DNA of 64,000 nt, from positions 124,001 through 188,000 of the forward strand of contig NZ_BBMP01000006.1 in NCBI RefSeq assembly GCF_000755245.1, written 5' to 3'. Position numbers and translations under genes: made by a program. Shown here one piece after another: positions 1 through 64,000 of the stretch. The notes under the pieces were generated by a model. The model made no database searches, was not told the DNA's origin, and saw only the letters and a list, made by a program, of their open reading frames with translations. This DNA comes from Halococcus sediminicola. Its GTDB lineage: Archaea > Halobacteriota > Halobacteria > Halobacteriales > Halococcaceae. Within the stretch, counting starts at the first letter, position 1; each line of letters opens with the position of its first letter.

Positions 1-2
1 CG

Positions 3-185
3 ACCATCGACGTTCCCGTCTCGCTGTGGTACGGCAAGGACGACCACATCGTGCCGCTTTCGATGGGTGTTCACTACACCGAGCGGATCCCGACTGCCGA
101 GAGCCACATCTATCCGAATCAGGGCCACCTCTCCGTCGTCGACGGCAACCAAGAGCGGATCCTCGATTCGCTCGTCGGCAGCTAG
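3..185 (+). CDS. alpha/beta hydrolase, C-terminal fragment
   Basis: The window opens inside this gene, and about 60 C-terminal residues are visible. The segment SLWYGKDDHIVP carries the acidic residue, and NQGHLSV carries the histidine, expected near the C-terminus of the alpha/beta-hydrolase catalytic triad. The nucleophile region lies upstream of the window, so the substrate cannot be told. The stop overlaps by 4 nt the end of the convergent epimerase gene on the other strand. Confidence 0.75.
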   Translation, partial: TIDVPVSLWYGKDDHIVPLSMGVHYTERIPTAESHIYPNQGHLSVVDGNQERILDSLVGS

Positions 186-565
186 TGTTCGACCAACTCG
201 ACGAGAATCCCGCCCGTCGATTTCGGATGCAGGAAGGCGACCTCGTGGCCCCACGCGCCCGCTCTCGGCTCCTCGTCGATGGCTTCGACGCCGTGGTCGT
301 CCATCCTGTCGAGCGCGCCCACGATGTCGTCGGTCGCCAGCGCGAGGTGGTGGATTCCGGGACCATTGCTGTCGAGATAGCGTGCGATGGTTCCGTCCTC
401 GACCGGCTCGAGCAGTTCGAAATAGCCGTCCTCGAAGTCGAGAAATCGAACCTCCATCCCGTCGAAGCGCTCCTCGTGGACGACCGGTGTGTCGAACAGG
501 TCGGCATAGAGGTCGGCGAGGCCGTTGGCGTCGTCGGTGGCGATGCCGGCGTGGTCGATGTGCAT
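182..565 (-). CDS. mce: methylmalonyl-CoA epimerase
   Basis: A 127-residue protein of the VOC (glyoxalase/epimerase) fold. It interconverts (2R)- and (2S)-methylmalonyl-CoA in the route from propionyl-CoA to succinyl-CoA. It starts MHIDHAGIATDD and contains FFELLEP-like and GIHHLALATDD segments that supply the usual metal-binding His and Glu residues, and it ends ILVELVEH. The length is normal for the family (about 130-140). The reading frame extends 40 codons further upstream, but that extension shows no conserved character and begins in the divergent promoter zone, so the start at 565 is preferred. The mutase large subunit lies about 0.8 kb downstream in the same direction, on the far side of the globin gene, which supports the assignment. 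Confidence 0.9.
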   Translation of the reverse strand: MHIDHAGIATDDANGLADLYADLFDTPVVHEERFDGMEVRFLDFEDGYFELLEPVEDGTIARYLDSNGPGIHHLALATDDIVGALDRMDDHGVEAIDEEPRAGAWGHEVAFLHPKSTGGILVELVEH

Positions 566-687
566 ACGAGATATGGTCGGCGACGGCGGATGAGTGTGTG
601 GATCGGCCACGACCATCGCGGACGGGACGAACGGTTGTGCGCGGCGGACGAATTTGGAGAAACAATTATTGCAGACCAATACCATGC

Positions 688-1224
688 ATGTCTGTGTCTG
701 ACACAGATAGCACGGGTGCCGATTCGGAGAACAGGGAGGTCACACCGGACGATGCCGCGGCGGACGCGGAGACCAAGCCGGAAGCCGCGTCGGCCGGCGA
801 CGGGGAGTCGCTGTATGAGCGCCTCGGCGGTGCCTACGGCATCGCCGGCGCGGTGGACGACTTGGTCGACCGCCTGTATCACAACGATGCCGCCAATCAG
901 AACCCCGCGGTCCAGGAGTTCCACCACGAGGGCGGCGAGGCGGGGTTCAAGTATCTCGTGACGGCGTGGTCCATTGAGGCGACCGGCGGGCCGAAGGTCT
1001 ATGCGGGGCGTGACATGGAGGAGGCACACTTAGACCTCGAAGTCAGCGACCGCGAGTTCGACATCGTGTACACGGCGATCAAGCAAACCCTCCAACAGGT
1101 CGGCGTACCCGAGCGGGAGGAGACGGAGTTCATGGAGATCATCGAGAACTATCGGAACATGGTGGTCTATGACCGTGACTACGAGGACGATCCGGGCTAC
1201 GTCGAGAGTCCGGGCACCCACTGA
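688..1224 (+). CDS. group I truncated haemoglobin-like protein
   Basis: A 178-residue protein with an acidic, low-complexity N-terminal extension of about 45 residues, followed by a 2-on-2 globin domain (SLYERLGGAYGIAGAVDDLV onward). The AHLDLEVSDREFD segment supplies the likely proximal histidine. Such globins bind O2 or NO, and a role in NO detoxification or oxygen handling is inference. The domain is typical of group I (TrHbN); the acidic extension is a haloarchaeal elaboration. An out-of-frame ATG lies 4 nt upstream of the chosen start. An AT-rich stretch (aacaattatt, about 661-670) sits 18-27 nt upstream and could be the TATA element. Confidence 0.85.
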   Translation: MSVSDTDSTGADSENREVTPDDAAADAETKPEAASAGDGESLYERLGGAYGIAGAVDDLVDRLYHNDAANQNPAVQEFHHEGGEAGFKYLVTAWSIEATGGPKVYAGRDMEEAHLDLEVSDREFDIVYTAIKQTLQQVGVPEREETEFMEIIENYRNMVVYDRDYEDDPGYVESPGTH

Positions 1225-1346
1225 CGGGGCGGGCCGATAGTCACCGGCGAGCGCTCGTCGGCCACTCGCCGCCGATACCTTTCGGCACGGAGATGTCCGA
1301 TTAGAAAGTCGGACGAAACGTGTTCGGTTCGATCAAACAGTCCACA

Positions 1347-3029
<1,683 letters not shown>

Positions 3030-3068
3030 GGTCCGAATGGGCGGCGCGCGCCCTTAACGTTTGACTGC

Positions 3069-3644
3069 CTACCCGGTGTCGTACTTGTAGGTCGCGTTCT
3101 CGGTGTCGATGCCGAAGTCTTCCGGTGTTTCCTCGTTTTCGTCGTCCTCACCGGCGGCGCTGGCGTTCTTGAACCGCTCGCGGAGGCGTTCGGGCATCGC
3201 AAATTCCTCGATGGATACCGATAGGGGGACCGCATCGGGAACGCTGTCCTCGTGCTTCTCGTCGAGTCGTTCGTCGAGTTTCGCGGGGAGGTCCGCCCGG
3301 TCGCGGCGCTCGAAACCGAACCGTTCGAGATACTGAGCCTCGTCGGTGAGCGAATACACCGTCTCGAAGCCCTCGTCTCCCGCCCGGTCGAGCAGGCGCT
3401 CGATGACGTGTGCGCCGACGCCCTGTCCGCGCCACCGTTCGAGCACGCCGATGCCGGTGAGTTCGCAGACCCGTTCGTCACCACGGTGGATGCGAACCCG
3501 ACCGAACCCTACCTTTTCGTTGCTTTGCTCGTCGATGGCGATGACGTAATCCCGGGACCGAAAGGCGGCAGCGTCGAGACCCATGTCCTCGATGTGGTCC
3601 AGAAGCCAGACCTCCTCGCGATTTCTCGCGTTCCGGACGTACAT
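3069..3644 (-). CDS. GNAT family N-acetyltransferase
   Basis: A 191-residue protein. The acetyl-CoA-binding motif RWRGQGVG lies around residue 85, preceded by the beta-4 strand ELTGIGV, as in GNAT enzymes. The frame runs 8 codons further upstream, but MYVRNARNREEVWLLDHI looks like the true N-terminus. The C-terminal 60 residues are a charged extension rich in Glu and Asp. The substrate is unknown. It lies 40 nt downstream of the mutase start on the same strand and may be transcribed ahead of it. Confidence 0.8.
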   Translation of the reverse strand: MYVRNARNREEVWLLDHIEDMGLDAAAFRSRDYVIAIDEQSNEKVGFGRVRIHRGDERVCELTGIGVLERWRGQGVGAHVIERLLDRAGDEGFETVYSLTDEAQYLERFGFERRDRADLPAKLDERLDEKHEDSVPDAVPLSVSIEEFAMPERLRERFKNASAAGEDDENEETPEDFGIDTENATYKYDTG

Positions 3645-3680
3645 GGTCGTGATAGCCACGGCGACCATAAAAAGGGTTGC

Positions 3681-5102
3681 TTAGTAGGGAATCACGACGA
3701 GCGCGACGGCGAGGAACGGGATCAGCAGGAGCAACATCGTCGCCGCGTAGCCGAACATGTCGCGGGCGCGGATGCCGGTGATACCCAACAGTGGCAGCGC
3801 CCAGAACGGTTGGAACAGGTTGGTATGGGCGTCGCCGACCGCGTAGGCCACGACAGCCTTCCCGGGCGGCACGCCGAGTTCGTTCGCTGCTTGGAGAACC
3901 GTTTGTCCCACGACGGTCCACTCACCACCACCGGACGGCACGAAGAAGTTGATGAACCCCGCTGTGATCCACGCGATGGCCGGGAAGGTTGTGGGCGTCG
4001 AAACCGACACGAGCGCCTCGGCGAGCGTCGTCGACAGTCCCGACGAGTTCATCATGCCGATGATACCGGCGTAGAAGGGAAACTGGAGGATGATTCCACT
4101 AGTTGCCATGACCGCCTCGCCGAACTCGTTCTCGTAGGCTCGCGGGCGCGTAAACAGCGCCAGTCCGATGAATAGGAAGGCGAAGTTCACCACGTTGAGG
4201 TTGAGCGCGCCCAGCCCCTCCTGGGAGAACGTCCAGAGCGCGACGGCGACGCCGGTGAGCGCGATGACCGCGCCGACCGCACGGCTGTTGTTGATTCGGT
4301 CGCCAATCGTTCGCTCGCCACCGGCCGACTCGACGGCCGAGTCAGTCGGCGGCTCCTGCCCGCCATCGGCGGCCGCGCCGCCGAGTTGACTCTTTGGAAC
4401 GAACTCGGTGATGCCCTCTGCCTCCTCGGGCGAGGGCGAGAGCAGATACAGCGCGATGGCGGCGTACGCGATTCCTAACACCGTGAGTGCGAGCGAGTAC
4501 GTGCTGAAGATGGTTTGGGAAGTCGAGATGAGACCATCGACGATGCCCTGTTCGATGAAGACGTTGCCCGGTGTGTTCATCAACAGCGGAGCAGAGCCCG
4601 CAAGCCCCCAGTGCCACGTCAGGCCGAGACCCATGTAGCCAGCGACACAGAGGAGGGGATAGTGGACGGCAAGCCCGCGGCGGTCGGCCTGTCGGCCCAT
4701 CTCGCGGGCGAGCACCGCGCCGACGATGAGACCCAGCCCCCACTGCACCCACGAAACGACCATCGCGAGCACGCCCACGAGGACGACTGCCTGCTTGCCG
4801 CTGTTCGGTATCGCGGCGACGCGTTCGATGGCTCGCCGGACGAGCGGGTGGTAGGCGAGGACGTAGCCGGTGGCGAGGATGAGCACCATCTGCATGGCGA
4901 AGGTCAACAGCGTCCAGAAACCGTCGTACCAGTAGCCGACCATCGCCCCTGGGCCTGCGCCCTCGATGACGATGCCGCCGAGGAAGACGATGTAACTCAG
5001 GATGATGGCGAACAGAAACGGACTCGGCATCCACCGTTCGACCACGTCCGCGATGCGCGACCCGAGGCGCTGAACCACCGTTCCGCCGGCGTCTGCTGAC
5101 AT
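3681..5102 (-). CDS. atoE: short-chain fatty acid transporter (AtoE family)
   Basis: A 473-residue integral membrane protein with about 10-12 hydrophobic segments, starting MSADAGGTVVQRLGSRIADVVERWMPSPFLFAIILS. The N-terminal pattern, the GLTWHWGLAGSAPLLMNTPGN segment and the FFVPSGGGEWTVVGQTVL segment are those of the AtoE/TIGR00366 short-chain fatty acid transporter family. It probably imports acetate, propionate or butyrate. It is divergent from the acyl-CoA synthetase at 5207, with a shared 104-bp promoter region. Uptake, activation and the methylmalonyl-CoA route therefore lie side by side. Confidence 0.88.
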   Translation of the reverse strand: MSADAGGTVVQRLGSRIADVVERWMPSPFLFAIILSYIVFLGGIVIEGAGPGAMVGYWYDGFWTLLTFAMQMVLILATGYVLAYHPLVRRAIERVAAIPNSGKQAVVLVGVLAMVVSWVQWGLGLIVGAVLAREMGRQADRRGLAVHYPLLCVAGYMGLGLTWHWGLAGSAPLLMNTPGNVFIEQGIVDGLISTSQTIFSTYSLALTVLGIAYAAIALYLLSPSPEEAEGITEFVPKSQLGGAAADGGQEPPTDSAVESAGGERTIGDRINNSRAVGAVIALTGVAVALWTFSQEGLGALNLNVVNFAFLFIGLALFTRPRAYENEFGEAVMATSGIILQFPFYAGIIGMMNSSGLSTTLAEALVSVSTPTTFPAIAWITAGFINFFVPSGGGEWTVVGQTVLQAANELGVPPGKAVVAYAVGDAHTNLFQPFWALPLLGITGIRARDMFGYAATMLLLLIPFLAVALVVIPY

Positions 5103-5206
5103 GACGAGTACGATGGCTTATCCCGAAGGCATAACTCTTTCCCGGAACCGGCGGCCGCTCGCCGCACAAAGATACTTGTCGAATCCGACGGAAGGGCCAA
5201 ATCACG

Positions 5207-7213
5207 ATGACCTCCGTACCCGATACCGACGACATCGTCCACGACCCTTCACAGGAATTCGTCGAATCGACGAACGTGTGGGCGTTCATGCAGGAGTACG
5301 ATATCGACGACTACGACGAACTCGTCGCCAGAACCTGCGGCGACGTTGAGGGCGTCGAGGAGTCGGGCATCGAGTGGTTCTGGGACGAACTCGTCGACTA
5401 CCTCGACATCGAGTTTTACGAGGAGTACGACCGAGTGCGCGACAATTCGGATGGCCCGCAGTTCTCGGAGTGGTACCCCGGGGGGACGATCAACGTCGCG
5501 CACAACACGCTCGACCGCTACGCCGAGGGCGAGACACGGGACGAGGTGGCGTGTATCTGGGAGGGCGAACTCGGCGAGGTCCGCGAACTGACGTTCGGAG
5601 ACGTTCACGAGCAGGCCAACCGGGTGGCCAACGCCCTCGAAGAGCGCGGTATCGAGACCGGCGACACCGTGGGACTGTACATGCCGATGGTCCCCGAGGT
5701 CATCTCGATCCTGTACGGCTGTTTCAAGGTCGGCGCGATCGCCGTGCCCGTCTTCTCGGGCTTTGGCGTCGATGCGACCGCCACCCGACTCGCCGACGCC
5801 GAACCCACGGTCCTCTTTACGGGCGATGGGTTCTACCGCCGCGGCAGCGAGGTCCGACTGAAAGGGGCTGCCGACGACGCCATCGCCGAGGCGGGTCACG
5901 TCGAGCACACCGTCGTCTTCGATAGGCTGGGACTAACCCCCGAGAACGACGGCGAAGTGCCGTGGGACGACACACGGGACGAGACGTGGAGCGAGGCCGT
6001 CGGCGAGCAGTCGGCCGAGTACGACACGAAGGAACTCGACGCCTCACAGGAGTCGATGCTGCTCTACTCGTCGGGGACCACCGGCACGCCGAAGGGCATC
6101 GTCCACACGCACGCGGGCATCCTCATGCAGTGTGCGAAGGAGATCCACTTCGGGTTCGACCACAAGGACGACGACCGCTTCTTCTGGGTGTCCGATATCG
6201 GCTGGATGATGGGACCGTGGACGCTCATCGGCAATCACGCCCTCGGCGGCACGGTCATGATGTACGAGGGCGCACCGGACCATCCGGAACCCGATCGGTT
6301 CTGGCGGATGATCGACGACCACGACCTCACGCAGTTTGGCATCTCGCCGACGGCCATCCGCGCGCTGCGCAAAAAGGGCGACGACTGGGTCGCCGGTCAC
6401 GACCTCTCCAGTCTTCGATTACTCGGCTCGACCGGCGAGCCGTGGGACCCCGAATCGTGGTGCTGGTTCTACGAGAACGTGGGCGGCGGCGACACACCGA
6501 TCATCAACATCTCCGGCGGGACCGAGATCTGTGGCTGTTTCCTGATGCCGATGCCGATACAGTCGCTGAAACCCTGCACACTCGGCGGCCCAGGGCTGGG
6601 GATGGACATCGACATCGTGAACGCGGCGGGCGAGAGCGTGGCCGACGAACACGAAAGGGGCTTTCTGGTAGCGCGCGATTCGTGTCCCTCGATGACCAAG
6701 AGCCTCTGGAGCGGCGACGACCGGTATCTGGAGGAATACTGGTCGACCTTCGAGGACCCACCGCTCTGGAATCACGGCGATTGGGCACAGAAAGACGAGG
6801 ACGGCCTCTGGTTCCTGCACGGGCGGGCCGACGACGCGCTCAACGTCGCCGGGCGGAAAGTCGGTCCGGCGGAGGTCGAGGCGGCGCTCATCGAACACGA
6901 GAAAGCGAATCAGGCCGCCGCGGTCGGCGTCCCCGACGACACGACGGGAACGGCGGTGGTTGCCTACGTCGTCCTTGAAGACGGTGTGGAAACCTCGGAC
7001 GCACTGCGCGAGGAACTCACGGCGCAAGTCGGCGAGGAACTCGGCAAGCCGTTCAGGCCGCGCGAAGTCCTGTTCGTCGAGGAGTTTCCGAAGACCCAGT
7101 CGGGCAAGATCATCCGCCGCGCCATCGCGTCGGTCTATCGGGGCGAGGAGTTGGGCGACATGGACTCCATCGAGAACCCCGACGCGCTCGACGCCGTCGA
7201 GCAGGCGCGATAG
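5207..7213 (+). CDS. acetyl/propionyl-CoA synthetase-like AMP-forming ligase
   Basis: A 668-residue member of the adenylate-forming (ANL) family, the length usual for acetyl-CoA synthetase. The P-loop SSGTTGTPKGIVHTH lies near residue 287, the YRTGD-equivalent is seen as HGDWAQKDEDGLWFLHGRADDALNVAGRKVG, and the C-terminal catalytic lysine is in TQSGKIIRR near residue 631. It activates an acid to its acyl-CoA with ATP. The adjacent AtoE-type transporter and methylmalonyl-CoA enzymes suggest propionate or another short acid, but acetate cannot be excluded. The ATG is the first in frame and follows the divergent promoter gap. Confidence 0.85.
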   Translation: MTSVPDTDDIVHDPSQEFVESTNVWAFMQEYDIDDYDELVARTCGDVEGVEESGIEWFWDELVDYLDIEFYEEYDRVRDNSDGPQFSEWYPGGTINVAHNTLDRYAEGETRDEVACIWEGELGEVRELTFGDVHEQANRVANALEERGIETGDTVGLYMPMVPEVISILYGCFKVGAIAVPVFSGFGVDATATRLADAEPTVLFTGDGFYRRGSEVRLKGAADDAIAEAGHVEHTVVFDRLGLTPENDGEVPWDDTRDETWSEAVGEQSAEYDTKELDASQESMLLYSSGTTGTPKGIVHTHAGILMQCAKEIHFGFDHKDDDRFFWVSDIGWMMGPWTLIGNHALGGTVMMYEGAPDHPEPDRFWRMIDDHDLTQFGISPTAIRALRKKGDDWVAGHDLSSLRLLGSTGEPWDPESWCWFYENVGGGDTPIINISGGTEICGCFLMPMPIQSLKPCTLGGPGLGMDIDIVNAAGESVADEHERGFLVARDSCPSMTKSLWSGDDRYLEEYWSTFEDPPLWNHGDWAQKDEDGLWFLHGRADDALNVAGRKVGPAEVEAALIEHEKANQAAAVGVPDDTTGTAVVAYVVLEDGVETSDALREELTAQVGEELGKPFRPREVLFVEEFPKTQSGKIIRRAIASVYRGEELGDMDSIENPDALDAVEQAR

Positions 7214-7285
7214 CTCGCCCGCACACGATCTCGACAGTACCGCAGCGCGGAAAGGCTGATACCATCGCCTCCCCCACATCCGGCT

Positions 7286-7708
7286 ATGAGCACGCGCGCG
7301 TGGCGAGACCGCATCGTCGGCGACCGGATGACCGTCGATCAGGAGTTCGCCGATGCCGTCGAAAACTCACAGTTCAGCCGCCAGCAGTGGGGATTGATCA
7401 TGACGGCCGTCGAGTTCGAGATCCACGACCCGGAGACGGACTCCGCCCGCCTCGTCGCCGATACCGAGAAACTGCCCCACGTGATGGACGAACTCGAAAA
7501 CATCGATGCACGAACGAACTCGATGGGCGGAGCCGACGACTCCGGCGGCATCGTCGATTCGCTCAGAGGGATGCTCGGTGGCAATGACGGTAGCGACGAG
7601 CAGCTCGCGGCGGCCGAACGGCTCGCCGGGGAGTACGCCGACCGACTACAGACCCACCTCGAAGAGCGCGGGAAGTGGGACGAGATCCGCGCCGCCGCGC
7701 GCGACTAG
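7286..7708 (+). CDS. DUF5799 family haloarchaeal protein
   Basis: A 140-residue soluble acidic protein beginning MSTRAWRDRIVGDRMTVDQEFADAV, with a conserved core FSRQQWGLIMTAVEFEI. I recognise this as the haloarchaeal DUF5799 family, whose function is unknown. No catalytic motif or membrane segment is visible. The last 4 nt overlap the stop of a small convergent gene on the other strand. Confidence 0.75.
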   Translation: MSTRAWRDRIVGDRMTVDQEFADAVENSQFSRQQWGLIMTAVEFEIHDPETDSARLVADTEKLPHVMDELENIDARTNSMGGADDSGGIVDSLRGMLGGNDGSDEQLAAAERLAGEYADRLQTHLEERGKWDEIRAAARD

Positions 7709-7851
7709 GGACTGCCGCCGCGAAAGAGCGTGCGCTCTTCGGTCTCGTAGATGTTGATGAGTTCGGTCACGATCTCGTCGTAGGACTCTTCCTCGACGCG
7801 GAGGGCATCGAGACGGTCTATCGTGTCCTCGTCGAGTGAAATCTCGGGCAT
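7705..7851 (-). CDS. 48-residue antitoxin-like/DUF7557-type small protein
   Basis: A short ORF encoding 48 residues, beginning [18 protein letters not shown] and ending RTLFRGGSP. The pattern 'I[23 protein letters not shown]' is the VapB/RHH-like N-terminal pattern found in many tiny haloarchaeal proteins annotated as DUF7557 or antitoxins. No toxin (PIN) gene is adjacent. It ends by overlapping the 3' end of the DUF5799 gene by 3 nt and starts 40 nt downstream (in its own direction) of leuB's stop, so it could be read through from the leu operon. Confidence 0.65.
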
Positions 7852-7890
7852 GAACTCGTCGTGCGAGCGCGAGCGGCTTAACCTCGGCGG

Positions 7891-8865
7891 TCAGAGCCGG
7901 TCGAGCAGTGCCCGCTCGACGTCCTCGGTCGCCGCCGTGCCCCCGAGATCCGGGGTGTGTGGTCCGTCGGCGAGGACTTCCATCACGGCCTGTCGGATCC
8001 GCTCGGCGCTCTCCGATCTCTCGAGGAATTCACAGCACATCGCGGCGCTCAGCACCGTCGCCACGGGGTTGGCGACGCCCTCGCCGGCGATGTCCGGTGC
8101 GCTGCCGTGGACCGGTTCGAACAGCGCGCGCTCGGGACCGATGTTCGCACTCGGCAGCAGTCCGAGACCACCGACTAGTCCGGCCGCCAGATCCGAGAGC
8201 ATGTCGCCCGCGAGATTGGGACAGATGACGACGCCGTAGTCGGCCGGATTCATCACGAGATGCATCGCCAACGCGTCCATCAGGGCCGTCTCGTAGTCCG
8301 CCCCTTTCTCGTCGGCCACTCGTTCGGCGGTATCGAGGAACAACCCATCAGTCCGGCGCATCACGTTCGCCTTGTGCGCCACCGTCACCTCGTAGTCGTG
8401 CTCGGCGGCGTAGTCGAACCCGAACTCCGCGATGGCCCGCGAGGCGGGTTCGGTGATGAGTCGGGTCAGCGTCCGCACCTCCTCGGTGAGGTCGCTCTCG
8501 ATGCCCGCGTAGACCCCCTCGGTGTTCTCGCGGACGAACACGAGGTCGGCGTCGGGATGGAGCGCGTCGACGCCAGGATAGGCTCTCGCGGGGCGGACGT
8601 TCGCGAAGGAATCGATCGCGCTTCGCAGCGGGAGGACGACGTCGGCCGCGCTCTCGCCAGCCGCACCGAACAGTGTTGCGTCGCTCTCTTCGGCTGCCCG
8701 TTTCGTCTCTTCGGGCAGCGCCTCGCCGGTCGCCTCCTTGACCCTGTCGCCGGCGTCGTACTCGGTGAACTCGAAGTCGCCCACCGCGTCGAGCACCGCG
8801 ACCGCGACCGGCACGACTTCGCGGCCGATGCCGTCGCCCGGAATCACGGTGATGGTCTCAGTCAT
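7891..8865 (-). CDS. leuB: 3-isopropylmalate dehydrogenase
   Basis: A 324-residue beta-decarboxylating dehydrogenase that oxidises 3-isopropylmalate to 2-oxoisocaproate with NAD+ in leucine synthesis. It starts [17 protein letters not shown] and shows [12 protein letters not shown] and the metal/substrate segment [19 protein letters not shown], with a cofactor-binding [18 protein letters not shown] near the C-terminus. The ATG at 8865 is chosen over an upstream extension because of its match to family N-termini. It overlaps the end of leuD by 8 nt and is the last enzyme of the operon. Confidence 0.93.
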
Positions 8866-9475
8866 CGGCGTCGATGTAGGGGAGCGCGGCGGCCGTCTCG
8901 GCGACCGCACCCGAATTCGACCGCATCAGTGCCGTCGTGTCCCAGACGCCGTCGACGAGCGCCCGGCGCTGGGCGTCGCCGACCTCGACCGTCACTTCCT
9001 GATCCCCGTAGCGCACCGTCTCGTCGGCGACGTCGACCTCGATTTCGCTGTCGGGGTTCGCCTCAATCCACTCCTGGATGTCGGACACCGTCTCGTGGTC
9101 GGCCGTCACGGTCGGCATCCCGAGCGCGAGGCAGTTGCCCGCGAAGATCTCGGCGAACGACTCGCCGATCAGCGCGTCGATGCCCCAGCGCATGAGCGCT
9201 TGGGGGGCGTGTTCGCGCGAGGAGCCACAGCCGAAGTTGGCGTTGACGACCATCACCGACGAATCTCGGTACTGCGATTCGTTCATCGGGTGCTTTTTCT
9301 GGTCGTCATCGTCGTCGAATCGCTGGTCGAAGAAGGCGAACTCGCCGAGACCGTCGAAGGTAATGACCTTCAGGAAGCGTGCGGGAATGATCTGGTCGGT
9401 GTCGATGTCGTTGCCCCGAATCGGCATCCCAGTTCCCGCAACGCGCTCGACGGTTGCGACCTCTGAATCACTCAT
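8858..9475 (-). CDS. leuD: 3-isopropylmalate dehydratase small subunit
   Basis: A 205-residue small subunit of isopropylmalate isomerase. It has the swivel-domain signature [20 protein letters not shown] and the N-terminal [17 protein letters not shown]. Its length (about 200) is that of the bacterial-type LeuD rather than the about 165-residue archaeal homoaconitase-like type, consistent with a bacterial origin of the haloarchaeal leu genes (inference). The stop overlaps leuB and the start overlaps leuC by 4 nt, so translation is probably coupled. Confidence 0.93.
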
Positions 9476-10893
9476 TGGACCGTCACCGCCGGCAGTTCGC
9501 GCACGTCGGTCACTTCACCCTCGACCGCCGCCGCGGCGACCATCACCGGACTCATCAGCACAGTCCTTCCCTCTTTCGAACCCTGCCGACCGACGAAGTT
9601 CCGGTTCGACGAGGAGGCACAGGCCTGATCACCCTCCAACTGGTCTTGGTTCATCCCGAGACACATCGAACAGCCAGCGCCGCGCCACTCGAAGCCCGCC
9701 TCGGTGAAGACATCGTCGAGACCTTCGTCCTCGGCGGCCGCCTTGACGCGCTGGCTGCCCGGCACGACCATCGCGCGCACGCTGGAATCGACCTCTCGAC
9801 CCTCCACTACCTCCGCGGCCTCACGGAGGTCGGCCAGTCGGGCGTTCGTACACGAGCCGAGGAAGGCGACGTCGACGTCGTAGCCCTGCATGGTTTCGCC
9901 GGGTTCGACGCGCATGTGTTCCTGTGCGCGCCGTGCGGTGTCTTGCTTGTCCTCGGGGAGTTCTTCGGGGTCGGGAATCGCTTCGGTGATCCCGATGCCC
10001 TGCCCTGGCGTCGTGCCCCACGTCACGACGGGTTCGATTTCGTCGCCAACGATGGTCACGACGTCGTCGTACTCGGCGTCCGCATCCGAGGTGATCGACT
10101 CCCAGTACCCTCTGTACTCTGCGAACTTCTCCGGGTCGTCCTGGAAGGCATCCGTCTCGCGGAGCCACTCGTAGGTGGTTTCGTCGGGGTTGACGTACCC
10201 CGCCCGCGCGCCACCTTCGATCGACATGTTACAGATGCTCATCCGCCCCTCCATGCCAAGCGACTCGATGGCCTCTCCCCCGTATTCGTAGACGTAGCCG
10301 ACGCCGCCGTCGACGCCGAGCCGGCGGATGATGGTCAGGATGACGTCCTTCGCGCCCACTCCGGGACCGAGGTCGCCCGTGACCTCGATTCGTCTGACCT
10401 TCTTCTTGTCCATCGCGATCGTCTGGGTAGCCAAGACATCTCGAATCTGTGAGGTGCCGATGCCAAAGGCGAGCGCGCCGAAGGCTCCGTGCGTCGAGGT
10501 GTGCGAATCGCCACAGACGATCGTCATTCCGGGCTGGGTGAGTCCCTGCTCCGGACCGATGACGTGGACGATACCCTGGTTTCCAGTCGTCGGGTCGTCG
10601 AACTCGATGTTCGAGTCTCGGACGTTCGCCTCCAACTCGCTCATCATCTCTTCGGCGGCATCGTCGTCGAACGGCCGGGACTGGTCCGCGGTGGGCACGA
10701 TGTGGTCCACGGTCGCATGCGTCCGGTCTGGATAGGCCACGTCGAGGTCGCGCTCGCCGAGCATGCCAAAGGCCTGCGGACTCGTGACCTCGTGGATGAG
10801 GTGCAGGCCCACGAACAGCTGCGTCTGACCGGTGGGTAGCTCCGTGACGGCGTGTCTGTCCCAGACCTTATCGTAGAGCGTGCGCTCGCTCAT
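9472..10893 (-). CDS. leuC: 3-isopropylmalate dehydratase large subunit
   Basis: A 473-residue aconitase-family subunit carrying the [4Fe-4S] ligands: one cysteine in [11 protein letters not shown] and two in GCSMCLGMN. It starts [16 protein letters not shown], the classical LeuC N-terminus, and contains [20 protein letters not shown]. With LeuD it isomerises 2- to 3-isopropylmalate, and possibly citramalate to methylmalate if the upstream synthase makes citramalate. It overlaps its neighbours by 4 nt on both sides. Confidence 0.95.
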
Positions 10894-11180
10894 CTGGTCT
10901 CGCCGCGGCCTTCCTCCCCTCGCTCGAACACCCGATTAGGGTCCTCCTCGTTCGGCGGCTCGTGATCGACATCCTTCATCCGCGCCTCGCCGGTCTCTTC
11001 GATGGTTTCCTCGGCGTCCGCGTCCGCTTCGGGCCCCTCGTCGCGCGCTCCCCCGTCGGCCGCTACCGTCGGGCCGCGCTGATAGACCACCGCCTCGCCG
11101 AACGGTCGGCCGGTGTCCGGGTGGGTGTGGTCGACTGCTTTCATCTCGGTTTGCGTCTCGGTGTCGGTGTTCTCAGTCAT
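10890..11180 (-). CDS. conserved acidic hypothetical protein in the ilv-leu operon
   Basis: A 96-residue very acidic protein without a domain I recognise. Two similar motifs occur: [24 protein letters not shown] near the N-terminus and [21 protein letters not shown] near the C-terminus, both starting M-K-x-V-D-H and ending in an R-G or F-E-R-G element, so it may be an internal duplication. It overlaps ilvC by 8 nt and leuC by 4 nt and so is an integral part of the operon. Its role is unknown; a small structural or regulatory partner of a neighbouring enzyme is a guess. Confidence 0.75.
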
Positions 11181-12222
11181 CTGCTTGCACTCGTTCGGTT
11201 TCGCTTTCGTCTTCGCTCTGTTCGGTCTCCTCGGCCCACGCGAACAGCCCGCGCAGGCGCTCGCCCACGTCCTCTATCTCGTGGTTCTTCTCGGCCTGTC
11301 GCAACTGACGGTAGGCGGGTCGGTTCGCCTGGTTTTCGGCGATCCACTCGCGGGCGAACGCCCCCGATTGAACGTCGTCGAGCACTTGCTCCATGTTCTC
11401 ACGGGCGTGCTCGTCGACGACGACGTCGCCCTTGGTGAGACCCCCATATTCGGCCGTATCGGAGACCGAGTCCCACATCCCGCCGAGCCCGCCCTCGTAC
11501 ATCAGGTCCACGATGAGTTTCATCTCGTTGAGACACTCGAAGTAGGCCATCTCCGGACTGTAGCCGGCATCGACGAGCGTCTCGTAGGCCTGTTTGATGA
11601 GGCTCGTCACGCCACCACAGAGCACTGCCTGCTCGCCGAACAGATCGGTTTCGGTCTCCTCGCGGAAACTGGTCTCGACGACGCCCGCACGGGTGCAGCC
11701 GATCCCCTGTGCGTACGCGAGCGCTTCGTCGGCTGCCTCGCCCGTGGCGTCCCGATAGACCGCGAGCAGTCCGGGAGTCCCCTCGCCGCGCTCGTAATCC
11801 CGGCGGACGATGTGGCCCGGTCCCTTCGGTGCGATCATCGTCACGTCCACGTCCTCGGGTGGTTCGATCTGCCCGAAGTGGATGTTGAACCCGTGGGCGA
11901 ACTGGAGGGTATCGCCACTGTCGAGTTCGCTCTCGATGTCGTCGTACACTGCGGGTTGGACGGTATCGGGCACGAGCATCGAGACGATGTCCGCTTGTGC
12001 GGCGGCCTCGACAGGAGTACCCACCGCCAGTCCGTCCTCGCGGGCGGCGTCGCGCGAACTCGACTCTTCGCGAAGGCCCACGACCACGTCGACCCCGCTG
12101 TCGGCGAGGTTCTGGGCGTGGGCGTGGCCCTGCGAGCCGTAGCCCATCACGGCCACGGTCTTGCCCTCGATGGCGCTACTCTCTACATCGTCGTCGTAGT
12201 GTATCGTCGCGTGTTCTGTCAT
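11173..12222 (-). CDS. ilvC: ketol-acid reductoisomerase (class I)
   Basis: A 349-residue enzyme that converts acetolactate or acetohydroxybutyrate into the dihydroxy acid with NADPH and Mg2+. The Rossmann motif [19 protein letters not shown] is at the N-terminus, followed by [11 protein letters not shown], where the arginine and serines suggest NADPH preference. The Mg2+ residues lie in [12 protein letters not shown] and the C-terminal KARI domain in [19 protein letters not shown]. The acidic tail of about 20 residues is a halophilic extension. The start at 12222 overlaps ilvN by 4 nt. Confidence 0.95.
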
Positions 12223-12866
12223 GGTTCGTGTATTCGTTCGTACCGCTCCTCTTCCGCGTGTGTCGTCCACTCCTCGCCGCGGGCGAGCGCCGTCTGCCCG
12301 GTTCTGGCGAGTTCGCGAATGCCGAACTGTCGGAAGGCGTCGATGGCGTCGTCGATCTTCTGTTCGTCGCCGGTGATCTGCACCGTAATCGTCCGTGGTC
12401 CGGCATCCAGGGTCTCGCCGCCGTACATGTCGGTGATCGCGTTGACCTTGTCGGGTTCCTCACCGTGGACTTTCAGCACGACCAGCTCGCGGCGCACGGC
12501 GTCGCCGCCGAGTTCGCGCACCGAAATCACGTTCACGACTTTGGCGAGCTGTTTTTCGACCTGTCGGATGCCCGGTTCGGGTTCCTCGATGACGACTGTG
12601 ACCCGCGACGTCTCGGGGTTCGTGGTCGTCCCCACAGTCAGGGATTCGATGTTGAACTGTCGGCGCGAGACCAGTCCCGAGATCTTCGCCAGCACGCCCG
12701 GTTCGTTCTGCACGAGCGCCGACAACACCGTGCGCCGCGGCTCGTGTGCAGCCTCCGTCTCGGGATCGATGCGGACGCCGTGGCTGGTGCGCCGGCCCGA
12801 GGGCTGGGGGCGCTCCTCGGGAGCCGGTCCCTGCAGGCCCTCGGCCGTCGTCTCTCCATCGCTCAT
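12219..12866 (-). CDS. ilvN: acetolactate synthase regulatory (small) subunit
   Basis: A 215-residue protein with a non-conserved acidic N-terminus of about 45 residues, then an ACT domain ([32 protein letters not shown]) and a C-terminal ALS_ss domain. It activates the IlvB catalytic subunit and confers valine feedback sensitivity in characterised homologues. The start codon overlaps the ilvB stop by 4 nt. The frame is open for a further 87 codons upstream inside ilvB, but that is a shadow. Confidence 0.93.
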
Positions 12867-14671
12867 AGCTGGTCCTCCTCCAGCACGAACTGGCCGTTGG
12901 CTCCCCCGCTTGGCACCATCGGATAGACGTTCTCGGTCGGGTCGATGTGTGCATCGACCACCGAGGGACCGTCGTGGGCGAGCGCCGCCTCGATGGTCCC
13001 TTCGACGTCGTCGTGGCTCTCCATCCGGAAGCCACGCGCGCCGAAGGCCTCGGCGAGCGTGGCGAAATCGGGCATCCACGGATACTCCGAGGCCATCCGC
13101 CGGCCCCCGTGGAAGCTGTCCTGCCACTGGCGCACCATCCCGATGCCCTCGTTGTTCAGCACGAACACCGTGATGTCGAGGTCCTCGCGGACGGCGACCG
13201 CGAGTTCCTGCAGCGTCATCAGGAACGAGCCATCCCCATCAAAACAGACCACCGACTGGTCGTCATCGGCAGCGAGGCGTGCACCGATAGCGGAGGGGAG
13301 TCCGTAGCCCATCGTACCCAGCCCGTGCGAGGAGACCCACGTTCGGGGTTCGGTGTACGTCCAGTACTGGACCGCCCACATCTGGTGCTGGCCGACGCCC
13401 GTGGTGACGATGGTGTCGTCGGCCGTCGCCCTATCGACGCTCTCGACGACGAACTGGGGTTTGAGCGGCCCCTCTTCGTCCATCGCGTAGTCCATCGGGT
13501 AGTCGGTCTTCCACTGCTGGCACTGCTCGACCCAGTCCTGGAAGCGCTCGCCGGTGGCCGCCATGTCCGCCGCGCGCTCATCGGCCATCGCCTCACCCAT
13601 CTGTTCGATGACCGTGCCGGCGTCGCCCAGCAGCGGATGGTCGGCGTGGACGTTCTTCGAGATCTCCGCGGCGTCGATGTCGGCGTGGACGATCTCGGCT
13701 TCGGGAGCGAACGTCTCGACCCCTCCTGTGAGCCGGTCGTCGAACCGGGTGCCGACCGCGAACATGACGTCGCAGTGGGTGATCGCCATGTTGGCGTAGC
13801 CCGTGCCGTGCATCCCGGCCATCTCCAGTGCGAGGTCGTGGTCTTCGGGGAACACGCCCACCGCGGGCATCGTCGTCACCACCGGAATCCCGTACTCGGT
13901 GGCGAACTCCCTGAGTTCCTCGCAGGCCTCGCCTTTGAGCACACCGCCGCCCGCCAGAATCACGGGTTTCTCGGCGCGCGCGAGGACGCCGGCGGCCGTC
14001 TCGACCGCTTCGCTATCGGCGCGTTCGGGCGGATCGTACGTTTCGGGCGTCTCCCCCGCTTCGGGTTCGCGCTCGGTCGCGCCCTTCGTCACGTCCTTCG
14101 GGAGGTCGACGAGGGTGGGTCCCTGCCGGCCCTCACGGGCGAGCGCGAACGCCTCGCCTACCGTGTCGCCGACGGTATCGGCGTCGCCCGCGAAGTAGTT
14201 CTCCTTCGTTATCGGACTCGTCACGCCCGTGGTGTCGGTCTCTTGGAAGGCATCGGAGCCAACCATGTCCGATGGGACCTGGCCCGTCAGCGCCACCATC
14301 GGGTCCGAGTCCATCGAAGCGTCGGCGAGACCAGTGACCAGATTCGTCGCGCCGGGTCCCGACGTCGCCAGGCAGACGCCCGGTTCGCCGGCGACGATGC
14401 CGAAGGCGTCGGCTGCGTGGGCCGCACCCTGTTCGTGGGCCATCGTGACGTGGGTGAGGTCGGCGTCGTAGAGCGCGTCGTAGACGGGCATGATGGCCCC
14501 GCCCTGCACGCCGAAGAGGTGCTCGACGCCCGCGCGTTCGAGCGCCCGGGCGACCGATTCCGCGCCGGTCGTCACGGGTCGCTCGGCGGTCTCGTCCGCG
14601 CCGGTCGTCACCTCCGTCGGCTCGGCTGCCTCGGCCTCCTCGGCTCGCTGAGTTGGCTGTCCCTCACTCAT
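12863..14671 (-). CDS. ilvB: acetolactate synthase large (catalytic) subunit
   Basis: A 602-residue thiamine-diphosphate enzyme. It condenses two pyruvates, or pyruvate and 2-oxobutyrate, in the first common step to valine, leucine and isoleucine. The catalytic glutamate is in MAHEQGAAHAADAFG, FAD-binding residues are in the middle domain, and the ThDP motif is GDGSFLMTLQELAVAVRE followed by NNEGIGMVRQWQ. An acidic 30-residue N-terminal extension precedes the conserved core. It is the first large gene of the operon. Its start overlaps the stop of a short upstream ORF (14664-14765), and a leader peptide lies about 190 nt upstream. Confidence 0.95.
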   Translation of the reverse strand: MSEGQPTQRAEEAEAAEPTEVTTGADETAERPVTTGAESVARALERAGVEHLFGVQGGAIMPVYDALYDADLTHVTMAHEQGAAHAADAFGIVAGEPGVCLATSGPGATNLVTGLADASMDSDPMVALTGQVPSDMVGSDAFQETDTTGVTSPITKENYFAGDADTVGDTVGEAFALAREGRQGPTLVDLPKDVTKGATEREPEAGETPETYDPPERADSEAVETAAGVLARAEKPVILAGGGVLKGEACEELREFATEYGIPVVTTMPAVGVFPEDHDLALEMAGMHGTGYANMAITHCDVMFAVGTRFDDRLTGGVETFAPEAEIVHADIDAAEISKNVHADHPLLGDAGTVIEQMGEAMADERAADMAATGERFQDWVEQCQQWKTDYPMDYAMDEEGPLKPQFVVESVDRATADDTIVTTGVGQHQMWAVQYWTYTEPRTWVSSHGLGTMGYGLPSAIGARLAADDDQSVVCFDGDGSFLMTLQELAVAVREDLDITVFVLNNEGIGMVRQWQDSFHGGRRMASEYPWMPDFATLAEAFGARGFRMESHDDVEGTIEAALAHDGPSVVDAHIDPTENVYPMVPSGGANGQFVLEEDQL

Positions 14672-14765
14672 CGTCGCCGCCCCCGTTGTCGGCGTCGGTT
14701 CGTGGTCGATACGTCGCTCGTGGGTGCGGTGTGTGCAGTCGTGTCTGGTGTTCTCTGTCGTTCAT
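14664..14765 (-). CDS. 33-codon ORF overlapping the ilvB start
   Basis: A short ORF starting ATG at 14765, encoding 33 hydrophilic residues (begins MNDREHQTRLHTPHP, ends DADNGGGDDE). Its TGA ends 8 nt inside ilvB, so a ribosome finishing it would be placed at the ilvB start. The frame is the same as that of the leader peptide at 14856-14939 and is open between them, apart from the leader's TAG. Whether it is translated is not shown by the sequence. It could serve only to couple translation to ilvB, or be non-coding leader RNA. Confidence 0.35.
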   Translation of the reverse strand: MNDREHQTRLHTPHPRATYRPRTDADNGGGDDE

Positions 14766-14768
14766 CGG

Positions 14769-14801
14769 TTGGCTGTCGTCGGCTGTCGTCGGCTGTCGCG
14801 C
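14769..14801. repeat. three tandem ggctgtcgtc-type repeats in the ilvB leader
   Basis: The plus strand reads ggctgtcgtc twice and then ggctgtcgcg, a 10-bp direct repeat of three copies at 14771-14800, inside the untranslated leader between the leader peptide and the ilvB gene. On the transcript this gives repeated CGACAGC boxes. They could bind a protein or simply be a slippage product. Confidence 0.55.
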
Positions 14802-14848
14802 GTGCTGTTCGCTGTGTAGGATGCGTCCGAGTCGAAGTGAGGGGTGAT

Positions 14849-14923
14849 GCAGGGGCTACGCCCCTACAATAATGCGTCCGCGCGCGCCGACCGCGCCGCT
14901 CGGAACCGGCGTGCGCCGAGCGG
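14849..14923 (-). promoter_or_regulatory. putative attenuator-like hairpins of the ilvB leader
   Basis: Two hairpins can be drawn on the transcript. The first pairs CCGCTCGG (14923-14916) with CCGAGCGG (14903-14896), 8 bp with a 12-nt loop. The second pairs GUAGGGGC (14867-14860) with GCCCCUGC (14856-14849), 8 bp including one U-G pair and a 3-nt loop. The second begins inside the Val codon of the leader peptide and contains its stop. No U-run follows, so it is not a textbook terminator; a pausing or translational device is equally possible. Confidence 0.45.
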
Positions 14924-14939
14924 TCGTCGGTCGTGCCAT
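14856..14939 (-). CDS. putative ilvB operon leader peptide (27 aa)
   Basis: An ORF of 27 codons that begins MARPTTARRTPV and ends RGRIIVGA. The last codons are ATT ATT GTA GGG GCG TAG, i.e. Ile-Ile-Val just before the stop. A TATA-like element is centred 29-30 nt upstream of the ATG, so the transcript should begin at or next to the ATG (leaderless). It precedes the branched-chain operon by about 185 nt. Isoleucine and valine codons at the end of a short ORF that runs into a hairpin resemble bacterial ilv/ivb leader peptides. I know of no established archaeal example, so function is inference. Confidence 0.5.
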   Translation of the reverse strand: MARPTTARRTPVPSGAVGARGRIIVGA

Positions 14940-14963
14940 CGTGGTCGTTCTCACTACGGTGGT

Positions 14964-14973
14964 GGTAATAACC
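14964..14973 (-). promoter_or_regulatory. promoter of the ilvB-leuB operon
   Basis: On the minus strand the sequence is gggTTATTAcc, a TATA-like box at 14971-14966, centred about 29 nt before the leader-peptide ATG. It is the only good AT-rich element between the leuA stop and ilvB. Confidence 0.55.
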
Positions 14974-15059
14974 CTTGCGCGCGGTGCAAACGTTGCCACG
15001 GACGCGCACGGTCCGCGCCACCTGCTGCTGGTCGGGTGGGGCGTTCGGTGAGGTCATCG

Positions 15060-16296
<1,237 letters not shown>

Positions 16297-16321
16297 GTAC
16301 TCGACCGAATGCCCATCACAC

Positions 16322-16329
16322 GGATAAAC
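16322..16329 (-). promoter_or_regulatory. leuA promoter (TATA box)
   Basis: The minus strand carries gtTTATccg at about 16329-16322, centred 29-30 nt before the ATG at 16296. The spacing is that expected for a leaderless haloarchaeal transcript and supports 16296 as the true leuA start. The rest of the 329-bp gap up to 16625 also holds an AT-rich patch (cttatatcata, 16420-16430) that may serve the divergent transporter gene. Confidence 0.5.
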
Positions 16330-16625
16330 CTACCGCTCCGGAATCTCCGTTCTGTCGGTCTTCGAAACTCGAAATCGAAAAACCGCCAGCAGTCAACGGC
16401 CTTGTGCCCTCGGTAGTTCCTTATATCATACTGTTGCCCGGCGCGCCGAACCGCCTGATCGGTTCGCATCCGCGCCCGAATCGACGCGTGATTCGTCCAG
16501 CACGCGCTCGCCCGCGGCCGACCGGCGCGAACGCGTCGTGGCCGAACCTTTTTGCGCCGGTGTGGCGACGGCTGACGTATGTTTCCGCACGACGACCGAC
16601 TGTGCCGACCGAGCGGGTGGCGGGC

Positions 16626-17609
16626 GTGAGCGTGCTCGACACGCTCGAACGCATCAGTGAGGGGGCGAGCACGTACTTCGTGGTCTGGGTGCTGCTGTTT
16701 TCGGGCGCGGCGCTCGTCGCGCCCTCGGGATTCACGTGGATCGCACCCTACATCACGCCGTTGTTGGGTGTCATCATGCTCGGGATGGGGCTGACGCTCC
16801 TGCCGGAGGATTTCAGGCGTATCGCCGAGCGCCCGCGCGACGTGGCCATCGGCGCGCTCACTCAGTGGCTCGTAATGCCGCTCGCCGCGTGGGCTCTCAC
16901 TATCGTGCTCTCGCTGCCGCCGGCGCTCGCCATCGGCGTGATTCTGCTGGGGGCCGCACCGGGCGGCACGGCCTCGAACGTCATGACGTATCTCGGCAAG
17001 GGTGACGTGGCGCTCTCGGTGGCCATCACCACGGTGACGACGCTCGCCGCTCCGGTCGTGATGCCCGCGTGGGTCGTCGCGCTCGCTGGCGAACAACTCC
17101 AAGTCACCTTCGCCGAGATGTTTACCTCCATCGTCCAAGTCGTCCTGATTCCCGTGGTCGCGGGCTTCGCGCTCCGACTGGCCCTCGATCGCTACGCGCC
17201 ACGTCTGGCGGCAGCGGGTCTGAACGTCTTTCCGGCGGTCAGCGTCGTCGCCATCGTCGCCATCGTCGCGGCGGTTGTCGGGTTGAACGTCGAGAACATC
17301 CTGACCGCGGGCGCAGTCGTCCTGATTGCGGTCGTCGCCCACAACGCCATCGGGCTGGGGGCCGGCTACGGCGTCGGGCGTGCGAGCGGCATGAATCCCG
17401 AACGGGTCCGGGCGTGCACCTTCGAGGTCGCCCTCCAGAACAGTGGACTCGCGGTCGCGCTCGCCACCGCCTATTTCAGCCCGCTCGCGGCGCTCCCGCC
17501 CGCACTCTTCAGCGTCTGGCACAACGTCACCGGCCCGGCGCTGGCGACGTACTTCTCGCGGCAGACGGAGACGGCCGACACGACGGCTGCGAGCGCGATC
17601 GACGACTGA
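16626..17609 (+). CDS. bile acid:sodium symporter (BASS) family transporter
   Basis: A 327-residue membrane protein with about nine or ten hydrophobic helices. Family signatures are LGMGLTLLPEDF and GAAPGGTASNVMTYLGKGDVALSVAITTVTT, where the polar residues bind Na+ in BASS transporters, plus FEVALQNSGLAVALA. Substrates in the family range from bile acids to pantoate and 2-oxo acids. The frame is open far upstream without an ATG; the GTG at 16626 gives the usual N-terminus (SVLDTLERISEGASTYFVVWVL). A T-rich stretch (aacctttttgcg, about 16545) lies upstream. The gene lies next to the leucine locus but diverges from it. Confidence 0.85.
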   Translation: MSVLDTLERISEGASTYFVVWVLLFSGAALVAPSGFTWIAPYITPLLGVIMLGMGLTLLPEDFRRIAERPRDVAIGALTQWLVMPLAAWALTIVLSLPPALAIGVILLGAAPGGTASNVMTYLGKGDVALSVAITTVTTLAAPVVMPAWVVALAGEQLQVTFAEMFTSIVQVVLIPVVAGFALRLALDRYAPRLAAAGLNVFPAVSVVAIVAIVAAVVGLNVENILTAGAVVLIAVVAHNAIGLGAGYGVGRASGMNPERVRACTFEVALQNSGLAVALATAYFSPLAALPPALFSVWHNVTGPALATYFSRQTETADTTAASAIDD

Positions 17610-17640
17610 CAAACGAGGGTTTTTGTCGAGGCGCGGTGAG
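17610..17640 (+). terminator. T-tract terminator after the BASS transporter
   Basis: Just after the stop the sequence reads gagggtttttgtcgag. A run of five T directly downstream of a gene is the usual intrinsic archaeal termination signal. The next gene in the same direction starts 39 nt later. Confidence 0.35.
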
Positions 17641-17648
17641 CCTGCGGT

Positions 17649-17945
17649 ATGAGCGACTTCGACCTCGACCTGCAGGCCGTCGAAACCGAAATCGAGGAGA
17701 ACGACCCCGAGCGCGCCCACCGCGTCGTCCTCGGCGTGCTCGACGGGCGGACACCGAGCGACGAATGGGTCGCCGAGGTCGAAGACGACGCGGTGCTCGT
17801 CCTCGCCGTCGAGGGTGACCTGAACCGCCTCGCAAGCGGCTTCGCCCGCGACGTCCGCGAGATGGGTGGCGAACTCATCCACTTCCGGAAGTTTCTGCTG
17901 GTGACCCCGCCCGGCGTCCACATCGACACTGATCGGCTGGACTGA
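17649..17945 (+). CDS. DUF5779 family haloarchaeal protein
   Basis: A 98-residue acidic soluble protein starting MSDFDLDLQAVETEIEEND, with the conserved block VVLGVLDGRTPSDEWV and the C-terminal block LIHFRKFLLVTPPGVHIDTDRL. I recognise it as the haloarchaeal DUF5779 family, with no known function. It converges with the GMC oxidoreductase; the 49-bp gap contains T-rich stretches on both strands that can end both transcripts. Confidence 0.75.
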   Translation: MSDFDLDLQAVETEIEENDPERAHRVVLGVLDGRTPSDEWVAEVEDDAVLVLAVEGDLNRLASGFARDVREMGGELIHFRKFLLVTPPGVHIDTDRLD

Positions 17946-17994
17946 CTGGAGGCGCGGTTTTCGACTCCAATAAAAACGAACTGCGAACAGAGAG

Positions 17995-19749
17995 CTAGAA
18001 GTAGATGTCGGCGATTTTGTCGGCAGTCCGCAGCGCGAGCGCCTGTCCCGAGTTGGTAGGGTTCGGACCGCCGACGCCGTTTGCGAGCGCGGAGTGGTCG
18101 GCGACGAACAGTCGATTGACGTTTTTGGCTTCGGCGTTCGAATCGAGCACCTCGCCCATCCGCATCGACGACTGCATGTGGAGCAGCAGCGGCGGCCAAT
18201 CACACCGGTGGACGTGCTCGGCTCCCGCTTCCTTGTGGATGTTCGCCGCGATACGCGAGAGTTCGTCGCGTTTCGCGTCGTCGTCGGGGTGTGGCTCCCA
18301 CTTGACGTTCGGAACCGCGCCGTGCTCGTCCGAGAAGGTGGTATCGAGCGAGACACCGTTGTTCTGGCGCGGCAGGTCGTCGGTGAGGATCAACAGTGCC
18401 TTCGTCTGCTTGTAGTTCGACATCCGGCGTTTGAGTTCCTCGCCGACGACGTATCCCCGCGTATCCCACGGTTCGTCAGGGTCAACTTCGGTGTCGAAAC
18501 TGTACCCGGCTTGGCTGAAGAGGTAATCGGCGTACGAGACCAGTCCCGGACTCATGCCGATGTCCTCCATCCCGCCGATGCCGGGCTTTTCGAACCGCAC
18601 GGCCGAATTCTGGCCGACGTAGGGGTCCATGTGCTCGCCCTCGGGGTTGATGTCGGCGACGGTCTCGTCGTCGTAGACGCCGACGATCCAGTCGAACCAG
18701 TGAGTAGTGAGACCCTTGCCGACCCAGCCATCGTCGGGCAGGCCCGCGTTGAGCCAGAGCCGGGGTGTCTCGATACAGCCACCCGCGAGGACGACCGTAT
18801 CGGAATCGACGGTCTGGGACTGACCGGACCACGAATCGCGGAAAGTCACTCCTGTGGCTTCGAGAGTTCCTGCACCCTCCTTGGTCTCGATGTCCGTCAC
18901 GTAGGCGTTCGGTCGGAGCGCGACGTTGCCCTGCTCGGAACTCTCGTTGGTGTCGAGCGCGCGCGGCACGTAGCCCACGTTGCTCGACTTTCTGGCTTTG
19001 TCCCGCACGGGCGCATCGACGGGCGTCGAGGAACCCTGGAAGTGGTCGCCAACGAGTGTGTCTCCCCGAAAGCCGTCGTCGTAGGAGAACGACCCCTCGT
19101 AGTCGGCATCGAGCGGCTGCCCATTGGAGGTCTCTCGACCGGGAACTTCGACGGCGTTTGCCTGTGGCCGCCAGCCCGTCTCGGTGACGTTCTTGGTCTC
19201 GATGAGGTCGTAGCCAGCGTTCGTCGCCCCCTCGATGAACACCTCCTCCTTGCCGGTCATCGGTGCCTGCTGGGTGCTCGTCAGTTCCTCGTTCAGTTGG
19301 TAGTAGGGGACGAGTTCCTCGTAGTCGAACGGCCAGTGGGGCTGGTCGTTGAACGCGGTCGGGTAGCCACGAGGGTGGTTGGCGAAGTAGTGCAGCGACG
19401 TGCCACCCACGGCTCCGACCTGCCAGATGAAGGCGTTCTGGTGGAGGTTGCGGAACCACGGTGCCCGCGAGTGATCGGCCGGCCCCACGCGTAGATACCC
19501 ATACGTGGGGTCGTTCGCGTCGGCCTCGCGGTGGGTGAACTGCTCGTCCAAGAGTTTGCCATCCAGATCGTCGGGGTCGGTGCTGACCGTCCCACCGGAA
19601 TCGGCGTGTGGTTTCGGCCATTGTTCGTTGCCGTGCCACGGGCCGCCTTCGAGGAGAAGCACGTCCACACCGTGGTCGTGGGCGAGCTTCCACGCGGTCG
19701 CCGGCCCGTCAGCACCCGCACCGACGATGACCACATCGGGATCGTTCAT
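17995..19749 (-). CDS. GMC family FAD-dependent oxidoreductase
   Basis: A 584-residue glucose-methanol-choline type dehydrogenase. The N-terminal dinucleotide-binding motif is VVIVGAGADGPATAWKLA, with the GMC signatures GAVGGTSLHYFANHPR and VVLAGGCIETPRLWLN. The C-terminal FAD segment NPTNSGQALALRTADKIA completes the fold. It resembles the large subunit of gluconate or sorbitol dehydrogenases. It has no signal peptide of its own and overlaps the preceding Tat-signal subunit gene by 4 nt, so export as a complex with that partner is plausible. The substrate is probably a sugar or polyol, but this is not shown. Confidence 0.85.
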   Translation of the reverse strand: MNDPDVVIVGAGADGPATAWKLAHDHGVDVLLLEGGPWHGNEQWPKPHADSGGTVSTDPDDLDGKLLDEQFTHREADANDPTYGYLRVGPADHSRAPWFRNLHQNAFIWQVGAVGGTSLHYFANHPRGYPTAFNDQPHWPFDYEELVPYYQLNEELTSTQQAPMTGKEEVFIEGATNAGYDLIETKNVTETGWRPQANAVEVPGRETSNGQPLDADYEGSFSYDDGFRGDTLVGDHFQGSSTPVDAPVRDKARKSSNVGYVPRALDTNESSEQGNVALRPNAYVTDIETKEGAGTLEATGVTFRDSWSGQSQTVDSDTVVLAGGCIETPRLWLNAGLPDDGWVGKGLTTHWFDWIVGVYDDETVADINPEGEHMDPYVGQNSAVRFEKPGIGGMEDIGMSPGLVSYADYLFSQAGYSFDTEVDPDEPWDTRGYVVGEELKRRMSNYKQTKALLILTDDLPRQNNGVSLDTTFSDEHGAVPNVKWEPHPDDDAKRDELSRIAANIHKEAGAEHVHRCDWPPLLLHMQSSMRMGEVLDSNAEAKNVNRLFVADHSALANGVGGPNPTNSGQALALRTADKIADIYF

Positions 19750-20900
19750 GTTCCACCCCCGATGCCTTCGATGACGTCATCGCCTTTCAGGTCGCTCGGG
19801 AGGTTCAGGTCCTCGGCGTCTGGGTCGGCGAACCCGCCCTCGACGGCGTGTCGCCAGTTGGCGGCGTAGCCGTCGGCCGGGCCCGGATAGCCACTTTGTT
19901 TCCGGCTCTGGACCTCTCCAGCGGGCGTGGACAGCGAGCGCTCGGTCGGCGTGTTGGTCTTGGTCTCGCCCAGTCCGGACCACTCGGTGTAGTAGCCGAA
20001 ACCGTGTAGCCCGTTGACAGCCATCACGACGTACTTCAGGATCCCCACATCCGGAACGAGCGGCGAGAGCAGGTCGTCGAGGCGGTCTATCACGCCGCCG
20101 TCGACGATGGTCCAGAGACATCGGAGGCGGTCCTCCGGGGAGAGCTGGACGAACGTGCCGCCGGCGGGGAACTTGCTTCTGTCGCGCTTGATAGCGTCCT
20201 CGTTTTCGCCGCGAGCGATGAACTCGGCGGCCACGATGTCGAAGACGAGCGTGAACGCCGGCGCGTAGGGGTAGTTCTGGACCACCTCGTGGGTCGTCTC
20301 GTTGGCGGTCTCGACGAGGAGTTCGAACGCGGCGGGACCCGACGAAGAGGCAACGTCATCGGCGAAGGAGATGTCGTAGCGTTCGACCGGTCCGAACGTG
20401 AGAGCCTCTTCGAGCGCATCGTCGTCCAGCCCGAGATCCAGACCGAGGAGGTCGAGGTCGGCGAGATTCAACACGGCATCGAGGGGCGAATCGGGACCGA
20501 ACAGGCCACCGAGATTCGTCAGATCGAGCACCGACTCGAACATCTCCAGTGGCATCTCGGCGTCGGAAGGACCGTCGAGCAGTCCCTTCTCGGTGACCAT
20601 CTCGGCACGGATCTCCTGGAAGTGATTGAAGTCCCAGACGAGGAACTTCTCCAGTTCGACGTCCAGCCCGCCGGGAACGTGCTCCGGCCCGAGCTCGCTC
20701 TCCAACTGTGGCGTGCGGGGCACGATGGCGTCCACGATGGAGCGGTACGTATCGAGCGTGTGCGGGTCGCTCGGCACCGAGTCGTTCAGAACGTCCTCTG
20801 CCTCCGCTATCGTCGCGCCGGACATCGACAGCGCGGCGAGACCGCCGATGCCCTTCATGACACCGCGTCGCGTCGTCGATGGGTCGGTTCGTTCGTTCAT
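19746..20900 (-). CDS. gluconate 2-dehydrogenase subunit 3-like Tat protein
   Basis: A 384-residue protein with an N-terminal TTRRGVMKGIGGLAALSMSG segment, a twin-arginine signal followed by a short hydrophobic stretch. The region after it (TYRSIVDAIVPRTPQLESELG) resembles the small subunit of gluconate 2-dehydrogenase-like enzymes, but the protein is much longer than bacterial subunits (about 200). It is the first gene of the pair with the GMC oxidoreductase and probably carries it across the membrane in folded form. No cytochrome c subunit is adjacent, so the electron acceptor is unknown. Confidence 0.75.
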   Translation of the reverse strand: MNERTDPSTTRRGVMKGIGGLAALSMSGATIAEAEDVLNDSVPSDPHTLDTYRSIVDAIVPRTPQLESELGPEHVPGGLDVELEKFLVWDFNHFQEIRAEMVTEKGLLDGPSDAEMPLEMFESVLDLTNLGGLFGPDSPLDAVLNLADLDLLGLDLGLDDDALEEALTFGPVERYDISFADDVASSSGPAAFELLVETANETTHEVVQNYPYAPAFTLVFDIVAAEFIARGENEDAIKRDRSKFPAGGTFVQLSPEDRLRCLWTIVDGGVIDRLDDLLSPLVPDVGILKYVVMAVNGLHGFGYYTEWSGLGETKTNTPTERSLSTPAGEVQSRKQSGYPGPADGYAANWRHAVEGGFADPDAEDLNLPSDLKGDDVIEGIGGGT

Positions 20901-21168
20901 TGTCGTTTGTGACCTCGTCGCACTTCCGCCGATGGACTATCGATAGATAAATGTTTTGTTAACTCTTCTAGTACGTCCGACGATCGCAATCAAAATTTTG
21001 ACTATGGTCGGCAAAGATCGGCTGCAGTATTGCGGTTTCGATCAGTATATTTTCCGTTCTCTATCCCAAATATATCTTGCCCACATCCGGCCCAATTCGA
21101 CGTAGCAAAATTTCTTTGTCATGTATTATTTCATACTGTTACCGTAATACTACATTTTCACCCCCGAA
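20901..21168. other. AT-rich divergent promoter region
   Basis: A stretch of markedly lower GC than its surroundings between the GMC operon (minus) and the IclR gene (plus). On the minus strand a TATA-like tttatctatc (20951-20942) lies about 45 nt before the GMC subunit start. It also contains the perfect 10-bp palindrome CAAAATTTTG (20991-21000) and AT clusters tatatttt (about 21045) and aatatatctt (about 21067). I see no ORF. Confidence 0.5.
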
Positions 21169-21192
21169 TTCCGTTCGGCATTACCGGACGAA
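21169..21192. promoter_or_regulatory. IclR operator copy 1, upstream of the regulator
   Basis: The imperfect inverted repeat TTCCGTTCGG-CATTA-CCGGACGAA lies 30 nt before the IclR start codon, downstream of the AT-rich gtaatactacatttt. The same motif recurs at 22019-22041. Its position, at or just after the expected transcription start, fits autorepression. Confidence 0.6.
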
Positions 21193-21221
21193 CTATGTAG
21201 ACTGCGGCCCTCGTTCGACGC

Positions 21222-21995
21222 ATGACGACCTACCCCGTTGCGGCGGTCAAAGTCTCCCACGACGTGCTCGGTGTGCTCGCCGACCGGGGCGAGGCCGGAG
21301 TGACCGAAGTCGCCGCCGCGCTCGACGTCCCGAAGAGCACGGCCCACGACCACCTCCGCACGCTGGAACGGGTCGGTTCGGTGGTCAACGAGAGCGGCCG
21401 CTACCGGCTGAGCATGCAGCACCTCCATTTCGGCAAGATCGCCCGGAACAACAACGAACTGTTCGTTCGAGGCCGTGACGAGGCACTCTCCCTCTCGGCG
21501 GCCGTCGGCGATCGAAAGTACGTCCAGCTCGTGACCGAGGAGAACGGCCGCTGTGCGGTGGTGCTGGCGACGCGCTGGCAGCGGGAGAACCTCCCGTCGC
21601 AGGCGACGCGGATCTACCCAACGCACGTCCCGCTCCACACGAACGCGCCGGGCAAGGCGATTCTCGCAAGCATGAATTCTGGAGACGTCGAACGGATCCT
21701 CGGCGGACAAGGGCTGAAGCGACGAACGCCCGCGACGATCACCGACGAGGACGAGCTCCTGCTCGAACTCGACTGCATCCGCGAGGAGGGGTACGCGACC
21801 GACGACGGGGAGCTGATCGCGGGCATGGCGGGCGTCGCCGCCCCCATCGTCACCGACGCCGACGTCCACGGTGCGATCGCCGTCTACAGCGCCAGCGAGG
21901 AGTTCGAAGCCGACCGGGACGACTCCCCCGTTGTCGACATGGTTCGTGACGCCGCCGACGAGATCCAGGCGAACCTCATCTTCGCCCATGACTGA
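21222..21995 (+). CDS. IclR family transcriptional regulator
   Basis: A 257-residue regulator. An N-terminal winged helix-turn-helix (VTEVAAALDVPKSTAHDHLRTL, about residues 27-48) is followed by the IclR effector-binding domain, which includes HTNAPGKAILASM and AGVAAPIVTDADVHGAIAVY. The family often controls catabolism of aromatic or organic acids. A palindrome precedes the gene and recurs between it and the acyl-CoA ligase downstream, so the ligase gene is the probable target. It diverges from the GMC operon, which could share control. Confidence 0.9.
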   Translation: MTTYPVAAVKVSHDVLGVLADRGEAGVTEVAAALDVPKSTAHDHLRTLERVGSVVNESGRYRLSMQHLHFGKIARNNNELFVRGRDEALSLSAAVGDRKYVQLVTEENGRCAVVLATRWQRENLPSQATRIYPTHVPLHTNAPGKAILASMNSGDVERILGGQGLKRRTPATITDEDELLLELDCIREEGYATDDGELIAGMAGVAAPIVTDADVHGAIAVYSASEEFEADRDDSPVVDMVRDAADEIQANLIFAHD

Positions 21996-22018
21996 CGGGG
22001 TGGGTGCCGATCGACGAA

Positions 22019-22041
22019 TTCGTCCGGCAATACCGGACGAG
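22019..22041. promoter_or_regulatory. IclR operator copy 2, upstream of the acyl-CoA ligase
   Basis: A near-perfect inverted repeat TCGTCCGG-CAATA-CCGGACGA (8-bp arms, 5-bp spacer) in the gap between the IclR gene and the ligase. It matches copy 1 in the right arm and in the spacer pattern CA(A/T)TA. It lies about 50 bp upstream of the TATA-like aatatatatc (about 22090-22099), a position that suits an activator rather than a repressor. Confidence 0.65.
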
Positions 22042-22148
22042 TGCTGTCGCTTTCGCCTTCCCTCTTAGTTCGCCAGTAATACTCGGTAGAATATATATCA
22101 GTTTCGTCGCAGAAACCCCTTTGGGAGCAGCTACCAAGCAGTATATCC

Positions 22149-23606
22149 ATGAACTTCGCCACCCGTGCCGACCGCGCGGCACGAAACGCACCGACCGCCC
22201 TCGGAGTCAGCGATCGAGATCACTCAGTCACGTTCGAGCAGGTGGCCGAGCGCGCCGAGCGCATCGCGGATGGGCTGGCCGACCGCGGCGTCGAAGCGGG
22301 CGAACACGTGGCGCTCGATCTCCCGAACAGTGTGGCGTTCGTCTGTGCCTATCTCGGCGTGCTGAAGCGCGGCGCGGTGGCGGTCCCGATAAACACGCGC
22401 TTCACCGACCAGCAGATCCGGTACGTACTGGGTGACAGCGGCGCGGTCTGTGTGATCACGAGCGACGACATCGAAAACGACGAATACGCCTACATCGATC
22501 TGCTCAACGACGGAACATCCGGTCACGAGTCGACGCCACGGCGGAGCGAGGAGTTGGCCGAACTGCTCTACACGAGCGGGACGACCGGCGCGCCGAAGGG
22601 CGTCTATCATACGCATGGAAATCTCGCGGCGAACGCCGAGGGCTACATCGAATACAACGGCTGGGACACCGGGGATGTCGCGCTCACCGTCTGTCCGTGC
22701 TTTCACGTCACGGGTCTCAACGTCACCACGACGCCCTTTCTCGCCCTCGGGGCGGCGAACCACCTGCTCGAATCGTGGGACATCGAGGCGTTCCTGCGAG
22801 CAATCGAGCGCCACGGCGTCACCTACACTTTCCTGATTCCGACGATGATCGTCGAACTGCTTGATCACGAGGGAGTCGACGAGTACGACCTCTCGACGCT
22901 TCGGTCGGTCGGCGTCGGCGGGTCGCCGATGCCCGAAGAGCGCATCGTGGAGGCCGAGCGACTGCTCGATTGTGCGCTGCTCGAAGGCTACGGGATGACC
23001 GAGACCACGCCGCTGGCGGCGCTCAACCACCCCGGGAAAGACGGGCGCAAACCCGGCAGCATCGGCCGCCCGGCGAGCGAAGCAGTCGAGGTGCGCATCG
23101 AGGACCCCACCACAGGGGAGGCCGTCGAGCGCGGCGAGCGCGGCGAACTCCTCTGGCGCGGCGATACGGTCACGCCGCGGTACAACAAGCGCCAACTCAC
23201 CGAGAGCGCGTTCGTCGAGCGCGCCGGCAAGCGCTGGCTCGAGTCCGGCGACATCGGCTGGATGGACGAGGAGGGATTTCTCTTCGTCGTCGACCGCATC
23301 GAGGACATGTTCACGACCGGGTGTGGCGACGTCTCGCCGCGGGAGATCGAGGCGGTCATCTACGCCATCGACCCCGTCCAGAAGGTCGCCATCATCGACC
23401 GCACCGACGACGTCCGTGGGGCGACGGTGACGGCCATCGTCAAGCGTCGCGGCGAGGAGTCCGTGTCGGCGGCCGACATCAAGCGCGCCTGCGAGCGAGA
23501 GTTGGAGAGCCACGAGGTTCCTGAACGTGTCGTCTTCGTCGAGGAGTTCCCCCGCACCGCGACCGGCAAGGTCGATCGGGGCGCGCTCCGCAGCGATTTC
23601 GGCTAG
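22149..23606 (+). CDS. AMP-forming acyl-CoA ligase (class I adenylate-forming)
   Basis: A 485-residue ligase that activates a carboxylic acid to its CoA thioester. The P-loop is LLYTSGTTGAPKGVYHTHGN (about residues 138-157), GYGMTETTPLAALN is the A5 motif, ESGDIGWMDEEGFLFVVDRIEDM holds the aspartate, and the C-terminal lysine is in RTATGKVDRG near residue 472. The size is that of medium- or long-chain or aromatic acyl-CoA ligases rather than acetyl-CoA synthetase. It follows an IclR gene and a matching operator, so an organic acid is the likely inducer; the exact substrate is unknown. A TATA box lies about 50 nt upstream of the ATG. Confidence 0.85.
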   Translation: MNFATRADRAARNAPTALGVSDRDHSVTFEQVAERAERIADGLADRGVEAGEHVALDLPNSVAFVCAYLGVLKRGAVAVPINTRFTDQQIRYVLGDSGAVCVITSDDIENDEYAYIDLLNDGTSGHESTPRRSEELAELLYTSGTTGAPKGVYHTHGNLAANAEGYIEYNGWDTGDVALTVCPCFHVTGLNVTTTPFLALGAANHLLESWDIEAFLRAIERHGVTYTFLIPTMIVELLDHEGVDEYDLSTLRSVGVGGSPMPEERIVEAERLLDCALLEGYGMTETTPLAALNHPGKDGRKPGSIGRPASEAVEVRIEDPTTGEAVERGERGELLWRGDTVTPRYNKRQLTESAFVERAGKRWLESGDIGWMDEEGFLFVVDRIEDMFTTGCGDVSPREIEAVIYAIDPVQKVAIIDRTDDVRGATVTAIVKRRGEESVSAADIKRACERELESHEVPERVVFVEEFPRTATGKVDRGALRSDFG

Positions 23607-24286
23607 CCGACGAACGTCAGGAAGTGGCCGTCGGGGTCACGCACTCGGATTCCGTCGTCGAGACGCTCGACCGACCGCACCGAATTGTCCACCCGTTCGA
23701 GTGCTTTCTCGGGATTTTCGACCGCGACACCGAAATCGACGTGGACGCCGCCGCGCGCGTCGGCCAGCCCCAACTGGGGTTCCCAGAGTTCGAGGGCGAA
23801 CCCGCCCGCCGAAAGCCGGGTTCGACGGCGGTCTTCCCCTTGGTCGACGACCTCCATCCCGAGGGAGGTGTAGAAGTCTTCGGCGCGCGCGAGGTCCTCG
23901 ACTTCGAGGACGACCTCGAACATTCCGCAAACGCCGGGGCCGGCTTCGTCGGATTCGCCGAGTTCGACGCAGTTGCCCTCCGTGTCGTAAAAATACAGCG
24001 AGCGCGCGCTGCCGAAGGTGTGTTCGTCGAGAGTGAAACCTCTCGAAAGGCGGTCGTACCAGTCGTCGTACTCGCCCGCGGGAATCGAGAGCGCGTAGTG
24101 GGTGTGGAGACCGCCGCGGGGCACACTCTCCGGTCGGCGAAGCACGAGGTCGGTCTCGCCGACGGAAAAGGCGACCTCGCCATCGCTCTCGCGTACGGTA
24201 TCGAGGGCGAGATGCTCGCGGTAGAACGCGCTCGCGCGGTCGAGATACTTGACTTCGAGGGCGAGCCAGCGCAGCGCCGCGATCAT
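23603..24286 (-). CDS. VOC family (extradiol dioxygenase-like) protein
   Basis: A 227-residue two-module VOC protein. The first beta-alpha-beta-beta-beta unit runs from WLALEVKYLDRASAFYREHL to YFYDTEGNCVELGE, the second from FEVVLEVEDLARAEDFYTSLGM to RVRDPDGHFLTFVG. This arrangement is that of catechol 2,3-dioxygenases and glyoxalase-like enzymes. Candidate metal ligands are the His in HTHYAL, Glu in NCVELGE and His in GVHVDF. It converges with the acyl-CoA ligase with a 4-nt overlap. The start at 24286 is supported by a TATAAATA box about 28 nt upstream. The substrate is unknown. Confidence 0.8.
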   Translation of the reverse strand: MIAALRWLALEVKYLDRASAFYREHLALDTVRESDGEVAFSVGETDLVLRRPESVPRGGLHTHYALSIPAGEYDDWYDRLSRGFTLDEHTFGSARSLYFYDTEGNCVELGESDEAGPGVCGMFEVVLEVEDLARAEDFYTSLGMEVVDQGEDRRRTRLSAGGFALELWEPQLGLADARGGVHVDFGVAVENPEKALERVDNSVRSVERLDDGIRVRDPDGHFLTFVG

Positions 24287-24309
24287 ACGCCCCGAACGGT
24301 CCGTCAGCG

Positions 24310-24317
24310 TATAAATA
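24310..24317 (-). promoter_or_regulatory. TATA box of the VOC gene
   Basis: The plus strand reads cgtATAAATAtcc. Seen from the minus strand it lies 24-31 nt before the ATG at 24286, a canonical leaderless spacing. The same element is 45 nt upstream of the divergent gene at 24362. Confidence 0.6.
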
Positions 24318-24361
24318 TCCGCCACCAACGCGCTCATCCGCCGCCGGTCCGAGGGTCGGGT

Positions 24362-25039
24362 ATGTCGATGAAAGGCTCGGGAGCGACGGAATTGGAGGAA
24401 ATCGACCGCTTCGAGGGTGGCGTCGGCTGGCTCGCCTATCCCGACGAGCGGATGCAGCGCGCGAGCCACGCGCTCGCCACCGAGGATGGCGTCTGGCTTG
24501 TCGACCCGGTGGATGCCAACGGCGTCGACGACCTCGTCGCCGAGTTCGGCGAGGTCGCGGGCGTGGTCGTCCTGTTGGATCGCCACAAGCGCGACGCCGC
24601 CGCGTTCGCCGAGCGCCACGACGTCTCGGTACATATCCCATCGTGGATGAGCGGCGTCGCGGGCGACATCGATGCTCCAGTGGAGCGCTTCGACGGCCAA
24701 CTCGGCGAAACGAGCTATCGCCTCCGGATGGTCGCCACGCCGCTGTGGCAGGAGGCCGCACTCTATCACGAGGAAAACGAAACGCTCGTCGTCTCGGAGG
24801 CGCTCGGCACGGCTTCGTACATGCACACCGATACTGAGCGATTGGGAGTGCATCCGGCGCTTCGCCTGCTGCCGCCGCGGCAGTCGTTTCGGGATTTCAC
24901 GCCCGAGCGCGTGCTCGTCGGCCACGGTGCGGGCGTCCACGAGCACGCGAACGCGGCGCTCGGGGCGGCGCTGTCGGGGTCACGCCGCCGCGCGCCGGCG
25001 CTCTATCTGAAGGCTGCTCGACTGTTCCTCTCGAACTGA
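24362..25039 (+). CDS. conserved haloarchaeal hypothetical protein
   Basis: A 225-residue protein that I cannot assign to a named family. It begins MSMKGSGATELEEIDRFEGG and contains GVGWLAYPDERMQRASHALA, WLVDPVD and VVVLLDRHKRDAAAFAERHDVSVH. The last element, a short 'VVLLDRHxRD' loop followed by a histidine-containing strand, is reminiscent of metallo-beta-lactamase-like haloarchaeal proteins lacking the HxHxDH site. The C-terminus is basic and hydrophobic. It stands alone and diverges from the VOC gene. Confidence 0.65.
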   Translation: MSMKGSGATELEEIDRFEGGVGWLAYPDERMQRASHALATEDGVWLVDPVDANGVDDLVAEFGEVAGVVVLLDRHKRDAAAFAERHDVSVHIPSWMSGVAGDIDAPVERFDGQLGETSYRLRMVATPLWQEAALYHEENETLVVSEALGTASYMHTDTERLGVHPALRLLPPRQSFRDFTPERVLVGHGAGVHEHANAALGAALSGSRRRAPALYLKAARLFLSN

Positions 25040-25089
25040 CGCGACGGGATTATACCGAGTGCCGCCGAACCCGGGGTAGGGACAGAACG

Positions 25090-25497
25090 GTGGTCTATGT
25101 GACTCACGGACTGGTCGAGATGCTGTGTGACCTCGCCCGCGAAGCCGAACCCGAGGCGGTGACGATAGCGCTCGCGACGACGCCGGCCGGCGAGTTCATC
25201 GATTCGTTGCCGCCGGAGACACCCGTGTTCACCCACTTCTACTTCCCCGAGGCGGGCCGGTCGCTGTCGGCAGTGTTCGGAATGGATCTGGGAACGCCCG
25301 TGGGTCAGACCCAGGGCCGGTTCGTCTCGCATCCGCAGGGAAAACTCGCACTCTCGCGGACCGACGACCTGCACGGTGTCGTGTTCGTCGCGGTCCCACC
25401 GTGGGAGCGAGAGGACCTCGCGGTCTTTTCGCGCGACGGTATCGAGAAGCCACTCGAACTCGTCGATTCCGAGCCACCGACCGAATCGCTCGGTTAG
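25090..25497 (+). CDS. conserved hypothetical protein
   Basis: A protein of about 135 residues starting at a GTG (25090); a second GTG at 25099 (THGLVEMLCDLA) is an equally good start. It has a compact alpha/beta pattern with the segment RFVSHPQGKLALSRTDDLHGVVFVAVPPW near the middle. I cannot name the family with confidence. It follows the 24362 gene by 50 nt in the same direction and may be co-transcribed. Confidence 0.6.
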   Translation: MVYVTHGLVEMLCDLAREAEPEAVTIALATTPAGEFIDSLPPETPVFTHFYFPEAGRSLSAVFGMDLGTPVGQTQGRFVSHPQGKLALSRTDDLHGVVFVAVPPWEREDLAVFSRDGIEKPLELVDSEPPTESLG

Positions 25498-25584
25498 CCC
25501 CACCGAATTTCACACGAGCGATCGAGTGCTATCACATCTAATTATCCGAACACCGGCAACAGTTCTTCGTTCTGACCGAGTCGA

Positions 25585-25794
25585 CTATCCGAGATAGCCC
25601 AGATCCCGGAGCTGCTCGGCGATCTCGTCGAACTGCGCTTCGGTGAGTTCGCCCTGTTTTTGATGTTGGATGACGATGCTGCGCAGCAGGAATCGGACGA
25701 GATCCGAAGTGCTCTGAAAACTCGTCCCTTCGATGGTTTCCTCGACCCGGTCGGCGAGGTCCTTGGGTATCGAGACGGTCGTGTAATCGGTCAT
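25585..25794 (-). CDS. ribbon-helix-helix (CopG-type) regulator
   Basis: A 69-residue protein with an N-terminal ribbon TTVSIPKDLADRVEETI and helix STSDLVRFLLRSIVIQHQ, the CopG/MetJ fold. Such small haloarchaeal proteins act as homodimeric DNA-binding regulators or antitoxins. No toxin gene is adjacent, and the nearest gene in the same direction is the Tat lipoprotein further downstream of the plus-strand order. The target is unknown. Confidence 0.8.
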   Translation of the reverse strand: MTDYTTVSIPKDLADRVEETIEGTSFQSTSDLVRFLLRSIVIQHQKQGELTEAQFDEIAEQLRDLGYLG

Positions 25795-25893
25795 GACGAG
25801 AGGAGGGCAAGCGCCCGGATAGTCGTTGTGCTCGCGGTCGTCGCACCGGGTACCCGCTGACGGGTGCGTGGCGACGGCGAACGGTCCAGCGCG

Positions 25894-27075
25894 CTATCGT
25901 CCGGACGACGCACCGACGGTGAGCGTCCGTGACGGCATATCGAGAAAGGCAGTCTCGTAGCCCTCGTGGCGGGCGACCTGTGGCGGCGCATCGACGGCGA
26001 GCATGAGTTCGTCACCGCTCTCGATGCGCCCGACGCCGGCCCCGTAGTGATAGTTCAGTTCCGGGTCGAGCGTCGCCCGCAGCGGCCCGTCGAAGACCGT
26101 CTCGTCGCCCCGCCGCACCGTCGCCGACAGCGACATCGCCGGCAGGACGTACCCGTTGTGCGGCGTCCGTGCCGAGACGACGAGATACGTTCCGTCGGAA
26201 CCGAACCGCGAGGCGTCGTCGAGCGCCCGCACGACGAACGCGGCGTCGCCGGTCCGGGCCGTCCCGAGCGAGCGGCCGGGGAGCGCATCCCTCTTGGGTG
26301 CGACCGCGAGCGGCAGTTGCTTCATCCTCATCGGTTCGACCGCCCCGCGCGTGCCGGCCTTCCCGTCGAGTTCCTCGAAGGAGATATTGCTCACTTTCTC
26401 CGGGTCGAACGTGAGCGAGAACTCGAAGGACTGTCGGCTCCCGAACCGGCCCGCGAACGCCCCGGTCCGTCGTGCGGACGTCGGCGGAACGTCGACCGCG
26501 ACGGTGTAGTCGCCGGCACCCGGAAGGGAGACGTTGTCACCGGTGTGAAAGCCCATGTTCTGTGAGAGCATCGTCCACGGTGAGAGCGTCGTCACCGACT
26601 CGCCGCCCTTCGAGACCGTCACCGTCGGGTTCGCGTCCATCGGGCTGATTCCCGTTTCCGGGTCCCAGACACTTACCATGAGGTGGAGCGAGTCGTCGTC
26701 CTCGATGGGCACCCTCTCGGTCCGCGTGCCGGTGACGGTCCAGAACCGGTGGGGGTAGCTGTAGGTGAGTGCACAGCGATAGCCCGCACTCATCTTCGAG
26801 CCGTCCGACGAGCCGTTCGAGCGGTTCGTCCGATCCGAGTTCGTCGTGTCCGCTGTCCCTGAGTCCGCTCCGGCCGCCCCATCGCTCACGCCGACCATCT
26901 CCATGCCCTCGATGTGGGAGGGGTAGTAGACGGCCGCCGGGCGGTTTTCGGGCAGCGCCGGCATCCGCTCTCGATAGCCCGTCTGGACGGAGAACAGTCC
27001 AGAACAGCCGGCGAGAAAGCCCGCACCGACCGCGCTCGCGGCCGTGCCGGCCCGGAGAAACGTGCGTCGATCCAT
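25894..27075 (-). CDS. Tat lipoprotein, DUF7350/iron-transport-like
   Basis: A 393-residue exported protein. The N-terminus MDRRTFLRAGTAASAVGAGF is a twin-arginine signal, followed by the lipobox LAGC, so it is probably lipid-anchored at the outer face of the membrane. A Ser/Thr/Asn-rich linker follows around residues 65-95. The rest, with CALTYSYPHRFWTVTG and RTPHNGYVLPAMSLSATV, resembles the haloarchaeal DUF7350 or periplasmic Fe(II)-binding P19/Tp34-type fold with two beta-sandwich halves. It lies 68 nt downstream of a DyP-like Tat lipoprotein, and together they recall the EfeO-EfeB partners of bacterial iron uptake. Metal binding is inference. Confidence 0.65.
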   Translation of the reverse strand: MDRRTFLRAGTAASAVGAGFLAGCSGLFSVQTGYRERMPALPENRPAAVYYPSHIEGMEMVGVSDGAAGADSGTADTTNSDRTNRSNGSSDGSKMSAGYRCALTYSYPHRFWTVTGTRTERVPIEDDDSLHLMVSVWDPETGISPMDANPTVTVSKGGESVTTLSPWTMLSQNMGFHTGDNVSLPGAGDYTVAVDVPPTSARRTGAFAGRFGSRQSFEFSLTFDPEKVSNISFEELDGKAGTRGAVEPMRMKQLPLAVAPKRDALPGRSLGTARTGDAAFVVRALDDASRFGSDGTYLVVSARTPHNGYVLPAMSLSATVRRGDETVFDGPLRATLDPELNYHYGAGVGRIESGDELMLAVDAPPQVARHEGYETAFLDMPSRTLTVGASSGR

Positions 27076-27143
27076 TGCCCAATCTACGACTGCTCGCTTC
27101 GAGTGCGTTCTGGTTCGGGTCTGTGGCGGTCGTCGGCGTTCCG

Positions 27144-28424
27144 TCATCGTCGTGGCACGGCGGCGGGAAGCGCGCGCAACCCGCGCGGCGGGAGGAGGTA
27201 GTTGCCGCGTCGGGTCACGGACATGTACTGGAGGATGCCGTTGTTGTTCTTCCGGCCGAGCGCCGACTCCTCGGCGAGGTCGGTGCCGGTCATCGCTTCG
27301 TGTGTGTCGGTGAAGTCCGCTATCTCCTGTTGAAGCGAGAGGAAGTGCAGCGTCGCCTCGTCGCCGTCGGTCGAATCGAAGTCCCGTCGGAGGATGACCG
27401 GCCGGTCGTTCTCGCGCGCACGAGTGAGTTTCTGTGAGTGACCGACCAGCCCCGACTCGCGGGCGGACTCCTCGGCGGGCGGACAGTCGTCCATCCGGCT
27501 CGAATCGCCCAGATTGTCGCCGACGCCCTTGACGACGCCCGCCTCGGCGTGGGCGGGACAGAACATCTTCCCGACGCGCTGATACCGACTGTCCTGTTCG
27601 TACCACTGGTCGAGGTGGAGTTTGATGGTCGAGATCTGCTGGGTGGTCCCGCCCCTGAAGGGACCCGAGCGAATCGTCACGTCGTCTTCGGTCGCCTGAT
27701 TCTTCTCGAAGCCCGACTTGAAACCCATGTACAGCGGCGCATCGTCGGGAACCGGCTCCGAATCGGGAATCCCCTGAACGTCCTGGTTCTCGGCGGGAAG
27801 TCCGTCGCCGACGAAGCCCGTCCGCCGGTCGCTGCGCTCGAAGATTCCATCGAGCGAGACGTCGATATCGACGCCGTTCAGGCTCTCCTTGTCGCCCAGC
27901 AACGCCTCCTCCGCACCGAGGACGACCTGCCCGTGGTCGCTGGCGAGGTGAACGACCGCATCAGGTGTATCGATTTCCGGGTCCTCGAACGGCGTGAGCG
28001 CCTTCGGCTGTTGGAGGTCCAGCGATTCCGGGAGGGCATCGTCGAAGCGCTCGAAGTACGCCGGGGAGTAGCTCACGGTGAACAGCAGGCCGTCGTGGGA
28101 GTGGGGATACGCCCGTTCGAGCGCCCGCAGCGCCCGTTCCATTCGCTCCCCGTCTGTTCGCGTCGGCGGGCCGCTCTTCGGGTAGCGGAGATACAGCAGC
28201 ACGCGATGGCGCGGGCCGAGGTGGTTGTCGTTCTCGCCGAGCGCGAGGAACTCGTTCCAGGCGTGCTGGCGCGTCGGGAGCGCCGAGAGGTCGTCGGATC
28301 CCTTCGGGAGGTCGGGAGCACTCTCGCGGGCCAGACAGGCCGACAGCGCCGCCGGCCCACCGATGGCGACGGCGGCCTTCACGAACGCGCGCCGGGAGAG
28401 ACCGCGCTCCGTGCCGTGTGGCAT
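27144..28424 (-). CDS. Tat lipoprotein, DyP-peroxidase-like (DUF7405-type)
   Basis: A 426-residue exported protein. The start MPHGTERGLSRRAFVKAAVA is a twin-arginine signal, followed by a lipobox-like LSAC. The body has the layout of haloarchaeal DUF7405 proteins, which are distant relatives of DyP-type haem peroxidases. A GDNLGDSSRMDDCPPAEESARESGLVGHSQKL segment contains a histidine in the right region for haem binding, and R in ILRRDFDS could be a distal residue. A TATA-like tttttactg lies about 25-30 nt before the start. It is followed by the putative iron-binding lipoprotein. No FTR1-type permease is nearby. Confidence 0.65.
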   Translation of the reverse strand: MPHGTERGLSRRAFVKAAVAIGGPAALSACLARESAPDLPKGSDDLSALPTRQHAWNEFLALGENDNHLGPRHRVLLYLRYPKSGPPTRTDGERMERALRALERAYPHSHDGLLFTVSYSPAYFERFDDALPESLDLQQPKALTPFEDPEIDTPDAVVHLASDHGQVVLGAEEALLGDKESLNGVDIDVSLDGIFERSDRRTGFVGDGLPAENQDVQGIPDSEPVPDDAPLYMGFKSGFEKNQATEDDVTIRSGPFRGGTTQQISTIKLHLDQWYEQDSRYQRVGKMFCPAHAEAGVVKGVGDNLGDSSRMDDCPPAEESARESGLVGHSQKLTRARENDRPVILRRDFDSTDGDEATLHFLSLQQEIADFTDTHEAMTGTDLAEESALGRKNNNGILQYMSVTRRGNYLLPPRGLRALPAAVPRR

Positions 28425-28550
28425 ATATGGGGTACGTATCGCAGTAAAAAGGCGGTTCTGATCCACGCGCCGCAAGTCCGGAATCAGATTCGTTTGGTTG
28501 CCTGAAACGACACAAAACGTATGTTCGTGCACACGAAACGGACGAAAGAA

Positions 28551-28745
28551 ATGCCCTACGACAGGGAAATCCTTCGTCAGTTCCTCGCGCTCGCGGCGGT
28601 CTGTGTCGTCGGTGCGGCGGTCATTGGGCCGGTTTTGGATACCGTGTTCGATATTGACGGCAACGTATTACTCGTCGGCATTTTCGTCTCCCTTGCAGGC
28701 TATGCACTTCTCGATACGGTGCGGAATCGACTGTCGGCGGGGTAG
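28551..28745 (+). CDS. small two-helix membrane protein
   Basis: A protein of 64 residues (74 if an upstream ATG at 28521 is used). It has two hydrophobic segments, FLALAAVCVVGAAVIGPVL and VLLVGIFVSLAGYALLDTV, joined by a short acidic loop, so it is a hairpin membrane protein. Family and function are unknown. It lies alone between the DyP-like gene (divergent) and the ABC transporter (convergent). Confidence 0.55.
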   Translation: MPYDREILRQFLALAAVCVVGAAVIGPVLDTVFDIDGNVLLVGIFVSLAGYALLDTVRNRLSAG

Positions 28746-28795
28746 TTTCGCGCTCTTCGCCGTTGGCGTCGGGGGCTGCTCGTGTATCGAGATCC

Positions 28796-29584
28796 TCACT
28801 CGGTCAGGCCGTAGCCACGCTGGAACAGTGCGATATCGGCGGCGATCACCACCACTGCCGCGCCGGCGAGCACCGCGAGCGAGACGTTCGGGTCGATGTC
28901 GGCGACGCCGAGGAAGCCGTAGCGAACGCCGTCGACCATGTAGACCATCGGGTTCAACAGTGAAACCGTCTGCCAGAAGTTGGGCAGCGCCGACAGCGGG
29001 TAGAACACTGCGCCGAAGAAGACGAGCGGTCGGATGATGAACTGGTTCATCACGGTGAGATAGTCGAAATCGCGCGCCCAGAGACCACCCATGACGCCGA
29101 AGCCCGCAAAGAGGATCGTGATGACGAGCACGAACGCGACGACGTAGATCGGATGGGCGAGACTCACCGGTGGAATACCCGGATCGAGGTTCGTGAAGAT
29201 CGTGCCGACGAGCGCGACCACCACCGCGATGACGATGCCGCGGAGCGCGCTCGCGGTGACGTAGGCGAACACCATCTCCACATACGAGAGCGGCGAGGTC
29301 TGGACCTCGTGGATGTACTTGTTCCAGCGGCCGTGAAAGATGGTGAACGAAGCGTTCTGGAAGGCATCGCTGGTCGCGCCGAGCACGACGAGTCCCGGGA
29401 GGATGAACAGGATGTACGGAATCCCGCCCGTGGCGCTGATGCGCCCGCCGAGGATGACACCGAAGACGACGAAGTACAGTGCATTCGTTATCGCCGGCGG
29501 GAGGAACGTGTTCCACGGCCGGCGGACGTATCTGAGTATCTCGCGGCGCACGAGCGTCCGCACGCCAACGGAGGCGAGGCTCAC
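28796..29584 (-). CDS. ABC-2 type transporter permease
   Basis: A 262-residue integral membrane protein with about six helices, starting MSLASVGVRTLVRREILRYVRRPWNTF. The amphipathic N-terminal region before the first helix and the FVVFGVILGGRI segment fit the ABC-2/DrrB permease family. It overlaps by 4 nt the ATPase gene that precedes it, so the two make a two-gene exporter. Family members export drugs, lipids or polysaccharide precursors; the substrate here is unknown. Confidence 0.85.
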   Translation of the reverse strand: MSLASVGVRTLVRREILRYVRRPWNTFLPPAITNALYFVVFGVILGGRISATGGIPYILFILPGLVVLGATSDAFQNASFTIFHGRWNKYIHEVQTSPLSYVEMVFAYVTASALRGIVIAVVVALVGTIFTNLDPGIPPVSLAHPIYVVAFVLVITILFAGFGVMGGLWARDFDYLTVMNQFIIRPLVFFGAVFYPLSALPNFWQTVSLLNPMVYMVDGVRYGFLGVADIDPNVSLAVLAGAAVVVIAADIALFQRGYGLTE

Positions 29585-30567
29585 AACGACGCCTCCGGCG
29601 CTTCGCGTTCGCGCTGCTCGGCGTCGCGGCCTCCCTCGCGGCTCCCGCTTTCGTCGTCACCCGTGAGGGCGATGAACACCTCTTCGAGCGACGTGCGCGA
29701 GATGTCGATGTCGGTCACGGTGTGGCCCTGTCGGTCGAGCTGGCGGATGAGCCCCGGTGCGACCTCGCCGCCGGTGGGGGCTGTCGCCACGACCGCATCG
29801 TTCTCTATCTCGACCGACTCGACGCGCTCGACGTCGATTGCTGGAACTGTCGCCGGCGGTTCGCGCAGGCGGAGTCGAACCGTGTCGTTGCCCCGCGCCA
29901 TTAGCTCGTCCGGGCTGGCGACCGTCACTTTTCGGCCGTCGTCCATGATGGCGACCTCGTCGCACAACTGCTCCGCCTCCTCGATGTAGTGCGTGGTGAG
30001 AAGAATGGTCGTCCCCTCGTCGTTGAGGCCGGTGATGATCTCCCAGAGGTCGTGGCGGAGTTCGACGTCCACGCCGGCAGTCGGTTCGTCGAGAATCAGC
30101 AGGTCGGGGTCCGAGACGAGCGCGCGGGCGAGCATGAACCGGCGTTTCATGCCCCCGGAGAGCCAGTCGAACCGGGAGTCACGCTTGTCGTAGATGCCTA
30201 CCGTTTTGAGGGCGTCGTCGGCGCGCTCTGCGGCTTCGGCCTTCGAAATGCCGTGATAGCCCGCCTGATGGACCAGCACCTCGTGGACCGGGAAAAAGCG
30301 GTCGACGTTGAACTCCTGTGGGGCCAGCCCGATGGCCGAGCGCGCCTCCCGATAGTCGGACTCGACGTCGTGGCCGAATATTGCTGCCTCGCCGCCGGAT
30401 TTGCCGACCAACCCTACCAGAATGTTGATGAACGTCGTTTTGCCCGCACCGTTCGGCCCGAGCAGGCCGAAAAAGTCGCCTTGCTCGACGTCGAGCGAGA
30501 GCCCGTCGAGCGCCCGAACGTCGCCGTAGTCCTTCACCAGATCCGTCGTCGAGATTGCGAGCGACAC
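29581..30567 (-). CDS. ABC transporter ATP-binding protein (DrrA-like)
   Basis: A 328-residue ATPase. Walker A is GPNGAGKTT (residues 38-46), the signature is LSGGM (136-140) and Walker B is LLILDE (156-161) followed by PTAGVD. After the nucleotide-binding domain a C-terminal DUF4162-like region of about 90 residues contains the highly acidic tail. It powers the downstream permease. A TrmB-type regulator lies immediately upstream on the same strand and could control it. Confidence 0.9.
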   Translation of the reverse strand: MSLAISTTDLVKDYGDVRALDGLSLDVEQGDFFGLLGPNGAGKTTFINILVGLVGKSGGEAAIFGHDVESDYREARSAIGLAPQEFNVDRFFPVHEVLVHQAGYHGISKAEAAERADDALKTVGIYDKRDSRFDWLSGGMKRRFMLARALVSDPDLLILDEPTAGVDVELRHDLWEIITGLNDEGTTILLTTHYIEEAEQLCDEVAIMDDGRKVTVASPDELMARGNDTVRLRLREPPATVPAIDVERVESVEIENDAVVATAPTGGEVAPGLIRQLDRQGHTVTDIDISRTSLEEVFIALTGDDESGSREGGRDAEQREREAPEASL

Positions 30568-30622
30568 TACCGGAGAGAACGCCGGCGAGCGATTAAGCGT
30601 GTTGACTTCCCGTCGCGGCGGC

Positions 30623-31024
30623 TCAGCCCTCGACGGGCGTCGCTTGGCCCTCGACGTCGTACTTCTCGCGGAATTCGCCGATGAGTTGGCCCATCTTCGC
30701 GTACCAGTCGTTCAGCATTCGCTGCATCTCGTCGGCGACGACGTCGGGGTCGGTGGGGCGAAAGACGTGGTAGTAGCCACCCTGCTCGTAGTTGACCTGC
30801 TCCTTCTGGACGAACCCCGCCGTGAGCAGCCGTTGGAGCGACCGATAGACCGTCGAGCGCTCGCGGTCGACCTCGACGGCGATCTCGTCGACGGTCAATG
30901 CACTACTGCTGGCGACGACGACCGCGAAACACTCGCGGTCGAGATCGGTGAGACCGTGGAAACATTCGAGCAACCCCTCGCACTCCATGTCCGCACGGAG
31001 ATACTCGACCATTGCATCGGGCAT
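30623..31024 (-). CDS. TrmB/MarR-like winged-helix regulator
   Basis: A 133-residue DNA-binding protein. The winged helix is LTVDEIAVEVDRERSTVYRSLQRLLTAGFVQKEQ with a wing YEQGGYYHVFRPT, as in the TrmB N-terminal domain. The sugar-binding domain of full TrmB is absent. A tyrosine- and histidine-rich wing and an N-terminal cysteine (MECEGLLECFHGL) could sense a ligand or redox state. It diverges from the phosphate transporter at 31196 and precedes the ABC exporter, so it could regulate either. Confidence 0.8.
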   Translation of the reverse strand: MPDAMVEYLRADMECEGLLECFHGLTDLDRECFAVVVASSSALTVDEIAVEVDRERSTVYRSLQRLLTAGFVQKEQVNYEQGGYYHVFRPTDPDVVADEMQRMLNDWYAKMGQLIGEFREKYDVEGQATPVEG

Positions 31025-31195
31025 GGAGAACGTCGGTGAGCGACGACCAAAGGTGTTGTGTGTAGTGGACACGACTGCACACGACCCGTTCGGGGGCGGG
31101 TGTGTCACTCCACGACATCGCCGTGACCGTCGAATCTGTCGCGGGCACGGAAGCGAAACCCGTTTTTGTCGTGCCGTGCGAGGGCAGGACAGTTG

Positions 31196-32455
31196 ATGGT
31201 ATCCGTTTTGCTTGTCGTCGGCGTGTTGGTGGCGGTGTTCGTCGGCTACAACATCGGTGGCTCCTCGACCGGCGTCGCCTTCGGCCCGGCGGTGGGCAGT
31301 CGCATCACCGGCAAGACGCTTGCTGCCGTGCTGTTCACCGCGTTCGCACTGCTCGGCGGCTGGACGGTCGGGCGCGAGGTCGTCGAGACGATGGGCGGCG
31401 AGATCGTCCCCGCGAGCGAGTTCACCCTCGCCGCGAGCGTCGTCGTCCTCTTCTTTACGGGGCTCTCCCTGCTCATCTCGAACCTCTTTGGCGTCCCCGC
31501 TTCGACCTCGATGACCGCCGTCGGCGCGATCGCGGGACTCGGCGTCGTGACCGATTCGCTCAACGAAACCGTGATGTTCGGCATCGTCTCGGCGTGGATC
31601 GTCGCCCCGCTGGTCGCCTTCTGGTCCGGCGTCGTCATCGGTCGGTACATCTACCCGCACCTCAACGCACGCATCTCCTTCGGGCGCATCGAGGACGGGC
31701 TATTCGCGTTCGACCGGTCGGGCGTTCTCCCCCGGCCGATGCTCAAAGACGGCGCGACCGGCCGTGACGTCGTCGGCGCGGCGGTCGTGCTGTTGGTCGC
31801 CTGCTACAACGCCTTCTCGGCGGGCGCGTCGAACACCGCGAACGCGGTCGCACCATTAGTAGGAAGCAACGCCATCACCGTCGAGCAGGGCGTCCTCATC
31901 GCCGTCGGCGCGATGGCGCTCGGCGCGTTCACCATCGCCCGGCGCACGCTCGATACGGTCGGCGACGGCATCACCGACCTGCCGATTCTGGCGGCCATCC
32001 TCGTCTCGCTCGTCGGCGCGACCATCATCACCATCTTGTCGAATCTGGGCATCCCGGCGAGCCTCGCGGTGAGCATGACCTCCTGTATCATCGGGCTGGG
32101 TTGGGGCCGGTCGAGTCGGGCCGTGACGCTCGCCGACGCCGCCGGGTCGGCCATCGAGGGCGAGGGTCGACCCGACTTCTCGGTGGGCGCGCTCGCCGCC
32201 GAAGGAGGCGACGACAGTGGGCCACCGGCCGGTCCGACCGTCGGCGATCTCGCCACGGCCGAGACCGCCGCGGAACCGTCACCGACCGCCGCACCGAGCG
32301 GGAAAGTGCCGAAAATCGGCGAGGAGGAACCCGAGGAACTGCCGACCGACGATCTCTTCGACGCGGCGGCAACGGGTCGAATCGTCACGATGTGGCTGCT
32401 CACGCCGACGATCTCGGCCATCGGCTCGTATCTCGTCTTCTCGCTCTTCTTCTGA
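31196..32455 (+). CDS. pitA: inorganic phosphate transporter (PiT family)
   Basis: A 419-residue membrane protein with about ten helices and a hydrophilic, acidic cytoplasmic loop (about residues 320-395). The two inverted PiT repeats are visible: VGYNIGGSSTGVAFGPAVGSRI near the N-terminus and FSAGASNTANAVAPLVGS in the second half, the latter equivalent to the GANDxANA motif. It imports phosphate with a cation gradient. A T-rich box (cgtttttgtc, 31161-31170) lies about 28 nt before the ATG, indicating a leaderless transcript. A universal stress gene follows 54 nt downstream, a combination common in haloarchaeal transporter operons. Confidence 0.88.
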   Translation: MVSVLLVVGVLVAVFVGYNIGGSSTGVAFGPAVGSRITGKTLAAVLFTAFALLGGWTVGREVVETMGGEIVPASEFTLAASVVVLFFTGLSLLISNLFGVPASTSMTAVGAIAGLGVVTDSLNETVMFGIVSAWIVAPLVAFWSGVVIGRYIYPHLNARISFGRIEDGLFAFDRSGVLPRPMLKDGATGRDVVGAAVVLLVACYNAFSAGASNTANAVAPLVGSNAITVEQGVLIAVGAMALGAFTIARRTLDTVGDGITDLPILAAILVSLVGATIITILSNLGIPASLAVSMTSCIIGLGWGRSSRAVTLADAAGSAIEGEGRPDFSVGALAAEGGDDSGPPAGPTVGDLATAETAAEPSPTAAPSGKVPKIGEEEPEELPTDDLFDAAATGRIVTMWLLTPTISAIGSYLVFSLFF

Positions 32456-32509
32456 CGCGCTCGCGACGGGGTGGGGAAGACATTTAGCCACGGAGTGTCA
32501 ACATTTGAC

Positions 32510-32971
32510 ATGGGCGAGTCGCCAGACGACGCCGAGCGCGTACTCGTCCCGATGGAGGGCTCCGAGCGAGCCAAGCGGGCGTTCGAGCACGCGCTCGACC
32601 ACTCCGAGGGGGTGCTCGTCATGCTCACCGTCATCGACCCGTTCGACACCGACCCGACCTCGACGGGGTATCACTCGCCAACGGGGGTCCCCGGTATGCC
32701 GGGCTACACCGAGGAGTGGTACGCGGGCGCACGAAACGACGCCGAAGAACTCCACGACAGCGCCCGTGAACGGGCCGGCGACCGCCCCGTCGAGAGCGCG
32801 GTCGTCTTCGGCAAACCCACTCGGTGTATCGTCGAGTTCGCCGACGAGCACGGCATCGACCACATCGTCATCGGCAATCACGCCCGCAACGGCCGCTTCC
32901 GTGGCCTGCTCGGCAACACCGCGACGTCGGTCGTCCGGCACTCGCGCGTCCCCGTCACCGTCGTTCGTTAG
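32510..32971 (+). CDS. universal stress protein (UspA family)
   Basis: A 153-residue Usp-fold protein, MGESPDDAERVLVPMEGSERAKRAFEHA at the N-terminus and the nucleotide-binding loop GNHARNGRFRGLLGNTATSVVRH near the end (G-2x-G-9x-G-S/T type). It probably binds ATP. A TATA-like catttagcc (32481-32489) is about 26 nt before the ATG. It lies directly downstream of the PiT transporter and may modulate it. The last 4 nt overlap the convergent M20 deacetylase. Confidence 0.88.
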   Translation: MGESPDDAERVLVPMEGSERAKRAFEHALDHSEGVLVMLTVIDPFDTDPTSTGYHSPTGVPGMPGYTEEWYAGARNDAEELHDSARERAGDRPVESAVVFGKPTRCIVEFADEHGIDHIVIGNHARNGRFRGLLGNTATSVVRHSRVPVTVVR

Positions 32972-34239
32972 CCATTGCCGAGCAGCGACGCACAGCCGGC
33001 GGCGACGATACGCGCCACCTCGACGACCTCGTCGGTGTAGACGAACTCGCCGGCCCCGTGGATGTTCTCGCCGTCCGGCCCGACGATCACCGTGGGCAGT
33101 CCGGCCCGATGGCCGAAGTAGTTGAAGTCGCCGACGCTGGCGAAGTGCCCCGTGTCGGGTTCGTCACCGGAGACGTGCTCGACGCCCGCCGACAGCGCCG
33201 CGACGAGCGGGTCGTCGGGGTCGGTGACGTACGGTCCGTAGCGGACGTCCGGCCCGGGCGCGTCCCGGAATCCGACCTGTACTTCGGAATCGAGGGCGAG
33301 GTCATCGACGGCGCGCTCGGCGTCGGCGCGAACTTGGTCCTTCTCCTCGCCGATGACGACGTGGCGATCGACCAGCAGACGACAGGATTCGGGGACCGAA
33401 AGCGTCTCGCCGCCGCCGTCGATTTCGATCGGGCAGACCGAGCCGTCGCCGAGCCGTTCGTGCGTACCCACCTCGATGTCGGCGAGCGCATCGGCCAGCC
33501 GTCCCGCATCGACGACCGCGTTCGTTCCCTTGTGGGGCTGGGAGCCGTGGGCGGCTTTTCCTGTGACTCCGATGTCGTAGAGGAATCGCCCGCGCGCGCC
33601 GAGCAGCAGAGCGGGATTTTCGATGTCCTCTTGGGCGAGAATCGGACCCGGTTCGGTGACGATGACCCCATCGCAGTCGTCGGTCACTCCATCGCGAATG
33701 AGCTGGTTCGCCCCCAGCCCGTAGGGACCCTCCTCGTCGACGACGGCGCTGAAAACGACGTCGCCGGCGAGGTCGGTCTCGGCGAGTGCTTCGAACGCGA
33801 CCATGACGGCCGCGAGACCGCCCTTCATGTCGCAGGCCCCCTGCCCGTAGAGTCGTCCATTTTCGATGCGCCCCGAGAGCGGGTCCTCTTCCCACGCCTC
33901 GACCAGCTGGACGGTGTCCATGTGGGCGTTCAACAACAGGGTGGGAGCCTCGGGGTCAGTTCCCGAAAGCCGGGCGAGCACGTTGTTGCCCTCGAAGCCC
34001 GTTAACTCCGACTCGCTCACCGGATGATACTCGGGGTCGAGTCCACGCTCGTCGAGCCAGTCGTACACGAACTCGGTGATTTCTTCTTCCTCGAAGTACG
34101 GGCTCTCGATGCGCACGAGGTCCTGGAGGAGCGAAATCGTTTCGTCGTGGTCGATTTCCTCGGCAATGTTCTCGATTGCATCCGTGTTCGCGGCGTCGGC
34201 GGTCGTGCTGTCGGCCGTTTGGGATGATGAATCAGTCAT
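32968..34239 (-). CDS. M20 family deacetylase (ArgE/DapE-like)
   Basis: A 423-residue two-zinc amidohydrolase. Ligands are visible in LNAHMDTVQ, GACDMKGGLAAVMV, AVVDEEGPYG (catalytic Glu pair) and, at the C-terminus, GENIHGAGEFV. Family members remove acetyl or succinyl groups from amino acids. A Ser/Thr-rich N-terminal extension of about 25 residues is present. The start at 34239 overlaps the upstream APC permease by 8 nt, so it hydrolyses something imported by that permease, probably an N-acylated amino acid. It is also a candidate for the N-acetyl-diaminobutyrate deacetylase step missing from the ectoine module further downstream, but nothing in the sequence proves that. Confidence 0.82.
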   Translation of the reverse strand: MTDSSSQTADSTTADAANTDAIENIAEEIDHDETISLLQDLVRIESPYFEEEEITEFVYDWLDERGLDPEYHPVSESELTGFEGNNVLARLSGTDPEAPTLLLNAHMDTVQLVEAWEEDPLSGRIENGRLYGQGACDMKGGLAAVMVAFEALAETDLAGDVVFSAVVDEEGPYGLGANQLIRDGVTDDCDGVIVTEPGPILAQEDIENPALLLGARGRFLYDIGVTGKAAHGSQPHKGTNAVVDAGRLADALADIEVGTHERLGDGSVCPIEIDGGGETLSVPESCRLLVDRHVVIGEEKDQVRADAERAVDDLALDSEVQVGFRDAPGPDVRYGPYVTDPDDPLVAALSAGVEHVSGDEPDTGHFASVGDFNYFGHRAGLPTVIVGPDGENIHGAGEFVYTDEVVEVARIVAAGCASLLGNG

Positions 34240-35650
34240 CGGCGGACGCCTCCTGGATGTCTGGGTCGTACTCGGTCGAGGGCACGCCGGGAAGGGTATC
34301 GAGAATCGCTTCCACGTCGGTGCCGGCCTGCTGGCCTCGATACCAGTAGATACCGAAGACGGCGATGCCGACGAGTATCCACGGCACGTAGATGACGAGC
34401 GAGCCCTGATAGGCCTGCGTGAGCAGCGCGAACGCGCCGAGCGCGCCGACCGCCCCCGTGAGATAGAGCCATCCACCCAGATCGAAGCCAGCCTGTTCGA
34501 TGAGTTCCGGGCGAGCGGCGCGGGCGTACAGCAGCGTCACCGAGACGGCGAAGTAGGCGATGAGATAGCTGAACGTGGCGATCTTGATGGCTTGGTCGAG
34601 ACCGGCAGTGAAGAAGGTGAGCGCCGAGGAGACCGCGTAGAGGGTGAGCAACGACCAGTGTGGTGAGCCGAAGCGGTCGCTGACGGCCGAGAACCAGCGC
34701 GGGAAGACGCCGTCCCACGACCACGAGTACGGCATCTTGATGCCGGCGGCCATCACCGCGTTCACGCTGGAGGCCGTGGCGAGCAGGCCGCCGATGGCGA
34801 CGATGGCCGCCCCGTTCGCCCCGAGAAAGGTCTCGGCGGCGTCGGCGAGCGGTCGTGCCGAGTCGGCGAGCACGGTGTAATCGGCCACGACACCGTAGAT
34901 GACCGCCGCCGTCCACATATACAATATTGTGAGGATCAGCGTCCCGCCGACCATCGCGAGGGGGAGGTTTCTGGACGGGTTCTTGACCTCCGCACCCATC
35001 TGGCCCGCGACCGCGATGCCGATGTAAGCGTAAAAGAGGGGGACGGCGGCGGCGAAGAAGCCGTCGAAGCCGCCGGTGAAGAAGGGCTGGTAGTTCGCGG
35101 TTTCGATGGTGCCCGTCCCCGGAATCACGAGCACGAGGATGGCGACGACGAGCAGGCCGAAGATGACGTTCTGGACGAGGCTGTACCCCCGAGAACCGAC
35201 GAGATTCACCAGAAAGAGCACGGTGAGCAGGCCAAAGCCGACCAAGGCGACCTCGCTCTGGCCGGCTATGAGGTCCGGGAAGAAGACTTGGAGATAGCTG
35301 CCGAAGCCGATGGCGAGGACGGCGTCGGCGGCCATATAGCCGAGCCACTTCGACCACGTGACCAGAAAGCCCGGCAGGCGCGTGTTGAACGTCCGCGAGA
35401 CGTACGCATAGGAGCCGGCCGCGCCCGGAAACACCGTCGCCATCCAACTGTAGTTGATGGCGATGGCGGTCGCCAGTGCCCCCGCCACGGCGACCACGAG
35501 GATGACGCTCGGACCAGTGGTGGAACTCGCAGTGCCGAGCGTGACGAACAGCCCGGCCCCGAGCGTGCCGGCGACGACGGTGCTCATCGCCCCGAGCGGG
35601 CCGATGTTCCGCGCGAGACTTCGGTCGTCGTTTCGCTCCGCGTTCGACAT
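34232..35650 (-). CDS. APC family amino acid permease
   Basis: A 472-residue transporter with about 12 hydrophobic helices, starting MSNAERNDDRSLARNIGPLGAMSTVVAGTLGAGLFVTLG. The N-terminal G-x-G-L-F segment and the second-helix motif (AAGSYAYVSRTF) are those of the amino acid-polyamine-organocation superfamily. It overlaps the downstream M20 deacetylase by 8 nt and lies 51 nt after an HTH regulator, making a likely three-gene operon for uptake and deacylation of an amino acid derivative. Confidence 0.88.
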   Translation of the reverse strand: MSNAERNDDRSLARNIGPLGAMSTVVAGTLGAGLFVTLGTASSTTGPSVILVVAVAGALATAIAINYSWMATVFPGAAGSYAYVSRTFNTRLPGFLVTWSKWLGYMAADAVLAIGFGSYLQVFFPDLIAGQSEVALVGFGLLTVLFLVNLVGSRGYSLVQNVIFGLLVVAILVLVIPGTGTIETANYQPFFTGGFDGFFAAAVPLFYAYIGIAVAGQMGAEVKNPSRNLPLAMVGGTLILTILYMWTAAVIYGVVADYTVLADSARPLADAAETFLGANGAAIVAIGGLLATASSVNAVMAAGIKMPYSWSWDGVFPRWFSAVSDRFGSPHWSLLTLYAVSSALTFFTAGLDQAIKIATFSYLIAYFAVSVTLLYARAARPELIEQAGFDLGGWLYLTGAVGALGAFALLTQAYQGSLVIYVPWILVGIAVFGIYWYRGQQAGTDVEAILDTLPGVPSTEYDPDIQEASADD

Positions 35651-35701
35651 GGCTGGGCATTGCCGTGTAATGGCATAGCAGTCGTCCCTAGCATGGACGG
35701 G

Positions 35702-36388
35702 TCAACGACCGAGCAGTTTCGCCTCGGCCGTCCGGAGATGCTCCAACAGAGTGGCCTTCGAGACGTCGAGTTCGTCGGCGAGGTCCGTGGCGCTCGCCTC
35801 GCGCGGCCAGCAGTAGTAGTTCCGCCGGCGGGCGAGGTCGAAGACCTCGCGCTGGCGTTCCGAGAGGTCGCTAGTGGGTAAAACGCCGCTCGCGCTGTAG
35901 GCGGCAGTGACGTTCTCGATGCGAACCTCCGCATGCATCTCCTCGCGGACCGCCTCGACGCGCTCGCCGACCGCCTCGCGGCTCGCGTCGACGAGCACCG
36001 TCCAGCACTCCCGGCCGTCGGCCATCCGCACCGGCTCGTCGGGGATGAACCCGCGCGAGACGAGCGCGTCGTTGATGGAGTTCTCGTGTTCGTAGCGCAC
36101 CACGATGGCCCGGCTCGCGCTGCCGGGGACGGGCGTCTCGGTCGGCCGCGCGCTCGCCTCCCAGACCGATTCCGTGAGCGGCGAGGCGCGCGCCGCGTCG
36201 ATCAGTTCCTCGACCGCGGCAGTGGTCTCGCCGTAGACGGTGAACCGGCCGGTCGCCAGCCCGTCGATCGCGTAGACGCCGTGACCGAGCAGTCCGCCGG
36301 CCAGCCTCTCGGTGACTGCGAGCGTCCAGCAGTCGGGATGCCAGATGTCGAGGGTCACTCGCAACCCCGTCGAGCGCGAGGCGTTCAT
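35702..36388 (-). CDS. bat-type HTH transcriptional regulator
   Basis: A 228-residue protein of the haloarchaeal bacterio-opsin-activator type. The N-terminal half is a sensor-like alpha/beta region, and the C-terminal HTH_10 domain is LSERQREVFDLARRRNYYCWPREASATDLADELDVSKATLLEHLRTAEAKLL. The start at 36388 follows a stretch open upstream that has no conserved content. It precedes the APC permease and M20 deacetylase on the same strand and is likely their regulator. Confidence 0.85.
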   Translation of the reverse strand: MNASRSTGLRVTLDIWHPDCWTLAVTERLAGGLLGHGVYAIDGLATGRFTVYGETTAAVEELIDAARASPLTESVWEASARPTETPVPGSASRAIVVRYEHENSINDALVSRGFIPDEPVRMADGRECWTVLVDASREAVGERVEAVREEMHAEVRIENVTAAYSASGVLPTSDLSERQREVFDLARRRNYYCWPREASATDLADELDVSKATLLEHLRTAEAKLLGR

Positions 36389-36480
36389 CCGCGCTAGTCG
36401 ACGACACGCCCGCAAAAGCCGTTCGCCGCGAGCGGTGCGAAGAGTTATGTTGGTTGAAAATAATGTGTGCAATGATTACT

Positions 36481-37206
36481 ATGGACATCGACATCGAGAC
36501 GCTCCTGCGCTACCCTCTCCAGTCCGACGAGTGGGTGACGACCGTGCTCGTCGGCGGCATCGCGCTGTTGCTTTCGTTCCTGTTCGTCCCGCTGTTCATC
36601 GTCGCTGGCTACGGGGTGCGGGCGCTCCGAGCGGGCATGGACCGCGCCGCCGAGCCACCGGTCTTCGACGACTGGGGCAGCCTATTGACCGAGGGGTTCA
36701 TCGCCAGCGTCATCGGGTTCGTCTATCAATTGATTCCGACAGCGGTATTCTTCGTCGTCGTCGGCGGATCGGTCGCCGCGCTGGCGACCGGTTCGGACGT
36801 CGGGGCCGGCCTCGGTATCTTCGGCTTCTTCGGCGGGCTGTTCGTCTGGTGGCTGCTCGCCATCGTCTTCGGCTACGTGGGCGTCGCCGGCGTCGCGAAC
36901 TACGCCCGGGAGGGCCGCTTCGGCGCGGGGTTCGATATGGATACCATCTCCGGGGTCGTCACCTCGCGTGCGTATCTGGTCGCGTGGGCGTACGTCGTTC
37001 TCCTGAACGTCGCCGTGGGTGTCGTCGTCGCGGCGCTCAACATCGTGCCGATACTCGGCGGCATCGTCGGCGTGTTCGTTGGCTTCTACGCGCTCGTCGT
37101 CGCGGCGTGGCTGCTCGGCGACGGGTTCGCCACGGCCACGACGGGGGGACCGCGAACCACACAGGTCGAGGGCTCGCCCACCGGCGTCGGCCGCTCGGAA
37201 CCGTGA
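36481..37206 (+). CDS. DUF4013 family membrane protein
   Basis: A 241-residue membrane protein with about six hydrophobic segments, beginning MDIDIETLLRYPLQSDEWVTTVLVGGIALLL. The GYGVRALRAGMDRAAEPPVFDDWGSLLTEG segment is the hallmark of archaeal DUF4013 proteins, of unknown function. A TATA-like ttgaaaataat lies about 25 nt before the ATG at 36481, favouring this start over the ATG codons at 36454, 36463 or 36472. It diverges from the HTH regulator. Confidence 0.85.
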   Translation: MDIDIETLLRYPLQSDEWVTTVLVGGIALLLSFLFVPLFIVAGYGVRALRAGMDRAAEPPVFDDWGSLLTEGFIASVIGFVYQLIPTAVFFVVVGGSVAALATGSDVGAGLGIFGFFGGLFVWWLLAIVFGYVGVAGVANYAREGRFGAGFDMDTISGVVTSRAYLVAWAYVVLLNVAVGVVVAALNIVPILGGIVGVFVGFYALVVAAWLLGDGFATATTGGPRTTQVEGSPTGVGRSEP

Positions 37207-37601
37207 TCACAGCTATCGGACTGGCGACCTGTAACGTGGATTATGGCGATCGCATGAGTGATCTATCATGTCCATGCGGTGAATCGGATCGCTGACCCGG
37301 TTCGTGAGGCATCCGGCACAATCGATCGGGATTCGCCCGTAATTCATCCCGTTCCCGTTCGCACAAATGTGGCCGTGAGGCTGAAATTCGGTATTATTTA
37401 TTAAAACTGTGAACAACGACCAGTCTTATCCGTGTCGAGCGTCGAGAGCCCTCACGACGGTGACAAAACACGGCGGTGGTTGGGGATGAAACATGATACA
37501 CGTCGACACGGCGACGAAGCATCGTGCATTCGACCGATTCCGAGCCAGCCCGGAGTGCCGCCCCGCGGGTTCGTGGGGCGGACGGGACACCGCGCCGGTC
37601 G
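37207..37601. other. intergenic region with a promoter
   Basis: A 395-bp gap. It contains a strong AT-rich box ggtattatttattaaaac (about 37390-37407) that probably starts a plus-strand transcript near 37425, giving the downstream HTH gene a leader of about 175 nt. Small ORFs inside the gap (for example on the minus strand, 37213-37416) show no conserved character. I see no RNA gene. Confidence 0.4.
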
Positions 37602-38255
37602 ATGAGTCTGGTCGCCGAGTACACGGTCGATCTGCCGGCGTACGCAGCCATCCTGACGGACCTTCCCGGGATGCGACTCGTGGTCGAGGGGATGACCGCG
37701 TGCGGTCCCGAGACGGTGTCGGTGACGGTCTGGGCCGAAGGGGATGAGTTCGCGGCGCTCGAAGCCGGGTTCGGCCGAACAGCACTGATCGACGAGCTGC
37801 GTGAATTGAGCGACCGCATCGACGGGCGGAAGCTGTATCAGTTCCGACTGCCGGCCGCGGCGACGACGTACTGGGCGTGGACGGGTCTCGGCGGCGTGTT
37901 GCTCGACTGTACGCTCAGCCATTCCGGCATGTGGATGCGAATGCGCTGTCCGGATCGGGACGCGCTCGCCGCCTACCACGACCACTGCGAGACACGGGAC
38001 TGTTCGTTCGAACTCAGCGGGCTGAAGGAGACCGACGGTTCGCCCACGAACGCCCACGGCATGCTCACCGCGCCGCAAGCCGAACTGCTCATGGCGGCCG
38101 TCGAGAGGGGGTATTTCGACGTTCCGCGCCGCGTCACGATGGGCGACCTCGCGGCGGAGTTCGACATCTCGAACCAAGCGGCCTCCGAACGGCTGCGCCG
38201 CGGCCTCTCGAACACCTTCCGGAACGGCGTCCTCGACGACCCGAACGTGCGCTGA
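37602..38255 (+). CDS. bat-type HTH transcriptional regulator
   Basis: A 217-residue regulator. The N-terminal part (MSLVAEYTVDLPAYAAILTDLPGMRLVVEGM) is a typical haloarchaeal sensor module; the C-terminal HTH_10 is LTAPQAELLMAAVERGYFDVPRRVTMGDLAAEFDISNQAASERLRRG. The ATG at 37602 is chosen because homologous regulators start at this M-S-x-x-x-E-x-x-V motif; a GTG 26 codons upstream gives a longer, poorly conserved N-terminus. It converges with the BCCT transporter and may regulate the neighbouring solute genes. Confidence 0.85.
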   Translation: MSLVAEYTVDLPAYAAILTDLPGMRLVVEGMTACGPETVSVTVWAEGDEFAALEAGFGRTALIDELRELSDRIDGRKLYQFRLPAAATTYWAWTGLGGVLLDCTLSHSGMWMRMRCPDRDALAAYHDHCETRDCSFELSGLKETDGSPTNAHGMLTAPQAELLMAAVERGYFDVPRRVTMGDLAAEFDISNQAASERLRRGLSNTFRNGVLDDPNVR

Positions 38256-38305
38256 GTCGGTCGCCGGCACGAACGGCCGTATCGACGGTGACGGCGACTT
38301 CGCCC

Positions 38306-39928
38306 TCAGTCGTCTTCCGTAGCCCCTGTATCGGACGGACTCTGGCTGCCCGAGCGGCTGCTCGTTCCGAACAATACCGTTTCCTCTCGCAGCAGGAGAT
38401 TGCCGTACTGCTGGCGGAAGGACTTCGTCAGCCCAATGACGGTCACGAGACCGAGGATGGCGATCGGGAGCGCGGTGATGGCGGCCGCCGACTGGAAGGC
38501 GTTCGCCTTGCCGATGAGGATGAGCACCGCCGCGACCGCACCCAGCAAGACGGCCCAGAAGACGCGGCTGATCGACGAGGGACTCTCCTTGCCGCCCGTG
38601 GTCAACATCGCCAGCGCGAGCGACGACGAGTCAGCCGACGTGACGAAGAACGTCACCACGAGGACGACGAACCCGACGAGCAGCAGCGACCCGAGCGGCA
38701 GCGCGCTGTAGAGCACGTAGCCCGAGACGGACTCGCCGAGGCGGTTGATGGGACCGAGCATGTTCGCCCGCCCGGTGTGCTGGAGCCACGTGCCGGCGGT
38801 GCCGAGGATCAGGAACCACGGCACCGACGCCAGCGCCATCGCGCCGGTGCCCGTGAAGGCGACCTCACGGACGCTGCGCCCGCGCGAGATGCGCGCGATG
38901 AATAGCCCGACGAAGGGCGACCACGCCAGCGGCCACGCCCAGAAGAAGACCGTCCAACTGTTGGCCCACGCGTTGTTGTTCGCCGTATCGAGAAAGAGGC
39001 TCATGCTGAAGAAGTCGGTGATGACGCCGCTCATCGCGTTGACCGACGTCTGGAGGATGAATACGGTCGGGCCGACGATGAGCGTGGCGACCATCAACAC
39101 GAAGAAGAGCACCATGTTGAAGTCGGACAGCCGACGGATGCCCTTGTCGACGCCGAGCAACAGCGAGACGGTAAAGAGCACCGTCATCCCGGTGATGACG
39201 AGTATCGTCCCCGTGCTGCCGAGGTCGATACCCCACTGATAATCGAGTCCGGTGAGGAACTGTCGGCCGATGAACCCGAGCGATGTCGCCACGCCGCCGA
39301 GCGTCGCGAACACCGCCAGCACGTCGACGAGCGTCGCCCAGTTGCTGTCCTTGATGCTGTCGGCACCGATAAAGGGCGTCAGAATCGACGAGACGCGCAG
39401 CGGCGCGCCGTGGTTGTAGACGTAGTAGCCGATGCCGATACCGAAGAGGGTGAAGCCGACGTACTGGGTGAACATCCAGTGAAAGGCCGAATACTGCACC
39501 GCGATCGGTATCGCGGCCGCCGACGCGTCGGCGACCCCGCCGTACAGCGGCGGGACGCTGCCGTAGTGCAGGAGTGCCTCGGTCGGCCCCCAGAAGGCGG
39601 TGCCAGCCGCGAGCCCCGCCGAGTAGAGCATTGCGAAATACGAGAAGTAGCTGTACTCCGGCGACTCGTCGCCGAACGTGAGATTTCCCCACGGCCCGAC
39701 GATGAGGAAGCCGAGGAAGATCAGGAAAAACAGCATGACGACGAGGTAGCCCCAGTTGAAGTTGTCGAGCACGAGCGCCTGCAACCCGCTAACGGCCCCG
39801 ACGAACGTGTCGGGGGCCACTAAAAACAGCACGATGAACAACACCGCGAGGCCCGCGCCGAAGGTGAACACTATCGGGTCGACTTCGTCGCGGAACTCCT
39901 CGACCATCCCCATCTCGGCGTCGCTCAC
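38306..39928 (-). CDS. BCCT family (betaine/choline/carnitine or ectoine) transporter
   Basis: A 540-residue transporter with 12 predicted helices. The family signature is in the region VFFWAWPLAWSPFVGLFIARISRGRSVREV, and helix 4 includes YSAFHWMFTQY. BCCT proteins import quaternary amines or ectoine with Na+ or H+, often for osmoprotection. It starts at a GTG that overlaps the stop of a 57-codon ORF. The downstream-facing RidA, aminotransferase and ectoine-hydrolase-like genes suggest that the imported compound can also be catabolised. Confidence 0.9.
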   Translation of the reverse strand: MSDAEMGMVEEFRDEVDPIVFTFGAGLAVLFIVLFLVAPDTFVGAVSGLQALVLDNFNWGYLVVMLFFLIFLGFLIVGPWGNLTFGDESPEYSYFSYFAMLYSAGLAAGTAFWGPTEALLHYGSVPPLYGGVADASAAAIPIAVQYSAFHWMFTQYVGFTLFGIGIGYYVYNHGAPLRVSSILTPFIGADSIKDSNWATLVDVLAVFATLGGVATSLGFIGRQFLTGLDYQWGIDLGSTGTILVITGMTVLFTVSLLLGVDKGIRRLSDFNMVLFFVLMVATLIVGPTVFILQTSVNAMSGVITDFFSMSLFLDTANNNAWANSWTVFFWAWPLAWSPFVGLFIARISRGRSVREVAFTGTGAMALASVPWFLILGTAGTWLQHTGRANMLGPINRLGESVSGYVLYSALPLGSLLLVGFVVLVVTFFVTSADSSSLALAMLTTGGKESPSSISRVFWAVLLGAVAAVLILIGKANAFQSAAAITALPIAILGLVTVIGLTKSFRQQYGNLLLREETVLFGTSSRSGSQSPSDTGATEDD

Positions 39929-40098
39929 GGTGTCTCACGCCCCGTTTCGGAACCGACGGTTTCCGGATGGCGCTTCCCCGGTCGTCTCGGTTCCGTCCGA
40001 CCCCGAGGTGAGCGTGTGTCCGACCCGCTCGGGTCGGTCCCGTATCCGAGGTTCGATTCGATGCTGCCGCCGAACAGTGTGCCGATGTACCGTGTCAT
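39925..40098 (-). CDS. 57-residue ORF coupled to the BCCT gene
   Basis: A short ORF starting ATG at 40098 (MTRYIGTLFGGSIESNLGYG) and ending GSETGRETP, with a TGA overlapping the GTG start of the BCCT transporter by 3 nt in the arrangement GTGA. The N-terminus is mildly hydrophobic, the rest basic and disordered. The GTG start of the transporter with no Shine-Dalgarno suggests that translation is coupled to this ORF. Its own function is unknown. Confidence 0.45.
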   Translation of the reverse strand: MTRYIGTLFGGSIESNLGYGTDPSGSDTRSPRGRTEPRRPGKRHPETVGSETGRETP

Positions 40099-40257
40099 TT
40101 GCGTCCCTCTATCACTCCATCGGGAAAGACCCTGTTAAATCTTGCGGGAATTCGTACCCGGTGTAAACGGTTCGTGTTAATCACGCGGTCCGTGCCGTCG
40201 CGGTTCACATTATCGGAGAAATCGTCGTCCGCCGTCGGAGAGGAGTGCGTTCGGTGC

Positions 40258-40641
40258 TTATCGGTCGCCGAGAAACGCGATGCCATCCATCTCGACGGCG
40301 ACGTCGCCCGGCAAGCGGGAGACCTCGACGCAGACGCGAGCCGGCGGTGTCGCGCCAAAGCGTGCTCCGTAGGCGTCGTTCATCGCGTCGTAGTCGTCGA
40401 GGTCGGTGAGATAGACGGTCACTTTCACGAGGTCGGCAAGCGACCCGCCCGCGGCCGCGACGGTGCGCTCGACGTTTTCGAGGGCCTGCTCGGTCTGCGC
40501 TTCAACAGCGCCCGCGACCTCCTCGCCAGCAGAATCGACCGGGCCGTAACCCGACACGTATAGTGTGTCACCGGCGCTGACGGCCTGCGAGTAGGGGTTG
40601 TCGTTGCGCGGCGCGTCGTCGGTGACGATGCGTTCGGGCAT
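40258..40641 (-). CDS. ridA: RidA family enamine/imine deaminase
   Basis: A 127-residue RidA (YjgF/YER057c) protein. Conserved positions include the N-terminal APRNDNPYSQAVSAGDTLYVSG, the strand VKVTVYLTDLDDYDAMNDAYG, and the catalytic arginine in PPARVCVEVSRLPGDVAVEMDGIA. It hydrolyses reactive 2-aminoacrylate or other imines produced by PLP enzymes. It is immediately downstream of a class III aminotransferase (2 nt), and probably protects against or processes that enzyme's imine intermediate. Confidence 0.9.
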   Translation of the reverse strand: MPERIVTDDAPRNDNPYSQAVSAGDTLYVSGYGPVDSAGEEVAGAVEAQTEQALENVERTVAAAGGSLADLVKVTVYLTDLDDYDAMNDAYGARFGATPPARVCVEVSRLPGDVAVEMDGIAFLGDR

Positions 40642-40643
40642 CG

Positions 40644-42026
40644 TCAGGCGGTCGGCTGCTCGGCCGTCGTCACGTGGGAGATGGCGTCGGCGACGACGTC
40701 GAGGGCGGTGTCGGCGAGGTCGTCGGTGAGCACCAGCGGCGGCAACAGTCGGAGGACGTTGCCGTGGCGGCCGGCGGTCCAGACGAGGACGCCGTGTTCG
40801 TAGCAGTACTGCTGGATCGCATCCACGAGATCGGAATCGGGATTGCCGTCCCCGTCGACGAACTCCGCACCGACGAACAGTCCTCTCCCTCGGACTTCGC
40901 CGAGATGGCTGTTGCCGTCGGCGATCTCTCGCAGGCGCGCACGGATGTTAGCACCGAGGTCGCGCGCGTGGGCGAGCAGGTCGTGCTGTTGGATGTACTC
41001 GATGGCGCGGCTGCCGGCCCGCATCGCCACGACGTGGCCACGATACGTGCCGGCGTGGTCGCCCGATCCCCACGTATCGAGGTCCTCGCGGTAGATGGTC
41101 GCCGACAGCGGGAAGCCAATCCCTCCAAGAGCCTTCGCGGTGGTCATGATGTCGGGCGTGACGCCCTCGTGCTCGCCGGCCCACCACTCGCCGGTCCGAC
41201 CCATGCCGGCCTGAATCTCGTCGAAGATCAGGGGAAGGTCGTTCTCGTCGGCGATCTCGCGGAGTCCGGCGAGGAATCCCTCCGGTGGGACGACGACGCC
41301 GCCCTCGCCCTGAATCGGCTCGACGAAGATGCCTGCGGGGTTGGCAAGTCCGCCATAGGGGTCCTCGACGATGGCCGTGACCTCTTCAAGTGCGTGTTCG
41401 ACGGCCTCGTCGGGAGCTTTTCCCTGTTCGAACGGGTTCGGGTAGGGGGCGTGTACGACATCGGAAAGCAGCGGCGTGTAGTGCTCCTTCGCCCCGGTGT
41501 TCGAGGTGAGGCTGAGCGCGCCGCTGGTCGCGCCGTGGTAGGCCCCCCGAAAGGCGATGAGACCGTCACCACCGGTGTTGTACTTGGCGAGTTTGATGGC
41601 CGCCTCGATGGCGTCGCTGCCAGTCGGTCCTCCAAAGACGACGCGGTTGTTGCCCTGGAGGTTGCCGGGCGCTATCTCGTCGAGCTTCTCGATGAGTTCG
41701 AGGCGCGCCTCGGTCGGGAAATCAACAGTATGAACCAGTTTGTCGGCCTGTTCGTGGACTGCTTCCAACACATATGGATTGGCATGGCCGACGTTGAGCA
41801 CGCCGATGCCGCCGAACATGTCGATGAAGGTGTTGCCGTCGGCGTCCCGCACCGTCGCGCCCTTGCCCTCATCGAACGCGACGGGGATGTCCTCGGGATA
41901 GGCGACGGCGCTGCTGTCGATTTCGCGCTGCTTGTCGAGCAGTTCCTGCGATTCCGGTCCGGGAACGCTCCCGACGTTCGGTGCATCGTCGAAATGCAAG
42001 TCGCCGATGGGTGGACTATCGACCAT
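40644..42026 (-). CDS. class III aminotransferase (diaminobutyrate/GABA type)
   Basis: A 460-residue PLP-dependent aminotransferase. The phosphate-binding motif is [21 protein letters not shown] (133-153), the Asp of [15 protein letters not shown] (269) and the Schiff-base lysine 298 in [15 protein letters not shown]. The family acts on omega-amino groups (GABA, ornithine, 2,4-diaminobutyrate). It diverges from the ectoine-hydrolase-like gene at 42195, which makes a DoeD-like diaminobutyrate transaminase a reasonable guess. An in-frame GTG lies 4 codons upstream, but the ATG at 42026 has a TATA-like box about 27 nt upstream. It has a close paralogue at 47644. Confidence 0.87.
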
Positions 42027-42110
42027 GAAGGAGGCCACGGCGAACGGACGTAAATAACTTGTCCACAGTTAGTATGGCTGGTATCCACAGAAACCGTATC
42101 CGAGTTGGTG

Positions 42111-42128
42111 GGTAATGGGTCGATTACC
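42111..42128. promoter_or_regulatory. inverted repeat in the aminotransferase/DoeA divergent promoter
   Basis: GGTAAT-gggtcg-ATTACC (6-bp arms) lies in the 168-bp gap between the aminotransferase (minus) and the ectoine-hydrolase-like gene (plus). It is near the middle of the gap, where a regulator could act on both promoters. The plus-strand TATA-like aaatttatga is at about 42155-42164. Confidence 0.35.
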
Positions 42129-42194
42129 GTGAAATCCGTTTCCGACGTACACAAAATTTATGAGGCGATTCGCCGAAGGGCGTGAGAGAGACTC

Positions 42195-43373
42195 ATGCCC
42201 GGTGGTGTATTCGAACGAACGGAGTACGAGCGGCGTATCGAGCGGACGAAAGAGCGCATGCGCGAGCGGGGGCTCGATGCACTGGTGGTGACCGACCCCT
42301 CGAACATGAACTACCTCGCGGGCTACGACGGCTGGTCGTTCTACGTCCCGCAGGCGGTCATCGTCACCCACGAGCGTGACGAACCCGTGTGGGTCGGCCG
42401 CGGCATGGACCAACTCGGGGCGCAGGCGACGACATGGCTCGCCGAGGAAAATATTCACTCGTACAGCGATGATCACGTACACTCGCCGTACGACCTCCAC
42501 CCGATGGATTACGTCGCCGATCTGCTGGCGGACCTTGACGTCGGCGAGGGGAAAATAGGGGTCGAGATGGACGCCTACTACTTCACCGCGAAATCCTACC
42601 AGCGCCTGCGCGAGGGACTTCCCGAAGCGGGTTTCGAGGACACGACGCTACTCGTGAACTGGATTCGCATCTATAAATCGGAAGCCGAACTCGACTACAT
42701 GCGGCAGGCGGCGCGCATCTCCGAAAATGCAATGGAAGCAGGGTTGGATGCGGTCGGCGAGGGCGTGCCCGAGTACGAGGTCGCCGAGACCATCTATTCG
42801 GCGCTCATCGAGGGTACCGAAGAGTACGGCGGTGATTATCCCTCGATCGTTCCCTTGCTTCCCTCGGGCGATCATACGGGAACGCCGCATCTCACGTGGA
42901 CCGACCGACGCTTCGAGGAGGGCGACCCGGTCATCATCGAGCTATCTGGCTGTCGGAATCGCTATCACTCGCCGCTCGCGCGCACGACGTTCGTCGGCGA
43001 CCCACCGGAAAAACTGACTACGACCGCCGAAATCGTCGTCGAGGGCATCGACGCCGCGCTCGACGCCGCCGAACCGGGTGCCACCTGCGAGGAAGTCGAG
43101 AAAGCGTGGCGCGAGGTCATTCAGTCGTACGGCATCGAGAAGGAGGACCGCATCGGCTACTCGATGGGGCTTGGCTACCCGCCCGACTGGGGCGAACACA
43201 CCGCGAGCCTCCGGCCCGGCGACGAAACAGTTTTAGAGGAGGACATGACCTTCCACATGATTCCGGGTATCTGGCAGGACGACGTCGGCGTCGAGATCAG
43301 CGAGACCTTTCACGTGACTGCGACCGGCGCGGAGACGCTCGCCGAGTTCCCCCGGAAGCTGTTCTCGACCTGA
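42195..43373 (+). CDS. doeA: ectoine hydrolase-like M24 family protein (DoeA/EutD)
   Basis: A 392-residue creatinase/aminopeptidase-P-fold protein. The N-terminal domain has the pattern DPSNMNYLAGYDGWSFYVPQ (34-53), and IGVEMDAYYF (121-130) and IVPLLPSGDHTGTPHLTWT (218-236) follow, as I recall them for ectoine hydrolases. In true M24 peptidases two Asp metal ligands lie in the third strand pair. Here that region reads IIELSGCRNRYHSPLART (247-264) with E249 and H258, so the metal site looks altered, as in ectoine hydrolases reported to be metal-independent. The predicted reaction is hydrolysis of ectoine to N-acetyl-2,4-diaminobutyrate. It is divergent from a class III aminotransferase. A plain Xaa-Pro peptidase is less likely. 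Confidence 0.7.
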   Translation: MPGGVFERTEYERRIERTKERMRERGLDALVVTDPSNMNYLAGYDGWSFYVPQAVIVTHERDEPVWVGRGMDQLGAQATTWLAEENIHSYSDDHVHSPYDLHPMDYVADLLADLDVGEGKIGVEMDAYYFTAKSYQRLREGLPEAGFEDTTLLVNWIRIYKSEAELDYMRQAARISENAMEAGLDAVGEGVPEYEVAETIYSALIEGTEEYGGDYPSIVPLLPSGDHTGTPHLTWTDRRFEEGDPVIIELSGCRNRYHSPLARTTFVGDPPEKLTTTAEIVVEGIDAALDAAEPGATCEEVEKAWREVIQSYGIEKEDRIGYSMGLGYPPDWGEHTASLRPGDETVLEEDMTFHMIPGIWQDDVGVEISETFHVTATGAETLAEFPRKLFST

Positions 43374-43480
43374 ACTGCGGTACGCGAACGGCGCTTTCCC
43401 GTCCGTGTCGAGCCGTCGAAATGCAGGTACTGCGTACGATACGAGAATTCGAACCGGATGCGACCGCAGCGGCCCCCGAC

Positions 43481-44983
43481 TTAGTCGTCGGTGTCGTTTT
43501 CGTCGTCCTCGTCGACCGCTCCGTCGCCGTCGTTGTCGACGTCGTCCGAGTTTCCGCTGTCGTGTTCGTCGTTTTCGTCGTAGTGGCCGTCACCGTCATC
43601 GTCGTCTTCGGCGTCGCCGTCGAAATCGTCCGAGCCGTCGTCGCCGTCGTCGGGTTCGTCGTCCTCATCGATGGCTCCATCCCCGTCATCGTCGTCGTTC
43701 GATGGACCGCCATCGCCCTCGTCGTCTTCGTCAACGTGCCCGTCGCCGTCGTCGTCCTCGTCGTTCGCGCCGCGTTCGTCGTCCGGTTCCGGTTCGTCGA
43801 CGGGGACGTCCGCCCAGACGAGCCGGTGGTCGGAGGCGGTACGGACGGCTTCGAGCAGGCCGCGCTCGTCTGTTCTCTCGCTCGGCCAGACGACCGCCGA
43901 GCGCTCGATGCCGAGGTCGGGCGAGGGAAGTACGTAGTCGACCTGTGATTCGAACTCGGCGGTCCAGAACGCAGAGCGCGGTCCGTTCTTCGCCGCGCCG
44001 CCGGGACTCGTCGGGAACGGCGGCGCGATGAACCCGTCGTCGTTCCTGACGAAGTAACTGGTGGCAGCGTTGAGACTCTCCTCGTCGCCGGGCGCAGCGT
44101 TCATGTCTCCCATCAGGACGTACGAGTCGTCCCCGTCGAGACCGCCCTGCCTCCCGCTGTCGTCGTAGGGATACTCGGCACCGGCAGCGTAATCCGCCAG
44201 GAGGCGGATCTCGTCGTGATTGCGCTTGCCGTTGAAGTTCCCTTCGCCGTCGAAGACCGGCGGCGTGGGATGGGCGCTCAAGGCGTGGATGGTTTCGTCG
44301 CCAACCGCAACGGGAACGTCGATGTGGGTCTTCGACGAGAGGCGGAACTCGTCGGCTTCGGCGGCCGAGAGATACATCTCGGTATTCGGGTCCCGTGGAA
44401 GCAGACTGTCGGGCATGTCCTTCCAGAGGAACGTTCTGAACGTGCGGATCGCGTCCCGCTGGATGGGGAATCGGCTGAGAACCGCCAGTCCGTACTGGCC
44501 GGGAAACTCCCCGAACCCGTAGGCGTCGTTGCCGTAGGTGCGATCACCGGGCGTGTCGTCCACCTCGCCATTGTTGTCGAGGTCGAGGTCGCTGGCGACG
44601 CCCGTGTTGGTCTTCGGCATGACTGTTTCTGAGTAGTCGATGCCTCGGAGGTCGGAGCGCTGCGGGACGCTGAGATAGTTGTCGACGAACGCGCGTGCGT
44701 TCGAGGGCGACGACGGGACGTCGTTGACCCGATTCGCCTGACGATTGTTGGTGAGTTCGTTGAGCACCAGTACGTCCGGCCGGACCTCCTGGATGACGCG
44801 CGCCGCGGCGGCCGCCTGCTCGTCGCCGGGCGACTGTACCTGCTCGGTGCGGAGGTCGACCACGTTGTAGGTGGCGAACGTGACGGTTTCCGTGGGTGTT
44901 TCGTTGGCCCCGGCCGTCCCGGTTGCGAGAGCGGCCGTCCCGGCGATCGCGAGGAAATCACGGCGTGTGACAGTTGGTCGCAC
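43481..44983 (-). CDS. exported endonuclease/exonuclease/phosphatase with Asp-rich C-terminal repeats
   Basis: A 500-residue protein. The GTG start gives VRPTVTRRDFLAIAGTAALATG, a Tat signal, and a T-rich box lies about 25 nt before it (45006-45012). The EEP domain shows TFATYNVVDLRTEQ, DVLVLNELTNN, YVLMGDMNAAPGDEESL and TASDHRLVWADVPV, the usual metal and catalytic residues of DNase I-like enzymes. From about residue 405 the chain is almost purely acidic, with units like DDDGDGHVDEDDE and DNDGDGAVDEDDE that are calcium-binding or thrombospondin type 3-like. It probably acts outside the cell on nucleic acid or a phosphodiester. Confidence 0.85.
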   Translation of the reverse strand: MRPTVTRRDFLAIAGTAALATGTAGANETPTETVTFATYNVVDLRTEQVQSPGDEQAAAAARVIQEVRPDVLVLNELTNNRQANRVNDVPSSPSNARAFVDNYLSVPQRSDLRGIDYSETVMPKTNTGVASDLDLDNNGEVDDTPGDRTYGNDAYGFGEFPGQYGLAVLSRFPIQRDAIRTFRTFLWKDMPDSLLPRDPNTEMYLSAAEADEFRLSSKTHIDVPVAVGDETIHALSAHPTPPVFDGEGNFNGKRNHDEIRLLADYAAGAEYPYDDSGRQGGLDGDDSYVLMGDMNAAPGDEESLNAATSYFVRNDDGFIAPPFPTSPGGAAKNGPRSAFWTAEFESQVDYVLPSPDLGIERSAVVWPSERTDERGLLEAVRTASDHRLVWADVPVDEPEPDDERGANDEDDDGDGHVDEDDEGDGGPSNDDDDGDGAIDEDDEPDDGDDGSDDFDGDAEDDDDGDGHYDENDEHDSGNSDDVDNDGDGAVDEDDENDTDD

Positions 44984-45355
44984 GAACTGTCGTCCGACCG
45001 CTAGAGCAAAAAACTGCCGTTGCCGGAGTCTTCCCGACGATCCAGACGCTCCGAACGGACGGAAGATTCTCCTCCGTCGCCCGCTCCCTCTCGGTGCGGT
45101 GAATGTGTCGTTGACACCCGAATCACAGCCACTATCGAATGATTTCGCCCATCTCAGCCTCATCGGGTTCACTTTCACAGTGCTGTTAGCGCCGGCTTAT
45201 CCCGGTCGGTCACGTCCTTCATCGTATGGTAGCAATCGTAGGGACCGAACGTTCGAAGGGACGAAACGCACCGTCCGACTCGTCGATGCACCGAACACGA
45301 CGGCGAGGTGCAGAGACGATCGAAAGCGAGGGTTCTGTGCCCGAATAACCGAACC
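44984..45355. other. intergenic region between the EEP gene and SWIM gene
   Basis: A 372-bp gap with the promoter of the EEP gene (minus, TATA-like at about 45012-45006) at its left edge. I see no conserved ORF on either strand; long open frames here are continuations of frames opposite the EEP gene. The right end holds the start region of the SWIM protein. Confidence 0.35.
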
Positions 45356-45772
45356 ATGAGTACGTCATCCACATACGACGAAGCGCTCGCGACGCGACCG
45401 TTCAAACACGAGATCGACAAGCGGGACCGACGGGCTCTCTCCGAACAGTTGACTGTCATCGAGTACGGTCCCGACATCTACCGAGTCTACAGCGAGGCAG
45501 GACGGGAGTATCTCGTCGACGTCCGAACACCCTCCTGTACCTGCCCGGACTTCATGTATCGGGAGGCCGACTGCAAACACATCCGGCGTGCGCGCATCGA
45601 AGCCGGACAGCGTGACCTCGACTCGCTCGACGGGGAGATTCGGGAGGCGATCGCCAAACTCGACGAGCACATCGCCAACCTCGCGGCCCAGCGTGCCGAA
45701 CTCGTGAGCCTCCAGCGCGATCTCGACCGGCTCAAGAACGGCGCATCCACCTCGCCGAACGCCCGGCAGTGA
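45356..45772 (+). CDS. SWIM zinc finger domain protein
   Basis: A 138-residue protein with a SWIM motif CTCPDFMYREADCKH (CxC...CxH, about residues 60-74) that binds one zinc. The C-terminal 60 residues (RDLDSLDGEIREAIAKLDEHIANLAAQRAELVSLQRDLDRL) form a likely coiled coil. SWIM domains bind DNA or proteins. Haloarchaeal genomes encode many such stand-alone small SWIM proteins with no assigned role. Confidence 0.85.
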   Translation: MSTSSTYDEALATRPFKHEIDKRDRRALSEQLTVIEYGPDIYRVYSEAGREYLVDVRTPSCTCPDFMYREADCKHIRRARIEAGQRDLDSLDGEIREAIAKLDEHIANLAAQRAELVSLQRDLDRLKNGASTSPNARQ

Positions 45773-46134
45773 GTCTATCGTCGGCCAAGATCGGCCAAAT
45801 CTCCATTGGAGCGACCGTGCACTCGAACGAACTGCCACCCGTTCGTGGCGAAGCAGCAACGAATCGGCCCTCATCCCTTCGATTCCCGATGCTACTGCGA
45901 TCTCGGTAGGCCGTTCCGTTGCTCCCGACACGAACTGCTTCGTTCATCTCGGCAAGCTTGCCGCCCAAGAGCTCGAAACTGTCGTTCAAACGCTCTCCGA
46001 CGGTACTGGTCGTGCTATCGGCGAGCGAAAACAACTATACCCGTCCGATTCCTCCCCGACAGCAGAACCGAGCTATGACACGTGTTGACTCGAACTTCGA
46101 CGACCGGCATCCGGTGGGAGTAGTGGCATAAAGC
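45773..46134. other. intergenic region before the permease
   Basis: A 362-bp gap. A TATA-like aactatacc lies at about 46031-46039. Several overlapping short ORFs occur on both strands (for example 45806-46078 and 45919-46131), but none has a convincing start or composition. One open frame contains LGKLAAQELETVVQTL, which could be a fossil coding stretch. I do not call a gene. Confidence 0.35.
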
Positions 46135-47541
46135 ATGGCCGAGTCACGTGACAGCGGTCTGGCGAAGGTGCTCTCGAAGCGCGAGACGCTGGTACTGGCG
46201 TTCGGCGCGATGATCGGCTGGGGATGGATCATCCTCTCGGGAACGTGGATCAACGAGGCCGGGCCGACGGGCGCAATCATCGCGTTCCTGCTCGGTGGTC
46301 TGCTGGTCGGGGTCGTCGCGATCATCTACGGCGAACTCGCGTCGGCGATGCCGTTCGTCGGGGGCGAACACGTCTACAGCCACCGTGCGCTCGGGTCGAC
46401 TGGTTCGTTCATCTGCACGTGGGCGATCATCTTCGGCTACGTGACCGTGGCGGCGTTCGAGGCGGTCGCGTTCCCGTCGGCGCTGGCGTACGTCGTTCCC
46501 GGTTTCAACACGCTCGAACTGTGGAGCATCGCCGGCGAACCCGTCTACGGGACGTGGATCCTCGCCGGGCTACTGGCAACGGTCGGGATCACCTATCTCA
46601 ACTACCGCGGGATCCGGGTCGCAGCACAGTTCCAGATCATCATGACGATCGTCATCGGCGCCGCTGGCTTGCTGCTCATCTTCGGGGCCGTTCCTTTCGG
46701 ACAGCCCTCATCCGATCCGGCCTTCACGTCCGGTACGGCGGGGATCTTCGCGGTCGTTCTCATGACGCCGTTCATGTTCGTCGGCTTCGACGTCATCCCG
46801 CAGTCGGCCGAAGAGGCCGATATCGCGCCGGACTCGCTCGGCAAGCTCATCTTCACGTCCGTGTTTCTCGCCGCCCTGTTCTACATCGCCGTCATCTGGG
46901 GCACGAGCAGAGCGCTTCCGGGCGCGGAACTCGCCGAGAGCACGCTCCCCGCTGCGGCGGCCATGGCGACCCTGTTCGATAGTCCGCTGGTGGGACAGCT
47001 GATGGCGCTCGCGGGTATCGCCGGCATCCTCACCAGCTGGAACGCCTTCATCATCGGCGGGAGCCGCGCGATATTCGCCCTCGCGGAGGCGGGCATGCTC
47101 CCCCGATCGTTGGCGAACGTCCACTCGGAGTACGACACGCCCGGGAGGGCGGTCGTGCTCGTAGGTTCGATCGCCGGCCTGGCGACGCTGTTCGGCGAGC
47201 AGATGCTCACGTGGGTCGTCAACGCCGGTGGGCTGGGCATCGTTACGGCGTGGTTTTTCGTGACGGTGTCGTTCCTCGTTCTCAGGTATCGAGAGCCGGG
47301 AATGGAACGCCCGTACTCGGTCCCGGCGGGCTACGCCGTCGGGGTCTTCGGGGTGATTCTGACGGCGTTTTTCGTCACGCTCTATCTCCCCGGTGGTCCG
47401 TCAGCACTGGTGTGGCCGTACGAGTGGCTGATCGTCCTCACGTGGGCGCTGCTCGGGGTCGTCTTCTATCTGTATTCGGTCAAGGCGTCGAGCGGCACGG
47501 TCGACGACCCGACCGGTTCGCTCGACTCGCTCGAAGACTGA
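46135..47541 (+). CDS. APC family amino acid permease
   Basis: A 468-residue transporter with 12 predicted helices, beginning MAESRDSGLAKVLSKRETLVLAFGAMIGWGWIILSG. The G-A-M-I-G-W-G-W motif in the first helix and MPFVGGEHVYSHRAL in the second are typical of amino acid permeases of the APC superfamily. It is followed by the aminotransferase at 47644, and the pair parallels the neighbouring permease and aminotransferase modules. Substrate unknown, probably an amino acid or amine. Confidence 0.88.
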   Translation: MAESRDSGLAKVLSKRETLVLAFGAMIGWGWIILSGTWINEAGPTGAIIAFLLGGLLVGVVAIIYGELASAMPFVGGEHVYSHRALGSTGSFICTWAIIFGYVTVAAFEAVAFPSALAYVVPGFNTLELWSIAGEPVYGTWILAGLLATVGITYLNYRGIRVAAQFQIIMTIVIGAAGLLLIFGAVPFGQPSSDPAFTSGTAGIFAVVLMTPFMFVGFDVIPQSAEEADIAPDSLGKLIFTSVFLAALFYIAVIWGTSRALPGAELAESTLPAAAAMATLFDSPLVGQLMALAGIAGILTSWNAFIIGGSRAIFALAEAGMLPRSLANVHSEYDTPGRAVVLVGSIAGLATLFGEQMLTWVVNAGGLGIVTAWFFVTVSFLVLRYREPGMERPYSVPAGYAVGVFGVILTAFFVTLYLPGGPSALVWPYEWLIVLTWALLGVVFYLYSVKASSGTVDDPTGSLDSLED

Positions 47542-47643
47542 GGATCGAATCGGACCTCGATATCCGTCCCCGTCGAAGGACGATGTATCATCGCCCGAAA
47601 AGCACCTGAAAAGATTTACTACTGTTTGCAACCGTGTTCCGCT

Positions 47644-48987
47644 ATGGTCGCCAGTCAGCCGATAGAGACGCTTCATCTCGCCGAAGAGCCGGAGATCACT
47701 ACCGAAATCCCCGGGCCGAACTCGAAGGAGCTCCTCGACCGCCAACGGGAGATCGACAGCAGCGCCGTCGCCTACCCGAAGGCCATCCCCATCGCCATCA
47801 ACGAGGCGAAGGGTGCGACGATACGCGACGCCGACGGGAACGTCTTCCTCGATTTCTTCGCGGGCATCGGCGTGCTGAACGTCGGCCACTCGAACCCCTA
47901 CGTCCTTGAGGCCGTCCACGACCAGCTGGACGACGTGACACACACCATCGACTTCCCGACCGAGGCGCGCCTCGAACTCATCGAGAAACTCGACTCGATC
48001 GCTCCCGGCAATCTCAAGGGCAACAACCGCGTCATCTTCGGCGGTCCCACCGGCAGCGACGCGATCGAAGGCTCGATCAAACTGGCGAAGTACAACACCG
48101 GCGGCACGGGAATGATCAGTTTCCGAGGAGCGTATCACGGCACGACCGCCGGTGCCGGCAGTCTGACCGCCGGCAAGAAATACAAAGACGACTACGCGCC
48201 GCTCCTTCCCGACGTCGCCTACGCCCCCTACCCTCGCAATGAAAACGAGGTCGAACACGCCCTCCGGGAGGTACGGGAACTGGTCGAGGACCCCTACGGC
48301 GGGCTATCTAACCCGGCCGGCATCTGGGTTGAGCCGATTCAGGGCGAGGGCGGCGTCATCGTCCCGCCCGAGGAGTTCCTGCCCGGTCTCAAGGAGATCA
48401 CCGAGGCGAACGATCTCCTGCTTGTCGTCGACGAGATTCAGGCCGGCATGGGTCGAACCGGCGAGTGGTTCGCCGCCGACCACTACGGCGTCACCCCCGA
48501 CGCCATCACGATGGCGAAGGGAATCGGCGGCATGGGATTGCCCCTGAGCGCGATGCTCTATCACGAGAAGTACGATACCTGGGAAGCGGGCGGCCACGTC
48601 GGCACGTTCCGCGGCAACGCCCCCGCGATGGTCGGCGGCATGAAGGCCATCGAGTACATCCAACAGCACGATTTACTCACTCACGCCACCGAGGTCGGCG
48701 ACTACATGCGCTCGCGCCTCCGAGAGGCGGCGACCGAGACACCGTCTCTGGCGGACGTCCGCGGAAAGGGGCTGTTCATCGGGGCCGAGTTCCGCGATTC
48801 GAACGGCGAACCGATGCAGGAGACCGTGAACGACATTCAGGAGTACTGCTATCAACACGGCGTGCTCGTCTGGACTGCGGGTCGCCACGGAACCGTGCTT
48901 CGACTGCTTCCACCGCTCGTGGTCACCGAGAGACAGGCCGAGGTGGGACTCGACATCGTTATCGAGGCGATCAGCCGGATGGGTTGA
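47644..48987 (+). CDS. class III aminotransferase, paralogue of 40644-42026
   Basis: A 447-residue PLP-dependent aminotransferase. The lysine is K292 in DAITMAKGIGGMGLP, the phosphate motif [22 protein letters not shown] (133-154), and the Asp of [17 protein letters not shown] (263). It aligns end to end with the protein at 40644-42026, sharing long identical blocks (for example [15 protein letters not shown], [21 protein letters not shown], [15 protein letters not shown], EYIQQHDLL, [15 protein letters not shown]), so it is a recent paralogue. It differs by a shorter segment around residue 180. A TATA-like aagatttacta lies about 30 nt before the ATG. It follows an APC permease by 102 nt. Confidence 0.87.
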   Translation: MVASQPIETLHLAEEPEITTEIPGPNSKELLDRQREIDSSAVAYPKAIPIAINEAKGATIRDADGNVFLDFFAGIGVLNVGHSNPYVLEAVHDQLDDVTHTIDFPTEARLELIEKLDSIAPGNLKGNNRVIFGGPTGSDAIEGSIKLAKYNTGGTGMISFRGAYHGTTAGAGSLTAGKKYKDDYAPLLPDVAYAPYPRNENEVEHALREVRELVEDPYGGLSNPAGIWVEPIQGEGGVIVPPEEFLPGLKEITEANDLLLVVDEIQAGMGRTGEWFAADHYGVTPDAITMAKGIGGMGLPLSAMLYHEKYDTWEAGGHVGTFRGNAPAMVGGMKAIEYIQQHDLLTHATEVGDYMRSRLREAATETPSLADVRGKGLFIGAEFRDSNGEPMQETVNDIQEYCYQHGVLVWTAGRHGTVLRLLPPLVVTERQAEVGLDIVIEAISRMG

Positions 48988-49068
48988 GCGGCCGCCACTG
49001 ACCGTTCGACGTCCTCGGAATCGACAGCGGAATTTTCACTCCATCGTTCTCGAACGAACGAGCGAAAT

Positions 49069-51432
49069 CTACGGGTTTTCGTTCGTGGCCCGCCAGAGCT
49101 TCTCCGGGGTGAGCGGCATGTCGAGGTGGTCGATACCGAACGGTTCGAGCGCATCGACCACGGCGTTGACCATCGCCGGTTCGGCGGCGATGGTCGCCGA
49201 TTCGCCGACACCCTTCACCCCGAGGGGATTGTGTGGGCTCGGCGTCTCCGTCGTCCCCGTCTCGAAATTCGGGAGCTGGCCCGCCTTGGGAACGGTGTAA
49301 TCCTGCATCGAGCCGGTCACCAGCGTGCCGTTGTCGTCGTAGACCGCCCCCTCGAACAGGGCGGCACCGATGCCCTGTGCGATGCCGCCGTGGATCTGTC
49401 CCTCGACGATCATCGGGTTGATCTGCTTGCCACAGTCGTCGACGGCGACGTACCGCTCGATGTCTATCTCGCCGCTCTCCGGGTCGACCTCCACGACGGC
49501 GACGTGCGTCCCGAAGGGGAACGTGAAGTTCTCCGGGTCGTAGAACGACGTCGCTTCGAGGCCGGGTTCGACGTCGTCCGGCATGTCGTGGGCGAGGTAC
49601 GCCTGTTGGGCGACTTCCTGTATCGTCAGCGAGCGCTCCGGAGCGCCCGCTACCTCGAACGCCCCCTCCTCGAACGTGATGTCTCCCACATCGGCCTCCA
49701 GTTGGTGGGCAGCAATCGTCCGCGCTTTCTCGACCACCTTTCCGGCGCTCTGGGCGATTGCCCCGCCGCCGACCGGGGCGCTTCGGCTTCCGTACGTCCC
49801 TCTGCCCTCCGGGATCTGGTCCGTGTCCCCCTCGACGATCTCGATGTCCTCGTAGGGGATGCCGAGTTCGGTCGCCGCGATCTGGGCGTACGTCGTCCGG
49901 TGGCCCTGTCCCTGGTCGGCCGTCCCGCAGAACACTGTCGCCGTCCCGGTGGGGTGGACGCGGACGAGACCGCTCTCCCAGAGACCGGCCTGCGACCCGA
50001 GTTCGCCGGCCGTCTGCGAGGGCGCGAGACCGGCCGATTCGACGAAGCACGCGACCCCGATGCCGAGATACCGACCTTCCGAACGAAGTTCTTCCTGACG
50101 CTCCCGGAGGTCGTCGTACCCTACGATATCGAGCGCCTCGTCCATCGCTTTCTCGTAGTCGCCGCTGTCGTAGACCACCGCGACGCTGGTCTCGAACGGG
50201 AAATCATCGGCGTCAATGAGGTTTCGCCGACGCAACTCCACGGGGTCGAAATCGGCCTCCCGAGCGGCGACGTCAACCAGCCGTTCGGTCACGTAGATGC
50301 CCTCCGCGCGTCCCGCTCCACGATAGGCATCCACCGGCGTCGTGGTGGTGAACGCCCCGACGACCCGGCAGTGTATCGCGGGGATGTCGTACTCGCTCGA
50401 AAGGATGGTCCCGTACAGATACGAGGGCGTGGCCGTGGCGAACTGCGACAGGAACGCCCCGAGACCGGCGTGGGTCTCGACGCGCAGGGCCGTAATGTTC
50501 CCGTCCTCGTCGAGCGCGATCGCCCCCTCGGTCACGTGGTCGCGGCCGTGGCAGTCCGTGACGTATCCCTCCGAGCGCGTCGCCTGCCACTTCACCGGCC
50601 GTCCGAGCTGCATCGAACACCACGCCACGACCGCCTCGTCGGGATAGTGGTAGATCTTGCTGCCGAACCCGCCGCCGACTTCGGGGGCGATGACGTCGAT
50701 TTTCTGCTCGGGGAGGCCGAGCGTGCCCGTCGAGAGCAGCAGTCGGTGGAGATGAGGGTTCTGACTCGTCATCCACAGCGTCAGCTTCTCGGTAGCGGTG
50801 TCGAAGTCGGCCAGTGCGGCCCGCGGCTCCATCGCGTTCGGGATGATCCGTTGTTGAACGAGGTCCACCTCGGCCGTGTGTGCGGCGGTCTCGAACGCCT
50901 CGTCGACGGCGTCTCCGTCGCCGAGTTCCCAGTCGAAGGCGACGTTGTCGGGCGCTTCCTCGTGAACCGTCGGTGCGCTTTCCTCGACTGCGGCGGCCGG
51001 GTCGGTGACGGCGTCCAGCCGCTCGTACGTGACGTCGATGAGACCGAGCGCGTCCTGTGCGATATATCGGTCCTCGGCCACCACGACGGCGATTCCGTCG
51101 CCGGTGTGGCGAGTCTTGTCGGTGGCAAGAATCTTGTACTGGGGCGTCACGAGTCCCGGCAGCAGCCACGCCGTCGGGATGTCATTCGGAACCCCGCTCT
51201 CATCGATGTCCGCACCGGTATAGACGGCGATCACACCGTCGTGAGCCTCGGCGTCGCTCGTGTCGATGTTCTCGATTCGGGCGTGGGCGTACCGACTGCG
51301 AAGGATGGCGGCGTGGGCCGTCCCCGGCAGTGAGATGTCAGCCGTGTACTCGGCCTCGCCGGTGACGAGTGCGGCGTCCTCGCGGCGCTCGACCGCCGAG
51401 CCAAACGCCTCTTTGGGGTGGTCTGTGGGCAT
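49069..51432 (-). CDS. xanthine dehydrogenase/CoxL-like molybdopterin subunit
   Basis: A 787-residue Mo-cofactor-binding large subunit of the molybdenum hydroxylase family. The active-site loop reads AYRGAGR (369-375), the form II CoxL (CODH-like) or XDH-type sequence, rather than the AYxCSFR of true form I CO dehydrogenase. VGGGFGSKIY (252-261) and, near the end, the catalytic Glu in GVGESATIAAEPAMVNAVVDAL support the family. The usual partner subunits (FAD-binding medium and 2Fe-2S small) are not adjacent. It ends 14 nt before a biotin-carrier gene (in map order) that opens a 5-oxoprolinase/acyl carboxylase cluster. Substrate unknown. Confidence 0.85.
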   Translation of the reverse strand: MPTDHPKEAFGSAVERREDAALVTGEAEYTADISLPGTAHAAILRSRYAHARIENIDTSDAEAHDGVIAVYTGADIDESGVPNDIPTAWLLPGLVTPQYKILATDKTRHTGDGIAVVVAEDRYIAQDALGLIDVTYERLDAVTDPAAAVEESAPTVHEEAPDNVAFDWELGDGDAVDEAFETAAHTAEVDLVQQRIIPNAMEPRAALADFDTATEKLTLWMTSQNPHLHRLLLSTGTLGLPEQKIDVIAPEVGGGFGSKIYHYPDEAVVAWCSMQLGRPVKWQATRSEGYVTDCHGRDHVTEGAIALDEDGNITALRVETHAGLGAFLSQFATATPSYLYGTILSSEYDIPAIHCRVVGAFTTTTPVDAYRGAGRAEGIYVTERLVDVAAREADFDPVELRRRNLIDADDFPFETSVAVVYDSGDYEKAMDEALDIVGYDDLRERQEELRSEGRYLGIGVACFVESAGLAPSQTAGELGSQAGLWESGLVRVHPTGTATVFCGTADQGQGHRTTYAQIAATELGIPYEDIEIVEGDTDQIPEGRGTYGSRSAPVGGGAIAQSAGKVVEKARTIAAHQLEADVGDITFEEGAFEVAGAPERSLTIQEVAQQAYLAHDMPDDVEPGLEATSFYDPENFTFPFGTHVAVVEVDPESGEIDIERYVAVDDCGKQINPMIVEGQIHGGIAQGIGAALFEGAVYDDNGTLVTGSMQDYTVPKAGQLPNFETGTTETPSPHNPLGVKGVGESATIAAEPAMVNAVVDALEPFGIDHLDMPLTPEKLWRATNENP

Positions 51433-51446
51433 GATTCATACACCAA

Positions 51447-51695
51447 TCATTCCGGCGCGATCTCGACGAGTTCTTGACCGGCTTCGATCTCGACTTCGTT
51501 CTCGACGAACACCCGCTCGACGACGCCGTCGGCGTCGGACGTGATCTCGTTGAAGTTCTTCATGACGCCGATCATCCCTACGACGTCCCCCTCTTCGATT
51601 CGGTCGCCCTCCTCGACGTAGAACTCCTCGTCCGGGTCCGGCCGCCGGTAGAAGACGCCCGGCATCGGTGCCTCGATGGTGGTATTCTCGCTCAT
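51447..51695 (-). CDS. accB: biotin/lipoyl attachment protein (AccB-type)
   Basis: An 82-residue single biotinyl domain beginning MSENTTIEAPMPGVFYRRPDPDEEFYV. The lysine that would carry biotin is K46 in GVMKNFNEI; the usual context is MKM, here MKN, a variant also seen in other carrier proteins of this group. The second beta half is VVERVFVENEVEIEAGQELVEI. Together with the biotin carboxylase at 54689 it makes the biotin module of a small carboxylase. It is upstream of the CoxL-like gene on the same strand, with 14 nt between them, so the two may be co-transcribed. Confidence 0.8.
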   Translation of the reverse strand: MSENTTIEAPMPGVFYRRPDPDEEFYVEEGDRIEEGDVVGMIGVMKNFNEITSDADGVVERVFVENEVEIEAGQELVEIAPE

Positions 51696-51946
51696 TTGCG
51701 GTTATCTGGTCGTTCCGGTGTACGCATTACCTTATTGGTATTTTTCTTTCATATTTCCCGTGGCTATTTATCCCGTAACGCCATCGGGCGACGTCGTTCT
51801 CCGCTGCTCCCGATTCGCCTTCCAAACCGCCGCGCGACGATGACTGCTCACGGCGCGCTCGATAGCACGCCCACGAGTCGCAAATCGGTGTACCGCTCTC
51901 CGTGATGGCGGCCAAGGTTGATTATCGCCCGCCGCCATGCTCGCTC

Positions 51947-52708
51947 ATGGTGACGATCGACATCAACTGCGACATGGGCGAGAGCTTCGGCAACTGGTCG
52001 ATGGGCCGCGACGAGGAAGTGATGCCCTACATCACCTCCGCCAACATCGCCGGCGGCTACCACGCCGGCGATCCACACGTTATGCGCGAAACCGTCGACC
52101 GTGCCGTCGGTCACGATGTCGGTATCGGCGTTCATCCCGGCCTGCCGGACAAGATGGGGTTCGGTCGTCGGCAGATGGACGCGACCCCGGAGGAGTTGCG
52201 CGAGTACGTGCTCTACCAACTCGGTGCGCTCTCGTCGTTCGCCGACGCCAACGGAGCCTCGGTACAGCACGTGAAACCCCACGGCGCGATGTACTCGATG
52301 CTCTCGGAGAGTCCCGACCACGCGCGGGCCGTCATGGAGGGGATCACCGAACTGGATGCGGACCTCATCTATCTGGCGACCGATATGAACATCTACGAAG
52401 TCGCACAGGAATTCGACGATCTCAAGAGTGTGTTCGAGGGCTACGTCGACCTCACCTACCGGCCGGACCGAAGCGTCATCGTCGAACAGGAGAAGGAACG
52501 GCCGGACACGGAGCTGGTCGCCGAGCGGTTCGTCAGTATCGCGCTGGACGGCGAGGTCGAGGCCGAAAACGGCGAGACGATCGACATTCCGGCCGACAGC
52601 ATCTGTATCCACGGCGACACGCCGAACGCCGTGGAGATTCTGGAAGCGATCCACGACCGGGTCGACGAGCACGACATCGAACTCGCCCCGCTTGCCGAGA
52701 TCGTCTGA
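51947..52708 (+). CDS. pxpA: 5-oxoprolinase subunit A (LamB/YcsF family)
   Basis: A 253-residue LamB/YcsF protein, starting MVTIDINCDMGESFGNWSMG. The family motifs are SANIAGGYHAGDPHVM, GVHPGLPDKMGFGRR and KPHGAMYSML, where the acidic and histidine residues form the site. In bacteria it acts with PxpB and PxpC to cleave 5-oxoproline to glutamate using ATP. A TATA-like ttgattatcg (51917-51926) is about 27 nt before the ATG. It converges with pxpC with 16 nt between stops. Confidence 0.88.
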   Translation: MVTIDINCDMGESFGNWSMGRDEEVMPYITSANIAGGYHAGDPHVMRETVDRAVGHDVGIGVHPGLPDKMGFGRRQMDATPEELREYVLYQLGALSSFADANGASVQHVKPHGAMYSMLSESPDHARAVMEGITELDADLIYLATDMNIYEVAQEFDDLKSVFEGYVDLTYRPDRSVIVEQEKERPDTELVAERFVSIALDGEVEAENGETIDIPADSICIHGDTPNAVEILEAIHDRVDEHDIELAPLAEIV

Positions 52709-52724
52709 TCAATCGGTTATCCGC

Positions 52725-53693
52725 TCAGCCGAGAGAATCTCGAATCGCATCGAGAGTCCGCGACTGTGCCTTTCTCGCGTCGAGCGCCTCGTCGATCGAT
52801 ATCGACTCGAAATCGACCGTCCCGTGCGTCGGCCGCTGGGCGAGCCGGTCACGGTCGGGGCTGATGACGGTCCCGACCGTCGCGTAGCCGCCGCCGGTGA
52901 CGGCATCGCGCATCAGGATGATCGGCTGTTCGGGCACCTGAATCGAGCCGATGGGATAGCCGAGATCCACGACGTTCGAGGGATCCGCCCCGGCACCGAA
53001 CGGCTGTTCGCGCTCGACGAACTCGATGTCGGGTCCCGTGAGCCGATAGCCCACCCGGTCGGCCTCGGGTGTCACCGACCAGTCGGCGTCGAGAAATGCT
53101 TCCTTACTCTCGTCGGTCAGGCGGTAGTCGCAGAGACCCATCACGACCCGGATCGAGGCGTCGTCGGCGTAGTCCGGGCGATGGTCGGATTCGACGCTGT
53201 TTCCGACAAAGTTGGATCCATCGGAGGCGTCACCCACTGAGAGCACGTCGCCGGCTTCGAGTTCGCGGCCCTCGTAGCCGCCGAGACCGATGAGCGTGTA
53301 GGTGGCACGGCTGTCCATGACGGTGGGGACGTCGATGCCGCCGGCGATGGCGAGATACGACCGCGCGCCCGCGGTCGCGTAGTCGACCGAGAGGGTCTGG
53401 CCGGCATCGACGGAGACGGCCTCCCAGAGCGGGACGTCCTCGCCGTCGAGTTCGGGCGACATGTCCGCCCCGGTGACGGCGACGACGGCGTCCTCCTCGA
53501 ATTCGAGGTCGGATCCATAATACGTCATTTCGAGCGTTGCGGCGTCCTCGGAGTTGCCGACGAGCGCGTTCGCCACTCGATGGGCGAACTCGTCCATCGC
53601 ACCTGCGGGCGGCATCCCGATGTGGTAGTGGCCGTATCGACCGGTATCCTGGACCGTCGTCGACAGTCCCGGCTCTTCGACACGGAGGCTCAT
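52725..53693 (-). CDS. pxpC: 5-oxoprolinase subunit C (KipA/AHS2 family)
   Basis: A 322-residue member of the AHS2/KipA family, [47 protein letters not shown], with the conserved [15 protein letters not shown] segment. It forms the ATP-dependent 5-oxoprolinase with PxpA and PxpB. It is often annotated as a biotin-dependent carboxyltransferase family protein, although it is not a carboxylase by itself. It overlaps the start of pxpB by 4 nt. Confidence 0.87.
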
Positions 53694-54592
53694 GCGACTT
53701 CCTCCACGACCCGCTCGTTGTATCCATATGGGTCGGCGAAGAACTCGTCCGGCTCGAAGGCCAGATCACCAGTGGTGTACTCGTAGCTGTCGTTCTCGAC
53801 CGCGTTCCGGATCCGGTCGTACTCGTCGCGGTCGATCCGCCGGAACGTGACGATGTCGCCGGGATTGAGATAGACCATCGACTCCTCGAACCCGGACAGC
53901 GACTGCTCGACGTCGAGCACCTCGACCGGCGTCCGTCCGAACAGCTGGTAGCCGCCCGCGCCCTGGACCGGATAGACCACCGAGAACGCTCCGCCGTACC
54001 CGATCGCGCGGCTCGGCGTGTTCGTGCGCGGCTGGACGTACTTCGGGACCTCGATCTGGCGGTCGGCGGGCACCATCTGAAACATCCACGGAAGCCCGGG
54101 GACGAAGCCCATCATCGTCACCATCTGTGGCTGGCTCGAGTGGGCCTCGATGAACGCCTCGGCGCTGTCGTAGCCGTTGATCCGAGCCGAGTACTCGAGA
54201 TCGGTCGATTCCGGGTCCTGATGGTTGTCCCTGAAATCCATCATCACCTCGTGGGTCCACGGGTCATCGTAGAGGACGGGGATCTCGACGACCCGGGCGT
54301 CCCACGAGTAGTCCGTGAGGTCGATATCGGCAGCGATCTCCTCCAAGGTCTCGATGAGCGCGTCCGGGTGCAGGCGGTCGGGGTCGAATCGGAGCAGGTA
54401 GGATGCGTTCGCCGGGCACACCTCGACGACCCCGTCGATGTCACGCCGTCGGACCTGCTGAGTGATCGCCATCGCCTTGAAATTGGCATCGAAACTCATC
54501 GCCTCGTCGAGTTCGACGAACACGTGGTCGTCCCCACCGTACGTATACCGTGGCTCGGGGAGGCTCCGGCGCTCGATGACGTCTTCGCTCAT
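53690..54592 (-). CDS. pxpB: 5-oxoprolinase subunit B (KipI/AHS1 family)
   Basis: A 300-residue AHS1/KipI protein. The core contains [15 protein letters not shown] and [42 protein letters not shown]. It is longer than the roughly 220-240 residues of bacterial PxpB; the N-terminal part carries an extra region ([24 protein letters not shown]). It partners PxpC. The pair is divergent from accC at 54689, with a 96-bp shared promoter region. Confidence 0.85.
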
Positions 54593-54688
54593 GGTCCGTT
54601 GACCTCTCTCGACCGATCCACCTATACTTTCCGCAAAATTGAGTCCGCCGAGCGCCATCACTTTTACGCGTGGTGCGCGAAACCGCGA

Positions 54689-56035
54689 ATGATGTTCGAC
54701 GAAGTACTCGTCGCGAACCGTGGCGAGATCGCCGTTCGCGTCATTCAGGCGTGTCACGAACTCGGAATCGACGCGGCCGTCGTCTATAGCGACACCGACG
54801 AGCACGCAAAGCACGTCCGACAGGCCGACGAGGCGGTCCACGTCGGGTCGTCGGCCGCACGCGAGAGCTATCTCGACCAGGACGCCATCCTGGACGCTGC
54901 CCGCCAAGTGGATACTGATGCGATCCATCCGGGTTACGGCTTTCTCGCCGAGAACGCGGACTTCGCGGCCGCCGTCGAGGAGAGCCAGTTCGTCTGGGTC
55001 GGGCCGTCGAGCGACAGCATGACCACGTTCGGCGAGAAGATCCGTGCTCGACAGCAGATGGACCGCGCGGGCGTCCCCATCGTTCCCGGCTCGACTGACC
55101 CGATCGATTCGGCCGCCGAGGTGGAATCGTTCGCAACCGAACACGGCTATCCCGTTGCGATCAAGGCCACCGGTGGCGGTGGTGGCCGTGGACTCGAAGT
55201 CGTCGACGAGGGCGACGACGTCGATTCGAAGCTACAGAAAGCGCGCCAAGAGGGAAAGGAGTATTTCGACAATCCGGCTGTCTACGTCGAGAAGTATCTC
55301 GAAAGCCCTCGCCACATCGAGGTGCAGGTCATCGCGGACGAACACGGCAACGTCCGCCATCTCGGCGATCGTGACTGCTCGCTCCAGCGCCGTCAGCAGA
55401 AGCTCCTCGAAGAGACCCCGTCGCCGGCGCTCTCGGCCGACGAACGGGAAGCGGTCTGCGAGGCGGCGCGTCGCGGCATCGCCGAATCGGAGTACGTCAA
55501 CGCCGGCACCGTCGAGTTCCTCTACGAGAACGGCGAGTTCTACTTCCTCGAAGTCAACGCGCGCATCCAGGTCGAACACACGATCTCCGAGGTGGCAACG
55601 GGTATCGATCTGGTGGCGTGGCAGCTCCGCGTCGCCGCTGGCGAGGAGTTGGAGTTCGCCCAGTCCGACATCCAGCACCGCGGCGCTGCCATCGAGTTCC
55701 GGATCAACGCCGAGAACCCGAGCGAGGACTTCGCCCCGATGCCGGGCGAGTTGACGACCTATCGGCCGCCGCGCGGAATCGGCGTCAGGATCGACGATGG
55801 GGTCGACGAAAATGATAGAATAAGCCCGTTCTACGACTCGATGGTCGCGAAGTTCGTCGTGAGCGGAATCGACCGCGACGAGGCGATCCGTCGCGGGAAG
55901 CGAGCGCTTCGAGAGGCGGCCATCGAGGGCATTCCGACGACGATTCCGTTCCATCTACAGGCGCTCGACGACGAAGCCTTCCTATCCGGCGACCACACCA
56001 CCAAGTACGTCGACGAAGGGATGGATATCGACTAG
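54689..56035 (+). CDS. accC: biotin carboxylase (acetyl-CoA carboxylase subunit A type)
   Basis: A 448-residue ATP-grasp biotin carboxylase. The N-terminal preATP domain starts [27 protein letters not shown], the glycine-rich loop is [14 protein letters not shown], and the catalytic segment is [22 protein letters not shown], with the C-terminal biotin-carboxylase domain intact. It carboxylates the biotin of the nearby AccB. Two ATG codons are in tandem at 54689 and 54692; a TATA-like cttttacgcg (54661-54670) is about 23-28 nt upstream. No dedicated carboxyltransferase subunit is nearby, so the acceptor is unclear. Confidence 0.88.
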
Positions 56036-56176
56036 ACGGCTTGCGTGACAGACGACTGTAATTATATTTATTACGGTGGTGGGTGAGAGTACATTACGTC
56101 AACGGATGGTTGATTGCTGGCCGTCGGCGGCGAACGGATAGTCTCGGACGGACTGCGAACCGGAAACCGGCTCCCG

Positions 56177-56617
56177 ATGAAACGGAAACCACACTCTCGA
56201 CGCGGATTCGTCGGACACGCGCCCCGAATCGTGCTCACGGATCCGTACTATACGGTCGCGGAACTCACCCAGATCGTCGTCGGAGTGGTGGGTGTATTCG
56301 CGCTCGTCGTCGCCATCGTCGATGGGGCCGAATTTACCGTTCCGTCACTAACCGTGGGCGTCGTCTTCCTCGCGGTCTATTCGGTCGCCGAACTGACGCT
56401 ATCCCGCGCGGAACCGCTCCGCGGACGGCTCGCCACGTCCGGGGGGAGCGTCCCCGACGCGGTCTGTCGGCTCCATCATCATTCCTTCCGTCCCGACGGA
56501 ACGACGACCGCGGACGGAGCGGGACTCTCGCACCGAGAACAACCCCCGCAGATGACCTGGACGTGCGCTCGCTGTGGCGAACAACGCCGGCTCGAACCGG
56601 GTGTCTCACCCGACTGA
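56177..56617 (+). CDS. two-helix membrane protein with a C-terminal zinc ribbon
   Basis: A protein of 146 residues starting MKRKPHSRRGFVGH. It has two hydrophobic helices (LTQIVVGVVGVFALVVAIVDG and VPSLTVGVVFLAVYSVAEL) and a C-terminal half whose CARCGE near residue 133 is half a zinc ribbon; a cysteine in DAVCRLHHH could contribute. Function unknown. A strong TATA region (ttatatttatta, about 56061-56075) lies about 110 nt upstream, giving a leader of about 80 nt that contains a short ORF (ATG at 56105 encoding 12 residues). Confidence 0.5.
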   Translation: MKRKPHSRRGFVGHAPRIVLTDPYYTVAELTQIVVGVVGVFALVVAIVDGAEFTVPSLTVGVVFLAVYSVAELTLSRAEPLRGRLATSGGSVPDAVCRLHHHSFRPDGTTTADGAGLSHREQPPQMTWTCARCGEQRRLEPGVSPD

Positions 56618-56666
56618 GTGACCGAGACGTGTCTTCTCGTGGAATCTTCGAGAATCTCATCGAACC

Positions 56667-57644
56667 CTATCGAGGCGTTTCCCACGGTGTGCGAACGGCG
56701 TTTTCCAGTTCCTCACCCGAATCGAGGCGTTCGACGTTGCGCGCGACGATGTCGGCGAGGCGCTCCCAGTGGTGGGGTGTGTGCCCGCCCGTGTGGGGCG
56801 TGATGAGGCAGTTTTCGAGCGTCCAGAGCGGGTGTTTTTGGGGTAGGGGTTCGGGGTCGGTTACGTCGAGCGCCGCGCCACGGATGGTTTCGGACTGGAG
56901 CGCCGCCACGAGCGCGTCGGTGTCGACGATACCACCACGAGCGGCGTTGACGACAACTGCCGATGGAGGTAGGGTGGCGAGCGCCTCGCCATCGACGAGT
57001 CCGCGCGTCGTCTCGGTCAGCGGACAGGCGATGGTGAGGTAGTCGGTCCGTGCGAGCGCGTCGTGGAACTCCTCCTCGCCGAACCCACACACTTCGTCGG
57101 TCGGGCCACCCTTTTCGGGTGTGTAGCGAACGCCGATGGTATCCACTTCGAAGCCCTGCAATCGCTTGGCGAGGGCCTGCCCGATGGCACCGAGTCCGAC
57201 GATAGTCACAGTACTGTCGGTGAATTCGCCCGATTGGAAGTGTCGCCACTCGCGGTTCTGCTTGCGTCGCCAGCCCTCGTGGAGCCGTCGGGCGAACACG
57301 AGCATGTTCCCGATGGCCTGCTCGGCGATGCCCGGAGCATGAATGCCGCCGGCGTTCGTGACGGCGACGCCGCGCTCTGTGAGCGCATCGACCGGCACGT
57401 GGTCGGTGCCGGCGAACGTGCACGCGAATAGTTCGAGATTTTCCGCTCTATCCAGCAGGCTCTCGTCGAGGTCGATGCCGGTGACGACGCGCGCGCCTTC
57501 GACGAGTTCGCGCTCTTCGTGCGGCGTTCGGGCGAGTTGGATCTCCAGTTCAGACAGTCGCTCGCGGAGTCGATCCGCGTACGCTGCCATCGACAGTCCT
57601 TCCGTTCCCTCGCGGAGCACGAGAATATCTGTATCGGCGGTCAT
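56667..57644 (-). CDS. D-isomer-specific 2-hydroxyacid dehydrogenase
   Basis: A 325-residue NAD(P)-dependent dehydrogenase. The Rossmann loop is VGLGAIGQALAKRLQGF, NAARGGIVDTDALV carries the catalytic Arg, DPEPLP the Glu, and TPHTGGHTP the His. It reduces a 2-oxo acid or oxidises a D-2-hydroxy acid such as glyoxylate, hydroxypyruvate or phosphoglycerate. The N-terminal region is short and lacks an ACT or serine-regulatory domain, so SerA is not expected. It diverges from the amidohydrolase at 57749. Confidence 0.85.
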   Translation of the reverse strand: MTADTDILVLREGTEGLSMAAYADRLRERLSELEIQLARTPHEERELVEGARVVTGIDLDESLLDRAENLELFACTFAGTDHVPVDALTERGVAVTNAGGIHAPGIAEQAIGNMLVFARRLHEGWRRKQNREWRHFQSGEFTDSTVTIVGLGAIGQALAKRLQGFEVDTIGVRYTPEKGGPTDEVCGFGEEEFHDALARTDYLTIACPLTETTRGLVDGEALATLPPSAVVVNAARGGIVDTDALVAALQSETIRGAALDVTDPEPLPQKHPLWTLENCLITPHTGGHTPHHWERLADIVARNVERLDSGEELENAVRTPWETPR

Positions 57645-57748
57645 GGATCCCTCACTCGCGCGGTCGGCCGGTCCCGTCTTATCGCTTTTGCGTGATGGCT
57701 TCAACAGTAACCGTACATTATTATGATGGTGGGGCGACATTGGCCGGT

Positions 57749-59029
57749 ATGGCAGTATCAGTAGCCGACCGACTCGTGGACGTCCGCCGCCGACTCCATC
57801 GCTTTCCCGAACCGGCGTGGCGCGAGTTCCGCACGACGGCCGCGCTCGTCGAGGAGCTCCGGAGTATCGGCGTCGACGAACTCGCGGTCGGTCCCGACGC
57901 CTACGACCCCGACGACCGGATGGCCATTCCCGGCGAATCCGAACTCGCTCCGTGGTACGACCGCGCCCGCGAGGCCGGGGTCGACGAGGACCTACTCGCG
58001 CAGATGGAGGGCGGCAACACCGGCGTCGTCGCCGTCCTCGAAAAGGGAGCAGGGCCTTCGGTCGGCCTCCGCGTTGACATCGACGGGCTGTTGATCGAAG
58101 AATCCGACGAGAGCGGCCACCACCCACAGGCCGAGGGTTTTCGCTCGGAGACGGGCGAGACGATGCACTCGTGTGGCCACGACGGACACATGACCATCGG
58201 TCTCGGCGTGCTCGAAGCCATCGAGGAGAGCGACTTTGCGGGAACCTTCACCGTGTTTTTCCAGCCCGCCGAGGAAGAGTCGGGCGGCGGGAACCCGATG
58301 GCCGAGAGTCGCTTCGCCGACGGACTGGACTACCTCTTCGCCGTGCATCTCGGTCTCGACCATCCCTCCGGCGAGGTCGTCGCGGGCATCGAGAAGCCGC
58401 TGGCGATGTGTCACCTCACCGCCGAGTTCATCGGCACGTCCGCCCACGCTGGCAAGGCTCCACAGCAGGGCGACAACGCGATACAGGCGATGGCCACGGC
58501 CATCCAGAATATCTACGGGACTCCGCGCCACAGCGACGGGATGACACGGGTCAACGTCGGCCGGGCGGACGCCGGCAGCGCGAGCAACGTCATCGCCGAG
58601 CGCGCGAAGCTCTGGGGCGAGGTGCGCGGCGAGACGACGCCGCTGCGCGAGTACATGAAAACCGAGTTCGAGCGCACCCTCTACGCGGCGGCCGAAGTCC
58701 ACGACTGCGACGTGGACTTCAAGATCGTCAGCGAGTCGCCGAGAGCCGACAGCGATCCGGAACTCGCCGAGGTCGTCTACGAGGTCGCCGACGGAATGGA
58801 ACGCGTCGATTCCACAGTCAAATCGGCCGAATTCGGCGCGAGCGAGGACGCGACCTTCCTGATGGAGCGTGTCCAGGACGAGGGTGGGCTCGCGACCTAT
58901 CTCATCGTCGGCACCGACCACCCGACGAGCCACCACACGCCGACCTTCGACATCGACGAGGCGAGTCTCGAAACGGGTATCGACGTTCTGACCGACTCGA
59001 TCCTCGCCGTCGCCGATGGGCGAGTCTGA
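57749..59029 (+). CDS. M20 family amidohydrolase (AbgA/AbgB-like)
   Basis: A 426-residue metal-dependent amidohydrolase of the M20D group, start MAVSVADRLVDVRRRLHRFPEPAWREFRT. The metal motif MHSCGHDGHMTIGLGVLEAIEE, the pair PAEEESGGG, and VHLGLDHPSGEVV are characteristic. The middle insertion and length fit aminoacyl or N-acyl amino acid hydrolases such as the AbgA type, but the substrate is not known. A TATA-like cattattatg (57716-57725) is about 27 nt before the ATG. It overlaps by 14 nt the downstream threonine ammonia-lyase gene, so the two act on related substrates in one transcript. Confidence 0.82.
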   Translation: MAVSVADRLVDVRRRLHRFPEPAWREFRTTAALVEELRSIGVDELAVGPDAYDPDDRMAIPGESELAPWYDRAREAGVDEDLLAQMEGGNTGVVAVLEKGAGPSVGLRVDIDGLLIEESDESGHHPQAEGFRSETGETMHSCGHDGHMTIGLGVLEAIEESDFAGTFTVFFQPAEEESGGGNPMAESRFADGLDYLFAVHLGLDHPSGEVVAGIEKPLAMCHLTAEFIGTSAHAGKAPQQGDNAIQAMATAIQNIYGTPRHSDGMTRVNVGRADAGSASNVIAERAKLWGEVRGETTPLREYMKTEFERTLYAAAEVHDCDVDFKIVSESPRADSDPELAEVVYEVADGMERVDSTVKSAEFGASEDATFLMERVQDEGGLATYLIVGTDHPTSHHTPTFDIDEASLETGIDVLTDSILAVADGRV

Positions 59030-60281
59030 CCTGACTGCGGCGGAGATCGTGAGTCTCGCCGATGTCGAGGCGGCCCGCGAGCGCATCGCCAACGTCGTCC
59101 ATCGCACGCCGCTCGACACCTCGCGGACGTTTGCCGACATGAGCGGCGCAAGGTCGGTGGGTCTCAAACTGGAGGCGATGCAGCGCACCGGCTCGTTCAA
59201 GATACGTGGCGCGTACAACCGGCTGTCGCAACTCTCGGCCGACGAGCGAGCCAACGGCGTCGTCGCGTCGAGCGCGGGCAATCACGCGCAGGGGGTGGCG
59301 CTCGCCGGACAGTTGCTCGATATCGACACGACAATCGTCGTCCCGGAGATAACGCCCGCGGCGAAGATCGACGCGACGAGAGGTTACGGAGCCGACGTCA
59401 TCGTCGAAGGCGAGCAGTACGAGGCGTCCTACGAACGGGCGCTCGACATCGCCGACGAGGAACGTCGAGAATTCGTCCACCCGTTCGACGACGCGGCCAT
59501 CATCGCTGGACAGGGAACTATCGGATGCGAACTCCTCGAACAACTGCCCGATCTCGACACGGTGATCGTCTCCATCGGCGGCGGTGGCCTGATTTCGGGT
59601 ATCGCAACCGCGCTCAAAGCCCACGACTCAGATGTTCGCGTCATCGGCGTTCAGCCCGAGGGCGCAGCCCACGCCAAGCCGTCACTCGAAAAAGGAGAGA
59701 TTCGCCGGCTTTCGACCGTGGACACCGTCGCCGAGGGCATCGCCGACGCACGACTGCTCGAAAAGACGTTCGCCGTCGTCCGCGAGCGCGTCGACGACGT
59801 CGTTGCGGTATCGGACGACGAACTGAGCGCCGCGGTGGCGCTGACCGCTGAGCGTGCGAAAGTCGTCGCCGAAGCCGCGGGCGTGGCCCCGGTCGCGGCG
59901 CTGCTCTCGGACGGTCTCGATGTCGAGAATGAGACCGTCGCTGCGGTCGTCTCCGGCGGCAACGTGGGTCTGCGCGAACACGCCGAACTCGTGCGTTCGG
60001 GATTGCTCAAGCGTGGTCGATACGCAACCGTGCGCCTCGAACTTCGCAACTGGCCGACCGGTGTCGCCGCGGTCGTCGACGCAATCGAGGAGTGCGGGGC
60101 CGAACTCGACGAACTGGCGCGCGTTCGCCGCGACCGCGGAGACAGGCCCAATCGCACGCCCATCGAACTCGTCGTCGCGGGCAGCGGTCGAAACCATCTC
60201 GAAACGGTCGTCGAATCGCTGGACGATCTGGACGGCATTGGAGTGGCCGAGTGTTCGCCCGATCCACGGTCGACCGGGTAG
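59016..60281 (+). CDS. ilvA: threonine ammonia-lyase (biosynthetic type)
   Basis: A 421-residue PLP enzyme that deaminates threonine (and serine) to 2-oxobutyrate. The Schiff-base lysine is K62 in SFKIRGAYNRL, and the glycine-rich loop is VSIGGGGLISGIATAL. A C-terminal ACT-like domain of about 80 residues (VRLELRNWPTGVAAVVDAIEECGA) could allow feedback control. The product feeds the ilvBNC pathway encoded 45 kb away. It overlaps the amidohydrolase by 14 nt, so it may alternatively be a catabolic deaminase of an amino acid released by that enzyme. Confidence 0.87.
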   Translation: MGESDLTAAEIVSLADVEAARERIANVVHRTPLDTSRTFADMSGARSVGLKLEAMQRTGSFKIRGAYNRLSQLSADERANGVVASSAGNHAQGVALAGQLLDIDTTIVVPEITPAAKIDATRGYGADVIVEGEQYEASYERALDIADEERREFVHPFDDAAIIAGQGTIGCELLEQLPDLDTVIVSIGGGGLISGIATALKAHDSDVRVIGVQPEGAAHAKPSLEKGEIRRLSTVDTVAEGIADARLLEKTFAVVRERVDDVVAVSDDELSAAVALTAERAKVVAEAAGVAPVAALLSDGLDVENETVAAVVSGGNVGLREHAELVRSGLLKRGRYATVRLELRNWPTGVAAVVDAIEECGAELDELARVRRDRGDRPNRTPIELVVAGSGRNHLETVVESLDDLDGIGVAECSPDPRSTG

Positions 60282-60403
60282 TCGTATATCGTCCCCTGTG
60301 AGCGGAACGACCACGAAACCCTGACTCGCTGCATTCGTTACCTGCTACAACTATCGCCGATCAAGGCGATAGACTTAGTACATGATAGTCCGTACGAAAG
60401 AGC

Positions 60404-60739
60404 GTGCCCGACGAAACCATCGAAATCGAAAACGAACAGACCGCGGCGGATGCCGATTTCATCCGCGGTTCGTCAGGCGTATCGATAGCCTCGGTCGAAT
60501 CGACAGCACGCTCGCCCCGTGCAGTAGTGCTGTTCGAACTGATCGAGGGTCCGGCGACTTCGCAAGACATCAGCGAGAGCACGGATCTCTCCGCCAAACG
60601 GGCCACCCAAGCGTCGAACGAACTTCTCAAGCGTGAGCTCATCGAGGTGCTCGTTCCCGAGAACGACTCCGCGGGGCCGGTTTTCGGCGTGCTGCCACGA
60701 GGCGAGAAGGCAGCAGTCCAGATCGAGCAATCGCAGTAG
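60404..60739 (+). CDS. small winged-helix regulator
   Basis: A 111-residue protein. A disordered acidic N-terminus of about 35 residues precedes a winged helix: AVVLFELIEGPATSQDISESTDLSAKRATQASNELLKRELIEVLV with a C-terminal wing GPVFGVLPRG. This resembles the MarR/ArsR-type HTH of small haloarchaeal regulators. The GTG at 60404 is used because a TATA-like cttagta (60374-60380) is about 27 nt upstream, indicating a leaderless GTG start. It follows the ilvA gene and may regulate it. Confidence 0.75.
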   Translation: MPDETIEIENEQTAADADFIRGSSGVSIASVESTARSPRAVVLFELIEGPATSQDISESTDLSAKRATQASNELLKRELIEVLVPENDSAGPVFGVLPRGEKAAVQIEQSQ

Positions 60740-60935
60740 TTGGATCGACGGCCGCGGCCACTGCTTTCTCTTGAGATGACTCCTAAGTACCGAGAACAGA
60801 GGCAGCAACGTCTCCCGAGCGATTCGATTGCCGCCGTTCGATAGCGATTCGGAGATGGTGGTCCGAACGATGCAACGTTCGGCTGATTGATAATTTATAT
60901 TCGAGATATGCGAGGTAAGGATTACTAAAGAATGA

Positions 60936-60945
60936 TTTATATATT
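60936..60945 (+). promoter_or_regulatory. TATA box upstream of 60972
   Basis: The sequence tttatatatt at 60936-60945 is the strongest TATA element in the gap before the beta-helix gene. It is centred about 31 nt before the ATG at 60972 and about 280 nt before the beta-helix start at 61224, so it would give either a leaderless short ORF or a long leader. Confidence 0.5.
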
Positions 60946-60971
60946 GTCGGTCAGTCGCCTTCTATCGAACG

Positions 60972-61223
60972 ATGGGCGAGGAGAGAGGATGTCACACAAA
61001 CCGGACGGGGGACAGGGTGACAGCGTACCGCGTGAAATCACTTCAACTATCGGTTGAGCGGTCCAGCGGAGGACCTCACGACTACCACACTGTGGAGACG
61101 AACGCAAAGAGGGCTCACTCCGAACGGGGGCGAGACGACTACCGTGTTGGGCCACCGCGCCCTCAGGACAGTGGTCCGTTTTCAGAGAACAAAGCGACAC
61201 ACTACCGACAACGTTACACATAG
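60972..61223 (+). CDS. 83-codon ORF between promoter and beta-helix gene (possible)
   Basis: An ORF starting ATG at 60972 and ending TAG at 61221-61223, directly in front of the ATG of the next gene. It encodes a hydrophilic, Arg-rich 83-residue product with no recognisable fold. The TATA box fits its start and the abutting stop/start suggests coupling, but the composition is not that of a halophilic protein. Equally it may be a 5' leader or small RNA of the beta-helix gene. Confidence 0.25.
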   Translation: MGEERGCHTNRTGDRVTAYRVKSLQLSVERSSGGPHDYHTVETNAKRAHSERGRDDYRVGPPRPQDSGPFSENKATHYRQRYT

Positions 61224-64000
61224 ATGCTACGCAACGACAGCGAAAGCGAAACGAAAGATAGTGTATCGATCAACCGGCGGTCGTACCTGCTGACTGCGGG
61301 TGCTGCGGTCGGTCTGGGTGGGTTTGCCTCTAGAGAAGCCAGTGCTGCCATAGAGCGACGGGGAATGCAGTTCAATAGCGTCGTCGACATGGTCGAAGAC
61401 GCCGGCTGTGATCCCTCTGGGAACGAGCCGTGTGACGAAGAGCTACGGGCGGCCGCCGACGACTACACGCTCTTGAAGTTCCCCGCCGGAACCTACAGAC
61501 TGACCGAGCAAAGCGTCGTGCTAGGGAAAACGAACCTCGGCTTTCTCGGCGAGGGCGACGTTCGATTTGTGGTTCCGGAGGCGTTCAACGAGAAGGTGCT
61601 CGTCGTCGACAGCGGAACCGGAGTGCTCTTCGAGAACATCGACATCGACCTGACCGCCGACGGCGCGACGCCCGGCTTGCATCTCGGGACCGACGACGAC
61701 CTCGAAGTCCACGATGTCGAGTTCGTCGGTCGGGGAATACATCCCGACAGCGACCCGCGAGGCGAAGGCAGCGCCAATCCCGCGGTCACCAACGCGTTCA
61801 CCCCGATCGTGAGAGCACCCGACGGAACGGGTCGCGTCACCAACGTCGTTGCGAGAAATGCCGGATTGATGGGTGCGTACAACGGTGGCGACGGTCGCGT
61901 CGGCGTCTGGATCGGTCTCACCACACAGGGAACGATCACGCTCGAAGACTGTCGGTTCGAGGGCTTTCCCAACAACGGACTCTACTGTAGTCGGACGAAC
62001 GGTGTCGTCCGAATCGAGGGTGGTGCATTCAGAAACAACGACATCTCGCAGGTTCGCATCGGCAGCGAGGGAAGCTACGTCGACGGCGGAACGCTCTCGG
62101 TCGATGTCGGCGCGAGTGACAGCCCCAACCCGGGCGATATGCTCAACGGGCGCGGCGTGCGCCTCGAAGTCGGTTCGCTCGACACGGCCGGGCCGGAAGT
62201 ACGGAACTGTGATGTCGTCATCGCCAACGCACCGCATTCCGGCGGTGGAGTGGTGGCGTCGGGCGACATCGGCTCCTTTGCCGCACGCGACACCCGCATC
62301 CGCGTCGACCCCGACGGCGTTCGGGGCGTGTTGGCGAAGGACCCGACCGGTGGGAGCTACGCGACCGACCCGCCGTACGACGGCACGCTGCGAAGCGTCA
62401 GCGTCACCGGCACCGCACGCGACGCCGCGGCCATCGAACTCCGCCAGCGCTCCGGGTCGGTCGTCGAGAACTGTTGTGTCCAGACCAGCGGTGACGGCGT
62501 GAAACTCGTCGACTCCGACGACGCCGTCGTTCGGAACACGACGGTCGATGTGGCCGGCGAGGCAGTCGTGAGCGAGAACTCCTCGGTCGAGACCACCGCT
62601 ATCGGTGACAGCGGACGGTGTCCCGTGCCGAACGGAGCCACAGACTCGGAGGGATCGTTCGAGAGCACGCTCACCATCGAGGCGGCCCCGGAGACCGACT
62701 ACGAGTTCGCGGTGAGCGGGAAACTGGAGTCGAGCGCGGCGTTCGGGGCGACCGACGACCCGAACGACGAGGTCGCCGGTTCGACGGCGACCGGGCAGGT
62801 GGGTGAGGGCGGCCGCGACAGCTACACGTACTCGGGGAAAGTGACGAAACTGCTGTTGCGCGGCGGTGCGAACCTCTACTTCGACGGCGACTCGGTCGAT
62901 CCAGCGGGGCATCTGCCGAACACGGTGACGGTCGAAAGCGAGTCGCACGCCGAGTACGAGATCACCACCAGCGACGGCATCGTCAAGAGCGAAGCGATGG
63001 GTGCGGCCGACCCGAACGACGATATCGGGGGACGAACCGTCGTCGGACAAGTCGGTGAGGGTGGACGCGACAGCTACGCCTACCCCGGCGAACTCACTGG
63101 TCTAGAAATCGACGGCAACGCCACCGTCTATCGCAATGGTGAGGAGATCGACCCCGATGAGTTCGGCGTCGGGGATACACTTACCATCGAGGGAGCGCCC
63201 GAGGCAGATTACGAACTCGTGGCGAACGAATCGCTCGAGAAGACCACCGCACACGATGCAACGGTCGACCCCAACGATGCGGTATCGGGGCGGCGTGCGA
63301 CGGGACAGGTCGGCGGTGGGGGGCGTGACAGCTACGGGTTCGCGAGCGAGATCACCCGCCTCGTTCTCGACGGCGGCGCGAATCTCTACTATGGTGGTGA
63401 CTCGGTCGATCCAGCGGGGTATCTGCCGAACACGGTGACGGTCGAAAGCGAATCGCGCGCCGAGTACGAGATCACCACCAGCGACGGCATCGTCAAGAGC
63501 GAAGCGATAGGTGCAGCCGACCCGAACGACAGTATTTCGGGACTGACGGCGACCGGACAGGTAGGCGAGGGTGGCCGCGACAGCTACGCCTATCCGGGGG
63601 AAATCGTGAGTCTCGGCACCGACGGCGACGCCACCGTCTACCGTAACGGGACGGAGATCGACCCGGACGAGTTCGGATCTGCCGACGTACTCACCATCGA
63701 GGGAGCACCCGAGGCCGACTACGAACTCGCGGTGACCGACACGCTCGAACAGAGCACGATGTACGATGCGACGGCCGACCCGAACGACGCCGTCGAGGGG
63801 GCGAGTGTAACCGGTCAGGTCGGCGGTGGTGGACGCGACAGCTACGCCGTTTCCGGGGGCGTCAGTCGGCTACTGCTGGAGGGAGGAGCGACCTTGTACT
63901 ACAACGGCGAACCGGTCGACCCTGCCGAGTACCTGCCGAACACGGTGACGGTCGAAAGCGAGTCGCACGCCGAGTACGAGATCACCACCAGCGACGGCAT
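61224..64000 (+). CDS. exported right-handed beta-helix protein with 85-residue repeats (partial)
   Basis: The gene runs off the window (925 codons seen). MLRNDSESETKDSVSINRRSYLLTAGAAVG is a Tat signal (RRSYLL). Residues about 55-470 show short repeating strands (FEGFPNNGLYCSRTNGVVRIEGGAFRNNDISQVRIG, NCDVVIANAPHSGGGVVASG) like a parallel beta-helix. From residue 483 the chain is an alternating 85-residue repeat with the core TGQVGxGGRDSYxYxGxxxxLxxDGxAxxYxNGxxxDPxEY. It is a secreted surface protein, possibly polysaccharide-binding. The start follows an in-frame TAG. Confidence 0.75.
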   Translation, partial: MLRNDSESETKDSVSINRRSYLLTAGAAVGLGGFASREASAAIERRGMQFNSVVDMVEDAGCDPSGNEPCDEELRAAADDYTLLKFPAGTYRLTEQSVVLGKTNLGFLGEGDVRFVVPEAFNEKVLVVDSGTGVLFENIDIDLTADGATPGLHLGTDDDLEVHDVEFVGRGIHPDSDPRGEGSANPAVTNAFTPIVRAPDGTGRVTNVVARNAGLMGAYNGGDGRVGVWIGLTTQGTITLEDCRFEGFPNNGLYCSRTNGVVRIEGGAFRNNDISQVRIGSEGSYVDGGTLSVDVGASDSPNPGDMLNGRGVRLEVGSLDTAGPEVRNCDVVIANAPHSGGGVVASGDIGSFAARDTRIRVDPDGVRGVLAKDPTGGSYATDPPYDGTLRSVSVTGTARDAAAIELRQRSGSVVENCCVQTSGDGVKLVDSDDAVVRNTTVDVAGEAVVSENSSVETTAIGDSGRCPVPNGATDSEGSFESTLTIEAAPETDYEFAVSGKLESSAAFGATDDPNDEVAGSTATGQVGEGGRDSYTYSGKVTKLLLRGGANLYFDGDSVDPAGHLPNTVTVESESHAEYEITTSDGIVKSEAMGAADPNDDIGGRTVVGQVGEGGRDSYAYPGELTGLEIDGNATVYRNGEEIDPDEFGVGDTLTIEGAPEADYELVANESLEKTTAHDATVDPNDAVSGRRATGQVGGGGRDSYGFASEITRLVLDGGANLYYGGDSVDPAGYLPNTVTVESESRAEYEITTSDGIVKSEAIGAADPNDSISGLTATGQVGEGGRDSYAYPGEIVSLGTDGDATVYRNGTEIDPDEFGSADVLTIEGAPEADYELAVTDTLEQSTMYDATADPNDAVEGASVTGQVGGGGRDSYAVSGGVSRLLLEGGATLYYNGEPVDPAEYLPNTVTVESESHAEYEITTSDG
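62670..64000 (+). repeat. 255-bp tandem coding repeat, five complete copies and a start of the sixth
   Basis: Repeat boundaries (the L/V-T-x-E start of each unit) fall at 62670, 62925, 63180, 63435, 63690 and 63945, exactly 255 bp apart, so each copy is 85 codons with no indel. Alternate copies are most alike, giving a 510-bp super-repeat: the 68 nt from 62913 to 62980 is identical to 63933-64000. The repeats continue beyond the window. Confidence 0.9.

Follow-up and report, generated by a model that had tools for sequence, protein, structure and literature searches.

The acetolactate synthase gene ilvB of Halococcus sediminicola is preceded by a short open reading frame, uORF1, whose last codons include isoleucine and valine codons and whose stop codon lies inside an RNA hairpin. 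The best explanation for this arrangement, and one that we consider probable, is a leader for ribosome-mediated attenuation in response to isoleucine and valine (Ile/Val), carried on a leaderless archaeal transcript. As judged from sequence comparisons, the leader is conserved in essentially the whole class Halobacteria. A second open reading frame, uORF2, which is probably coupled to ilvB and had no place in the original prediction for this locus, belongs to the same device.

The window, i.e. the whole stretch of 64,000 nt that was analysed (contig NZ_BBMP01000006.1, positions 124,001 to 188,000), carries every leader feature on its minus strand, as follows:
14971-14965, minus strand: TATA box TTATTAC, its first base 32 nt 5' of the uORF1 ATG; the same -32 spacing is seen in most relatives
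14939-14856, minus strand: uORF1, the putative sensor leader ORF, 27 codons including ATG, MARPTTARRTPVPSGAVGARGRIIVGA, stop codon TAG
14923-14916 with 14903-14896, minus strand: inner 8-bp hairpin CCGCUCGG/CCGAGCGG in the uORF1 body
14862 to 14873, minus strand: control codons ATT ATT GTA and the invariant GGG (Ile-Ile-Val-Gly)
14867-14849, minus strand: hairpin GUAGGGGC-GUA-GCCCCUGC, which extends from the Val codon around the uORF1 stop
14819 to 14848, minus strand: G-poor, pyrimidine-rich, unstructured spacer, its 3' end being the conserved block
14825-14819, minus strand: conserved block CGCAYCG, here CGCATCC
14765-14664, minus strand: uORF2, the putative relay ORF, 33 codons, MNDREHQTRLHTPHPRATYRPRTDADNGGGDDE, sharing 8 nt with the start of ilvB
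14671-12863, minus strand: ilvB, acetolactate synthase large subunit (TIGR00118, 682 bits), the presumed regulated gene

The leuA gene (end at 15060) is located upstream, whereas ilvB is followed downstream by ilvN and ilvC. Both the ilvB-ilvN-ilvC order 3' of the leader and the 27-codon ORF behind a TATA box, ending in Ile-Ile-Val-Gly-Ala-stop, were found as originally predicted, and the strand, which the prediction did not give, could be added. In the IlvB similarity search the nearest relatives of the window protein came from Halococcus. Since the TATA box begins 32 nt before the uORF1 ATG, the transcript is expected to start at this ATG and to be leaderless.

To follow the leader across the class, 80 loci were fetched by IlvB similarity alone, two of which had too little upstream DNA. 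The GTAGGGG motif was present upstream of ilvB in all 78 usable loci as well as in the window, and its occurrence in 78 of 78 independently chosen loci excludes chance. The exact pattern ATTGTAGGGGY...CCCC was found in 219 of 292 haloarchaeal genomes, representing 55 of 77 genera, with a single copy in almost every case; the reversed pattern, used as a control in the same scan, gave about a dozen matches in all. Among 24 tested genomes without the exact pattern 22 had a variant that kept the invariant GTAGGGG, the codon before GTA being mostly ATC, in some genomes GTA or CTC and in one ATG. Twenty further genomes from about as many genera showed the same uORF1 layout, and 15 of them also the uORF2 layout. 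The conserved short ORF ending in branched-chain codons, together with a conserved hairpin, that the original prediction asked for in Halobacteria is therefore there, and the loss of the ORF or of its codons in relatives, which would have spoken against the prediction, did not occur. One genome (L085, G123:C2:397923-397943) contained a second copy of the leader (MRQLDTDSHTAPASGGAVGARLIVGV, with hairpin), which had no ilvB within about 1.5 kb and no clear gene downstream.

The way in which uORF1 varies among relatives is that of a translated leader with a drifting body. An in-frame ATG was present in 125 of 127 leaders. In 71 loci a TATA-like TTWT precedes an ATG by 27-37 nt, the spacing being exactly 32 nt in almost all, and the ATG was in frame with the control codons in 70 of them; the sole exception has a second ATG, in frame, four bases on. 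The distance from the ATG to the Val codon varied by multiples of three between 54 and 150 nt, and an in-frame stop (TAG, TAA or TGA) followed within eight codons in 104 of 104 loci. The body of the ORF evolves with a pN/pS of 0.97 (425 pairs), against 0.23 for the ilvB control, and the peptide has no conserved residues before its last four codons. Since the ATG, the frame, the control codons and the stop are kept while the peptide is free to change, the pattern is that of a leader peptide and not of a functional small protein. A short leader ORF with an unconstrained peptide, placed directly upstream of the cognate biosynthetic operon, is also what attenuators of the trp/ilv type have.

The control codons for the regulated amino acids are likewise concentrated at a fixed place, as in the trp/ilv type. 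In 121 distinct ORFs the Val and Gly were invariant, and the residue before Val was Ile in 117, Val in two, Leu in one and Met in one. Isoleucine occupied 195 of 484 positions in the last four codons versus 36 of 2823 elsewhere, and branched-chain residues together 370 of 484 versus 459 of 2823. The codons themselves are rare ones: Val is encoded by GTA in 104 of 104 leaders and ATT is used in 95 of 104, while GTA makes up 0.5 % of Val codons and ATT 7 % of Ile codons in ilvB; about a quarter of these 104 loci had entered the set via the pattern, and the 78 loci chosen by IlvB show the same codons. The outer hairpin pairs GUA:UAC are kept in only 31-67 % of cases, and the constancy of GTA can therefore not be put down to base pairing. 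Both this codon and the T preceding ATT are more strongly conserved than pairing would require, a hint of some additional function at the nucleotide level and a point against the attenuation reading. Taken as sequence evidence, the sensing of Ile and Val by uORF1 appears well supported.

The hairpin that wraps the stop codon comprises, as originally predicted, 8 bp from the Val codon onwards, or 9 with a flanking U-A pair. Its GGGG:CCCC stem had a mean predicted pairing probability of 0.99 in 97 relatives, and the hairpin was much stronger than in dinucleotide shuffles (mean z -3.2). The loop varied from about 3 to 8 nt among relatives. Covariation is scarce, as the 5' arm does not vary; at the inner pair C-G was found in 80, U-G in 10 and U-A in three. 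A second 8-bp hairpin, predicted within the coding part, does exist (14923-14896), but its sequence is not a conserved part of the device; the uORF1 bodies in general tended only towards slightly more structure than their shuffled versions (mean z -1.4, with 30 of 101 below -2). The 20 nt behind the stop-wrapping hairpin contain 8 % G and 72 % C+T. In an alignment of 95 relatives a second conserved element, the block tCGcAYCG, was seen downstream of the hairpin at a distance of about 40 nt, with the uORF2 start about 30 nt further on.

Two further elements of the bacterial trp/ilv type were looked for in the ilvB leaders and not found, and their absence counts against an attenuator. No alternative, antiterminator pairing is conserved that would make a pair of mutually exclusive hairpins, the 5' arm pairing upstream with a mean probability of 0.00 and downstream of 0.01. 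Nor is there an intrinsic terminator with a U-tract, the longest T-run within 40 nt of the hairpin being 1-4 nt. The leader-peptide logic of ilv/ivb type put forward in the original prediction thus holds as regards the conserved ORF, branched-chain codons and hairpin, and does not extend to alternative hairpins or a U-tract.

The uORF2 ATG is usually found 77-110 nt after the Val codon of uORF1. In 93 of 104 loci its stop and the ilvB start share exactly 4 nt, ATGA, compared with 8 nt in this genome. The uORF2 frame is uninterrupted in 102 of 104 loci; the other two frames are so in 39 and 63. The uORF2 peptide is not conserved (pN/pS 0.94). In Haloferax volcanii overlapping gene pairs were strictly coupled in nine of nine cases tested (PMC6728339), and by analogy with these pairs ilvB translation probably depends on uORF2.

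The mechanism that would account for these features is as follows. A ribosome would initiate at the 5'-terminal ATG of uORF1 and, when charged Ile- or Val-tRNA is scarce, would stall at the rare AUU and GUA codons, its footprint covering the 5' arm of the hairpin and keeping it open. With plentiful Ile and Val the ribosome would reach the stop inside the hairpin and depart, whereupon the hairpin could close and lower ilvBNC expression; uORF2, with its stop overlapping the start of ilvB, would then be needed for ilvB translation. A point against this scheme is that a ribosome lingering on the stop codon would likewise mask the hairpin, and the switch thus requires rapid release. The most likely output of the closed hairpin, which we favour without great confidence, would be premature termination of transcription, or cleavage of the RNA, within the pyrimidine-rich stretch directly behind it, an action on translation being clearly less likely. 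A hairpin taken from a coding region and placed in a reporter caused termination of 59 % of transcripts in H. volcanii (PMC7237163).

A possible but considerably less likely explanation keeps the same sensor and makes the output purely translational: the position of the ribosome on uORF1 would gate initiation at uORF2, and hence at ilvB, through the hairpin and the spacer, RNA polymerase being uninvolved. In its favour, uORF2 and the exact ATGA overlap are conserved nearly as broadly as the hairpin, no T-tract follows the hairpin, and the H. volcanii pairs are strictly coupled (PMC6728339). However, sequestration of the Shine-Dalgarno sequence or of the ilvB start by the hairpin arms was rejected, as no consistent pairing with the uORF2/ilvB start region was found (0.16 for the 3' arm with the Shine-Dalgarno sequence). 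Accessibility of the start site also did not change under a simulated stall, and Shine-Dalgarno pairing plays no part at the 5'-UTRs of H. volcanii (PMC3986360).

Nascent-peptide arrest is unlikely. In this case the Ile-Val-Gly-Ala end would stall the ribosome in response to the free amino acid and not via uncharged tRNA, in the manner of TnaC, where the ribosome arrests in response to tryptophan. The peptide end is indeed conserved and the stall point would fall at the stop inside the hairpin, but only about four residues are conserved, the body is under no amino-acid constraint, and the very rare GTA codon is fixed although peptide sensing has no need of it. Hardly more credible, and if anything a shade less so, is a sequence-specific protein-binding site (an RNA or DNA operator) or a riboswitch with an incidental ORF. 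TATTGTAGGGG is conserved at the nucleotide level beyond the needs of pairing and codons, and the CGCAYCG block is conserved downstream; against this, almost all lineages retain the ATG, the reading frame and a stop codon of one kind or another (TAG, TAA or TGA), the variable loop is unlike an operator dimer, and none of 4227 Rfam models matched the leader at gathering or permissive thresholds. A functional small protein encoded by uORF1 is very improbable, for although the ORF is conserved and probably translated, purifying selection on its amino acids, as given above, was not found.

Besides the ilvB leader, a leaderless uORF that ends in GFGFFFA or a similar sequence was found upstream of pheS in 21 of 30 haloarchaeal genomes (L148-L177), with Phe at 80 of 168 positions in the last eight codons versus one of 376 elsewhere. 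It is likely, judging by these codons, a Phe leader and an independent parallel to the ilvB leader. By the same criterion the window's own genome lacks it, and a hairpin around the pheS leader stop was no stronger than in shuffles (mean z -0.1). Scans for Trp, His, Tyr or branched-chain leaders before trpC, trpE, hisG, trpS/tyrS and the Ile/Val/Leu-tRNA synthetases, which serve as negative controls for the pheS match, gave scattered matches only. H. volcanii pheS is listed with a mapped long 5'-UTR containing a uORF of 26 residues (PMC4983044).

The leuA gene presented a different case, involving two reading frames:
16252-15060, minus strand: leuA
16296-16210, minus strand: out-of-frame leaderless ORF

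No ATG, GTG or TTG precedes the conserved LeuA N-terminus, an in-frame stop being located 15 nt upstream of it, and the leaderless ATG of the region lies in another frame. Since an in-frame start codon is absent and the leaderless ATG is out of frame, synthesis of LeuA appears to require that the ribosome shift by +1 at CGA GTT CTT CCA GGG CAC. This putative shift site is nearly invariant (CGA, GTT, CTT and GGG in 73 of 73 loci), and all of the 75 loci that could be used have the upstream ATG of the out-of-frame ORF, usually at a distance of 36-45 nt from the site. The RVLPGH uORF before leuA had been considered as a third leader and was ruled out, because it proved to be where leuA itself begins, out of frame. 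Difficulties with the start codon of HVO_1510, and slippage as a speculative explanation, have already been reported (PMC8305020).

With moderate confidence we incline to a wider reading, in which Halobacteria as a class would control amino-acid genes through the position of ribosomes on leaderless leader ORFs, comprising the hairpin-wrapped Ile/Val sensor with its uORF2 relay to ilvB, the parallel Phe leader of pheS, and the +1 frameshift of leuA from its own leaderless ATG. Attenuation by the translating ribosome is the classic proof of communication between transcription and translation in Bacteria, and Archaea possess a polymerase and termination factors of eukaryotic type. If true, the ilvB leader would be the first ribosome-mediated attenuation in Archaea; we know of no established archaeal case, and none was found in literature searches, which covered open-licence papers only, so that absence there is not proof. 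As a short, conserved and genetically tractable halobacterial element, it would permit a direct in vivo test of archaeal transcription-translation coupling, and it would show how leaderless mRNAs can carry regulation thought to need a 5'-UTR.

To our knowledge the architecture of the ilvB leader has no counterpart in Bacteria. With the bacterial ilv attenuators (ilvL, ivbL and the Corynebacterium ilvBNC leader; PMC10272879, PMC11857589) it shares a short leader ORF with branched-chain control codons, an RNA hairpin and an acetohydroxyacid synthase operon downstream. It differs from them in its leaderless start, in having only 2-4 control codons, in the single hairpin running from the control codon around the stop, and in the extra coupled uORF. 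As alternative hairpins and a U-tract terminator were sought and not found, the leader is not classed as a textbook bacterial ilv attenuator; it also lacks the T-run of the haloarchaeal T-stretch terminator. The pheST operon of E. coli is preceded by the PheM leader, a Phe-rich ORF before pheS like that of the haloarchaeal genomes, from which the latter differs in being leaderless and in the lack of a significant hairpin around its stop. The uORFs in long 5'-UTRs of H. volcanii described by Babski 2016 (PMC4983044) are carried on transcripts with mapped starts and were reported as small proteins; ilvB is absent from the table of 16 such uORFs, which speaks against the attenuation reading, and no attenuation role is proposed in the section covered. 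The termination-reinitiation pairs of H. volcanii (PMC6728339) overlap in the same way as the uORF2 stop and the ilvB start, here mostly as ATGA, the difference being that the upstream partner of ilvB is not a gene but a drifting mini-ORF.

Follow-up and report, generated by a model that had tools for sequence, protein, structure and literature searches.

Ectoine is a solute that is made and released by halophilic bacteria and that protects them against salt. A 64-kb stretch of a haloarchaeal genome (hereafter the window, G000:C6:124001-188000, from a 3.76 Mb assembly of 27 contigs) encodes an M24-family protein that an earlier note on this DNA matched to ectoine hydrolases, raising the question of whether a haloarchaeon could degrade this solute and which genes would carry out the individual steps.

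Family and fold of the window protein

The eutD-like open reading frame is intact (ATG at 42195, TGA at 43373) and encodes 392 amino acids. In a search of the NCBIfam profiles, the protein matched the ectoine hydrolase model TIGR02993 with 474.3 bits (E = 3.1e-142), a match far beyond chance that bears out the assignment of the earlier note, and the motifs on which that assignment had been based (DPSNMNYLAGYDGWSFYV, IGVEMDAYYF and GLGYPPDWGEHT) are all found in the protein. The DoeA_2 model reached 245 bits and the top peptidase model 116 bits, which leaves ectoine hydrolase more than 350 bits ahead of any peptidase. In a search of the PDB sequences, DoeA of Halomonas elongata (6twk) scored 387 bits, 270 bits ahead of the top prolidase chain (117 bits). 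The TIGR02993 score misses the equivalog cut-off of 613 bits; haloarchaeal and Bacillota relatives score 429–512 bits on the same model.

The AlphaFold model of the protein (pLDDT 88.1, pTM 0.83) displays a pita-bread fold that is nearest to the EutD structures, aligning with the substrate-bound and product-bound H. elongata enzyme (6yo9 and 6twk; 42–46% identity) at Z scores of 47.5 and 47.2 over 389 residues (2.2 Å). Creatinase is the next family by structure (Z = 38.9, 22–23% identity), prolidases reach Z scores of at most 37.8, and a Foldseek search agrees.

These comparisons bear on two other identities of the protein. An ordinary M24 Xaa-Pro dipeptidase or aminopeptidase would agree with the matching Pfam domains (M24 and creatinase N-terminal) and with public plasmid records that label the orthologues “M24 family metallopeptidase”, but the prolidases fall well behind ectoine hydrolase among both models and structures, a wide margin in the very comparison for which the earlier note had called, and all five metal-ligand positions are replaced (see below). 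Based on profiles, structures and ligand positions this identity was rejected as highly improbable. A creatinase-like amidinohydrolase that acts on a guanidino compound was judged equally implausible: creatinases share the pita-bread fold and supply the best structural match after DoeA, but this match is far weaker than that to DoeA (Z = 47) and no creatinase model is found among the NCBIfam matches, and the candidate was rejected because both profiles and structures favor DoeA. The window protein is thus a member of the EutD/DoeA group by fold and residues that lies outside the curated equivalog.

Replacement of the metal ligands

The five-residue metal-binding site of the M24 peptidases was located by alignment with the Pyrococcus prolidase and with an M24 paralogue from the same genome. 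None of the five ligands (0/5) is kept in the window protein, in which the D-D-H-E-E set corresponds to E249, P260, Y328, I356 and S369. Because all five positions are changed, the enzyme is predicted to be metal-free. The earlier note had reached the same conclusion from E249 and H258, which it placed at the pair of Asp ligands. Both residues are present at these positions and E249 does align with the first Asp, but the counterpart of the second Asp is P260, and H258 is not a ligand replacement because the M24 paralogue carries a His there as well. What that note had said about the family, the motifs, the neighboring gene and the metal-free state is retained, and only H258 as a ligand position is given up. 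Among 125 family sequences, E249 and R263 are invariant, and Y50, H232, Y257, W332 and E334 are invariant or nearly so. E249 is the counterpart of E255 in DoeA, which we take to be a catalytic residue.

The gene cluster and its distribution

The eutD gene is flanked by genes for an aminotransferase, a RidA-type protein and a carrier, and a second block with an M20 amidohydrolase is located further downstream (table 1).

Table 1. Features of the putative ectoine cluster, with positions in the window
Feature	Position	Strand	Evidence
BCCT transporter	38306..39928	-	PF02028 461 bits; betaine BCCT model 389 of 650
RidA-type enamine/imine deaminase	40258..40641	-	TIGR00004 125.6 bits, above cut-off 106.25
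Class III aminotransferase, divergent partner of eutD	40644..42038	-	PF00202; PRK05769 420 bits
EutD/DoeA-like ectoine hydrolase, M24 fold	42195..43373	+	TIGR02993, PDB 6twk, model Z, ligand positions
D-2-hydroxyacid dehydrogenase family gene (D2HDH)	56667..57644	-	NF041369 249 bits, cut-off 400
M20 amidohydrolase	57692..59029	+	TIGR01891 245.3 bits, above cut-off 153.75
IlvA-type threonine ammonia-lyase family dehydratase	59016..60281	+	TIGR01127 399 bits, above cut-off 378.75

The divergent neighbor of eutD is a class III aminotransferase, as had been noted before, and is nearest to the acetylornithine and diaminobutyrate transaminase families, with all matches below cut-off (e.g., 345 bits for dat, TIGR00709, cut-off 401.6). 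It may act on diaminobutyrate as suggested earlier, but its diaminobutyrate transaminase matches are below cut-off only and among the aminotransferases a different one shows the most consistent association with the haloarchaeal cluster. This cluster-linked aminotransferase is 78–83% identical among most haloarchaeal relatives compared, and its orthologue in the source genome (70% identity) is located just past the end of the window (C6:188409-189761), followed by an aldehyde dehydrogenase gene (C6:190616-192004). BCCT genes are found close to EutD in many haloarchaeal loci, and the carrier in the window probably imports ectoine or another compatible solute. Its BCCT box reads FFWAWPLAWSP, and variants among the EutD-linked carriers include WAWP, WLWP, WAWA and WAWV, all unlike the WGWW of betaine carriers. 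EnuR, Ehu and Ueh were not recognised in the window cluster.

Within the second block, the dehydratase gene overlaps the M20 gene. The dehydratase is one of three IlvA genes above cut-off in the genome and scores lowest among them, as would be expected of a specialised gene more than of a housekeeping one; an EutB-like role is proposed for it (237 of 413 bits on the EutB model TIGR02991). Orthologues of the D2HDH (70–82% identity) adjoin the M20 gene in the same arrangement in other haloarchaea. The M20 protein scores 107.6 bits on the DoeB2 model NF038260, below the cut-off of 550, is approximately 26% identical to the M20 of Priestia, and has two further paralogues in the genome (56–57% identity).

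Among the sampled genomes of the class, 144 out of 391 contained an EutD match (E ≤ 1e-60), representing 41 of 86 genera. Genes for EutE/DoeB (TIGR02994) above cut-off were found in none of the 391 genomes (best score 129 of 402.7 bits), and the source genome of the window contains distant matches only, the best at 1.7e-29. A close M20 homologue, defined by a threshold of E ≤ 1e-166 that was set post hoc at a visible gap in the E values, is present in 139 out of 144 EutD-positive genomes versus 1 out of 247 EutD-negative genomes. Because these counts come from genomes with shared ancestry, the Fisher p value cannot be read as a true probability, but both states (with and without) occur within 23 genera, as counted by eye from genus codes. 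The two genes lie within 16 kb of each other in 118 of 125 pairs. D2HDH and M20 were identified near EutD in 17 out of 20 haloarchaeal loci, most of them together with the dehydratase, and in 9 out of 10 loci of a further haloarchaeal set. The block occurs, whole or in part, in Haladaptatus, Haloferax, Halobium, Natrialba, Halarchaeum and Natronosalvus. In the EutD tree, which leaves the order of the deep branches unsettled, the main haloarchaeal clade forms a single group (99). A second haloarchaeal EutD-like group (L060, L061 and L095; 57–58% identity) stands apart from this clade, with a BCCT gene nearby in L061 and L095.

The bacterial relatives display a similar composition. The neighbors of the Bacillota genes (50–60% identity) include EutB, EutC, transporter genes of the Ehu or Ueh type, and M20, but no EutE; overall, M20 was present in 49 out of 67 bacterial loci of relatives and EutE in none (0/67) within the stretch examined. 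Rhizobial plasmids carry EutD-like genes with M20 and either EhuABCD or EutA, again without EutE in the stretch examined, and other such plasmids pair EutD with EutE. On the rhizobial symbiosis plasmid pNGR234a (locus L065), two EutD-like genes lie beside EhuABCD, EutB, EutC and M20, with no EutE annotated in that stretch. Family members in Clostridia and on rhizobial symbiosis plasmids show mixed gene contexts, and the rhizobial paralogues and the second haloarchaeal group may act on other substrates.

The predicted substrate and a possible route

Taken as a whole, the locus is likely to be a catabolic cluster in which ectoine or hydroxyectoine is the predicted substrate and an M20 amidohydrolase takes the place of EutE. 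Alternatively, the haloarchaeal clade might combine the metal-free EutD fold with a related substrate other than ectoine (e.g., a different cyclic amidine, or else an N-acyl amino acid derivative), the product of which would be processed by the M20, the dehydratase and the aminotransferase. Such a substrate would accommodate the EutD score below the equivalog cut-off, the lack of EutE above cut-off in the 391 genomes, a cluster without EnuR, Ehu or Ueh, the mixed contexts in Clostridia and on rhizobial symbiosis plasmids, and BCCT box residues that differ from those of betaine carriers. However, the near-invariant residues of the active region are common to the window protein and H. elongata DoeA, and the bacterial relatives at 50–60% identity adjoin EutB, EutC and Ehu/Ueh-type genes, and we regard a substrate other than ectoine as rather unlikely.

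Under the ectoine reading, the BCCT carrier would import ectoine, and EutD, by analogy with the bacterial enzyme, would open the tetrahydropyrimidine ring without a metal to yield N-alpha-acetyl-diaminobutyrate, the invariant Glu249 probably acting as nucleophile. The genome-wide linkage and the bacterial clusters that lack EutE point to the M20 amidohydrolase as the enzyme that would remove the acetyl group, making it a candidate N-acetyl-diaminobutyrate deacetylase in place of EutE/DoeB. Since this protein scores low on the DoeB2 model, we infer its substrate from context. The two paralogues at 56–57% identity make recruitment from a resident family plausible; together with the low DoeB2 score and the distance from the Priestia M20, these close paralogues also suggest that the M20 may act otherwise. 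A class III aminotransferase and an aldehyde dehydrogenase would then convert diaminobutyrate to aspartate, and, more speculatively, the dehydratase, RidA and the D-2-hydroxyacid dehydrogenase could serve 5-hydroxyectoine in the manner of the bacterial EutB and EutC.

The window protein resembles H. elongata EutD/DoeA (6twj, 6twk and 6yo9) in fold, length, the near-invariant residues of the active region and the changed M24 ligands, with approximately 46% identity across the entire protein, and differs in its score below the curated cut-off, its archaeal origin, and an M20 instead of an EutE partner. The deacetylase of Methylotuvimicrobium alcaliphilum shares only 22% identity with H. elongata DoeB yet functions in vivo, and the roles of the doeBDAC genes are backed by mutants (PMC7192451). 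As predicted for the haloarchaeal cluster, that system degrades ectoine with a deacetylase very unlike EutE; it differs from the present one in that the window protein is nearer to EutD than to DoeA_2 (474 versus 245 bits) and that the window M20 has a low score on DoeB2 (108 of 550 bits). Judging by the model names, the M. alcaliphilum gene is presumably the DoeB2 reference.

A review from 2018 described ectoine consumers as limited to Proteobacteria (PMC5924519), and the literature searched yielded no account of haloarchaea growing on ectoine. The remark in the earlier note that ectoine catabolism by archaea is little described holds, although putative EutD clusters of Halobacteria were published in April 2026 (PMC13188858). 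The accessible part of that report lists more than 100 archaeal EutD matches with aminopeptidase, aminotransferase and BCCT neighbors, termed provisional, as well as Bacillota clusters that lack eutE and contain abgB. Its Halobacteria clusters share the protein group, the aminotransferase and the BCCT carrier with the window, so that haloarchaeal EutD is mostly anticipated there. The genome-wide co-occurrence of M20, the D2HDH-M20-dehydratase block and the count of genomes without EutE do not appear in that part, and the M20 linkage is what the present analysis adds: it points to a concrete candidate gene for the missing deacetylase. If approximately one third of haloarchaeal genomes (144/391) do consume ectoine, archaea would be sizeable consumers of this solute, with consequences for carbon and nitrogen cycling in hypersaline environments.

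A search of the genome for ectoine synthase returned no match, but neither did its control, so the gene may still be present. Between EutD and the M20 block, the window encodes 5-oxoprolinase-type PxpA, PxpC and PxpB together with a biotin-carboxylase-like open reading frame (51902-56035), and an Exo_endo_phos protein (43481-45178, minus strand) ends in a long acidic run of DDDGDG-type repeats at its C-terminus. A second M20/dehydratase pair is present elsewhere in the genome (G000:C4:112000-125000, locus L158, positions 5278-7766), where an M20 paralogue (56% identity) is divergent from a threonine-dehydratase-like gene and a transporter-like open reading frame lies alongside.
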